Assembly (NCBI RefSeq): GCF_900460345.1
Contig: NZ_UHHW01000002.1
Location: 1,302,001-1,366,000, forward strand
Direction: 5' to 3'
Length of the DNA: 64,000 nt
Source: Trueperella pyogenes
GTDB taxonomy: Bacteria; Actinomycetota; Actinomycetes; Actinomycetales; Actinomycetaceae
Below the pieces are notes generated by a model, which saw nothing but the letters and a program-made list of their open reading frames with translations, was not told where the DNA came from and ran no database searches. The translations under genes and the position numbers were made by a program. Within the stretch, counting starts at the first letter, position 1. Every line of letters begins with the position of its first letter. This document shows, in pieces, positions 1-64,000 of the stretch.

Positions 1-283
1 TGCCCACACGTTCGGCGTGCTCACGCACGGCCGCTAGCCGCTCTTCGGTCCAGCCGGTAGTTCCGACGACGACGTGGGCGCCGGCGTCGAGAATGGCGTG
101 GACGTTGGCATCAGTCGCGCTGGGGACGGTGAATTCCACGACGACGTCGGCTCCTGCCAAACGCTCGGCCGTGATCTCATCTCCAGCATCTAGGCGAGCG
201 ACCAAGTCCATCCCCGCCGCCTCGACGGCCTCGCACACGGCGCTGCCCATGCGCCCCTTGGCGCCTACAACTGCAACCTTCAC
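1..283 (-). CDS. dapB: 4-hydroxy-tetrahydrodipicolinate reductase, N-terminal part (cut by window edge)
   Basis: DapB reduces 4-hydroxy-tetrahydrodipicolinate with NAD(P)H in the diaminopimelate/lysine pathway, feeding peptidoglycan cross-links and lysine. Read from a GTG at 283 the protein begins VKVAVVGAKGRMGS, the dinucleotide-binding glycine motif of the family. Further on are VVEFTVPSAT and GTTGW, both conserved in DapB. Only about 94 codons are inside the window, so the substrate-binding domain is missing here. It lies 14 bases after the stop of the M16 peptidase gene, the usual actinobacterial pairing, and is probably co-transcribed with it. GTG is chosen because the glycine motif starts immediately after it. 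Confidence 0.93.
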   Translation of the reverse strand, partial: MKVAVVGAKGRMGSAVCEAVEAAGMDLVARLDAGDEITAERLAGADVVVEFTVPSATDANVHAILDAGAHVVVGTTGWTEERLAAVREHAERVG

Positions 284-297
284 CTGGTCTCCTTCGA

Positions 298-1596
298 TCA
301 CTGTGGCCCGACGATCATAAGTGAGCGCGGACCTGCGACGATCTGGCGAGCGAGGTCTTGGATCTGTTCACCCGTGACCGCACGCGCCTGGGCGAGTAAT
401 TCATCGGTAGAGCGCAACCGCCCGGTGATACACTCGGCGTTCCCGAGACGAGAGCGCCGGAAGGAATTGCTCTCCGATGAGAATACGATCCTAGCGCGTC
501 TTTGTCGGAAGGCGGTATCGATTTCCACCTCGCCCACGCCCTGATCGGCGATGTGATGGAGGCATTCGGTCATGATCTGCGCGACGGTCTGCGTGTTTTG
601 CGGGGCACAAAGCGCCGTCATGCCTGTTACGCCGCCTTCCACATAGGCGTTCTGCCAAGAATATGTTGAGTAGGCTAGGCCGCGCAGTTCGCGTACTTCT
701 TGGAACAGCCGCGATGATTGACCACCGCCGAGGATGGTGTCGAGGGCGATCATCGTCGCGTCGCGTTCGTCGAGCAAGCCCAAACCCGGATAGCCGACCA
801 CGACGGCGCTCTGCCGCCCGGCTCGCTGCGCAAAACCTTCACCGCCCGCGGTATAGGTTATCTCCGCGGCACGACGCCGCGGCGCAGGCTGCCTTTCGTC
901 AAGTGGCCATCCGGCGTCGGAAAGCATGGTCAAGAGCATCTCGATGAGGCGCTCATGGTGAACATCGCCGGCCGCGGTGACAACGAGCTCACCTGCGTGA
1001 TAGTTGTCCCGGTAGTGCCCAAGGAGGTGGGCATGGTCGAGGCCGCGCACGGTCTGAAATGTTCCACCGATTGGGCGGGCGAGCGGGTGGTCACCCATGA
1101 CCAGTCCCAGGATGTCATTTTCTGCGACGTCGGAGACGTCGTCGTGCGCTGCGGCGAGCTCTTCGAGGATAACCCCGCGTTCCAGTTCCATATCCTCAGT
1201 GTCGAGGGTGGAGTTGCAGAACATGTCCACCAGCAGCTCGAGAAGCAGGGGCAGGTCACCGGCGAACACGCGCCCGTAATAAGAGGTGTACAGCCGGGCG
1301 GTAGCCGCATTCATCGTGCCGCCGAGGAAGTCTCCCAGCGTGGATATATCGGCTGCCGAACGCGACTTTGTGCCCTTGAAAAGCAAATGCTCTAGGAAAT
1401 GTGTAGACCCCTCGGCACCCGGCCCCTCGTCACGAGACCCGGCACCAACCCAAAAACCCAAAGAGACCGATTTTTGACCTGGAAGATGCTGGGTAAGCAC
1501 GCGGATACCGCTCGGAAGCAACGTGCGCTTGGTGGGAATTCCGTCGTCGTTGAACTCGATGGTGCCCGGTGTGTCGAGAGGTAGATATATTGCCAT
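298..1596 (-). CDS. M16 family zinc metallopeptidase (PepR/processing-peptidase-like)
   Basis: Zinc peptidase of the insulinase/mitochondrial processing peptidase family. The inverted zinc motif HFLEH is at residues 66-70 (His66, Glu69, His70) and the third zinc ligand is probably in GVILEEL near residues 145-146, the expected spacing of about 75. The protein has the normal 430-residue length with an inactive-like second half (R/Y motif region GGGQSSRLFQEVRE near 290). No signal peptide is visible, so it is probably cytoplasmic. In actinobacteria this gene normally follows pnp directly (rpsO-pnp-pepR-dapB). Here about 1.4 kb of AT-rich, decayed sequence separates it from pnp. Its physiological substrate is unknown. 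Confidence 0.9.
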   Translation of the reverse strand: MAIYLPLDTPGTIEFNDDGIPTKRTLLPSGIRVLTQHLPGQKSVSLGFWVGAGSRDEGPGAEGSTHFLEHLLFKGTKSRSAADISTLGDFLGGTMNAATARLYTSYYGRVFAGDLPLLLELLVDMFCNSTLDTEDMELERGVILEELAAAHDDVSDVAENDILGLVMGDHPLARPIGGTFQTVRGLDHAHLLGHYRDNYHAGELVVTAAGDVHHERLIEMLLTMLSDAGWPLDERQPAPRRRAAEITYTAGGEGFAQRAGRQSAVVVGYPGLGLLDERDATMIALDTILGGGQSSRLFQEVRELRGLAYSTYSWQNAYVEGGVTGMTALCAPQNTQTVAQIMTECLHHIADQGVGEVEIDTAFRQRRARIVFSSESNSFRRSRLGNAECITGRLRSTDELLAQARAVTGEQIQDLARQIVAGPRSLMIVGPQ

Positions 1597-1789
1597 CGAA
1601 AATTATCCTACTTATTTTCGTCTCACAGATGATACCTGCCTGCGATCTCCGCGCAATCCGCGACGCCTCAAATAAGAGGGTTTCGCAAAGGATACATTGT
1701 CTCGAGATGTGTATTTACAAGCGAAAAAAGTATCCACAAGTAGTTTCCATGACTAATACATCACACAACCGCTCACGAAGGGAGAAATT

Positions 1790-2216
1790 ATGAAGTTCAC
1801 TCACGTGGCCATTCTCGCCGCTTTACTGTCCATAAGTATGAGCTCAATCAGCCCAATACTTCCCGTATCTCCACACACACCACAGTCTTCGCCGTTAAGC
1901 CCTCTCCTCACGAATAATGCTCGAGATGAGATTAAACCATTTAACTGCATTTCAAAATGTGCCTCGAAGGACCCTCTGGAGGTTCAATTCCCTTACGTCT
2001 TCTTGCAGCGGGAGAGACCAAGACTAATCGGAACGCATTTACACTCAAAGTTCGAGGAGAGACAGCGTGGAGAGAACCACGTGGCCAGGCTTGGAAGATT
2101 TCCAAGGACTACGGAAGACATGGTACGGGGGGAAGCTCATAGACCCTTCAGGACGGAGAGTTGCATCCTTGACAAATGATTACAGGTTTAGAATCCGTAA
2201 CGTAAGCATCTACTGA
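1790..2216 (+). pseudogene. Possible remnant of a small secreted protein gene, frameshifted
   Basis: An ATG at 1790 follows a good ribosome site (GAAGGGAG) and starts a hydrophobic signal-like segment (MKFTHVAILAALLSISMSS). That frame stays open to 2179, but its second half is Arg-rich and unlike a natural protein. More protein-like text continues in other frames: a segment with AWREPRGQAWKISKDYG around 2065-2120, then TWYGGKLIDPSGRRV ... FRIRNVSIY ending at a TGA at 2214-2216. Two frameshifts would join the three parts into a secreted protein of about 140 residues. The stretch 1597-2260 is clearly richer in A+T than its neighbours, which suggests acquired and decaying DNA. The alternative is an intact 129-codon gene of unknown function. 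Family not recognised. Confidence 0.35.
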
Positions 2217-2453
2217 GGATCACACACGCACCCATATTTTATACCCTGGCCCACGCTTTCACAGACCCCGCAGGGACGCCCGCGCGCCGGAGCCCTCGTC
2301 ACGGCGCTCGCTGACAAAAGCACATCCATCCAGTGGTTCGACCCGGACATCCTGTTTTATTTCCAAGTCTGGGATCGCCTCGACGGCGTCAACGGCAGCC
2401 GCCTCGAACCGGATATCCGCCTAGACGACGACGGCGATATATCTATAGCCGCC

Positions 2454-2918
2454 TTGCATGCGCCCTGGGCAGACGATGAACTACTCGGTCGATACTCAGT
2501 CCGCGACGGTCGATGGGTTCACGAACCTCATGGATCGTGGATCGAGTTTACCCGCGGCGCGTGTTCTGCCTTAGCTGAAGGCCTGCGCGCACCCAAAACG
2601 GACCTGCCTGAAGGTGAAGTTGCCTTCGTCGAAGTGGCCAATTATCTTACAATTCACGTCAACTTTGGTGGAACGATGTATCGTCTGCTCGAACGCGACA
2701 TCCCCCGTGATGACGAATACGAACCAATCTACCGCCTCTTCGGCGTGCTGAGCGAGGCCTACCCTCCCTTGAGCCACGCCACCGTGCTCTGGCGCGATAG
2801 CCACGTAACCTACTGGGACCCCGGCACCGACGCCTACACCCACCCCGGTGGAACACCAGCCCCCGCGTGGCTCGGCCGTGTCTCGGCCGCATTTGCGCAG
2901 CGTTGCCAGACTTCCTAG
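2454..2918 (+). CDS. Hypothetical protein, probably N-terminally truncated
   Basis: The first usable start is a TTG at 2454, giving 154 residues with no recognised domain. The reading frame is open and protein-like for about 60 more codons upstream (for example STSIQWFDPDILFYFQVWD and VNGSRLEPDIRLDDDGD) back to a TGA at 2214, yet contains no ATG, GTG or TTG there. This indicates a gene that lost its 5' end, probably where it joins the AT-rich remnant upstream. It is soluble, acidic and rich in Trp and Tyr. Base composition matches the host, unlike the DNA before about 2260. It ends just before a shared terminator facing pnp. Function unknown. Confidence 0.45.
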   Translation: MHAPWADDELLGRYSVRDGRWVHEPHGSWIEFTRGACSALAEGLRAPKTDLPEGEVAFVEVANYLTIHVNFGGTMYRLLERDIPRDDEYEPIYRLFGVLSEAYPPLSHATVLWRDSHVTYWDPGTDAYTHPGGTPAPAWLGRVSAAFAQRCQTS

Positions 2919-2933
2919 ATGCAGTTTCGGTGT

Positions 2934-2969
2934 TAAGAGGGGCCAGCCCTTGCGGACTGGCCCCTCTTA
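2934..2969. terminator. Bidirectional hairpin terminator between the 2.5-kb gene and pnp
   Basis: Arms TAAGAGGGGCCAG (2934-2946) and CTGGCCCCTCTTA (2957-2969) form a perfect 13-bp stem with a 10-base loop. It lies between the convergent 3' ends of the gene ending at 2918 and pnp ending at 2980, so it can serve both strands. Confidence 0.85.
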
Positions 2970-2979
2970 CGTTGACCGA

Positions 2980-5316
2980 TTACTCGTCAGTCTCTTCCGA
3001 GTCGCCATCTTCACGAGTGCGGGTGCGACGACGGCGACGCTCGCGCTTCTCGCCCTCTTCACGGCGAGTCCGGCGGCGAGGACGCTCATCCTCATCCTTG
3101 CCGTTGTCCGCAGCCTCGGCCTCAGCAGCGAGTTGCTCTTCGGTCAGGACGGCGTGGAGCGAAAGCTTGCCGCGCTGGTCGATCTCGGCCAACTCCACTT
3201 CGACCTTGTCGCCGACGTTGAGCACGTCCTCGACGGCGTCGATACGCTTACCGCCGACCAGGCGGCGAACCTGCGAAATGTGCAGGAGACCGTCCTTGCC
3301 CGGCGAGAGCGAGATGAAGGCGCCAAACGTCGTCGTCTTGACGACGGTACCAATGAAGCGCTCACCGACCTCCGGCATCTGCGGATTGGCGATCGCATTG
3401 ATCGTCTGGCGAGCTGCCTCCGCCGCTTCGCCGTTGTCAGCGCCGATAAATACGGTGCCGTCGTCCTCGATCGAGATCTCCGCGCCGGTATCTTCCTGGA
3501 TCTGGTTGATCATCTTGCCCTTCGGGCCGATGACTTCGCCGATCTTGTCAACCGGGATCTTGACGGAGATGATACGCGGAGCGGTTGGCGCCATCTCCTC
3601 CGGTGCCGGTGCGGCTTCCTCGATGAGATCGAGGATCGCAAGGCGAGCCTCGTGCGCCTGGGTCAGAGCCTGGGCGAGGACCGCGGCCGGAATGCCGTCG
3701 AGCTTGGTGTCCAGTTGAAGAGCCGTGACCATATCGCGAGTGCCTGCGACCTTGAAGTCCATGTCACCGAGGGCATCCTCGGCACCGAGGATGTCGGTCA
3801 GAGCCACGTAGCGCTGCTCGCCTTCGACTTCACCAGAGATGAGACCCATGGCGATGCCCGCGACCGGAGCCTTGAGCGGAACTCCAGCGTTGAGAAGCGA
3901 CAAGGTCGATGCACACACCGAGCCCATCGACGTCGAGCCATTCGAACCGAAGGCCTCGGAGACCTGGCGGATCGCGTACGGGAACTCCTCGCGCGAAGGC
4001 AGGACCGGCACCAGGGCGCGCTCGGCCAGCATACCGTGGCCGATCTCGCGGCGCTTGGGCGAGCCTACGCGGCCCGTCTCGCCGGTCGAATACGGCGGGA
4101 AGTTGTAGTGGTGCATGTAGCGCTTGGCCGTGACGGGCGAGAGATTATCGAGCTGCTGCTCCATCTTGAGCATATTCAGGGTGGTCACGCCCATAATCTG
4201 GGTCTCGCCACGCTGGAACAAAGCCGAACCGTGTACGCGCGGAAGAACCTCAGTTTCGGCGGTGATGGTACGGATCTGAGCCGGGGCACGGCCATCCATA
4301 CGCACGCCCTCGGTCAGGACGCGGTAACGCATCTCCTGCTTCCAGTGCGCGTTGAGCGCGAGGGCCAGCGCCTGCTCACGATCTTCAAACTTCTCGGAAA
4401 GCTCCTCAACAATCGTCTCAGTGAGCTCGCTTAGAGCGTCATCGCGCTCGTGCTTGTCAACGATGCCCCACAACGCCTCGAAACGGCCGTTGATCTGCGC
4501 ACCGACGGCCTCGTACTCCTCATCCTCGTAGGGGAGGAAGCGTGGGAGGTCGGCAGGCTCCTTGCCAGCTTGCTCCGCGAGCGCAAGCTGAGCCTCGCAC
4601 AGGGTACGGATGAAAGGTTTAGCAGCCTCAAGTCCCTCAGCAACAGTGGCTTCGGTCGGCTTCGTGCCGCCCTTTTCCACGTTAGCCATGGCCTCGTCGC
4701 CAGCCTCCGCCTCGACCATCATGACGGCGATATCGTCGCCGACCATGCGGCCAGCAACCACCATAATGAAGGTGGCATCCGGCAACTCGGAGTAACGTGG
4801 GAAGGCGACCCACTGGCCATCAATCAGAGCCAGGCGGACAGCACCAACCGGGCCAGAGAAAGGCAAGCCGGAAAGCTGAGTCGACATCGAAGCCGCATTC
4901 ATCGCGACGACGTCGTAGGCATCATCCGGGTGGATGGTCAGAACCGTGGCAACGATCTGAACCTCATTGCGCAGCCCCTTGGCAAATGCCGGGCGCAGCG
5001 GACGGTCGATCAGGCGGCACGCGAGGATCGCATCGGTAGACGGACGGCCTTCGCGGCGGAAGAACGAGCCTGGGATGCGGCCAGCGGCGTACTGGCGCTC
5101 TTCGACGTCGACAGTCAGCGGGAAGAAGTCGAAGTGCTCCTTAGGCTGCGAAGAGACGGCGGTGGCGGACAGGATCGTCGTCTCGCCGTCAAGGTAAGCG
5201 AGTGCCGAGCCGGCGGCTTGGCGGGCAAGTAGGCCGGTCTCGAAGCGAATAGTGCGGGTGCCGAACTTACCGTTGTCAATAACGGCTTCAGCATATTTAA
5301 CGTCTGGACCCTCCAT
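2980..5316 (-). CDS. pnp: Polyribonucleotide nucleotidyltransferase (PNPase)
   Basis: PNPase degrades RNA 3' to 5' by phosphorolysis. The actinobacterial enzyme has also been described as a guanosine pentaphosphate synthetase. The 778 residues show two RNase PH-like domains (about 10-150 and 340-560, with the conserved [13 protein letters not shown] stretch), a KH domain ([12 protein letters not shown], about 600), an S1 domain ([15 protein letters not shown] to about 720) and a C-terminal Arg/Glu-rich tail typical of actinobacteria. The ATG at 5316 follows AAGGAG. It lies downstream of rpsO with terminator-like hairpins between, the common rpsO-pnp arrangement in which pnp can have its own promoter or be reached by read-through. 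Confidence 0.98.
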
Positions 5317-5417
5317 GGATCTCCTTTTCTTCTGCCCCGCGGCCTTCGATTGTCATTAACGCTTGAAGCCAAGCGGTAACCACAACCGAGGACCGACGGG
5401 AGTTACTTCTACAAGCC

Positions 5418-5437
5418 GTATTCCAACTGTGGAATAC
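5418..5437 (-). promoter_or_regulatory. Small hairpin in the pnp leader
   Basis: Arms GTATTCCA and TGGAATAC (8 bp, loop ACTG) lie between the rpsO terminator and pnp. In enterobacteria the rpsO-pnp leader carries RNase III-cut hairpins that control pnp. Whether this one has such a role is inference. Confidence 0.3.
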
Positions 5438-5441
5438 GAAC

Positions 5442-5471
5442 AATCGGCTCGCTCCATGTGAGCGAGCCGAT
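5442..5471 (-). terminator. rpsO terminator
   Basis: ATCGGCTCGCT and AGCGAGCCGAT pair perfectly around a loop of about 7 bases just after the rpsO stop. The run after the stem on the minus strand is only moderately T-rich, so some read-through into pnp is expected. Confidence 0.75.
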
Positions 5472-5479
5472 CGCGGCGT

Positions 5480-5749
5480 CTAGCGGCGAAGGCCGAGACG
5501 CTTAATCAACGAACGGTAACGCTCGATGTCTTCGTTCTGAAGATAAGAAAGAAGACGCTTGCGCTTACCGATGAGGAGCATCAGGCCACGGCGCGAATGG
5601 TGATCGTGCTTGTGCGTGCGGAAGTGCTCCGTGAGCTCAGAAATACGAGCCGAAAGCAGTGCAACCTGCACCTCAGGAGAGCCCGTATCGCCCTCGTGAG
5701 TCGCGTATTCCTTAATGATTTCGTCCTTACGCTCTTTAGACAGAGCCAT
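5480..5749 (-). CDS. rpsO: 30S ribosomal protein S15
   Basis: 89 residues, the usual S15 length. Conserved features include the N-terminal [24 protein letters not shown] region and the [18 protein letters not shown] segment that contacts 16S rRNA helix 22. The ATG at 5749 is preceded by AGAAGGAGAA. S15 binds the central domain of 16S rRNA early in assembly and represses its own mRNA in several bacteria. First gene of the rpsO-pnp pair. Confidence 0.98.
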
Positions 5750-6119
5750 ACGATTCTCCTTCTACTCGTTGCGCGGAGCCTGGGGCCTGTTCTCCCAAGC
5801 GATGACGCTCCGCGGCCGATCTAACGGCTTAGCCATTCTAACATGGCGCTTCATACCGGCCGGAAACTACAAGGTGAGATACGACGCTAATTTTCGCAAA
5901 ATGAGCATCGCGCCTCCCAGATACTCGTCGCGGGGCAGGGCCCAATCGATGCCTTAGCTCTACCGCTCACCGATCGTTGATCGCCCGATTTGCACTGCGA
6001 CGCCGGAATATTACCCAACAAATCATACAAAACAGGCACAATGCGCATACTTCCGAGATACTATAGATGGTGTCAAGCAAAAATGCTTGACATCATCTAC
6101 GCACAACAGAGTGAAGACG
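5750..6119. other. Divergent intergenic region between rpsO and the secreted-peptide gene
   Basis: About 370 bases without a gene. The left part should hold the rpsO promoter (minus strand) and the right part the promoter of the plus-strand peptide operon. A TACTAT hexamer at 6059-6064 could be a -10 box, followed at once by the dyad at 6066-6097. Several short open frames here have no ribosome site and no protein-like character. Confidence 0.5.
6066..6097 (+). promoter_or_regulatory. Near-perfect dyad upstream of the peptide gene (operator or attenuator)
   Basis: GATGGTGTCAAGCA (6066-6079), loop AAAA, then TGCTTGACATCATC (6084-6097): a 14-bp inverted repeat with a single G-T wobble. It sits between a possible -10 box (TACTAT, 6059) and the peptide start codon at 6120. 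No T-run follows, so a protein-binding operator or an mRNA leader hairpin is more likely than a terminator. Confidence 0.5.
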
Positions 6120-6350
6120 ATGAAAAATAGCCATCCGTGGAGGATCGCCAGTACTCTCCTCGCGGCGATCGCGCTTTCTGCCTCGATAGCCATGCCCGCC
6201 TACGCTGGCCAGGGTTACCGAGGAACTACACCTTTCGGTTGCCAAGCATATATAAACGGGCGTAGCGCCTGGACTGACTGCACCCCCGCACGGACAAGCG
6301 GTTATATCCACACTAAAGCTTGGTGTACGACCCAACCGTCTAAGGAGTAG
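6120..6350 (+). CDS. Small secreted Cys-containing pre-peptide (bacteriocin-like candidate)
   Basis: 76 residues from the ATG at 6120; an earlier in-frame TTG at 6087 lies inside the dyad and is unlikely. The start MKNSHPWRIASTLLAAIALS is a classic Sec signal peptide, with a signal peptidase I site AYA/GQG after residue 29. The predicted mature peptide has 47 residues, is rich in Gly, Thr, Tyr and Trp, mildly basic, and has three Cys (mature positions 12, 25 and 40). It does not match lactococcin 972 (no such His/Ser-rich motif), class IIa pediocin (no YGNGV) or a double-glycine leader. The ribosome site of the next gene overlaps its 3' end, so the two are coupled. Role inferred from context only: an exported peptide served by the ABC genes. 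Confidence 0.65.
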   Translation: MKNSHPWRIASTLLAAIALSASIAMPAYAGQGYRGTTPFGCQAYINGRSAWTDCTPARTSGYIHTKAWCTTQPSKE

Positions 6351-6354
6351 GTCC

Positions 6355-7614
6355 ATGCGTCACGTCGTCCGCAAGCAGCATCTCATCCATACGGGAGTAA
6401 TAACCCTTGCGTGGTTTGCCATGCTTATTTTACTTTTCGACCCTTGGATGAATGGATATCACGGTGTTGGCGGTTCACTCTGGGGAGCAGGTGCGTATCT
6501 CAGTGCGTTAATCGCTGCTCTCGCATTCCTCAACCATAGAAAAACTCTATGTATCTACCAAAGTGTCAACGCTGTAGCACCACGCAAGTACATCTATCTT
6601 CGATATTTTTCAGTTGATCTACTCTCGTTAAACGTCATTCCCTTCCTCATCCCCGCAACGAGCATCACGCTTGCATCCACAATAATGGCCGGCAGAGGAT
6701 ACCTTGTCTGGCAATACTTCCTTCTCGTCCCGTTATTCCTCACCCTTGCCATCCTCATCGGTTGGGTTAGTGCCTACCTATTTGCTCATATTGCCGTTGG
6801 CGTCGTCTTTTCGGGCCTATTTTCCCTTTTCATCTCCTTCTACCTCATTCAAAGCGCTGTTGAGTCGAACGTCTGGACCCGATTCGACTGGTCCGCCTTC
6901 ACTCAACTGCTTGCTGCCATCGTGCTCATCGCCGGAGGAATCCTCGCGTGCCGCCGGGTGAAGCAGACAAGAATCGCCGCTCCCCTCGCTTGGGGATCTC
7001 TATTCGCCGTCGTCGCATATGTATGGCTAAGTGGTTACGCGAACCTACAGACTCTTCCTCGAACCGCAGACATCCAGCCCTCCTGCGCCGAGAGTGGACC
7101 AGATACCGTGTGCGTGTGGCCTGAGGACGCTTACAAATTACCCACACTCACTCGGTACGCAGCCCGTGCCCGTAGTCTTGATAGCGCTCTCGGTACCAAA
7201 GCCACTCCTGCCCTTTTTGCCGAGCCGCATATCCCACAGGTTATGACGAATCTTGACCGCGACGGCTACTACCAAGGAAGTCGACGTTTCTATCAAATTC
7301 ATCCCTTCGGCGCCGAACCGAGTAACTGGGCGGGCGCTCGCGGGTTCGTTTTTACCGATTTCCTCATATGCGACGAGTCCGCGCGCCAGCTACCCGAGGC
7401 AGAAAGAACGGCGAACACTTTCATCATCTTGGATCTCCTCACCAGTTGGATTTATGGAGATATCGCCTATAGCGGATACTCGAGTGAAAGTAGCCAAAAC
7501 GATGCACAAGCCATTGGCCACCGATTAGCCAAGCTCTCCCCCGATGACCAGCTCACGCAGCTGTCGCACATTACCGACCACTTTATTCGTACCTGCGAGG
7601 TATCCAATGACTAG
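6355..7614 (+). CDS. Polytopic membrane protein of the peptide/ABC operon
   Basis: 419 residues. About seven hydrophobic segments lie in the first 235 residues (for example around 12-30, 40-60, 88-110, 118-165, 180-200 and 212-232), followed by a hydrophilic domain of about 185 residues. That domain contains cysteines (PSCAESGPDTVCVW near 240-255, LICDES, RTCEVSND) and probably faces outside. The start ATG follows AAGGAG at 6342-6347, which overlaps the end of the peptide gene. It overlaps the ATPase gene by 8 bases. I do not recognise a family. By position it may be an ABC-2-type permease subunit with an external domain, a processing or anchoring partner, or an immunity protein for the peptide. 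Confidence 0.7.
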   Translation: MRHVVRKQHLIHTGVITLAWFAMLILLFDPWMNGYHGVGGSLWGAGAYLSALIAALAFLNHRKTLCIYQSVNAVAPRKYIYLRYFSVDLLSLNVIPFLIPATSITLASTIMAGRGYLVWQYFLLVPLFLTLAILIGWVSAYLFAHIAVGVVFSGLFSLFISFYLIQSAVESNVWTRFDWSAFTQLLAAIVLIAGGILACRRVKQTRIAAPLAWGSLFAVVAYVWLSGYANLQTLPRTADIQPSCAESGPDTVCVWPEDAYKLPTLTRYAARARSLDSALGTKATPALFAEPHIPQVMTNLDRDGYYQGSRRFYQIHPFGAEPSNWAGARGFVFTDFLICDESARQLPEAERTANTFIILDLLTSWIYGDIAYSGYSSESSQNDAQAIGHRLAKLSPDDQLTQLSHITDHFIRTCEVSND

Positions 7615-8335
7615 CTACCCGATGTCAATTAATGCCAGCAATCTTAGCCAAGGATACGGGCGAGCGGAAGTTCTACATAACCTATCTTTTTCTCTCGAAG
7701 GCCCCGGAATAGTTGGGTTACTTGGACCGAACGGGGCGGGAAAATCTACGCTGATCAAGACGCTCATCACCCAATACGCACCCCGCAGCGGAGATTTGCA
7801 CGTACTAGGCACAGACGTGCACGACAAGAAAGCCGTACGCACACTACGCCAACAGCTTGGCTACTTGCCACAAAATCATCAAGCCGATAAGTCGTTCACT
7901 GCCTACGAATTCATCTCCTACGCCCTCTGGATGCGCGAATACGATAGTGCACTCATTGCCGCTGCCACGACCGACGCACTCGCAAAAGTAGGACTTGAAC
8001 AAGACGCCCACACAAAGCTTTCCAAGTTCTCGGGCGGGATGTATCAGCGCGCCGGAATTGCGGCCGCAATTGCGGGTGAGCCTTCAATCATCGTTCTCGA
8101 TGAACCCACATCCGGGCTCGATCCCCAACAGCGTACTCAGTTTCGTCAGGTGTTAAGATCGCTCACCGATTCCCTGTGCATACTCAGCACACATTTGGTG
8201 GAAGATGTGCATGTGCTAGCTGATACCCTCCTCGTCTTAAACGACGGTATCGTCACCTATTGTGGGCCTACGCAGTTCCCCGAATCGGCGTCGATCGAAG
8301 ACCTGGAAGCACACTATGCGGCACTCTTGGGATAG
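7607..8335 (+). CDS. ABC transporter ATP-binding protein
   Basis: 242 residues with a complete nucleotide-binding domain: Walker A GPNGAGKST, Q-loop near LGYLPQ, signature FSGGMYQR, Walker B IIVLDEP and switch His in LSTHL. This is the ABC-2 exporter type (drug, bacteriocin and immunity transporters). The ATG at 7607 is chosen because GAGG lies 6-7 bases upstream and it overlaps the preceding stop by 8 bases; an upstream in-frame start at 7544 would put extra unrelated residues in front. It should energise the two membrane proteins of the operon. Confidence 0.9.
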   Translation: MTSYPMSINASNLSQGYGRAEVLHNLSFSLEGPGIVGLLGPNGAGKSTLIKTLITQYAPRSGDLHVLGTDVHDKKAVRTLRQQLGYLPQNHQADKSFTAYEFISYALWMREYDSALIAAATTDALAKVGLEQDAHTKLSKFSGGMYQRAGIAAAIAGEPSIIVLDEPTSGLDPQQRTQFRQVLRSLTDSLCILSTHLVEDVHVLADTLLVLNDGIVTYCGPTQFPESASIEDLEAHYAALLG

Positions 8336-8945
8336 CACAGCTGCGCCGTTTCCTCCCGGTGCCCTGTTTCTGCAGGCCCGGCGCGCGCGTCTTCTGGCGC
8401 TCCTCATCGTCGGCGCGACTGCCCTCTTCTTCGCACTGATCCCGGTCTCCTACGGGATACCTCCGCTCAACAATGTCAGAGAGACACCGGTTTACCGCGT
8501 GCTGCCAGCCATTCTCGGGACGTTGTGCGCAGCCAGCGTCAATCCTGTCGGGTCTGATCAAGAGCTTCTGCGCGGTCGCCGCGCTCGCCGCCTGCGCAGC
8601 TACCTGCCTTTCTCCTTTTTGCTCCTCGCTGTGCTCAGTATCTTCGTCGCCAGTCTGATCTTTTCTTTTGTTTACCCAGACCAGGAGGTACCCAGGGTCG
8701 TCGCACCAATGGTGACGAGTACGGTTATTTTTACCGCCATAGGGATAATCTCAGCCTGTTACTTATCGGGAGCGTGGCAAGTTCTCCCTACAGCAATTGT
8801 TTTCCTTGCACTCGTCGGCTTTGGATTTCGCACTTTTATGCGTCCGTACGCGTGGAATATTTTCTTCCACGTATCGGCACCTATTGTGCTGGCAGCATGT
8901 GTGCTAAGCGCATTGGCCTTCCTGGCACTCAGGCATAAGTACTAA
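8316..8945 (+). CDS. ABC transporter permease, six-helix, small
   Basis: 209 residues from ATG 8316, overlapping the ATPase gene by 20 bases. After a short N-terminal arm there are six hydrophobic segments (about 25-48, 60-80, 98-122, 132-156, 160-180 and 188-207) with few charged residues between them, the layout of a minimal ABC-2 permease. No close family is recognised by eye. Its coupling to the ATPase gene makes it the probable membrane partner. It ends just before the converging ribF gene, with no strong terminator between them. Confidence 0.75.
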   Translation: MRHSWDSTAAPFPPGALFLQARRARLLALLIVGATALFFALIPVSYGIPPLNNVRETPVYRVLPAILGTLCAASVNPVGSDQELLRGRRARRLRSYLPFSFLLLAVLSIFVASLIFSFVYPDQEVPRVVAPMVTSTVIFTAIGIISACYLSGAWQVLPTAIVFLALVGFGFRTFMRPYAWNIFFHVSAPIVLAACVLSALAFLALRHKY

Positions 8946-8967
8946 CGGCCACAACGCGCCATATTCG

Positions 8968-9951
8968 TTAACGCGCTGTCACGTCCTGCGGATTTACTCG
9001 GTAAGAGACTGGCACACCGAGGATCTCCGCAGTCCGCCGCAGGTCTTCATCCATCTGCGCTTGCAGCTGTTCGACCGATTCCATCTTCATCATGGGACGC
9101 ACGTAATCGACGAAGTCGATTGCGATCTCCTCCCCGTAGAGGTTGAGATCGCTCCGTCCAAGGACGTGCGCCTCAACCGTTCGCACGTCGCCATCGAATT
9201 GCGGGTTCGTGCCGATCGAAATCGCTGCCGGAAGGTGAACGGTTGCTGTGGAGTTAGGCACCCTTTGGACTACCCAGCCTGCATAGACGCCGTCGCGCGG
9301 AACTTCCCCGACGCCGGCGCCGGGCAGGTTGGCAGTCGGAAAGCCGAGTTCACGCCCGCGCTTGAAGCCGTGCTCAACGACCCCGCGCAACCGGTGCGGG
9401 CGCCCGAGAATCTTGGCTGCCTTGCGCACGTTGCCCGCGTCGAGTAGCTCGCGAATCCACGTCGAGGAATACCGCCGCCCGGAAGCTCCGCCGAGATCGT
9501 CGATAAGAGTCACGTCTAGCTTGGCCCTCCCATACTCGAGGAGGAACCTACCGTCTCCCGCGTTGTCCTTGCCGTAGCGCACGTCTTCACCGACCACAAC
9601 CGCAACCGCCGCAAGCTTGCCGATCAGCTCCTCATCGATAAACGCCTCGGGCGTGGTCAATGCGTAGTCGAGGTCGTACTGCTGCACGACGACGGCGTCC
9701 AACCCCGCTGCTTCCAAGAGGTCGAGGCGATCTTCGAGGGTGGAGATCAGCGGCAGGTCGACGTCAGGTCGATGGACGTGGCTTGGGTGCGGATCGAATG
9801 TAAGCCCGACGGAGACCACACCGCGTTGGGCACCCTGGCGCACAGTTTCGGCGAGAATCGCGTGGTGACCACGATGGACGCCGTCAAAAATTCCGATCGT
9901 CACAACGGACGGGCCGAGGTTGTAATCCTCGGCCGAGTGAAAAACCTTCAT
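8968..9951 (-). CDS. ribF: Bifunctional riboflavin kinase / FAD synthetase
   Basis: RibF phosphorylates riboflavin to FMN and adenylates FMN to FAD. The N-terminal nucleotidyltransferase domain shows IGIFDGVHRGHHAIL (GxxHxGH class) and a STWIRELL stretch near 165; the C-terminal kinase domain shows GRELGFPTANL and the expected FDG/VEAHVLGRSDLNLYGEEI region. 327 residues is the usual length. Its ATG at 9951 directly abuts the stop codon of a small Gly/His-rich gene, so translation is probably coupled. In related genomes ribF lies between truB and rpsO; here an accessory block separates it from truB. Confidence 0.97.
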   Translation of the reverse strand: MKVFHSAEDYNLGPSVVTIGIFDGVHRGHHAILAETVRQGAQRGVVSVGLTFDPHPSHVHRPDVDLPLISTLEDRLDLLEAAGLDAVVVQQYDLDYALTTPEAFIDEELIGKLAAVAVVVGEDVRYGKDNAGDGRFLLEYGRAKLDVTLIDDLGGASGRRYSSTWIRELLDAGNVRKAAKILGRPHRLRGVVEHGFKRGRELGFPTANLPGAGVGEVPRDGVYAGWVVQRVPNSTATVHLPAAISIGTNPQFDGDVRTVEAHVLGRSDLNLYGEEIAIDFVDYVRPMMKMESVEQLQAQMDEDLRRTAEILGVPVSYRVNPQDVTAR

Positions 9952-10167
9952 TTACTTCCCGCGCAGACCTAACTGGCGGCGCCCGCCGGAGATGTCCTCG
10001 GGTGCGTTGGGCGGCGTATTTTCCGTGCGCACGCCGTGGTGCTTGCCCTTGCCGCTACATCCGCAACTACCGTGGCCTGAGCGGCCATGCCCGTGTCCAT
10101 CACCGCAGCGCCCTTGGCCCTTGCCGTGTCCGCCGCATCCGCATCCGTGTCCATTCATATCCCCCAT
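9952..10167 (-). CDS. Small Gly/His/Cys-rich protein, possible metal binder
   Basis: 71 residues beginning MGDMNGHGCGCGGHGKG, with seven His and five Cys in the first 45 residues arranged as GH, CGC and HGHG clusters and Gly making up much of the rest. The C-terminal 25 residues are ordinary (NAPEDISGGRRQL). The ATG at 10167 follows the DUF2207 stop by one base, and GGGGGAG lies about 9 bases upstream; a second ATG at 10158 is possible. The stop is immediately followed by the ribF ATG. The composition suggests binding of Ni, Zn, Cu or Co, as in histidine-rich metallochaperones, but the exact family is not recognised. Low complexity raises the chance of a fortuitous frame, though tight coupling on both sides argues for a real gene. 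Confidence 0.6.
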   Translation of the reverse strand: MGDMNGHGCGCGGHGKGQGRCGDGHGHGRSGHGSCGCSGKGKHHGVRTENTPPNAPEDISGGRRQLGLRGK

Positions 10168-10168
10168 C

Positions 10169-11824
10169 TTAGCGGACTCCCCCGCCAGATCCGCCACCGA
10201 AGGAACCGCCGCCTCCGCCGAAAGAGGCTGAACCTCCAAATCCCGCTGAGGAGGCGCTCGTCGCACTCTCGACATTGTCCGTCAAGGTGTGGGAATAAAG
10301 CAGTGCCGTAGGCGTAATTGTCGTTGCGGTGGACCACCGGGGATCGACGAGGGCGAACTGTTCGGCGACCTCATCAGCAATGCCGAGGAAGCCCGCCCAG
10401 ACCATGTACTGGTCCCAGAGCATGACATTCATCGCCCCACGCTCGTTCAGCAAGGAGAAATCCATCAAGTAGTTCTTGAACGCGGTGATACGGTGGTGCA
10501 GACTCTGGCCACTAGCAGTTAGCCAATCGGAGGAGGTCGTCGTGCCGAGCGCCTTAACGTCCCGGCTAATCGTGTAACTGCGAGCGCTCAGGAAAGAGCG
10601 ACTGTGGTCTTCGGCATCCTCGCCCCACTCGTCGATACCGGACTCCTCATCGAGCTCAGCGAGGTAGGCGGATACATCACCGGCGTCGAGGATACCGTCT
10701 TTGGCCGCCTGAGTGAGCAGACGCCAGTAGCGCGCCTGTAGCGCCGTCATATTCTCCGGTGTCCCTACTATCACGAATGCATCGTCATTGCCCGGTACAG
10801 GGCGGAGCGCGCCCTGCCGAATCCAATCGAGCATGTAGGCAGTAGCCAGACCTGGCATCGGTTCGCTCACAAGCTCAACGACGTCCTCGAGCGGTCCCGC
10901 ATAGGGGAGATCTCGCCAGTATTCGCCTTTGCCCGCAGCACGCTTCTTGCTGAGTTTGACCAGGCCTTCCGCCTCAATGGCCTTCTCCGCGCGGCGCGTG
11001 CAAATGCCATGGACAATCAGCACTATCACACTGATCACTCCCAAGCCGCCAAGAATCCCAAAGATGATCTTTCCGCCCAAAGTGAGCTCACCGCTACGCT
11101 CCCAGTCCGAACCTTCCTTGGCACGCTTTTCCAACGACTCCGCGCTCTCGTCCAGGTGGGCAGCCGATGCAAACGGCGCGTCCTTAAAGACTGCCAGCAT
11201 GACCATATAGCGCTCGTCAGTGAGTGCCTCGTTGGTGGCGGCAGTCAGCGCGGCCGGCTCGATCGCCGTCGTGCCGCCGTAGCCAAAGCCCCACACGCGC
11301 GAATTATCGGATGTGTACTTGTGGCCAATTGCGTTGGTCAAGGAGATATGCGCGGAATTGGTCGGCGTCATACCTTTGGGGAGGAATTGCCAATAGACAG
11401 CCTGAGCGCCGTCGTTGAGGGTGTAGACGAAGTTCGTCACCGTGTAGGTCATAACTGCCGTATGGGTACCGTACTCTCCAAAGCCGAACGCGAGCTCGTA
11501 TCCGCCTTCCTTCTTCACGACGCCGGATTTGCCGGCTTTCTCCTCGCGACTGCGTTTGACCTCCCACTGGCCAATGTCGGTGAGCGGGACACCGTCGAGG
11601 ACGACGGAGAAATCGCGTATATCGGACTGGCCGAGGTTGGCGATAGAAATGTAGTGTTCGGTGCCTTCAGTCGCATCGAACGTGCGGGTATCGGTGATGA
11701 CGGCGCTACCGTCGGGCTGTATCTGGGCAGTGATATCGATCGAAGAGATCGTCGAGGCGTGGGCGGCAATTGGGCTAAAGAGGCTGCAGAAAACCAGGGC
11801 TACAACGGCAAGAGTGCGCTTCAT
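10169..11824 (-). CDS. DUF2207 family membrane protein
   Basis: 551 residues. There is an N-terminal signal peptide (MKRTLAVVALVFCSLFSPIAAHA), an extracellular beta-rich region of about 200 residues containing Tyr/Trp-rich motifs (EHYISIANLGQ, GAQAVYWQFLP), a membrane segment near 245-268 (IIFGILGGLGVISVIVLIVHG) and a cytoplasmic part. It ends in a Gly/Ser-rich tail (GGGGGSFGGGSGGG), typical of DUF2207 proteins. It overlaps lemA by four bases (ATGA), a common pairing. The function of this pair is not established; an envelope role is likely. Confidence 0.88.
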   Translation of the reverse strand: MKRTLAVVALVFCSLFSPIAAHASTISSIDITAQIQPDGSAVITDTRTFDATEGTEHYISIANLGQSDIRDFSVVLDGVPLTDIGQWEVKRSREEKAGKSGVVKKEGGYELAFGFGEYGTHTAVMTYTVTNFVYTLNDGAQAVYWQFLPKGMTPTNSAHISLTNAIGHKYTSDNSRVWGFGYGGTTAIEPAALTAATNEALTDERYMVMLAVFKDAPFASAAHLDESAESLEKRAKEGSDWERSGELTLGGKIIFGILGGLGVISVIVLIVHGICTRRAEKAIEAEGLVKLSKKRAAGKGEYWRDLPYAGPLEDVVELVSEPMPGLATAYMLDWIRQGALRPVPGNDDAFVIVGTPENMTALQARYWRLLTQAAKDGILDAGDVSAYLAELDEESGIDEWGEDAEDHSRSFLSARSYTISRDVKALGTTTSSDWLTASGQSLHHRITAFKNYLMDFSLLNERGAMNVMLWDQYMVWAGFLGIADEVAEQFALVDPRWSTATTITPTALLYSHTLTDNVESATSASSAGFGGSASFGGGGGSFGGGSGGGVR

Positions 11825-12381
11825 GACCAGCTCGGCATCTCGCTCTTCGTGGACGTGTTTTCGAAATATGGCTCCGTTGCGAAGCCGAAAAGGGCTCCCA
11901 CGATCATGGCAGGGAACTGACCCCGGTAGCGGTTGAGCTTGGTCACCGAGTCGTTGTAGAACATGCGCGAGTGGCGCACGTTGTCTTCAAAGCGCGTCAC
12001 CTCTTCCATTGCGGACTGGTAAGTTTCCGAGGCACGCAGCTGGGGATACGCTTCAGCGAGCGCATTGAAGCGGCCTAGCATTGTGCCGAAGGCCTCCTCG
12101 TCTGCCACGACGTCGGCCGGAGCCGAGGTGGGGTGCAGCGGTGCGCGCTCTTTGGTGACGGCCAACAGCGTGTCGGCCTCGTGAGCGGCATACTGCTTAG
12201 CAGCGGCAATGACGGACGTCAGCGCGTCCCAGCGAGACTCAATCTGAGTGGCAATCTGGCCCATCGCGTTGCGCACATTCTCCCGCAGGACAACGAAGCG
12301 GTTGTAGGTGGCAATCGCCCAGCCGGCAACTGCGATGATGAGGAATCCAATGACAATAAGGACAATTAGTGTTGTTGGCAT
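11821..12381 (-). CDS. lemA: LemA family protein
   Basis: 186 residues with a single N-terminal membrane helix (TLIVLIVIGFLIIAVAGWAI) followed by the long helical LemA domain: NRFVVLRENVRNAMGQI, RWDALTSVIAAAKQYAAHE and the YNDSVTKLNRYRGQFPAMIV motif that marks the family. It is predicted to lie in the membrane with a short outside end and an inner helical domain. It is coupled to the DUF2207 gene. LemA was first noted as an epitope source in Listeria; its biochemical role is unknown. Confidence 0.93.
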   Translation of the reverse strand: MPTTLIVLIVIGFLIIAVAGWAIATYNRFVVLRENVRNAMGQIATQIESRWDALTSVIAAAKQYAAHEADTLLAVTKERAPLHPTSAPADVVADEEAFGTMLGRFNALAEAYPQLRASETYQSAMEEVTRFEDNVRHSRMFYNDSVTKLNRYRGQFPAMIVGALFGFATEPYFENTSTKSEMPSWS

Positions 12382-12415
12382 ACCGTCATTATGTCATCGT
12401 TGGCGCGGCGAGGTC

Positions 12416-13459
12416 TCACAAGCGCGTGGGAGAACTCCCCTCGATAAACCAACAGTAGGTGAAGTTCACCCCCAACTCTTGGCCCAATTCACGCGGATGC
12501 ATCGTTTCCGGCTCGGTGACCACGAGCGTGCCGATCGAGGTCTCAAGCTCGTATTCCATGTGGGTACGGGCGAAAACTGACCTTATGATCCGCCCGGCAA
12601 GCAGCCCCTCCCCCGCGCGTGTGAGCTCGAGCGTCTCCGGGGGAAGGACCACATCAGCCCGACCCGCGTTGACCTTTTGGACAGTAGGCACACTCAGCCA
12701 AGTCCGACCGAATTCGACGTGGGCTACGCGTCCATCGGCGTCGTTGACCTTTGCAGACAAGATATTCGGGATGCCCATAATGCGGGCCGCGAAGACGGAA
12801 CTGGGCTGACGATAGAGCTCGGCCGGGCTCGCGCACTGCAAGATGCGGCCACGGTCCATAATTGCCATGGTGTCACCGAGGCGACAGGCCTCTTCGACGT
12901 CGTGAGTGACGTAAAGCGTGGCGAGGCGGTGACGGCGGGCCTGCTCGATAATGTCGGCCTGGATGGAGACTCGCAAGGTGGGATCGACGTGGACGAGTGG
13001 CTCATCCAGGAGGAGAATGCGGGGACGACGAACGAGGGTGCGTGCGAGCGCCACGCGCTGGGTTTGGCCGCCGGAGAGATGCTCCGGGCTGGCGTGGGCG
13101 AGGCCGCGAATGTTGAGCTGAGCGAGGGTCAGATCCACGAGGTCGCGGCGCTGAGAATCTGTCATTCGAACCTCGTCAAGACCAAAGGCAACGTTGTCCC
13201 ACACGTCGTGGTCAGGAAACAGGACCGAGTCTTGGAATACCGTACCCGTGGGTCGGCGGTGCATTGGAAGATCGTGGATCTTCTCGCCCATGATGATGTT
13301 TCCGGTGGAAGGTACCACGCCGGCGATGGCGTGGATGAGAGTCGATTTTCCACATCCCGAAGGCCCGACAATCGCGAGTACTTCACCTGGCTCGATCCTC
13401 AGCGAGACGTCCTCCAAGATTGGCGGTACGCTCAAATGCTCAATGACGAGCTCTTCCAC
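12416..13459 (-). CDS. ABC importer ATP-binding protein (FbpC/AfuC type)
   Basis: About 347 residues. Walker A GPSGCGKST, signature LSGGQTQR, Walker B ILLLDEP and switch His VTHDVEEA are complete, and a C-terminal TOBE-like regulatory domain follows (about 250-345), as in ferric-iron, phosphonate and sugar-phosphate importers. The GTG at 13459 is chosen because GAGGAGG lies five bases upstream; an earlier in-frame GTG at 13483 has no such site. It overlaps the end of the fused binding protein-permease gene by 28 bases, so the two form one importer. The substrate is inferred from neighbours (UhpT-like antiporter, two-component system): an organophosphate such as a hexose phosphate, with Fe3+ as the alternative. 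Confidence 0.9.
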   Translation of the reverse strand: MEELVIEHLSVPPILEDVSLRIEPGEVLAIVGPSGCGKSTLIHAIAGVVPSTGNIIMGEKIHDLPMHRRPTGTVFQDSVLFPDHDVWDNVAFGLDEVRMTDSQRRDLVDLTLAQLNIRGLAHASPEHLSGGQTQRVALARTLVRRPRILLLDEPLVHVDPTLRVSIQADIIEQARRHRLATLYVTHDVEEACRLGDTMAIMDRGRILQCASPAELYRQPSSVFAARIMGIPNILSAKVNDADGRVAHVEFGRTWLSVPTVQKVNAGRADVVLPPETLELTRAGEGLLAGRIIRSVFARTHMEYELETSIGTLVVTEPETMHPRELGQELGVNFTYCWFIEGSSPTRL

Positions 13460-15849
13460 AGTTTCCTCCTCAATTGGACCCACAGCACGCCCGCAGCGGC
13501 AACAAGGGCGACGATGAGCACCCCGGTCAAGATGCTCAAAGTGAAGGCTTGCCCGTCTTCTGCGGACGAGACGTGATCCAGGATAGTCAGCGGCACCAGC
13601 GACAGCTTTCCGCCGAGGTCGATAAAGAGCGCAGGAGCGCTTCGGGTGAGAACCAGCCCAGTCAAAAGTGCGACGGCGATGGTCATGGACGGGATCACCA
13701 CCGAAAAAAGCTCGCCTGCGATACGCAAGCGGTAGGCACCGGCGTCGCGCATGGAGGTAACAAGCGGCTCGATGCGCAACCGGATAATGACCATGACGAG
13801 GATGGCCATGGGTAACGCGAGCAGCAGGTATGCCAGAGCCACTCCGAAAATCCCCTGATATAACGAATCTACGCCCACTATGTGCGGCACAACGCTCTTG
13901 CGGCCAAAGCCCACCCAGTCACGATGTAACGCGGAAACGAGGACGCCCCCGGCAGTCTGCGCGGACAGCAAGAAGACAAGCGCTACGTAGACGAGAACAC
14001 GCAAGCTCCGCATGGGGAGAATAACGACAAGGCCAGCCAGGATGAGGGCAGTAGTAACGACGATAATGAGGATCGTCGTTGTAGAGGCGATGGCCAAAGA
14101 TGGCTTGAGCCCGGACATGTGAGAGGCGACAATTGCCACTAACAAGATGAGCGGCACTGCAAGCGCGAGGGACCCGGTGGCAAGGACGTTGATCGGGCGA
14201 TACGAAAGCGAATCGACGCCGATACGGCGGATACGCGCAGTGAGCGCCCGGCTGAGCGGTAGGGAAACTAGACCGGCAATGCCTATGGAAACGACGAGCC
14301 CAGCCGCTGCAGTCCCCGACCGACTCGTCTGCATACCGGTGAGTATCTCAGAAGCGAAATACTGGTGGGCTCCCCCGAAGACGAGAGTGAGCGACGGATC
14401 GGTCACGACGAGCAGGCCGACAACAGCTGTGGCCATAGCCGCCCCGCGCGCTACCTGCGGTGCGACGAATCTGCTAACAATTCTGTGCCAGCACATTCCC
14501 AAAGCCCGAGCTTCGAGGATATGGCGATCGCTGACTGCGGAAAGCGCAAGGATCGAGATAGCGAAAGCGATGGGCGTCATAGAAATTGCATTGGCGATAA
14601 TGACGATAGCGGTCCCATCCGCATCGAGCGCGAAGGGCGGATAGGTCAGTGCGAGCGCCCAGGTGGCCGGTGGGAACAGGAAAGGGGCGACGGCGAGCAC
14701 GGTGGTCAGGCGGCGCAAACGCCCAAAGCGGTATCCCAGCGCCATGGCCATACCCGACACCGCAGCAAGAGCTCCGGCGGCAAGTCCAACCGCTGCACTG
14801 CGCGGAAGACTGGCCAGATAGGGTTGATCACCGCCAAAGTAGACCTTTTCCCACAGCGCGATGAGTTCCGCGCGGTGCTGGCCAGCTTGCGAAATATTCT
14901 CACCAAAAATCGGAGTGGCAAAGCCATCCAACGTAGTGCGCAGATTGCCATCAAGCGTGGCCGAAGTCGGATACTGTAGGGAGGCTGCGGCACTCACCCG
15001 CTGGCCGGCATCGGAGATCGCGAAGGCCAGGAAGGCTTCGGCGACATCCGGGCGTTTGGTACCCTCCAGCACGCCCACCGAACCGATTTCAAAGCCAACA
15101 CCGTCTAAGTAGACGGGTCGCACCGGCTTGCCAGCACGCTGTTCAGCCAGGCAATACGGATCGAAGGTGACGGCGATGGGAAGCCGCCCACCCGCCACCA
15201 GCTGGGCCGGCACAGTGCCCGAATTGGTATAGGTACCCACATTCGCACCCACCGCGCTATAGGAGGCTCGCGCCGCGTCGCTGGAGCCGAGTCGCTCGAA
15301 CTGGCTCCACAGGAAGGTGGCCGCCGTTCCCGACGTCGACGGGTTGGGCATCGCGATCGCACGCCGATAACGCGGTGCAGTGAGGTCCTGCCAGGTGGCC
15401 GGGGCGTCGGCGTCGTCAGCCACGCACAAGCTCAGCACACCGCTATAAACGCCGAACCAACGCAGCTTCGGGTCTTTCCAACCGGCTGGAATGGCGTTGT
15501 CGGGCTCCACGCTCAGCGGACGCAGCAAATCGTTGCGGGCGGCTTCGGTATAAGCCTCGGCAGGGCCACCCATCCACAGGTCGAACTCGCCGCGGGATCG
15601 TCGAGAGGAAATGTGGGCGAGAGCCTGGGAGGTAGGCATGCGGACCACCAGAACGTCAACGCCCTGGCGCCTTTCAAACTCGTCCGCCACTGCCTCGCAG
15701 GCCTCTGCCTTATTTGAGCACAGCACCGTCAAATCCGGCACGCGATCGCGGGTAGTCAATAGCGCGCCGAGGACGCCCACCACAGCGACAGGCACCACGA
15801 TGAGCCATAAGTGACGGCGTAACCAGCGCGAACTCATAAGCAAAAGCAT
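13432..15849 (-). CDS. Fused extracellular solute-binding protein and double permease of an ABC importer
   Basis: A single polypeptide of about 805 residues. The first part has a membrane anchor (LWLIVVPVAVVGVLGALL) and then an FbpA/AfuA-like binding domain to about residue 345 (LTVLCSNKAEACEAVADEF, FDLWMGGPAEAY, RRAIAMPNPSTSGTAATFLW). The rest holds two successive FbpB-type permease halves, each of about six helices (about 360-560 and 590-800), with EAR/EAA-like loops such as ILEARALG and MRDAGAYRLRIAGELF. Binding protein and permease are normally separate genes, so this is an unusual all-in-one importer subunit, with the domain held outside by its own anchor. Possible starts are GTG 15858, ATG 15849 (GGTGG five bases upstream) and ATG 15837. 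All lie in or beside the terminator hairpin of the preceding gene. Confidence 0.85.
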   Translation of the reverse strand: MLLLMSSRWLRRHLWLIVVPVAVVGVLGALLTTRDRVPDLTVLCSNKAEACEAVADEFERRQGVDVLVVRMPTSQALAHISSRRSRGEFDLWMGGPAEAYTEAARNDLLRPLSVEPDNAIPAGWKDPKLRWFGVYSGVLSLCVADDADAPATWQDLTAPRYRRAIAMPNPSTSGTAATFLWSQFERLGSSDAARASYSAVGANVGTYTNSGTVPAQLVAGGRLPIAVTFDPYCLAEQRAGKPVRPVYLDGVGFEIGSVGVLEGTKRPDVAEAFLAFAISDAGQRVSAAASLQYPTSATLDGNLRTTLDGFATPIFGENISQAGQHRAELIALWEKVYFGGDQPYLASLPRSAAVGLAAGALAAVSGMAMALGYRFGRLRRLTTVLAVAPFLFPPATWALALTYPPFALDADGTAIVIIANAISMTPIAFAISILALSAVSDRHILEARALGMCWHRIVSRFVAPQVARGAAMATAVVGLLVVTDPSLTLVFGGAHQYFASEILTGMQTSRSGTAAAGLVVSIGIAGLVSLPLSRALTARIRRIGVDSLSYRPINVLATGSLALAVPLILLVAIVASHMSGLKPSLAIASTTTILIIVVTTALILAGLVVILPMRSLRVLVYVALVFLLSAQTAGGVLVSALHRDWVGFGRKSVVPHIVGVDSLYQGIFGVALAYLLLALPMAILVMVIIRLRIEPLVTSMRDAGAYRLRIAGELFSVVIPSMTIAVALLTGLVLTRSAPALFIDLGGKLSLVPLTILDHVSSAEDGQAFTLSILTGVLIVALVAAAGVLWVQLRRKLWKSSSLSI

Positions 15850-15876
15850 AGCTGCCACCGAAGTGACAGCTATGCT
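15845..15876 (-). terminator. Terminator of the UhpT-like gene overlapping the start of the ABC importer gene
   Basis: AGCATAGCTGCCAC (15845-15858), loop CGAA, GTGACAGCTATGCT (15863-15876), with one wobble pair. On the minus strand it is followed by a T-rich run (TTTTGCTT). It lies about 30 bases after the antiporter stop, and the candidate start codons and GGTGG ribosome site of the fused importer lie within or just after it. It can therefore act as a terminator/attenuator and may also hide the ribosome site. Confidence 0.8.
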
Positions 15877-15906
15877 CCCCCCCAGGGATCTGGCAAGCAG
15901 GGATGA

Positions 15907-17310
15907 TTAGTTGTCGGTTCGGGCGTGACGACGCAGGAGCTCCTCGCGGGCTTCCATCATCGCCCGCTCGTCCTTGCCGACGATCATCATAAGAACGAAA
16001 GCCACAACGACCACACCGGTGAGCGTGGCGTAGGTGAAATTCCAACCGAAGTTATGGATGAGCAGGCCGACGCCGGTGGAGGCAAGTGAGGCGCCAAGGA
16101 GGTAACCGAACAGACCCGTGAACCCTGCCGCGGTACCTGCCACCTCGCGCGGGGAGAGGTCGATGGCCTGCAGACCGATCAACATGACAGGGCCGTAGAT
16201 CAGGCCACCGATGACGGCGATGAGAACATAGAACATCCAGATCGGGGCGGTAGTCGGAAGCTGCCAGTAGGCCACGAGCGCAATACCGACGCCGGCCAGG
16301 AAGAGCATGCCAGCTCCTGAGCGCCAGCCCTTGAACAGCTTGTCGGAAAGCCAGCCGCACAGAAGTGTGCCAATGATGCCGGCAAGTTCATAGATGGCAA
16401 ACCCGATGATGCCCTCTTTGATGTTGGCGCCATGGATGACATCGGTGAGGTAGACAGGAATCCAGGACAGCACGCCATAACGCAGGGTGTAGACGAAGAC
16501 ATTGGCCAGTGCCAGCAGGACGATGACGCGGTTGGTGAGCACGTGCTTGAAGAGCATCGTCTTCCACGACATGCCCTTCTCAGTGGACTCCACCTTTGCC
16601 GGGTCGTTGCGGTACTCCTCGATCGGCGGCAGACCAACAGCCTCAGGCCTGTCACGAATCATGAAGAAGATCAGAAGGGAAATCGCGAGAGCGACGTAGC
16701 CCGGAATACTGAACGCAGGAGTCCAGTCCGACTTATCGGAGGCGAAATTGTCTAGTGCCCAGACAGCCAGGAAACCAAGACCAGCGCCGCCGACGTTGTG
16801 CGCGGTATTCCAGATGGAGGTCATCCAGCCGCGCTCAGTCGTGGAGAACCAGTGGACGAGTACACGGCCTGAGGGAGGCCACCCCATGCCCTGCACCCAG
16901 CCGTTGATGAACATCACGGTGGCGAAGATGCCCACCGATCCCACTATGGAGGGCACGAAAGAGATGATGATGTTGATAATGGCTGACAGCGCCAGGCCGA
17001 GGGGCATGAAGTAGCGGGCATTCGCCCGGTCGGAGAGCATAGCCATGAAGAACTTCGACAGGCCGTAGGAAAAGAGCACGGCGTTGGCAACAACGCCGAT
17101 GCCCACGGTGTTCATCAGGTCGTATTCTTTGAGCAGACCAGAGACGAGAGAGACGTTGTTACGGATGAGGTAGAAGGCGGCGTAGCCGATGAAGATGCCC
17201 ATGAAAACCTGCATGCGCATGCGTTTGTAGGTCGGCGCAATTCGTTCTTTAGGTAGGCGTGGAGCGGCGGGTGGTGCGGAGAGCACACCCAGACGGGACT
17301 TGTGTGCCAT
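15907..17310 (-). CDS. Organophosphate:phosphate antiporter, MFS (UhpT/GlpT/PgtP type)
   Basis: 467 residues from ATG 17310, with AAGGGGA upstream. Twelve hydrophobic segments are visible. Conserved family features include YAAFYLIRNNVSLV in helix 1, GMGWPPSGRVLVHWFSTTERGWMTSIWNTAHNVGG around 120-160, and the C-terminal half beginning near 255. Members exchange inorganic phosphate for sugar phosphates, glycerol 3-phosphate or phosphoglycerate across the inner membrane. The overall pattern is nearer UhpT/UhpC/PgtP than GlpT, but the exact substrate cannot be read from sequence. It lies between a two-component system and an ABC importer of the AfuABC/FbpABC class, so the block is probably devoted to phosphorylated-sugar scavenging from host cells. 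Confidence 0.88.
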   Translation of the reverse strand: MAHKSRLGVLSAPPAAPRLPKERIAPTYKRMRMQVFMGIFIGYAAFYLIRNNVSLVSGLLKEYDLMNTVGIGVVANAVLFSYGLSKFFMAMLSDRANARYFMPLGLALSAIINIIISFVPSIVGSVGIFATVMFINGWVQGMGWPPSGRVLVHWFSTTERGWMTSIWNTAHNVGGAGLGFLAVWALDNFASDKSDWTPAFSIPGYVALAISLLIFFMIRDRPEAVGLPPIEEYRNDPAKVESTEKGMSWKTMLFKHVLTNRVIVLLALANVFVYTLRYGVLSWIPVYLTDVIHGANIKEGIIGFAIYELAGIIGTLLCGWLSDKLFKGWRSGAGMLFLAGVGIALVAYWQLPTTAPIWMFYVLIAVIGGLIYGPVMLIGLQAIDLSPREVAGTAAGFTGLFGYLLGASLASTGVGLLIHNFGWNFTYATLTGVVVVAFVLMMIVGKDERAMMEAREELLRRHARTDN

Positions 17311-17436
17311 GGTTCCCCTTTCACATGGGCGCGTCGTTGCGTTCATGAGTCGATGCTAAATTGGGGCCAGTAACAGTCACCGCCCATGAAAGTCACACTT
17401 GGTGACAGCCTTGTTACTTTTCTCGCGGCTTAGCGG

Positions 17437-18123
17437 CTAACACTTAAGAGCAAGGGAATATCCTGCGCCGCGATGGGAGCGAATAACGACGCCGACCTCG
17501 GCCTTCTCCAGAGTCTTGCGAACGCGGTAAATGGCAGTCTTGACCATCTCACGCCCTCCTGCCTGCTCGGTCACTCCCCACGCTTCGTTAAGTAACTGGC
17601 GGTGAGTCACTACATCGCCGTCGTGACGAATGAGCGTAGCCAGAAGGCGGACCTCGGTGGCAGAGATGTTGAGCTTGCGCCCGCGCCAGGTGGCCTCCAG
17701 AAAGTCCATGTTTACGCCCAGCTCGCCTAGGGTCTGCCGAGCATCGTCCTCCGGAAAGCTGCGCCGCAAGAGGGCCTGAGCACGCAACGCGAGCTCCTGC
17801 GGTGAGAAGGGCTTGGTAAGGTAGTCGTCCGCGCCGGCCTCGAGGCCCTTGATCCGGTCCTCAACATCGGCGCGTGCCGTGAGCAAGATGATGGGCAGAT
17901 CCCCGATCTGTGCACGGATGCGCTCAGTGAGGTCGAGGCCCGAGCCATGCGGGAGCATGATGTCCAGGACGGCCAGGTGAAACTTGTAGGCGGTAAGCTT
18001 GTGCCATGCCTCGGCTGCCGTCGCCGCCGTCACACAAGTAAAGCCTTTGGACTCGAGGGCAAAGGTGACGATGGCGAGCATCTGCGGCTCGTCATCGACG
18101 ACAAGTGCGCGCGGCGTGATCAT
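17437..18123 (-). CDS. Two-component response regulator, OmpR/PhoB family
   Basis: 228 residues. The receiver domain carries the acidic pair VVDDE (Asp10-Asp11), the phosphorylated Asp54 in VLDIMLP and the Lys of LTKPFSPQELALR. The C-terminal winged-helix DNA-binding domain includes LSATEVRLLATLIRHDGDVV-like features and HRGAGYSLAL at the end. It overlaps the kinase gene by four bases (ATGA). It is followed by the antiporter gene on the same strand after about 125 bases, the likely site of its target promoter; in the Salmonella pgt and enteric uhp systems the regulators also adjoin their transporter. Confidence 0.93.
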   Translation of the reverse strand: MITPRALVVDDEPQMLAIVTFALESKGFTCVTAATAAEAWHKLTAYKFHLAVLDIMLPHGSGLDLTERIRAQIGDLPIILLTARADVEDRIKGLEAGADDYLTKPFSPQELALRAQALLRRSFPEDDARQTLGELGVNMDFLEATWRGRKLNISATEVRLLATLIRHDGDVVTHRQLLNEAWGVTEQAGGREMVKTAIYRVRKTLEKAEVGVVIRSHRGAGYSLALKC

Positions 18124-18908
18124 TCTTCCCCTCCCGGCTGTCCCTGCGGTAACAGCACCACGATGGTGGTTCCGACCTCCGGGCGCGTGTCCACCATGAG
18201 CTTTCCGCCGTGTGCAGCGACGATCTCCTGAGAGACGAGCATACCAATCCCCGAGCCGGGCCTGCGGCTCGACCCGGTCGCGAACGCGGTAAAAAATCGT
18301 TCAAGATCTGTGCTATCCATGCCGTTGCCATGATCGGTCACCTCGAGGAGTGCTCCCCCGTCCTCTGCCTGCGAGACGCGCACGCGCACGCCATCTTCGC
18401 CTTCGGAGTGGCGGATAGCGTTGTTGACGAGGTTCCACACCAGCTGTCGAATGAGCTGCTCGTCCGCATAGAGCGGCAATACTCCGCCCCGTACGTCCAC
18501 ACGGATCGGGATGGTGGTGGTCCGGCGAAGTGACTGGGCGGCGTCGGCGATGATATCGCGGATGTCGACCAGGTCAGATCGCAGCAGGAAGTTTCCGTCC
18601 TTAAGACGCCGCTGAACGAGGGAGTTCTCCGCAATGCCGATCGCTTGCTGGGCATTGTCGAAGATCGTGTTGACGAAGCCCACCTGGGTCTCATTCAGCG
18701 GGCCGGGGCTTTGCCCGACGAGCAGTTCTGCCGCGGCCTCAATGAGGGAAAGCGGTGTGCGGATCTCGTGCGCGACGACAGCAGGCTGGCTCTCGTACCG
18801 CTTGACCTCGGCGCGCGCCGCGGCCAATTGCGCGGTGATGGAGCGGTTATAAACAATGAGCCCCAGGATAGTGCCCGCCGCAACGATGGCCGTGATGATC
18901 GTGATCAT
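18120..18908 (-). CDS. Sensor histidine kinase, short, single membrane helix
   Basis: 262 residues, short for a sensor. One N-terminal membrane helix (about 2-22) leads directly into a linker and the phospho-acceptor domain (VVAHEIRTPLSLIEAA, His47). The ATP-binding domain follows, with N-box NLVNNAIRHSEGE, G1 DHGNGMD and G2 GSGIGMLVSQEIVAAHGG. There is no extracellular sensing domain, so the signal may come through the membrane helix or a partner protein, possibly the antiporter or the anchored binding protein. Its ATG overlaps the truB stop (ATGA), which puts it in the truB transcript, an odd position for a sensor. Confidence 0.92.
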   Translation of the reverse strand: MITIITAIVAAGTILGLIVYNRSITAQLAAARAEVKRYESQPAVVAHEIRTPLSLIEAAAELLVGQSPGPLNETQVGFVNTIFDNAQQAIGIAENSLVQRRLKDGNFLLRSDLVDIRDIIADAAQSLRRTTTIPIRVDVRGGVLPLYADEQLIRQLVWNLVNNAIRHSEGEDGVRVRVSQAEDGGALLEVTDHGNGMDSTDLERFFTAFATGSSRRPGSGIGMLVSQEIVAAHGGKLMVDTRPEVGTTIVVLLPQGQPGGEE

Positions 18909-19921
18909 AGCGTCAGTTGCAGATCCGGCTTCAACTTGCCCGAGCGCGGCGAGACGAGTGCGACCGCCTCATCGCCGCAGAACGCGGCAGCAGGCCACCT
19001 GTCCGCGCGGGTACCGGCCGAGATAGGCGCGCGTTTGTCGATGAACAGGCCGTTACGCAAGGCGCGTGCCTCGGCGTCGTCGATATCGATGACGGGGAAT
19101 ACCTGCCGACACACCTGGGCCATCGACACCACGGGCAAGCCCTGATCATTCTCTATCATGCCCTTGAGGTCGGCAACGCTGTATGCGTCCGTCACGTTCC
19201 ACGGCCCGATCTCGGTACGGCGTAGCGCAGTCAGGTGTGCCTTGGTACCGAGAGCCTGGCCCACATCACGGGCGAGCGCCCGCACATACGTTCCACTCGA
19301 TGCAGTGACGACGACGTCGAACTCCGCCACCCGTGCGGCAAGCTCGCCGTCGATAGCGCGCCGGTGAACGGGAGATGTCCGCGCGAAACGTTCCACATGA
19401 ATGGGACGAGCTGCAAGCGTCACCTCTTCTCCCTCACGGGCGCGGTCATGTGCCCGCTCGCCATCGACCTTGATCGCCGAGACGGTAGCAGGCACCTGCA
19501 TGATATCGCCGATAAAGTTGGTCAGCACGGCGTCGATCGCGGCGTCGTCTGCGTGTACGGGCGGACCGGCATGGAGCTCGCCTTCGGCGTCATCGGTATT
19601 CGAGCCAACCCCAAGACAGATGCGCGCCTCATACGTCTTATCCGCACCCACGAGATATTGGATGAGCTTGGTGAGACGGCCCGTCGCAACGATGAGAAGA
19701 CCCGTGGCCATCGGGTCGAGTGTGCCGGCGTGGCCGACCTGTCGGGTAGCACCGAGCCGACGCAGCGCGCCCACGATATCGTGAGACGTCACGCCCTGAT
19801 CTTTGTCAATAAACAACAGACCTTCACAAGGGTGGGTTCCGCGAGGCAAATCGCCCCACGGCTTGGGCCGCGCAAGGCGGGCAATGGCGCGCTGACGGTT
19901 TCTTTCTCGCCCCTTGGACAC
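18905..19921 (-). CDS. truB: tRNA pseudouridine(55) synthase
   Basis: TruB makes pseudouridine 55 in the T-loop of tRNAs. The catalytic motif VGHAGTLDPMATGLL contains the nucleophilic Asp; further markers are the KTYEA stretch and VTASSGTYVRALARDVGQALG. 338 residues includes an N-terminal extension (SKGRERNRQRAIARLARPKP) and a PUA-like C-terminal domain. It overlaps the rbfA stop by one base and the kinase start by four. Confidence 0.97.
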   Translation of the reverse strand: MSKGRERNRQRAIARLARPKPWGDLPRGTHPCEGLLFIDKDQGVTSHDIVGALRRLGATRQVGHAGTLDPMATGLLIVATGRLTKLIQYLVGADKTYEARICLGVGSNTDDAEGELHAGPPVHADDAAIDAVLTNFIGDIMQVPATVSAIKVDGERAHDRAREGEEVTLAARPIHVERFARTSPVHRRAIDGELAARVAEFDVVVTASSGTYVRALARDVGQALGTKAHLTALRRTEIGPWNVTDAYSVADLKGMIENDQGLPVVSMAQVCRQVFPVIDIDDAEARALRNGLFIDKRAPISAGTRADRWPAAAFCGDEAVALVSPRSGKLKPDLQLTL

Positions 19922-20358
19922 TACTTGGCCTCGGCGTCCGAGCCGGCGGCGTTCCGGTAAGGGTTTTCACCACCCACAGGCGAAGCGCCCTCGGCACACT
20001 TGCGGATCTCCTCATCGCGCTTGCGCGCAGCTGCAAGAAGATCCTCCATCGTGCGGGAGGTTTCCGGCAAAGAATCCAAGACGAACTCAATCGTGGGTGT
20101 CAAGCGCAAGCCCAGCTGCTTGCCCACCGAGGAGCGGATCATGCCCTTTGCCGACTCCAGAGCGTGGCCCGACTGGCGCCGCTCCTCCTCCGAGCCCATC
20201 ACTGTGTAAAACACCGACGCATGCTGGAGGTCGCCCGTCACGCGCACGTCCGTCACCGTCACCATGCCCAAACGCGGATCCTTGAGCTTAGTATCAATCA
20301 GCCGGGCCACGATCTGATGAATCTGGTCGGCTACGCGGTCAACACGTGTATTGGCCAT
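19921..20358 (-). CDS. rbfA: Ribosome-binding factor A
   Basis: 145 residues with a single KH-like domain. RbfA helps the last steps of 30S maturation and 16S 5'-end processing. Recognisable stretches are RVDRVADQIHQIVARLIDTKLKDPRLG-type N-terminal helices, VTVTDVRVTGDLQHASVFYTVMG and LGLRLTPTIEFVLDS. It follows infB as usual but is separated from it by a 300-base gap with a terminator and a repeat, so it should have its own promoter. It is coupled to truB. Confidence 0.96.
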   Translation of the reverse strand: MANTRVDRVADQIHQIVARLIDTKLKDPRLGMVTVTDVRVTGDLQHASVFYTVMGSEEERRQSGHALESAKGMIRSSVGKQLGLRLTPTIEFVLDSLPETSRTMEDLLAAARKRDEEIRKCAEGASPVGGENPYRNAAGSDAEAK

Positions 20359-20513
20359 GGTTCTCCTTTACTTGTTCTGCTGCCCATCCTACGCGATCGG
20401 GTTGAGAGACAAAAACGTCGCTTAGATTCGGGCTTTTCATTGCTAGGGTGAGGATAAACCCGAGTCTTTGAGGTGTGGGCTGAGATGGGCTCAGGGGCGG
20501 GTTCGTTTAACCC

Positions 20514-20600
20514 GCATTCCGACAGTTCTTTTGAACATACCGGCCACCGATTCATATGCGGGCCTGATGGGGGCTATATTCATGTTTTATGCTGGCGCCC
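20514..20600 (+). repeat. Dispersed intergenic repeat, copy 1
   Basis: Two blocks match 38788-38914: GCATTCCGACAGTTCTTTTGA (20514-20534), then a block of about 58 bases from GGCCACCGATTCATAT (20542) through GGCCTGATGG and ATTCATGTTTT to GCGCCC (20600), about 85% identical in the two copies. It lies between the infB terminator and rbfA. A small hairpin (GCGGGTT/AACCCGC, 20497-20515) adjoins its left end. Confidence 0.75.
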
Positions 20601-20620
20601 AGCCTGCCGACAGCGCCCAC

Positions 20621-20649
20621 GGGCGCCGCCTCTTGTTGAGGCGGCGCCC
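20621..20649 (-). terminator. infB terminator
   Basis: GGGCGCCGCCTC (20621-20632), loop TTGTT, GAGGCGGCGCCC (20638-20649): a perfect 12-bp GC-rich stem placed 11 bases after the infB stop. No T-run is evident, as is common in high-GC actinobacteria. Confidence 0.8.
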
Positions 20650-20660
20650 GGCGTCGTGAA

Positions 20661-23408
20661 TTAGTCCCGCGGCTTCTCGCGCATCTCCCACGTCTCGATG
20701 ATGTCGCCCTCAGCAATATCGTTGTAGCCGAGCGTGATACCACACTCGTAGCCCTCACGAACCGTAGTCACGTCATCCTTCTCGCGGCGCAGGGACTCGA
20801 TCGTCAGATCCGGGGCAACAACCACGCCGTCGCGCACAAGGCGTGCCTTGTGGCCACGGTTGATCGTGCCAGAGCGAACGATGGAGCCAGCAATGTTGCC
20901 GAACTTGCCGGAGCGGAAGACCTGCCTGATCTCGGCAGTGCCAACCTCGACCTCTTCGTAGATCGGCTTGAGCTTGCCCTTGAGGGCGGCCTCAACCTCA
21001 TCGATGGCAGAGTAGATGACATTGTAGAACTTCATCTCCACGCCTTCCTGATCGGCAAGATCCTGAACGCGCTCTGCCGGGCGGACGTTGAAGCCGATGA
21101 TCACGGCGTTGTCGACCGTAGCCAGATCCACGTCCGACTGGGTCACGGCACCAACACCGCGGTGAATGACATGCAACTCGACCTCGCCCTGGCCGACCTC
21201 GATATCGAGCAAGCTCGCCTCGAGGGCCTCAACCGAACCGGAGGAATCACCCTTGATGATGAGGTTAAGGGTCTCGACCTTGCCCTCTTCGATCGCTGCC
21301 GTGAGGTCCTCGAGCGAAATGCGCTTGCGGCGCTTGGCCAATGTGGCAGCGCGCTTGGCCGCCTCGCGGCGCTCAGCGATCTGGCGAGCAGTGCGGTCGT
21401 CGTCGGCAACAATGAGCTGGTCGCCCGCACCGGGCACCGAGGTCAGCCCCAGAACCTGGACGGGACGCGACGGGCCTGCCTCGTCGACGTTGTTTCCATG
21501 CTCGTCGATCATGGCGCGAACGCGGCCATAAGCGGTGCCAACCACGATGGAGTCGCCGATGTGGAGCGTGCCATCTTGAACGAGGGCGGTGATCACCGAA
21601 CCGCGCCCTTGGTCAAGCTTGGCCTCAATGGCGACGCCGCGAGCAGCCTTGTCCGGATTCGCCTTCGGCTCGACGAGGATGTCGGAAGTGGCGACGACGG
21701 TCGACAGGAGCTCGCCGATATTGATGCGCTGCTTGGCCGAAATATCCACGAACGGAATATCTCCGCCGTACTCCTCGGCCACGAGGCCGTACTCGGTCAG
21801 CTGCGCACGCACCTTCGCCGGGTTAGCTCCCTCCACATCAATCTTGTTGACGGCGACGACGATCGGCACATCGGCGGCCTGAACGTGGTTAATCGCCTCA
21901 ACGGTCTGAGGCATGACGCCATCATTTGCGGCGACCACAAGGATCGCGACGTCAGTAATATCGGCACCGCGGGCACGCATCTGCGTGAAGGCCTCGTGAC
22001 CAGGGGTGTCGATGAAGGTGATCGCGCGGCGCTCGCCCTCAACATCGACGTGCGTCTGGTAGGCACCGATGTTCTGGGTGATGCCACCGGCCTCGCCCAT
22101 AGCGACGTCCGCATTTCGGATCGCGTCAAGGAGCTTGGTTTTACCGTGGTCAACGTGTCCCATGACGGTCACTACCGGAGGACGCTTAACCATATCCTGC
22201 GGATCGGCTTCTTCGCGCTCTGCTTCAAGGTTAATGTCGAAGGCTTCGAGAATCTCGCGATCTTCGTCTTCCGGGCTCATGATCTTGATGTCATAGCCGA
22301 GCTCGGCGCCGAGAAGTTGGAACGTGTCTTCGTCCAGGGACTGGTTAGCCGTGGCCATCTCTCCCATGCGGAACAAGACAGTCACCAGCGCTGCCGGATC
22401 GGCGTCGATACGCTCGGCGAAATCCGCCAAGGAGGAGCCCGCACGCACGCGGACAGTCTCGCCATTGCCGCGCGGCACCGAAATGCCCGCGACCATGGGG
22501 TTGAGCTGCTCCTCCCATTCCTGGCGCTTCATTCGCTTCGACTTCCGGCGGTTTCCGCCGCCGCGCTTGCCGAATGCGCCGGCGGTCGAGCCGCCACGCG
22601 CCTTACCGCCAGAGCGGACGAAGCTGCCGCCGCGCTGACCTGCGCCACCGGCATTATTGCCAGCGCCGCCACCAGCACCTGGGCGCCCGCCGCGGCCACG
22701 ACCACCGCCGCGGTTAGAATCGTTGGGCTTAATATGCTCGGGCATCATGTTCGGCGACGGACGGTTGCCACCGGCCGGACGCGGAGCCTTCTTGGCATCC
22801 CCGGCCTCACGCATTCCCTGCTTTGAGGCAAATGGGGAGTTGCCCGGACGCGGACGCCCCATCCCCTGCTTCGAAGCGAACGGAGAGTTGCCCGGACGCG
22901 GGCCACTGCGCCGCGGCTGCGGGCGCGGCGGAACAGCGTCCCGAGCAGCCTGGGCCGATTTGGCAGCTGAGCCAGGAGTCGCCATCGTGCGCGGCTTCGG
23001 CGCTGGCTTTGCCGCAGGTTTCGGTTGAGCGGGCTTCGGCGTGGGAGCTTGCGCAGCAGCAGGAGCCTGCGCGGGAGTCACCGGCGTTTCCTTCGCGGCC
23101 GGCTTCGGGCCTGGCATCGGCCGACCAGTCGGCTTAGCGGCGGGCTTGGGACCCGGCTTGGCATTCGACGCCGGAGCCTTGGCAGGAGCCTCAGCCTTTG
23201 CTGGGGCCTCTTTAGCACTCTCCTTCGCGGACTTATCTAGCTCCTCAGGGTGCTTATCAAAATACTCACGTGCTTTACGCACGACGGGGGCCTCAACACT
23301 TGAGGACGCCGATTTAACGAATTCGCCGTTTTCCTTCAGCACTTCCAATAACTTTTTGGAAGTAACGCCGATCTCCTTAGCGAGTTCATGTACGCGGACC
23401 TTTGCCAC
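20661..23408 (-). CDS. infB: Translation initiation factor IF-2
   Basis: 915 residues. IF-2 is the GTPase that brings initiator tRNA to the 30S P site and promotes subunit joining. An IF2N segment ([22 protein letters not shown]) is followed by a long Ala/Pro/Lys- then Gly/Arg-rich linker of about 270 residues typical of actinobacteria. The G domain has GHVDHGKT (G1), DTPGHEAF (G3) and NKIDV (G4); domains II-IV follow, ending in the fMet-tRNA-binding C2 region. The linker holds a duplicated 16-residue unit around [13 protein letters not shown]. Part of the rimP-nusA-ylxR-infB cluster. Confidence 0.98.
22813..22901 (-). repeat. In-frame tandem duplication in the infB linker
   Basis: Two units, 22813-22853 and 22861-22901, with a 48-base period, each encode [13 protein letters not shown]. 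They differ at several third positions, so the duplication is not recent. It probably varies linker length without affecting function. Confidence 0.75.
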
Positions 23409-23515
23409 AGTTCTCCTTTAACTTTGGTCCGCGCGCTTCGGCGTCAGACCTCTTGCAGACAGCTCATCGCTGGGTACTCATCGGGTGCCCATCGGCTTTC
23501 TACCCGCTTTCATCT

Positions 23516-23797
23516 CTAGGGCTCGTCACCCACTTGCAGTGTCAGGAGCCAAGCTTGCAACGACTCGTCGTTGACTTCGCCACGAAAGGCACGGTTCAAC
23601 GCACGTTTTTGCAACGCAAGCTTGACGCACTCAGAGGTAGGATGCACCCACGCTCCTCGTCCCCCCGCAACGCGATGCGGATCAAGAAATGCTGTCCTGT
23701 CCCGCAACGCGATGCGAAGAAGTTCATCTGGATGTGCAACACCGCGGCATCCTATACAAGTGCGCGTGGAAAGCGCGTGCGATGACGATGTTGACAT
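23516..23797 (-). CDS. ylxR: YlxR family (DUF448) RNA-binding protein
   Basis: 93 residues with the family signature: an N-terminal RTCIGCRGVAHPDELLRIA segment and the GGRGAWVHPTSECVKLAL motif. YlxR lies between nusA and infB across Gram-positive bacteria, as here, and has been proposed to be a small nucleic-acid-binding or RNase P-linked protein. ATG 23797 is chosen because the conserved CIGC stretch begins 13 residues later. Confidence 0.93.
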   Translation of the reverse strand: MSTSSSHALSTRTCIGCRGVAHPDELLRIALRDRTAFLDPHRVAGGRGAWVHPTSECVKLALQKRALNRAFRGEVNDESLQAWLLTLQVGDEP

Positions 23798-23864
23798 ACC
23801 TTGGACAGTCTAGCGGAACGGCAACCTCCACGACACGGCCTGTGTCCGTGAGTTACCTCAAGTA

Positions 23865-24872
23865 TTACTCCTCCGGGGGCAGTTGGGATTCCGTACGAGT
23901 GTCCTCGCTGACCTTACGGATATCAATAGACCAGCCGGTCAGCTTCGCCGCAAGTCGAACATTTTGTGCTTCCTTGCCAATAGCGAGCGAGGCCTGATCA
24001 TCGGGGACGATCGCACGCGCCTGACGGGTGTCCTTGTTGAGGATGTCAACCCGCACCACCTTGGCCGGTGAGAGGGCTGCTGCGACGAAGGCCGCGATGT
24101 CGTCGTCGTAATCGACGATGTCAATCTTCTCGCCGTGCAGTTCCTGCGTCACGGCACGCACACGATTGCCATTCGGGCCGATGCAGGCGCCCTTCGCGGC
24201 GACCGTGGGATCATTGGACCACACTGCAACCTTCGAACGATGCCCCGCCTCGCGGGCAAGGGACACGATCTCGACGACGCCGGACTCGATCTCCGGAACC
24301 TCGGTTGCAAACAATTCGCGCACGAAGTCAGGGTGGGAACGCGACAGCCGAATCGAGGCGCCGCGCGGGCCTACGTTGATATCAAGCACGAGAGCGCGGA
24401 TGAGGTCCCCGTGTTTGAAGTGCTCGGTCGCCACCTGCTCCTCTGCCCGCAGTAGGCCACGGTTCTCCCCCAGCTCTACGAAGAAATCGCGCGAATCCGC
24501 AGTGGCCGAAGAATCTACCGTGCCGGCAACAATCTTGCCCTGCTTGTCCCGGAAGTCGCCCAGGATACGCGCCGACTCGGCGTCGCGCAGACGCTGCGCA
24601 ATGATCGACCGAGCTGTGGACGTGGCAATTCGACCGAAGTCGTTCGGCGTGTCATCGAACTCCCCGATGACGTTACCTTCCTCGTCTTCCTCGGGGGCCC
24701 ACACCGTCACCACTCCAGTAGTGCGGTTGAGTTCGATGCGCGCTCCCCGGATAGCGCCGGGCGCGCGATTGTATGCGTGAAGGAGGGCTTCCTCGATCGC
24801 GCCCAGCAGGATCTCAAGATCAATGCCGAGCTCAGATTCGACGATCTTGAGCTCATTCATCGAGATGTCCAC
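23865..24872 (-). CDS. nusA: Transcription termination/antitermination factor NusA
   Basis: 335 residues: an N-terminal RNA polymerase-binding domain (ELKIVESELGIDLEILLGAI), an S1 domain around 115-190 (IVAGTVDSSATADSRDFFVEL) and KH domains with GACIGPNGNRVRAVTQELHGEKIDIV and QASLAIGKEAQNVRLAAKLTGW. The acidic C-terminal repeats of E. coli NusA are absent, as is normal in actinobacteria. NusA modulates pausing and termination and supports rRNA antitermination. It lies eight bases after rimP. Confidence 0.98.
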   Translation of the reverse strand: MDISMNELKIVESELGIDLEILLGAIEEALLHAYNRAPGAIRGARIELNRTTGVVTVWAPEEDEEGNVIGEFDDTPNDFGRIATSTARSIIAQRLRDAESARILGDFRDKQGKIVAGTVDSSATADSRDFFVELGENRGLLRAEEQVATEHFKHGDLIRALVLDINVGPRGASIRLSRSHPDFVRELFATEVPEIESGVVEIVSLAREAGHRSKVAVWSNDPTVAAKGACIGPNGNRVRAVTQELHGEKIDIVDYDDDIAAFVAAALSPAKVVRVDILNKDTRQARAIVPDDQASLAIGKEAQNVRLAAKLTGWSIDIRKVSEDTRTESQLPPEE

Positions 24873-24880
24873 AGTGCCTC

Positions 24881-25330
24881 CTAAAACTCAATCTGGACGT
24901 TGGCCTTGGCGATCGAAGACAACGCGATCTCGCTCTCTTCGCCATCCAGCGCAAGAGTTACGTTACCACTCCCCACGCCGACAACCCTGCCAGTTAACGC
25001 ATCACCGCTGAGGAGAACAACCTTAACCAGCCGGCCCTCAGCCCGCGAAAACTGCCGCTCGTCGGTCAGTGGGCGCTCCGCGCCAGGGGTAGATACCTCA
25101 AGCGTGTAAGCGCCTGAGACCGGATCAACCTCATCCAGAATTGCTGAAACTGACCGCGTTGCGGCCGCTAGCTGCTCCGAATCCACACCTCCTGGGCCTG
25201 CGGGCAAATCGATGGTCACGCGCAGTGAGGTGTACTTGCCGGCACGGGTGAGCACGACGCTTTCCAAGAACAACCCTTGGTCTTCAATGGCGGGCCGAAT
25301 CAGCTCGGCGATCTCAGTTTCCTTTGACAT
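24881..25330 (-). CDS. rimP: Ribosome maturation factor RimP
   Basis: 149 residues from ATG 25330 (MSKETEIAELIRPAIEDQG). Conserved RimP landmarks are LRVTIDLPAGPGGV, the SRSVSAILDEVDPVSG-like segment and YTLEVSTPGAERPL. RimP is needed for 30S assembly. The frame is open further upstream, but that part overlaps the divergent gene and is not RimP-like. First gene of the nusA-infB cluster; its promoter must lie in the roughly 40 bases shared with the divergent gene starting at 25370, or within it. Confidence 0.96.
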   Translation of the reverse strand: MSKETEIAELIRPAIEDQGLFLESVVLTRAGKYTSLRVTIDLPAGPGGVDSEQLAAATRSVSAILDEVDPVSGAYTLEVSTPGAERPLTDERQFSRAEGRLVKVVLLSGDALTGRVVGVGSGNVTLALDGEESEIALSSIAKANVQIEF

Positions 25331-25369
25331 GACGAAAATTCTACCTGTGCCGTGTGGCAGGATAAAGTT

Positions 25370-26197
25370 ATGGCACAACGGCATACAGGTTCGACTCTGG
25401 CATTCTTTGGCGCTCTTGTCTTGGGGATCGCCACTTTTGCTCTCGTCATGGTGGTCATGGGCACACGGCTTGACGCCGATGTTTCCCCCGATCCGGCGTC
25501 GTCTGTTGAGGTCGAGCGGCAGAACCTGGCCGAGCGCAGCGACGCGATAGCACACAGCGCTGACTCGCGCATCGCTGCCGTGAGTTCCACGTGGACCAGA
25601 GCGCTGGGCGGGGTCTGGGTGCCGTGGCCAGACGGCGCCCCCGAAGGCCACACCAATCCGCCCCCGTACACGCCCGGTTCCGATGTTCACGCCGAATTGC
25701 GTGAGCTGTCCGCACGGGCGCTGAGATCCTCTCTCGGCTCCGTTGCCACGTCCATAGGCGTGTCCGCCCTCGCGTTAGGCGCAACCGAGCCCGCTCACTG
25801 CGGTGACTACGCCCTGGCTAAGGTGGCTGCCTCGCTTTCGACCGGCGTCTCCGTAAAGAACATCGAGACGGCGCGCCAGTGGTTGCAGCGGCATGCCGCC
25901 ACGCTGCCGATCGGTAAGCGCGACGCCGAGCTAACCCGCATCGACACGCTTTCCGACCTCCTCGACGCGCAGCTCGCCGCAGGCGCACCCGATACGCGCC
26001 CGGCTCTCGCTACCGAGCCGGCCAACAAGGATTACGTAGCGAGCGCGTATTCCCTGCTCATCAACCAATTGGCCTTTTCTGCCACGCAGGCGCCGGCGGA
26101 GGGACGCCGGGAACTGGCAAGCTTCGTCTGCCACCTCGCCCTGGCTCCCGACGCCCCCTCCATCGACGCGCTACCAGGTATCGATCCGCCGAAGTGA
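25370..26197 (+). CDS. Membrane-anchored or exported protein, possibly DUF4439-like
   Basis: 275 residues from ATG 25370. A strong N-terminal hydrophobic helix (STLAFFGALVLGIATFALVMVVMG) works as signal or anchor. The remainder is Ala-rich and mostly helical (AELRELSARALRSSLGSVAT, YALAKVAASLSTGVS, YSLLINQLAFSA), with a PWPDGAPEG stretch near 85. In several actinobacteria a DUF4439 (ferritin-like fold) protein lies between rimP and proS; this gene fills that slot, but I cannot confirm the family by eye. It is divergent from rimP and converges on proS with 20 bases between the ends. Confidence 0.8.
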   Translation: MAQRHTGSTLAFFGALVLGIATFALVMVVMGTRLDADVSPDPASSVEVERQNLAERSDAIAHSADSRIAAVSSTWTRALGGVWVPWPDGAPEGHTNPPPYTPGSDVHAELRELSARALRSSLGSVATSIGVSALALGATEPAHCGDYALAKVAASLSTGVSVKNIETARQWLQRHAATLPIGKRDAELTRIDTLSDLLDAQLAAGAPDTRPALATEPANKDYVASAYSLLINQLAFSATQAPAEGRRELASFVCHLALAPDAPSIDALPGIDPPK

Positions 26198-26217
26198 GGA
26201 AGGCCGAAGCAACAGAC

Positions 26218-27996
26218 CTACATGCCAGCGAGAGCCTTGAATTCTGCCACTGCGTCGGCCAGCGCAACCTCGCGCCTCTCGCCACTGCGGCGATCGCGAA
26301 GCTCAACCTTGCCGTCCTTGAGCCCACGCCCGACGACGATACCGTAGGGTACGCCGATAAGCTCGAAGTCCTTAAACTTCACGCCGGCCGAGACCTTCTG
26401 ACGGTCGTCATAGATGACTTCAACGCCTTCAGCATCGAGTTGGGCAGCGATCTGCTCGGCCGCCGCGAAGATCTCCTCTTCCTTGCCCGTGGCGAGCACG
26501 TGGACGACGGCGGGCGCCACATGGGCTGGCCAGGCCAGGCCGGCGTCGTCATGGTTGAGCTCAGCTAGAGCGGCAACCGCGCGCGAGATGCCGATTCCAT
26601 ACGACCCCATCGTCACGACAACCGACTTGCCGTTCTGGTCAAGGACCGTCAGCCCCAAAGCCTCAGCGTACTTGCGGCCGAGTTGGAAGATGTGCCCGAT
26701 CTCCATTCCGCGTTCGATGCGCAGCGGGCCGGAGCCGTCCGGGGCGAGGTCGCCGTCGCGCACCTCTACTGCCTCAATGAAGCCGTCCGCCTCGAAGTCA
26801 CGGCCGTAGACCATGTTAAAGGCGTGCTTCTCCGCGGCGTCGGCACCCGTAATCCAGGCCGAACCGCGCTGCACGTGCGGGTCGAGGAAGTAACGCACAG
26901 AGCCCGACGCCACCCCATCATTGACCACACGTGCAGAAGAGTTCGGACCTATGCGGTTGGGACCGATGTAGCCAGGCACGAGCTCTGGGTGGGCAGCCAG
27001 GTCCTCAGGGGTAGCCATCTCTATCTCTGCGGGCGCCAGGTTGGCCTCGATGCGCTTCAGGTCAGCTTCGCGGTCGCCCGGCATGCCGATGACGATAAGC
27101 TCACGGCTCCCATCCGGATGGGTCGCCACAACGACGACGTTCTTGAGCGTATCGCAGGCGCACCACGGCTGATCTGCACGCGGCTTAACATTGTTGGCCA
27201 GCTCGACAAGCGCATCGATCGTCTTGCACTGCGGGGTATCGACGACGGTCGCGTCCGGGACGTGGGAAAAGTCCAGCTCGGGCAATTGCGGCGTCGTGAC
27301 AGCCTCTGTATTGGCGGCATAACCGCCATCGGAGACGACGAACGTGTCCTCGCCAACCTCGATAGGCGAGAGGAACTCCTCCGAGCGCGAGCCACCCATG
27401 GCCCCGGACGTCGCCGCGCAGATGACGTACGGCAAACCGAGGCGCTGGAAGGTGCGCTCATAGGCATCGCGCATGATCTGGTAGGACTTGTCTAGTCCGG
27501 CGTCGTCGATGTCGAAGGAATAGGCGTCCTTCATCACGAACTCGCGGGTACGCAGGAGGCCCGCGCGTGGACGCGCCTCGTCACGGTACTTCGTCTGGAA
27601 CTGGTAGAGGTTCAGCGGCAGATCCTTGTACGAACTGCACTGATCCTTGACCGCGAGGGTAAACATTTCCTCGTGGGTGGGTGCCAAAAGATAGTCGTTG
27701 TCGCGGCGATCCCTCAGGCGGAAGAGATTGGCGCCGTACTCCTCCCAGCGATTCGTGGCCTCGTAGGGCTCGCGTGGGAGAAGCGCCGGGAAGAGCATCT
27801 CCTGGGCACCGGCGGCATCCAGCTCTTCACGGACGATCTGCTCGACCTTGCGAAGCACGCGCAGCCCCAACGGGAGCCACGTATAAATGCCCGGCGCGAC
27901 GCGGCGAATGTAACCAGCGCGCACCAGCAACTTGTGGGAATCGACTTCCGCATCCGCAGGATCTTCGCGAAGGGTCTTGACAAAAAGATGAGACAT
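26218..27996 (-). CDS. proS: Prolyl-tRNA synthetase
   Basis: About 592 residues, bacterial-type class II ProRS. Motif 1 ([23 protein letters not shown]), motif 2 ([29 protein letters not shown], near 140-165), an editing insertion domain (about 225-400) and motif 3 ([13 protein letters not shown]) are present, then the anticodon-binding domain. ATG 27996 ([18 protein letters not shown]) is chosen because it matches the family start; a GTG at 28005 is possible and neither has a clear ribosome site. It charges tRNA-Pro in the cytoplasm. Confidence 0.97.
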
Positions 27997-28109
27997 TTTC
28001 AGCACGAGGAATAGTCTATCTCTCCTCGCTGACTTTGCAGTATTCGACTACCAGCAAAGCACTGAAGCTCACGTAACAACTCCACACGCGCCTGCCAGAA
28101 CAGGCCAAT

Positions 28110-28958
28110 TCACAGCAATATGGTCGAGTACATGCCCACAGTTTCAAAGCCTGCCTTCTCGTATGTGCGCACGGCCGGCAGGTTGTAGTCATTGACGTAC
28201 AACGACACGGTCGGAGCCAGCGTGGCCTGAACCAGATTGGCCACCCGAACCATGGCAGCGCTCGCAATCCCCTGGCCGCGCAGATCCGGCGCGGTCCACA
28301 CCCCCTGGATCTGAGCCACTCCCCCGGCCAAGGCACCTACATCCGCCTTGAACTCCACCCGACAATGGCCGCTTTCGGCCCCCATGCGGACAAACGTGTG
28401 ACCTGAGCGAACGAGCCCGTGCACGCGCTGTGCATAGCCGTTGCCATACACCGTCGGATCGTAGCCCACCTCCTCAATGAACATTGCCACCGACGCCGGC
28501 ACGACCAGGTTCCCCTCGCCGATGCGGGCAGGCCGAACAGACTCGTCCGGGGCCACCGTCGACCCGCCTCGGTACACCATCGAGAGCTGATTGTCACGCA
28601 CCTGCCGAGGCTCGCCAAAGCTATCGCCAAGGCGCTCCCACAACGGCATCACTTGATCACTCGGGCCGACGATCGAAGAGCACAGTCGCCGAGTGGAAAG
28701 CAGGTGAGCGGCGAGCACATCCAGACCGGCGTCGTCGAACCCAAACGGCACCACATTGCCGCCGTTCCAGCACACAGACCTCAGGGAGCCGGCGTCGTCG
28801 AAAAGACCGAGCGCGTGGGCGGGACGTGGCCACTCCTCCTCGATCGGCACCCGCGCGAGAATGGTGGCGACAGGGTCAGTGGCAAGGAGATCAATGGCTG
28901 CGCGCCGGTCGGCAGCGCCGAGCCGACGCAACCGGCCAGGCCGACGCAACCAGCGCAC
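28110..28958 (-). CDS. GNAT family N-acetyltransferase with N-terminal DUF4081-like domain
   Basis: 282 residues. The C-terminal acetyltransferase core has the acetyl-CoA loop (PDLRGQGIASAAMVRVANLV, about 225-245) and the late helix VSLYVNDYNLPAVRTYEKAGFETVG. The first half resembles the DUF4081 domain found with it in actinobacteria. The substrate is unknown. It lies directly after ispG, sharing the junction base, so it belongs to the dxr-rseP-ispG operon, a common actinobacterial order. Confidence 0.9.
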   Translation of the reverse strand: MRWLRRPGRLRRLGAADRRAAIDLLATDPVATILARVPIEEEWPRPAHALGLFDDAGSLRSVCWNGGNVVPFGFDDAGLDVLAAHLLSTRRLCSSIVGPSDQVMPLWERLGDSFGEPRQVRDNQLSMVYRGGSTVAPDESVRPARIGEGNLVVPASVAMFIEEVGYDPTVYGNGYAQRVHGLVRSGHTFVRMGAESGHCRVEFKADVGALAGGVAQIQGVWTAPDLRGQGIASAAMVRVANLVQATLAPTVSLYVNDYNLPAVRTYEKAGFETVGMYSTILL

Positions 28959-30124
28959 TAGACGATCACTTCTACTGACGAGTCGGGATCTTCGGCCAGG
29001 CCAAGCTCTTGCGCGACGATACGGGCGCGCGCGATAAGCGTTTCGACGATCTCGGCTTCGGGGACGTTGTCTACCACCTCTCCACGCACGAAAATCTTGC
29101 CTTTGCCGTTGCCGGAGGCGACGCCGAGGTCGGCCTCGCGCGCCTCCCCTGGCCCGTTGACAACGCAGCCCATGACCGCAACACGCAGCGGGAAGTTGAT
29201 GTCTTTCAAGCCCTCAGCCACGTTATTTGCCAACTCATACACATTCACCTGTGCGCGCCCGCACGAGGGACACGACACGATCTCCAGCTTGCGCGGGCGC
29301 AGATTGAGCGAACGCAAAATCTCCTCGCCCACCTTGACTTCCTCGATCGGAGGAGCCGAGAGCGAGACGCGGATGGTGTCACCTATGCCCTGGGAAAGCA
29401 ATGCGCCAAATGCCACCGCGGACTTGACCGTCCCCTGGAACTGGGGGCCTGCTTCGGTGACGCCGAGGTGAAGCGGCCAATCGCCTGCCTCCGAGAGGAG
29501 TTCGTAGGCACGCACCATCGTCACAGGATCGTGGTGCTTAACCGAAATCGCAAAGTCATAAAAACCCGCATCCTCGAAGAGGCGAGCCTCGTTCACTGCG
29601 GATTCGACGAGAGCCTCCGGCGTGGCCTTGCCGTACTTCTTCAGCAAACGCGGGTCGAGAGAACCGGCGTTAATGCCGATGCGCATCGCGGTGCCGTTGG
29701 CATTGGCGGCAGCGGCGATCTCCGGAATACGGTCATCAAACTTCTTGATGTTTCCCGGATTCACGCGCACGCCCATGCCCGCGTCGATGGCGGCGAAGAC
29801 GTAGCGGGGCTGAAAGTGAATGTCTGCTACAACCGGGATCGTGGACTGCTGAGCGATTATCTTGAGCGCATCCGCGTCCTTGTCGGTAGGGCACGCCACC
29901 CGCACGATGTCACAGCCGGCGGCAGTCAGTTCAGCAATCTGCTGCAGCGTGGCGCCGATATCGTGAGTCTTTGTGGTCGTCATCGACTGCACCGACACCG
30001 GCGCGTCACCGCCTACGCATACGTCTCGCACCCGTATTTGGCGCGTCTTCCTGCGCGGCCGAAGCACGGGCGCTTCCTCTTTGACGGACGGGATTCCGAG
30101 AGCAACTGGTTTATTCACAGTCAT
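28958..30124 (-). CDS. ispG: (E)-4-hydroxy-3-methylbut-2-enyl-diphosphate synthase
   Basis: 388 residues. IspG (GcpE) converts methylerythritol cyclodiphosphate to HMBPP in the non-mevalonate isoprenoid pathway using a [4Fe-4S] cluster. The cluster Cys lie in [11 protein letters not shown] and [13 protein letters not shown]. The N-terminal TIM barrel includes [14 protein letters not shown] and [15 protein letters not shown]. It is in an operon with dxr, the second enzyme of the same pathway, with rseP between them. Confidence 0.98.
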
Positions 30125-30166
30125 GATTATCTCACTTCCTCAGCACTTTCCCGTAACGCTTGCGCG

Positions 30167-31459
30167 CTAGCTGACTGGATTGACGATATCGGCGATGACG
30201 AGCACGGCTGTCATCACAACAAGCAACACGAATACGGCATGGCTCAGTGGCAGTAGGCGCGCGGTATCGAAAGCGCCAGGATCAGGCTTGCCCCGGCTCT
30301 TGGCAATCTGGCGCCGCACCCCCTCTATGAGCGCCCCCAGGATGTGGCCGCCGTCAAGCGGCAGGAGCGGGATCAGGTTGAATACGAACAGAGACATATT
30401 CAATCCAGCAAGCAGCATCATCAAGTCTCCGAGTCGATCCAACCCAGAGTAGTCGCGCACCTGGCTCGCCGTGATCTTACCCGCGATATCAGCCACTCCG
30501 ACAATGCCGACGATGCCGGTTGCGTCGCGATCGGCGCCCGTCACCAACCCCCGCGCAGTGTTCCACAGTTGCGTAGGGAGCGTCAGAATCACTTTCGCGG
30601 TGGCAATGCCGACGTCTGCCGTCATGCCCGCAACGCGGGTAATCGATTCGCGCTGACGTTCGAACGCGGGCGAAATGCCCGCATACGCCACCTGTTTGAG
30701 GACGGGTGCCCCGGCGTCGTCCACCACCACCTTGCCGTCCTTAAGAAGCGGACGCTCGATCAACACGGGCGTGATAGACACCTTCACGGTCTGCCCGGCG
30801 CGGTTCACGACGACGCTGAGCGGACTCGTACCGCCCTCGCTGATCGCCCGCGACAGCTCGGGCCAGGTCGACACCGGCCTGCCACCCCATGAGGTCACGA
30901 CATCGCCGGGGTGCAGATCCGCCCTGGCGGCCGGGCTCTGCGCCTTACCCGCGCAGTCGTCGGCACTGGCCTGGCCCACGCACGGATTGATGGCACCGAT
31001 CGTCGTCGTCGGCCGAGAAACTCCCATGCCAGATACGACGACGCAGATCAACACCGCAGCGAGGAGGAGATTCATGGCCGGCCCGCCGCACATGACCACG
31101 AGCTTCTTCCACGCCGCAAGCCTCCAGAAAGCCTTGTGTTCCTCGCCCGGATCCAGCTCCTTTGCCGACTCTCGGCGGGCCTCCTCGGCGAGAGTAATCT
31201 GCCCATTGCGCTGGATAAGCGTGCCGGGCCGCGCAGGCGCAAGCATCCCGGCGATGCGGACGAAACCGCCAAGCGGAATCGCTTTCACGCCGTATTCCGT
31301 CCCGCCGCGGGTGATCGACCACAAGGTTGGCCCGAACCCGATGAAATACTGCGAGACCTTCACCCCAAAGCGCTTCGCGGGAAGGAGGTGGCCAAGCTCG
31401 TGCAGGCCTACAGACACGAGCAAACCCGCAACGAGAAAAACGATACCGAACAGCGCCAC
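30167..31459 (-). CDS. rseP: RIP metalloprotease (site-2 protease, RseP/Rip1 family)
   Basis: 430 residues. The zinc motif HELGH is at residues 20-24 in the first membrane helix, a PDZ domain is near 170-250 (DLHPGDVVTSWGGRPV), and the second active-site motif NLIPLLPLDGGHI lies near 375, between C-terminal helices. It cleaves membrane-bound proteins such as anti-sigma factors within the membrane. It is adjacent to dxr with no gap, as in most bacteria. In mycobacteria the homologue Rip1 is needed for virulence. Confidence 0.95.
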   Translation of the reverse strand: MALFGIVFLVAGLLVSVGLHELGHLLPAKRFGVKVSQYFIGFGPTLWSITRGGTEYGVKAIPLGGFVRIAGMLAPARPGTLIQRNGQITLAEEARRESAKELDPGEEHKAFWRLAAWKKLVVMCGGPAMNLLLAAVLICVVVSGMGVSRPTTTIGAINPCVGQASADDCAGKAQSPAARADLHPGDVVTSWGGRPVSTWPELSRAISEGGTSPLSVVVNRAGQTVKVSITPVLIERPLLKDGKVVVDDAGAPVLKQVAYAGISPAFERQRESITRVAGMTADVGIATAKVILTLPTQLWNTARGLVTGADRDATGIVGIVGVADIAGKITASQVRDYSGLDRLGDLMMLLAGLNMSLFVFNLIPLLPLDGGHILGALIEGVRRQIAKSRGKPDPGAFDTARLLPLSHAVFVLLVVMTAVLVIADIVNPVS

Positions 31460-32677
31460 TTACACTCCCAGCACGGCGTGGGCGCTGCGGCGCGCCCACG
31501 CGTCAGCCTCGAGTACGCCCGCGAGCGAGATCTCACCGACACCGTCGAACGAATCGAGTACGCGCGCCACCGTATCGACGATATCGAGGTAACCGATCTT
31601 CCCTCGGAGGAAGGCCTCCACGCACACCTCGTTGGCGGCGTTCAGGACGGCAGGGTGCAGCGGCGAGGAGGCCACCGCACTGCGCGCGAGGTCGATCGCC
31701 GGGAAAACGCCGGCGTCGTAGGGTTCGAACGTCCACGCGGCAGCGCGATCCCAGGCGCACGGCGTCGCCACCTCCTCAAGCCGCTGCGGCCAGGACAGGC
31801 CGAGCCCAATGGGCAGGCGCATATCTGGTGGGGAGGCCTGTGCAATAGTCGAGCCGTCCGTAAACTCCACCATCGAGTGGACAACAGATTGCGGATGAAC
31901 GACTACGGTGATGTCGGCAGGCGGGACGTCGAAAAGAAGCGCCGCCTCAATGAGCTCGAGCCCCTTGTTCATGAGCGTCGAGGAGTTGATAGTCACTACC
32001 GGACCCATCGCCCAGGTAGGGTGGTTGAGCGCCTGGTCCGGTGTGACGGATGCGAGGTCCGCCCTCGTCTTGCCCCTAAACGGACCACCCGAGGCAGTCA
32101 GCACCAGCCGACGTACCTCACTCTTGCCCGTAACCACCGGGCTTGTCAGCCCGCGTTCGTGGCGCCCAGATCGCAGCGCCTGGGCGAGCGCCGAATGCTC
32201 CGAATCCACGGGCACAATCTGCCCCGGCCACCGCATCGCTTCCGCGATGAGGCCGCCACCGACGACGAGGGACTCCTTGTTCGCCAGCGCGAGCGTAGCG
32301 CCGGAGCGCAAGGCCGCCAGCGTGGGGTGCAGCCCAATAGACCCGGTGATGCCGTTGAGTACGACGCCGGAATCCTCGGCCGTGCCCGTCAGGGATCCAG
32401 CCAACTCCACCATGGCATTCTCGCCACAGGCAACGTCGGGAAGCGGACTACCGCCTGCAATCTGCCTCCACGCGGCAGCGAACTCATCAGCCCGGTCAGC
32501 CGCTATCGCCACGTAATCCACGCCATGCTCGAAAGCCTGCCGAGCAAGCAGCTCAATCTGCCCGCCACCGGCCCCCAGACCGCGCACGCGAAAACGGCCG
32601 GGATGGGTGGAGATCACCTCAAGCGCTTGGGTACCGATAGATCCGGTGGACCCGAGGAGGACGACGTCGCGCATCAC
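31460..32677 (-). CDS. dxr: 1-deoxy-D-xylulose 5-phosphate reductoisomerase
   Basis: 405 residues. Dxr makes 2-C-methyl-D-erythritol 4-phosphate, the committed step of the non-mevalonate pathway, and is the target of fosmidomycin. The NADPH-binding motif GSTGSIGTQALEVI is at the N terminus; the catalytic region has LANKESLVVGG, PVDSEHSALAQ and LTASGGPFRG; MNKGLELIEA follows. It overlaps the upstream DivIVA-motif gene by four bases. Confidence 0.98.
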   Translation of the reverse strand: MMRDVVLLGSTGSIGTQALEVISTHPGRFRVRGLGAGGGQIELLARQAFEHGVDYVAIAADRADEFAAAWRQIAGGSPLPDVACGENAMVELAGSLTGTAEDSGVVLNGITGSIGLHPTLAALRSGATLALANKESLVVGGGLIAEAMRWPGQIVPVDSEHSALAQALRSGRHERGLTSPVVTGKSEVRRLVLTASGGPFRGKTRADLASVTPDQALNHPTWAMGPVVTINSSTLMNKGLELIEAALLFDVPPADITVVVHPQSVVHSMVEFTDGSTIAQASPPDMRLPIGLGLSWPQRLEEVATPCAWDRAAAWTFEPYDAGVFPAIDLARSAVASSPLHPAVLNAANEVCVEAFLRGKIGYLDIVDTVARVLDSFDGVGEISLAGVLEADAWARRSAHAVLGV

Positions 32678-33219
32678 TCAACCGCCAGCAGCACGTAGGC
32701 TGCCTGATCGAGGTAGACATCCACCACCGTCTCGCTGTAAGCCTTTTGTCCACGTGCTTTGGAGAAAATGCACTCGCGCAACTCGCTCGCAGATAGCTGG
32801 GCGCTACCAGCAAAGTAGTCGGCGAGCCTCTCCAGAAGCGCGTCTACCTCCTCCTTGGCGTAACCCACGCCCTTGGCATCCGCGAACTTCTCCCCTGCCG
32901 GGCGCAGCAGGCGCGGATAGAGCGCCTGGGCCTGCTCGTAGGTAGCTGCAAGCCAGGCCTCCTCGCCCTCGACTTCCATCACCTTGGCACGCCGCCGTTG
33001 CATGAACGCGGACTCGAGGCGGTCAAGGGCGGCGTCGACCAGCTCGGGGCTGTATCCCTTGCGCACCCAATCAAATGCCGCACTACGCACGGCCACCTCG
33101 TCAATGCCAAGCGAGTCATCACCCCCGTAGGCCATCTTGGCCTTCTCGAGGAACTCATCTACTTGTTTTGGGTCGTAGCCATTAGCTAGGCTACCGACGC
33201 GCTTGAATGTATCAGTCAT
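32674..33219 (-). CDS. Small protein with three DivIVA-like motifs
   Basis: 181 residues with three copies of a G-Y-x4-VD-x2-L-x-(R/K) motif: GYDPKQVDEFLEKA near 14-27, GYSPELVDAALDRL near 57-70 and GYAKEEVDALLERL near 117-130. Such motifs correspond to the N-terminal hook of DivIVA/Wag31 proteins that find curved membranes. There is no long coiled coil, so it is not a full DivIVA. It may interact with the cell-pole or division machinery, but this is inference. It sits between rlmN and dxr with overlaps on both sides. Confidence 0.8.
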   Translation of the reverse strand: MTDTFKRVGSLANGYDPKQVDEFLEKAKMAYGGDDSLGIDEVAVRSAAFDWVRKGYSPELVDAALDRLESAFMQRRRAKVMEVEGEEAWLAATYEQAQALYPRLLRPAGEKFADAKGVGYAKEEVDALLERLADYFAGSAQLSASELRECIFSKARGQKAYSETVVDVYLDQAAYVLLAVE

Positions 33220-34483
33220 TTTCTCCCCTGCTAGTCATAACGGCGAGTTGGTGGGCCAGATCTTTCGGCTTTTCACGGTGTTCGGCAAGGCGTGCCTCCA
33301 CCGCTTCCTGAGCCTTCTTTGCACGGCGGGCAACGTTGTCGCGATTGACCACCTCCGCGGCCAACTGCCCGCACGCGCCATCGATGTCGGATCCGCGAGT
33401 GTCCCTGACCGTCGTCGAAATACCGGCATCGATGAGGGTATTGACGAACGCATTCGTGGCCTCGCGAGTCGAAGCCGTCCAGATGCTGCCCGGCGTGGGA
33501 TTGAGCGGAATGGGGTTGACGTGCGCCCAACCGCGGCCGCGAGAATTGAGCTCACCGGCCAACAGTTCGGCACGCCACTTGTGATCGTTCATATCCTTGA
33601 TCAGAGCGTACTCAATCGAGACGCGCCTTCCGGTGCGCACGAAATAGTGCCGGGCGGCGTCGAGCAACTCGGCAGTCTTGTAACGAGAGTTGATCGGGAT
33701 GAGATCATCGCGCAAGCCGTCGTCGGGGGCGTGCAAGGACACCGCGAGCGTAGCTTGTAGGCCTTCTTCCGCCAGCTTCAAAATCGCCGGCACCAGGCCA
33801 ACCGTGGACACCGTGACGTGGCGGGCAGCCATACCAAAGCCTTCCGGTGAAGGATCGATCATGCGATGGAGCGCCGAACGCACCGCAGCGTAATTCGCCA
33901 TCGGCTCACCCATCCCCATAAACACCACGTTGGTCACCTTCACCGGCTCACCCAGCGCACCGGATTCAGCTAAGGCCATGTTGAGGCGAAGCTGTTCTAC
34001 GATCTCGGCCGCCGAGAGGTTGCGGCTCAGTCCCGCCTGGCCCGTGGCGCAGAAAGGACAGGCCATCCCGCAGCCTGACTGGGAGGACAGGCAGACTGTG
34101 GCACGTTCGGGATAGCCCATAAGGACTGATTCGACGACGGCGCCGTCGAACAGCTTCCACAGGACTTTCAGTGTGCGCCCGCCGTCGGCATACTGCTGTG
34201 AGACTTTCTCAAGCAGCTGTGGCAGGAGCGTGGACACCATCGCCTCACGCTGAGTTTGCGGCAGATCCGTCATCTCGTCAGCGACGATCGTGCGATGATC
34301 GAAGTAGTGGCGCGAAAGCTGATCGGCCCGGAAGGCTGGGTAGCCCAACGCGTCGACAACCTCGCGCCGCTGGGCACGATCCAAGTCAGCAAGATGGCGC
34401 GGCGGCTTACCGCGGCGCTTCTGGCGGAAGGACAACTCGATCCGTGCACCGCTTTCGACTCTGGGCTTTACTTGCTTTTCCAT
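33212..34483 (-). CDS. rlmN: Dual-specificity RNA methyltransferase RlmN
   Basis: 423 residues. This radical-SAM enzyme makes 2-methyladenosine at A2503 of 23S rRNA and A37 of some tRNAs. The cluster motif SGCGMACPFCATGQAGLSRN contains CxxxCxxC. VFMGMGEPMANY, TVSTVGLVPAI and SLHAPDDGLRD follow, and the methyl-carrying Cys is probably in VRDTRGSDIDGACGQLA. A long C-terminal tail of about 40 residues is charged. It overlaps the DivIVA-motif gene by eight bases. Confidence 0.97.
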   Translation of the reverse strand: MEKQVKPRVESGARIELSFRQKRRGKPPRHLADLDRAQRREVVDALGYPAFRADQLSRHYFDHRTIVADEMTDLPQTQREAMVSTLLPQLLEKVSQQYADGGRTLKVLWKLFDGAVVESVLMGYPERATVCLSSQSGCGMACPFCATGQAGLSRNLSAAEIVEQLRLNMALAESGALGEPVKVTNVVFMGMGEPMANYAAVRSALHRMIDPSPEGFGMAARHVTVSTVGLVPAILKLAEEGLQATLAVSLHAPDDGLRDDLIPINSRYKTAELLDAARHYFVRTGRRVSIEYALIKDMNDHKWRAELLAGELNSRGRGWAHVNPIPLNPTPGSIWTASTREATNAFVNTLIDAGISTTVRDTRGSDIDGACGQLAAEVVNRDNVARRAKKAQEAVEARLAEHREKPKDLAHQLAVMTSRGEND

Positions 34484-34511
34484 AGGTACTTCATTCTGTC
34501 AGCCATCCGGT

Positions 34512-35396
34512 TTAAAACAACCCGAAACCGAGGGCGAACATCACATAGCAAACAGGCGCACAAAACAAAATTGAGTCAATGCGATCGAGCATTCCGCCGT
34601 GCCCTGGGAAGAGCGAGCCCATGTCCTTAACCGTCAGGTCACGTTTTAAGACCGATTCGGCGAAGTCGCCGGCCGTCGATAGCGCGGGTGTGAGCAGCGC
34701 GAACGCCACGATCCAGGGCCATCCCAGATCCAGTACTCCCCCGAGCATCAGCCAGGCCACGAGGAACACGCCAATCACCGAGCCCGCGAAGCCCTCCCAA
34801 GACTTCTTCGGTGAAATCGAGGGCGCAATCGGATGCTTGCCAAACGCAATACCTGCCAGCCATCCGCCCGTATCATTGGCCACCGGCAAAAGAATGAAGG
34901 AGGCGATCACCCACGCGCCTTGAGGTAAGCCAGCCATCGCAATGGCGAAACTGCCAAGGAGCCCTATCCACCCCAGGGAGAAACAGCCTACCAATGCGTC
35001 CGTCACGCCGCCGCTGCGCGCGTAGGCGTTGACGACCAAGACCACCGCACAGGTGACGAGATAGATCAAGAGCGCGCTAGGCAATCCGCATATCCACGTC
35101 GCGGCCAGCATCGCCGTCTGCCCAAGCAGGAGCAAGACGAGCGGAATTCTAAAATTGCGAGAGAGCAACGCACCGGCCATCTCCCATTGCGCAATGCCGA
35201 GGGCAACCGCCGCTAGAACCACAAACATTTCGATGCGGATGAATAGCGAGAGCGCCAGCACAGTGAGCAAAATGAGGGCCGTCGGAACCGCAGCTTTGAG
35301 GTTGCGTCCAGCCCGAGAATTGGATTTCTCGGGTGGCCTGGGCGGACGTGGCGCAAGCCGCGAAAGAATCGCGGCTTGCTTGAAGTGGGACGGCAT
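34512..35396 (-). CDS. cdsA: Phosphatidate cytidylyltransferase
   Basis: 294 residues. CdsA makes CDP-diacylglycerol from phosphatidic acid and CTP for phospholipid synthesis in the cytoplasmic membrane. About eight hydrophobic helices are present after a Pro/Arg-rich N terminus, with the C-terminal family signature (SPKKSWEGFAGS ... KRDLTVKDMGSLFPGHGGMLDRIDS). It lies immediately after frr, the usual actinobacterial order. Confidence 0.96.
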   Translation of the reverse strand: MPSHFKQAAILSRLAPRPPRPPEKSNSRAGRNLKAAVPTALILLTVLALSLFIRIEMFVVLAAVALGIAQWEMAGALLSRNFRIPLVLLLLGQTAMLAATWICGLPSALLIYLVTCAVVLVVNAYARSGGVTDALVGCFSLGWIGLLGSFAIAMAGLPQGAWVIASFILLPVANDTGGWLAGIAFGKHPIAPSISPKKSWEGFAGSVIGVFLVAWLMLGGVLDLGWPWIVAFALLTPALSTAGDFAESVLKRDLTVKDMGSLFPGHGGMLDRIDSILFCAPVCYVMFALGFGLF

Positions 35397-35953
35397 CAGA
35401 TCTCCATGAGATCTTTCTCTTTACCCTCGAGGAGGGTATCGATCTGATCCGTGAATCGCTTCGTCAACACTTCAAGTTCCTTTTCAGCACGATCCACTTC
35501 GTCCTCACCGGCTTCGCCGTCCTTCTTGATGCGTTCGAGGGCGTCCTTAGCCTTACGACGCGCGGAACGCACCGAAATCTTCGAATCTTCAGCCTTCGTG
35601 CGTGCGAGCTTGACGTATTCCTTCCGGCGCTCCTCGGTAAGAGCGGGCAGGTTGATACGCAGCACCTGGCCGTCGTCGGTGGGATTGACGCCGAGGTCGG
35701 CATCGCGGATCGCCTTTTCGATATCTTTCATCGCCGCGCGGTCGTAAGGATTGATGATGACCGTGCGCGCCTCGGGGACGGAGACCGATGCAATCTGCTG
35801 CATCGGAGTGGGGGCGCCGTAGTAATCGACGATGAGGGAGGTGAACAATTCGGGGTTCGCCCGTCCGGAGCGGATCTTAGAAAATTCGTTGCGCAACGCG
35901 CCGATGGCCTTCTCCATCAGCTCCTCGCCTTCGAGCAGGGCTTCTTCAATCAT
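35396..35953 (-). CDS. frr: Ribosome recycling factor
   Basis: 185 residues, the normal length. Together with EF-G, RRF splits post-termination ribosomes. Family landmarks are AIGALRNEFSKIRSGRANPE, VDYYGAPTPMQQIAS, DRAAMKDIEKAIRDADLGVNP, and the C-terminal helices with VRSARRKAKDALERIKKDG. It is seven bases downstream of pyrH. Confidence 0.98.
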   Translation of the reverse strand: MIEEALLEGEELMEKAIGALRNEFSKIRSGRANPELFTSLIVDYYGAPTPMQQIASVSVPEARTVIINPYDRAAMKDIEKAIRDADLGVNPTDDGQVLRINLPALTEERRKEYVKLARTKAEDSKISVRSARRKAKDALERIKKDGEAGEDEVDRAEKELEVLTKRFTDQIDTLLEGKEKDLMEI

Positions 35954-35960
35954 GGTGTCC

Positions 35961-36683
35961 TCAGTTCTTTGTTACCAATGTTCCGATATTTTCTCCGCGC
36001 AGTGCACGGGTGACGTTTCCAGGTTCCACCATGCCAAAGACGCGCATTGTCATTCCATTATCTTGACACAGCGAGAATGCCGCGGCGTCAACCACGCGCA
36101 GGCCGTCACGAAGTGCCTCTTCGTAAGTGAGGTGATCGAGCTTCACCGCCGTTGGATCCGTGCGCGGATCGGCGCTGTAGACGCCGTCCACGCCATTCTT
36201 GCCAACCAGGAGCTCGTCGCATCCCAGTTCGAGGGCGCGTTGGGCGGAAACCGTGTCGGTGGAGAAATAGGGCATACCCGCCCCTGCGCCGAAGATGACG
36301 ACTCGGCCTTTCTCCAGGTGGCGGATTGCGCGCAACGGGATGTACGCCTCCGCCACCTGCGCCATCGTGATCGCTGTTTGGACACGGGAGGGAACCCCTG
36401 CACTCTCGAGGATGTCTTGAAGCGCAACAGCGTTGATGACGGTCCCTAACATCCCCATGTAATCTGCACGCGCGCGATCCATACCCGCTTCCTGCAGTTC
36501 TGCGCCACGGAAGAAGTTCCCGCCGCCGACGACGATACCGACCTGGACGCCGTCCTTGACCGCCTCCGCGATCTCCCCCGCCACTCGGGTGAGAACCGAG
36601 GTGTCAAGCCCAACCTCCCCACCTCCAAAGACTTCTCCGGAGAGCTTAAGGAGGACGCGACGACGCCGTTCGGGCTGATCCAT
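35961..36683 (-). CDS. pyrH: Uridylate kinase
   Basis: 240 residues. PyrH phosphorylates UMP to UDP and is usually allosterically controlled by UTP and [14 protein letters not shown] is the phosphate-binding start; [28 protein letters not shown] and [14 protein letters not shown] follow. It heads pyrH-frr-cdsA. In most actinobacteria it follows tsf directly; here about 5.9 kb of other genes intervene. Confidence 0.98.
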
Positions 36684-36713
36684 GGTGAAACCTTTCTTCT
36701 CGTTGATCGAAGT

Positions 36714-37094
36714 TTACCGCATTCGGCCGAAGTTCGAATCTCGCCCGAAAAGTCGGTCAAGTTCGCGCCGCTCGCGCTTGGTGGGGCGCCCCGCGCCGCG
36801 TTCGCGCTGCATGACGGGAAGATAGACTTTGGGCCGTTCTGGAGTGAGATCTGTATAGGCTTCTCGGGCAACCGGCGCTCCCACGCGTTTAGCGATGAGC
36901 TTTTCCACTTTGAGGATTCGATCCCAGCCCTGCACCCGGTAGCGCACGACGTCGCCTGTCTTCACCTTTGCGGCAGCCTTGGCCGGCTCATCGTTGATAC
37001 GCACATGCCCTGCTCGGCACGCAGCTGTTGCGGCCGAGCGCGTCTTCGTTTGCCGGACGGCCCATAGCCACTGGTCAATGCGTACCTGTTCCAT
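36714..37094 (-). CDS. S4-domain RNA-binding protein (Hsp15-like)
   Basis: 126 residues with an N-terminal S4 domain: RIDQWLWAVRQTKTRSAATA, CRAGHVRINDEPAKAAAKVKTGDVVRYR. The basic C-terminal part (GAGRPTKRERRELDRL) is typical of the heat-shock protein 15 group, which binds stalled 50S subunits carrying nascent chains. It lies about 30 bases upstream of pyrH on the same strand. Confidence 0.9.
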   Translation of the reverse strand: MEQVRIDQWLWAVRQTKTRSAATAACRAGHVRINDEPAKAAAKVKTGDVVRYRVQGWDRILKVEKLIAKRVGAPVAREAYTDLTPERPKVYLPVMQRERGAGRPTKRERRELDRLFGRDSNFGRMR

Positions 37095-37225
37095 ATCCCC
37101 AGCTTATCGAATGGTGCCGATTGCCACTCACCAGCGGTGACCTAAGGCACTGCTGGTTTGAGGAGTATCGACAGTAGAATGGTGCGGGCGACGCGCTCAA
37201 CGGCCTATTTTCACAGAAGGAATTG

Positions 37226-38773
37226 ATGTCACCTCACGCTATCAGACAACCCAATCAGCCTACCGAGAATCCGCGTTATATCCGTGTTGCCGGGTCGGAT
37301 CGTACATACGACCGCAACAAACTACTCGTGGTATTGCTTCTACCACTCATGATGACCTTGCTTCAGGTCTCTTCGGTCAACAACATATTGACATCGCTTG
37401 CTCGCGCACTCAGCGCCTCAGATTCCCAAATTCAATGGGTATTATCCGGATATGCCCTCGCTGTCGGCATCGTTCTCGTGCCGGCCGGCCGACTCGGCGA
37501 TATGTTTGGCCGTTCCTCCGCGTTCATCGTCGGTATGGCCATCTTTACGTTGTCTTCTCTTTTCGTCGGGTTATCATCGGACCCAACATTACTTAGCTCT
37601 ATGCGTATAATCCAGGGAGCCGGCGCAGGTATTCTCGCCCCGCAAACGACTGGGCTCATCCAGCGTTACTTCGTCGGTCAGGCGCGGGCGAAGGCCTTTG
37701 CCCTCTTCGGCCTCGTCGTGTCGATGTCCGTGGCGGCAGGCCCGCTCATGTCCGGTGGGCTCGTGGGCATCCTAGGTGAGGATCTCGGCTGGCGATGGTC
37801 TTTCATCATCAATTTCCCCATCGGCGTCGGCGGTCTGCTCCTGGCCATCTTGTGGCTGCCCTTCGGCAACGAGCACCGCCACGTGGGTATAAATCGCGCC
37901 GCGGCTCGTAGTGAGTACATCGAGATGCAGCAACGCGAGGGTCGCTTCTACAGGCGTCCTAAGATTGATCTCGATCCCCTGGGAATGGTCCTCCTCGCCC
38001 TGTCGGTCCTAGGGATTATGCTGCCCTTCATGTCCACGGGTTGGGTTTTTGCCTGGGTGCTACTGCCGGCCGGCTGTATGCTTCTGTGCCTTTGGGTCGC
38101 CTGGGAGGCCTCCTACAAGAAGCGCGGCCACGAACCCATGGTCGACCTCGGGCTTTTCTCTATCCGCACTTTTTCGTGGTCAAGCGCTGTTTCAGCTTTC
38201 GTGTTCCTTGGCACTACATCATTTTTCGTCATCCTTGCAATGTTTCTTCAGCGTGCTATCAATGTGAGTGCACTGGAGGTCGGGCTTGTGACTCTCCCAA
38301 ACGCACTCATGTCAGCTTACGCCGCAATGTGGGCAGGCAAGCGCGCGTTATTACAAGGAAGAAGCTTGCAGGTCTTCGCATTTCTACTCATGCTTGCAGG
38401 TGTCGTTGGCGCAGGCTGTACGGTATGGACAATCCAGCATGGTTTTTCGCACTGGTGGCTCATGCTACCTGTAGCCATCCTCGGCTTTGGGCAAGGCGTC
38501 ATGGGTTCGGCCAATCAGACCCAAGCCATGCTTGATATCCCTGCAGAACATGGTGGCACTGCGGGTGGTATCATCCAGACGGTCCAGCGCATTACCACGG
38601 CGATCGGCATCGCGATGATCACTGGGGTCTTTTTCTGGATCCAGCGCAGCTATGGAGATACACAAGGTTCATATGTTGCCGTCTACATAGTATGTGTACT
38701 TATCATGCTGACCCTATTCTTCGGCCTCGTCGCAGCTGTCATGTTCTGGCGCGAAGGACGCAAGAGGCGCTGA
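37226..38773 (+). CDS. MFS multidrug exporter, DHA2 (14-helix) type
   Basis: 515 residues from ATG 37226, five bases after AGAAGG; an adjoining TTG at 37223 is less likely. About 14 hydrophobic segments are visible. Motif A is partly conserved (GRLGDMFGRSSAFIVG), motif C-like glycines lie in the fifth helix (SVAAGPLMSGGLVGILGEDLGWRWSF), and RWSFIINFPIGVGGLLLA is typical of EmrB/QacA proteins. The actual substrate is unknown. It is on the plus strand against its neighbours, and the intergenic repeat copy 2 begins 14 bases after its stop. Confidence 0.9.
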   Translation: MSPHAIRQPNQPTENPRYIRVAGSDRTYDRNKLLVVLLLPLMMTLLQVSSVNNILTSLARALSASDSQIQWVLSGYALAVGIVLVPAGRLGDMFGRSSAFIVGMAIFTLSSLFVGLSSDPTLLSSMRIIQGAGAGILAPQTTGLIQRYFVGQARAKAFALFGLVVSMSVAAGPLMSGGLVGILGEDLGWRWSFIINFPIGVGGLLLAILWLPFGNEHRHVGINRAAARSEYIEMQQREGRFYRRPKIDLDPLGMVLLALSVLGIMLPFMSTGWVFAWVLLPAGCMLLCLWVAWEASYKKRGHEPMVDLGLFSIRTFSWSSAVSAFVFLGTTSFFVILAMFLQRAINVSALEVGLVTLPNALMSAYAAMWAGKRALLQGRSLQVFAFLLMLAGVVGAGCTVWTIQHGFSHWWLMLPVAILGFGQGVMGSANQTQAMLDIPAEHGGTAGGIIQTVQRITTAIGIAMITGVFFWIQRSYGDTQGSYVAVYIVCVLIMLTLFFGLVAAVMFWREGRKRR

Positions 38774-38787
38774 GCGCTCGCGGCCCG

Positions 38788-38914
38788 GCATTCCGACAGT
38801 TCTTTTGAGATTTTGGCCTATTTGGCGAGAGCCTGTCGACAGTTCTTTTGAAAAGGCCACCGATTCATATACGGGCCTGGTGGAGCCCATATTCATGTTT
38901 TCTGCCGGGCGCCC
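38788..38914 (+). repeat. Dispersed intergenic repeat, copy 2
   Basis: GGCATTCCGACAGTTCTTTTGA (first 20 from 38788) matches copy 1 at 20514. A second GACAGTTCTTTTGA follows at 38838-38851, then the GGCCACCGATTCATATACGG block (38855) through CCCATATTCATGTTTTCTGC to GCGCCC at 38914. Copy 2 thus carries an extra insertion of about 42 bases that duplicates the GACAGTTCTTTTGA unit. Confidence 0.75.
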
Positions 38915-38927
38915 GGCTGGACGAAGT

Positions 38928-38974
38928 GCTGACAGCTCCCGGCCTGCTGACAGCTCTCGGCCTGCTGACAGGGC
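38928..38974 (+). repeat. 18-bp tandem repeat, about 2.7 copies
   Basis: Units of the form CGGCCTGCTGACAGCTCT occur at about 38928-38938 (partial), 38939-38956 and 38957-38974, the last diverging at its end. They adjoin the dispersed repeat. Confidence 0.65.
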
Positions 38975-39238
38975 GTCTAGGCGGCTGGCAGCGCGCCTGG
39001 CCGGAGACCCGGCCCAGGCGGGCCTGCCGAAACCTTCTTAAGCTGCTTGCCGCTGTATCAATCTGCTGCACATTACTACAGCGCCAAGCACTTTACTGCA
39101 GCGCCGGCCAAACAGCTCCAGCCTGGACACCCCAGCCCAAGCAACCAGCACCCCGGAATCAACCACCATCAAACCGACACACAAAAAGTTGACAAGCATC
39201 GTGGCAGCCACATTAATGCAAGCGGCGGCACCGGATCG

Positions 39239-39529
39239 TCAGCCTTCGCGGTATTCGACCCCCATCCCGCCCTCGGGGTAAACCCACCGCAGGGTGCCCG
39301 GATCAGCGACGGCGAGGCAGGTACCGCACTCGAGACAGCCGGCAAATTCAACCGAAATGGTGCCATCTGCTTCTTCGGAATACACATGCGCAGGGCATAC
39401 AGCGACGAGGCGCTTGCCCGTGCCCGTCCTCCTCGCTAGTTCCTGGTTGACTTCGATGTGCGGGGTGGAATCCGTGTGGAAGACGTTCTTCAGCAGCCGC
39501 TCGTTGACGGAGCCCGGATTGAAAGCCAT
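39239..39529 (-). CDS. fixX: Ferredoxin-like protein FixX
   Basis: 96 residues. Four Cys for one [4Fe-4S] cluster are present: one in VCPAHVY and three in the GCLECGTC segment, the FixX pattern. The N terminus is AFNPGSVNERLLKNVFHTD-like and lacks a second cluster. FixX carries electrons between the FixC flavoprotein and the quinone or ferredoxin side. It is 12 bases after fixC and last in the operon. Confidence 0.93.
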   Translation of the reverse strand: MAFNPGSVNERLLKNVFHTDSTPHIEVNQELARRTGTGKRLVAVCPAHVYSEEADGTISVEFAGCLECGTCLAVADPGTLRWVYPEGGMGVEYREG

Positions 39530-39541
39530 CTTTTCCTTCCT

Positions 39542-40834
39542 CTAGAGCGCGCGCAGGGCGTTGTAGCCAGTCTTCGCTAGCTCACTGAGCCGGACGGGTG
39601 AGTTCTTCACGACGTCGAGCACAACCTTCGCCAGGCGTTTGCGCGGGGTGAGGTCGTGGTTGTAGACGCCGTAAAAGATGTCCGCAGCCAGCTGCCCGGC
39701 TCGCCCGAAGATGATCGGGTCATTTTCTAGGAAGGCCGGGGCGTGCCTATACGTGTGCATATCCTTGCCCACGAAGGTCTTGCTGTATTCCGCAACATAG
39801 GCCTGCAGGGTCAGGCGCGACCAATCGCCCTTGTCAAGCGCCGCATCGACGGCTTTCGCTGCGGCCAGCGCAGAGCCTGCCGCCAGATCCATTCCGCGCA
39901 CTGTCAGCCCCGTATTTAGCGTGAAACCTGCGGCGTCGCCGATGAGAATCAGGCCGTCGTGAACGATACCCTCCTGCATCACCTCGCCACCTTCGGCCAC
40001 GAGGTGGCACCCATATTCGAGGAGCTCGCCGTCTTTCAGGAAGGGAGCCGTAAAGGGATGACGCAGGAGATGGTCGTGGATGTCGGAGGAGGCCAGGCCG
40101 GACTCGGTGAGTTTTTCCAGCATGAGAACCACACCGATCGAGACCGAATCCCTGTTTGTGTACATGAAGCCACCGCCCGGTACGCCCATGGTCGCGTCCC
40201 CCACGAGCGCGTAAGCCGCGCCTTCGCCACCGGTGAGGTTGAAACGCTCGCGCACCGCTTCCTCGCCAATCTTGATGACCGACTTCACTCCGAGCCCGAG
40301 GTGCTTCACAGGCTGCTTGGGACGCACGCCCGCCTCCTGGGCGAGGAAGGAGTTGACACCGTCGGCGGCGATGATCACCTTGGCCGTCATCTCTTCGCCA
40401 CCGGCCGCGATACCATAAAAGTGCGTATCCCCGCGCAGCAACCGGTCGACTTTGATGCCGCTGACCACGGAGACGCCTGCCTCCTCGGCCTGCGCAGCCA
40501 ACCACGGATCGAGACGCGCCCGGAGCACAGACACGGCGTTGACCGGGCTCGCCAGACGCTGATCCCAGTAGTCGACGTTGAGCGCAGACGTGGCGTTGAG
40601 CAAACTGAGCGTATTGCGGGTAATGACGCGCTCAATAGGCGCTTCCTGGGCGAAATTAGGGAAAACCTCGTCCATGACGCGGCTGTAGAAAACACCACCC
40701 GAGAGGTTCTTCGATCCGGGCTCGGTGCCGCGCTCGAGAAGAAGGACCTCGTGTCCCTCCCGCGCGAGCGCTGTGGCAACCACGCACCCAGCCACACCAG
40801 CGCCAACAACGATGACGTCAAAATCGTATTCCAT
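39542..40834 (-). CDS. fixC: FAD-dependent oxidoreductase FixC (ETF:quinone oxidoreductase type)
   Basis: 430 residues. The N-terminal FAD-binding motif is VIVVGAGVAGCVVATALAREG; further on are VIIAADGVNSFLAQEAGV and GLILIGDAAGFTLNTGLTVRGMDLA, conserved in FixC/ETF-QO. The C terminus lacks a fused iron-sulfur domain, which FixX provides. In studied FixABCX complexes electron bifurcation sends electrons from NADH to quinone and ferredoxin/flavodoxin; in E. coli the related genes serve carnitine reduction. Confidence 0.95.
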   Translation of the reverse strand: MEYDFDVIVVGAGVAGCVVATALAREGHEVLLLERGTEPGSKNLSGGVFYSRVMDEVFPNFAQEAPIERVITRNTLSLLNATSALNVDYWDQRLASPVNAVSVLRARLDPWLAAQAEEAGVSVVSGIKVDRLLRGDTHFYGIAAGGEEMTAKVIIAADGVNSFLAQEAGVRPKQPVKHLGLGVKSVIKIGEEAVRERFNLTGGEGAAYALVGDATMGVPGGGFMYTNRDSVSIGVVLMLEKLTESGLASSDIHDHLLRHPFTAPFLKDGELLEYGCHLVAEGGEVMQEGIVHDGLILIGDAAGFTLNTGLTVRGMDLAAGSALAAAKAVDAALDKGDWSRLTLQAYVAEYSKTFVGKDMHTYRHAPAFLENDPIIFGRAGQLAADIFYGVYNHDLTPRKRLAKVVLDVVKNSPVRLSELAKTGYNALRAL

Positions 40835-40890
40835 TACAGTCCTTTCGGATGTCCTGGATACGAGCCTATCAATCCTCCACGGAAGGAACG

Positions 40891-41745
40891 CTATTTCTTA
40901 AGCTCCTCGACCATCTTCGGCAACACCTCGTACAGGTTGCCGATTATGCCGTAATCCGCGAGGTCGAAGATCGCCGCCGTTTCGTCGTTGTTGATGACCA
41001 CGATCGTCTGAGCCCCTCCGATGCCTGCCGTGTGGTGGATTTGTCCTGAAATGCCAACGGCAATGTAGAGATCTGGGCTGACAGTATGACCCGACACGCC
41101 GAGATAGGAATCGCGATCAAACCAGCCGTGTCCCTCGACTAGTGGCCTCGTGCAACCGACTTCGCCGCCGATCGCCGCAGCGAGTTGACGCGCAAGATGA
41201 AGATCTTCCTTTTCGACGAATCCGCGTCCGACGCCGACAATGCGCGTAGCTGCTGCAAGATTGACGCTGCCGCCTGGGTGAATATCCTCGGCGACGACGC
41301 TCACGTCATAGCCAGTGCGCTCCACGACGTCGCCCTCCACCGCAGCGTCGATGGCGTCTCCTTCTGAGACCAGCGCGACCACCGGGCCGGCGAACTCGAC
41401 CGTCTCGTGCACCAGGCCCCCGAAACGGCCGACGGTTGCCCGGCCCGGCTCGAGAGCGCGAACGTTGCGCACGATCGGCGCACCCTTTGCGGCGCACAGA
41501 GCCCCAGCAAGCGAACGACCAGCAGCGTTATTGGCCACCAGGATGAGGTCGCCTTCCTGGGCGTCGACCTCCGCCACGACGGCAGGAGCCAGCGCCTCGG
41601 CCGGCACGCCGGCACTGACCAGGCGGATCACCCGATCTACTCCCCCAACGTGCGCATCTCCGACGACGACAGCGACCGTCTCACCCTGCGCCAACGCTAC
41701 CAGCTGGGAAATCTCAGAAACCGTAGTCACAATCCAGGTAGTCAT
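40891..41745 (-). CDS. fixB: Electron transfer flavoprotein alpha subunit FixB
   Basis: 284 residues. The C-terminal FAD domain carries GVSGHTVSPDLYIAVGISG, IHHTAGIGGAQTIVVINND and the end segment DLADYGIIGNLYEVLPKMVEEL. The N-terminal half is short and diverged, as usual for FixB/ETF-alpha. Its start overlaps the fixA stop by one base. Confidence 0.95.
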   Translation of the reverse strand: MTTWIVTTVSEISQLVALAQGETVAVVVGDAHVGGVDRVIRLVSAGVPAEALAPAVVAEVDAQEGDLILVANNAAGRSLAGALCAAKGAPIVRNVRALEPGRATVGRFGGLVHETVEFAGPVVALVSEGDAIDAAVEGDVVERTGYDVSVVAEDIHPGGSVNLAAATRIVGVGRGFVEKEDLHLARQLAAAIGGEVGCTRPLVEGHGWFDRDSYLGVSGHTVSPDLYIAVGISGQIHHTAGIGGAQTIVVINNDETAAIFDLADYGIIGNLYEVLPKMVEELKK

Positions 41746-42527
41746 TACAGCACCCCGTCCTCGCGCAGAGCAGCTACAAGCTCGGCGGCAGTTCCATACA
41801 TCTTCCCCTCACGCTCACGCTTGGCAGGGCGCTCGCGACCAACCACGTTCAAGGCCGCACCGGAGGCCTCCACATCCGCGGCGCCGAGTACCTCGACCGG
41901 CTTCTTGCCTGCCGCCAGGATGTCCTTCATCGACGGCACGGCCGGGCTTGTCGCATCCGATGTAGTGGCGACGACGGCGCGGCCAGTCACCTTGAGCGTG
42001 CGAGTTCCGCCCTTAATCCGCTGGGTCAGGAGGTAGCCACCCTCAGTTGGCTCCACCCGAGTAACATCGAGAATGGCTGGCCAACCGAGGTATCCCGCGA
42101 TAAGTGCGGGGGTCACACCGGCGGCCTCATCCACCGACGAATCCGCTGTCAATACGAGCGAGACATCGCCCACCTTCTTCACGAGCTCCGCCAATGCAGC
42201 GCCCACCTGGGTGGCTGACCAGTCTGCGACGACGTCGTCAGCCAGCAGGATACCGCGGTCAAAACCACGTGACATGGCATTCTTACGCGCGATAGGAGAA
42301 GCAATTTGGGCGTTGCCAACCGAAATGCCCACAAGCTCGGTGCCGACAGCAGTGGCTATCCGCCTGCCCATCTCCATCGCCACCGGGTCAGACTCGGATA
42401 CGGCAGCCTTCGCACGGCTCCAGTCAATCGCGCCATCTGCAAGAACCTTCGCGTCTTGCGGATTGGGCGCATACTTATAGGCCACAACAATGCTCACGTT
42501 GTTCTCCCCTTCATGTTCTTCGACCAC
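41745..42527 (-). CDS. fixA: Electron transfer flavoprotein beta subunit FixA
   Basis: 260 residues. The ETF-beta fold is recognised by SIVVAYKYAPNPQDAKV, DWSRAKAAVSESDPVAMEMG, RGILLADDVVADWSATQVGAALAEL and LVLTADSSVDEAAGVTPALIAGYLGWPAILDVT. It forms the heterodimer with FixB. First gene of fixABCX; its promoter should lie in the 110 bases before the tsf terminator. Either GTG/ATG near 42527 could start it; the recognised fold begins about ten residues later. Confidence 0.94.
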   Translation of the reverse strand: MVEEHEGENNVSIVVAYKYAPNPQDAKVLADGAIDWSRAKAAVSESDPVAMEMGRRIATAVGTELVGISVGNAQIASPIARKNAMSRGFDRGILLADDVVADWSATQVGAALAELVKKVGDVSLVLTADSSVDEAAGVTPALIAGYLGWPAILDVTRVEPTEGGYLLTQRIKGGTRTLKVTGRAVVATTSDATSPAVPSMKDILAAGKKPVEVLGAADVEASGAALNVVGRERPAKREREGKMYGTAAELVAALREDGVL

Positions 42528-42591
42528 ATTATGGCGTGGGTCTGACGCCTGTCACGCGCCGGGCGTGAGCTTTCATCTCTTGGCTAAGAAT

Positions 42592-42621
42592 GTGGGGTGC
42601 GATGGAACCATCGCACCCCAC
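42592..42621 (-). terminator. rpsB-tsf terminator
   Basis: GTGGGGTGCGATGG (42592-42605) pairs perfectly with CCATCGCACCCCAC (42608-42621), about 17 bases after the tsf stop. The stem is very stable; there is little T-run. Confidence 0.8.
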
Positions 42622-42638
42622 AGCCGTGCTATGAGCGT

Positions 42639-43481
42639 TTACTCCTGGCCAACGCGAACGCGCTTGAAACCAGTGATGGTGGCACCGGCGGCCTTCGCCA
42701 CCTGACCTACCGACTGCTTCGGATCGCGAGCGTACGCCTGGTCGAGCAGGCAGACCTGCTTGAAGTAACCCTTAAGACGGCCCTCAACGATCATCGGGAC
42801 AGCCTTTTCCGGCTTGCCCTCGGCAATGGTCATCTCGGTAGCAATACGACGCTCGTTGTCGATATCCTCAGCCGGGACGTCCGCCTCAGACAGGTATGCC
42901 GGAGACATGGCGGCGATGTGGACGGCGACGTCGTGGGCAATCTCCTTGCCAGCGGCGTCGGTCGCAATGAGAACTGCGACCTGGGCGGGCAGGTCTACGG
43001 CCGTCTTGTGCATGTAGGCTTCGACGTGTTCGCCTGCAAGGTACTCGACCGCGCCGACGCCGAGCTTCTCGCCGATGATGCCGATCATGTTATCGACGGC
43101 GTCCTTGACGGTGCCCTCGGCGTGAGCAGCTGCGAGAACCTCATCCTTCGTCTTGGCACCAGCCGCGACGGCGGCGGCCAGGATCCCCTCGGCGAAGTTG
43201 ATGAACTTCTCGTTCTTCGCCACGAAGTCGGTCTCAGCGTTGACCTCGAGGATGAGTCCGAACATGCCCTCCGCGTTCTCACCAATGTGGGACAGCACCA
43301 GACCATTGGAAGCCGTGCGGCCTTCGCGCTTGGCAGCAACCTTCAGACCCTTCAGACGGAGCAACTCCTCAGCCTTGGCGGTGTCGCCATCGGACTCGGC
43401 AAGAGCCTTCTTGACGTCCATCATGCCAGCGCCGGTCTTCTCACGAAGAGCCTTGATATCTGCAACGGTAAAGTTAGCCAT
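42639..43481 (-). CDS. tsf: Elongation factor Ts
   Basis: 280 residues from ATG 43481 (MANFTVADIKALREKTGAGM). EF-Ts exchanges GDP for GTP on EF-Tu. Conserved: KTGAGMMDVKKALAESDGD, AKREGRTASNGLV, VNAETDFVAKNEKF and the C-terminal CLLDQAYARDPKQSV. It is 10 bases after rpsB; upstream in-frame codons overlap rpsB and are not EF-Ts-like. Confidence 0.98.
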   Translation of the reverse strand: MANFTVADIKALREKTGAGMMDVKKALAESDGDTAKAEELLRLKGLKVAAKREGRTASNGLVLSHIGENAEGMFGLILEVNAETDFVAKNEKFINFAEGILAAAVAAGAKTKDEVLAAAHAEGTVKDAVDNMIGIIGEKLGVGAVEYLAGEHVEAYMHKTAVDLPAQVAVLIATDAAGKEIAHDVAVHIAAMSPAYLSEADVPAEDIDNERRIATEMTIAEGKPEKAVPMIVEGRLKGYFKQVCLLDQAYARDPKQSVGQVAKAAGATITGFKRVRVGQE

Positions 43482-43491
43482 ATTTTCTTCC

Positions 43492-44328
43492 TTAGGCGTT
43501 GTCGGTGGTCTCGGCCGGAGCTTCCGCAGCGGCGGAGGCCTCCTGCTCCTGAGCAGCTTCAGCAACCGGAGCCTCGTCGCCCTCGAGGAGCTCGCGCTCC
43601 CACTCGGGCATAGGCTCGTCGGCGCCCTTGCCAGCAGTGCCGCGGGCAACGAGGCCCTCAGCGACGGCGTCGGCAACCACGCGGGTGAGGATCTCGATGG
43701 AACGAATCGCGTCGTCATTACCGGGGATACCGTATTCGACGTCGTCGGGATCGCAGTTGGTGTCGAGGATCGCGCACACGGCCATGTTGAGCTTGTGTGC
43801 TTCGGCGACAGCGAGGTGCTCCTTGTTGGTGTCCACGATCCAGATAGCGGAGGGAACCTTGCCCATGTCGCGGATGCCGCCGAGGGTGCGCTCGAGCTTC
43901 TCCTTCTCGCGGCGCATCATAAGCAGTTCCTTCTTGGTGCGGCCAGAGCCTGCGACGTCGTCAAAGTCAATGAGCTCGAGCTCCTTGAGACGCTGGATGC
44001 GCGCGTTGACAGTGGAGAAATTGGTCAGCATACCGCCGAGCCAACGCTCGTTGACGTAGGGCATGCCCACGCGCTCGGCCTGCTCGCGGATCGGGCGCTG
44101 AGCCTGGCGCTTAGTGCCAACGAAAAGGACATTACCGCCGTGGGCGACGGTCTCCTTGATGAACTCGTAGGCGCGGTTGATGTCGTCAACCGTCTTACGC
44201 AGATCAATGATGTAGATGCCGTTGCGATCATTGAGGATGAAACGCTTCATCTTGGGGTTCCAGCGACGGGTCTGGTGCCCGAAGTGGACGCCGGCTTCAA
44301 GCAGCTGGCGCATAGAAACGACTGCCAT
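43492..44328 (-). CDS. rpsB: 30S ribosomal protein S2
   Basis: 278 residues. [25 protein letters not shown] and [19 protein letters not shown] open the protein; [11 protein letters not shown] and [19 protein letters not shown] follow. The last 35 residues form an acidic Ala/Glu-rich tail, frequent in actinobacterial S2. It is followed by tsf. The ATG at 44328 follows AAAGGACG. Confidence 0.98.
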
Positions 44329-44648
44329 GGTCGTCCTTTCTCACAGCGCGATAATCGCGCTTATTTCTCGGTTTCTCGTCGACCACACCTTGTGGTCAAC
44401 CCTGGTGCCCCATCCCGCGCAATCCATCGGACCGATGCGCGGGAGGCTTTTCAGCGAGCGAGCACGCGTAGTCTGCCATTTTGTGACAGCTCGCCCAGTT
44501 TATCGGCCGTAAGCGGCGATTTCCAAGACAAAATCCTGGTGCTTTCGGTGGTGTTGCCTACATCTCTCCAGCCACGCCACGAGCTGACATTTTACTACTT
44601 GCAGTGCACAATAATCCCGGTCGGTGTTTTGTGACAGGGAGGCGTAGC
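44329..44648. promoter_or_regulatory. rpsB leader and divergent promoter region
   Basis: 320 bases between divergent genes. On the rpsB side three inverted repeats occur: GCGCGAT/ATCGCGC (44346-44360), GACCACA/TGTGGTC (44381-44397) and a two-part stem from CCCGCGC (44414) to GCGCGGG (44443). They suggest a structured rpsB leader; S2 represses its own operon in several bacteria. The rest is AT-richer and should hold both promoters. No gene is seen. Confidence 0.45.

Positions 44649-64000: not shown

Follow-up and report, generated by a model that had tools for sequence, protein, structure and literature searches.

What is the role of the compact four-gene cassette lying between rpsO and ribF in Trueperella pyogenes, and is its first gene still able to yield a working product? 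The window analysed here is a stretch of 64,000 nucleotides of contig NZ_UHHW01000002.1, and the ORF check found all cassette genes on its plus strand in the order peptide, membrane protein, ATPase and permease, with minus-strand rpsO (5480-5749) and pnp beyond it on one side and minus-strand ribF (8968-9951) on the other, so that the gene order, strand and location proposed by the first-pass annotation hold. The genes are tightly packed—a 4-nt gap separates the peptide and membrane-protein genes, and overlaps of 8 nt and 20 nt join membrane protein to ATPase and ATPase to permease, respectively—and the island has a G+C content of 53.8% versus 60.1% for the window. The operon is not a product of chance, because its gene order recurs in other genomes and its transporter genes exhibit low dN/dS values relative to those of genome G007.

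Just 5' of the peptide start there is an inverted repeat (6064..6099, no strand assigned) with two 16-nt arms, 94% complementary and 4 nt apart, a candidate operator or hairpin; no second copy with up to 3 mismatches was found in the genome, nor any copy in the eight other genomes of the genus searched. A crude scan gave no promoters, and Rfam gave no match at gathering thresholds, with a single sub-threshold chance match. Inverted repeats were also seen between the peptide and membrane-protein genes in three of the seven operons examined (L020:7913-7944, L038:7366-7404 and L027:10363-10409), where they could adjust the amount of transporter transcript relative to that of the peptide.

The peptide gene extends from ATG at 6120 to the stop codon at 6348-6350 and encodes 76 residues with cysteines at positions 41, 54 and 69. 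Its signal peptide (codons 1-29; 6120..6206, plus strand) is hydrophobic and ends in A-Y-A followed by G, the cleavage site after residue 29 being judged by eye and from hydropathy, without a signal-peptide program; the 47-residue remainder with its stop codon (6207..6350, plus strand) carries Cys1-Cys3. The pre-peptide is thus as originally described, but the idea that this product is a working peptide is not supported by the searches of related genomes, in which the relatives upstream of the same membrane protein are 100-107 residues long. In an alignment of eight peptides, 20 columns are invariant with the window row included, and the common core GYRG...C.AYI...AWT.C....TK.WCT.Q is present in the window peptide; its row, however, ends early, whereas the others continue for ~30 residues with a fourth cysteine. 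When two more distant relatives are added, Cys4 is found in nine of the ten rows, only the window lacking it. Judged from these alignments, the window peptide is a truncated relative of a four-cysteine peptide family, having lost approximately its last third.

The 3' end of the gene, read by eye, runs at the junction 6345..6354 (plus strand) into the AAGGAG ribosome-binding sequence in front of the next ATG; in the relatives a spacer separates the two. The simplest cause would be a deletion of about 100 bases or more, which would have taken ~30 C-terminal codons together with the spacer and joined what was left of the frame to the ribosome-binding site of the transporter gene, removing Cys4 and three of the seven strands modelled for the relative from G008. 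The peptide of the window is therewith very probably dead, the transporter genes looking intact. That the 76-residue form should be functional in itself, as a short 47-residue mature peptide with a free cysteine dimerising or forming a linkage, is very improbable: the frame is open, the signal and start are intact and there is no frameshift, but the three modelled strands and the nearly universal Cys4 are gone and the gene ends on its neighbour's ribosome-binding sequence. The odd cysteine number follows from the truncation, which removed Cys4, and the dimer or linkage suggested earlier on account of it was consequently rejected.

Concerning the distribution of the cassette, searches with peptide queries covered 213 genomes of the own family (eight matches, six kept), 396 genomes of the own order (one match, the window), 394 genomes of the class (four matches, of which the window genome G000 and G688 were kept) and 35 genomes of the family of G688 (two matches), and one scan of genome contigs gave three loci, one of them that of G033. 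Among the family matches, G079 (E 0.004; its DNA, read by eye, resembles a segment of an unrelated protein) and G015 (E 0.009; no tblastn match) were dropped, as were, by eye, the class matches G651 (three places, all in unrelated ORFs that are repeated) and G832 (within an unrelated ORF of greater length). The profiles found G000, G001, G008, G033, G058, G251, two Corynebacterium genomes and G688, and the peptide of G688 found G825. The order peptide, membrane protein, ATPase, permease is shared by the window, G008, G033, G251, Corynebacterium sp. zg-331 and C. oculi; in G058 the permease match lies ~2.3 kb further on, and G001 has its peptide start, its membrane gene and its permease out of frame. 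In G688 and G825, both from another family of the class, the ATPase gene directly follows the peptide gene, in G825 with genes for proteins of 423 and 229 residues thereafter; the membrane frame of G688 has a stop codon in the stretch tried. The neighbourhood comparison asked for by the first-pass annotation thus gave an ABC ATPase gene in the peptide cluster of all ten genomes found with peptide queries, none having the peptide without ABC genes, and the profile searches placed the peptide above the cut-off in no curated family searched.

With the membrane-protein profile, 22 of the 213 genomes of the family gave a match at E <=1e-5, including 13 at <=1e-19, and for eight of the nine weaker matches the regions were fetched. 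Two of these genomes, G221 and G220, have a 112-residue relative of the peptide, which had not matched the peptide profile in the family search, directly upstream of the ABC module (L099:6072-6407 and L101:6396-6731, both minus strand). When mature parts were shuffled, the score of the G221 peptide was reached in 0/1000 cases each against G825, G688 and C. oculi and in 4/1000 against G008, the corresponding counts being 0 for G688 and 5 for G825 against C. oculi, and 15 and 26 against G008. Both 112-residue peptides keep Cys1 and Cys2; Cys3 and Cys4 are absent together, and this joint absence therefore suggests disulfides paired Cys1-Cys2 and Cys3-Cys4, so that the window peptide has kept Cys3 and lost its presumed partner. 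It should be added that near a related exporter of G207 there is a secreted-looking protein of 217 residues with a hydrophobic C-terminal part (L096:6523-7176, minus strand), of which only the two ends match, side by side, in G224 (L097:2512-2649).

The three remaining genes of the window encode a membrane protein of 419 residues (6355..7614), an ABC transporter ATPase of 242 residues (7607..8335) and a small permease subunit of 209 residues with its start ATG at 8316 (8316..8945), all on the plus strand. By crude hydropathy, seven helices are predicted for the 419-residue protein, and the charge pattern puts its N-terminus inside and its last 194 residues, with four cysteines, outside, in agreement with the external domain noted before; for the permease the same method gives five helices instead of the six first counted. 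Among the four products of the window, the ATPase alone was named by Pfam over the curated cut-off (PF00005, E 1.1e-31), and NCBIfam named nothing specific. The ATPase is 53% identical to that of the G008 cassette, 46% to that of G825 and 39% to that of G220, and the small permeases of G825 and G220 gave no significant blastp match to the window permease. Compared with G007, dN/dS is 0.173 for the membrane protein (324 codons), 0.079 for the ATPase and 0.173 for the permease, i.e. the transporter has on average been under purifying selection over the time since it split from that of G007, an average that carries no statement on selection after the truncation.

Two other origins were tried and rejected. 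Concerning anti-phage defence, the peptide, membrane protein and permease had no PADLOC match at E 0.001, the ATPase matching generic ATPase models only. Concerning phages and plasmids, the G008 peptide had no match in phage or plasmid records, the membrane protein and the C. oculi peptide had none in plasmids, PHROGs gave none for the peptide, membrane protein, permease and C. oculi peptide, and one scan of viral contigs was negative.

The transporter frequently occurs where the peptide does not. The 13 genomes with strong membrane-protein matches comprise four with an intact peptide (G008, G033, G058 and G251), two with a broken one (G000 and G001) and seven in which it was not found (G003, G006, G007, G009, G012, G036 and G064), the gene meeting a contig end in G003 and G006 and the membrane gene being itself incomplete in G007 and G012. 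In G003 the site is the same on the rpsO side, and the distance from the last shared base to the membrane gene is ~230 bases instead of ~530, hence there is no room for the peptide. In G007 the ribF side is shared, and the membrane gene lacks its first 95 codons and adjoins a 360-codon ORF on the opposite strand, presumably an IS110-type transposase. Beside the shortened membrane gene of this nearest relative, there are two ORFs (L015:3110-4030 and 4401-5483, minus strand) that we take to be transposase-like.

With a very probably dead peptide gene and intact-looking transporter genes, the strain of the window is therefore probably an immune non-producer, protected but no longer armed, and the window holds the remnant of a system; the retained transporter may serve as protection against neighbours still making such peptides. 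Clusters of the lactococcin 972 family without the peptide are known, according to PMC6120550, and the loss pattern seen here resembles that of the streptococcins as described there.

As for the kind of peptide that has been lost, models of two relatives predict a fold for which the highest-scoring realigned PDB chains are structures of the lactococcin 972 family (2lgn, and 9hkj, 'Formosin D'), 2lgn not being among the 50 chains listed for one search and 9hkj not among the matches listed for the other, which counts against neither of them; Foldseek ranks Ptr ToxA chains first for the second model, and these are weighed no further than as a common beta-sandwich. From the layout, the fold and the loss pattern we infer an antibacterial action, its target and the immunity role, and consider the cassette to be, with somewhat better than even probability, a bacteriocin-plus-immunity operon of a kind absent from the curated family libraries used, of which the window has a remnant. 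In intact relatives, the pre-peptide encoded by the first gene would be exported by Sec, and its mature domain of ~75-80 residues would fold outside into a small lactococcin 972-like beta-sandwich—with two disulfides in most members—and act on the envelope of related bacteria. The three genes that follow would encode one ABC exporter consisting of the ATPase, the small permease and the 7-helix subunit, the external cysteine-containing domain of the latter possibly recognising or shedding the peptide and so protecting the producer.

That the peptide is secreted for a different task, as an adhesin, an enzyme inhibitor, a signal or a ligand sensed by the transporter, and that its ABC partner handles it or another compound, free of any antibacterial action, seems rather unlikely, although the transporters are often without a peptide and therefore may serve a purpose independent of it. 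Library matches of the peptides all stay below the cut-off and are unrelated to bacteriocins, which also suits such a protein: FapA (E 2.5e-4, 21.3 of 100 bits) and, with the C. oculi relative, HiPIP (E 5.9e-4, 20.5 of 22 bits). Further sub-cut-off matches in the library scans were ExtJ, NttC and others. Speaking against it are the ATPase gene present in the cluster of every genome found with peptide queries, the lactococcin 972 chains favoured by the fold search and the streptococcin-like loss pattern.

The bacteriocin-plus-immunity reading may be extended beyond the peptide family itself through DUF7224 (PF23866). The window membrane protein has no match to this model, four of the nine members of its family match weakly, and the 423-residue protein of G825 reaches 26.0 bits, the cut-off being 27, and can be aligned with the window membrane-protein family over 382 columns (hhalign probability 97.3); profile comparison likewise links the DUF7224 family with that of the window protein. 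A search with DUF7224 matched seven of 188 class genomes, and in two of these, G707 and G626, a crude scan revealed small Sec-type secreted proteins with two cysteines alongside the DUF7224-type exporters, namely a tandem pair (L110:1778-2242 and 2338-2748) and L113:6582-6998 (minus strand), respectively. These proteins are mutually related, show no detectable relationship to the window peptide and have no Pfam match; it is therefore thinkable that DUF7224-like exporters have several kinds of secreted proteins as partners. The wider proposal would be that of a library-absent bacteriocin family spread over several actinomycete lineages, made of Sec-secreted, disulfide-stapled sandwiches with the lactococcin 972 fold and no detectable sequence kinship to it, with a three-part DUF7224-like exporter as the immunity, paired with several unrelated secreted proteins, the species of the window having lost the weapon and kept the shield; taken as a whole, it falls somewhat short of an even chance. 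If right, it would define an unannotated type of folded, disulfide-containing bacteriocin with its own kind of exporter in actinomycetes including Corynebacterium, make the DUF7224-like exporter a beacon for finding more of them and provide a clear case of a lost weapon with its shield retained.

With regard to known systems, DUF7224 proteins beside ABC ATPases resemble the window system through its relatives, i.e. the G825 protein and the weak family matches, and differ in that the window protein itself is unmatched. The lantibiotic-protection transporters of TIGR03740 are alike in that a peptide gene has an ATPase and membrane subunits next to it; with E 3.5e-35, the ATPase of the window reaches 121.7 bits versus a cut-off of 309.75, thus staying under the cut-off, and other ATPase models score higher.

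The lactococcin 972 family (PF09683) deserves the closest comparison. None of the peptides scanned, G251 and Corynebacterium zg-331 being outside the Pfam scans, matches PF09683, and a PF09683 gene is absent from the window's own genome and present in 14 of the 151 genomes of the family. An initial profile comparison of the peptides with relatives of lactococcin 972 aligned signal peptides only; with the mature part, column-shuffled controls did as well in 109/200 local and 37/200 global comparisons, a later comparison gave 77/100, and the four most distant rows alone 49/100, whereas pairwise sequence tests reached p 0.01 in 2/132 cases. At the six lactococcin 972 loci fetched from the family, one membrane protein of 631-686 residues comes after the peptide—in four of them with an ATPase-like ORF thereafter, recognised by eye from its P-loop—versus the 419-residue protein and separate permease of the window. 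Two ATPases of these loci are 24-28% identical to that of the window versus 53% for the G008 cassette; the window membrane protein has no match to TIGR01654, a model that weakly matched one of three lactococcin-locus proteins scanned, and one lactococcin-locus membrane protein gave no alignment with the window family. Most members here, moreover, have four conserved cysteines. That the peptides belong to the lactococcin 972 family by descent and have diverged strongly, with homology reaching beyond the fold, is thus a doubtful reading: the highest-scoring realigned chains and the similar operon plan point to it, but the profile signal does not rise above shuffles, very few pairs are significant and the transporter is different. 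The lactococcin 972-like layout seen at the outset gains support from the conserved cassette and the fold modelled for two relatives, while profile kinship, membrane protein and ATPase set it apart. Common to the two are a Sec-type signal, a small mature domain, modelled here as a beta-sandwich, and a gene order in which a multi-helix membrane protein and an ABC ATPase come after the peptide. The operon of the window, without being filed as a member, would at most work like that of lactococcin 972.
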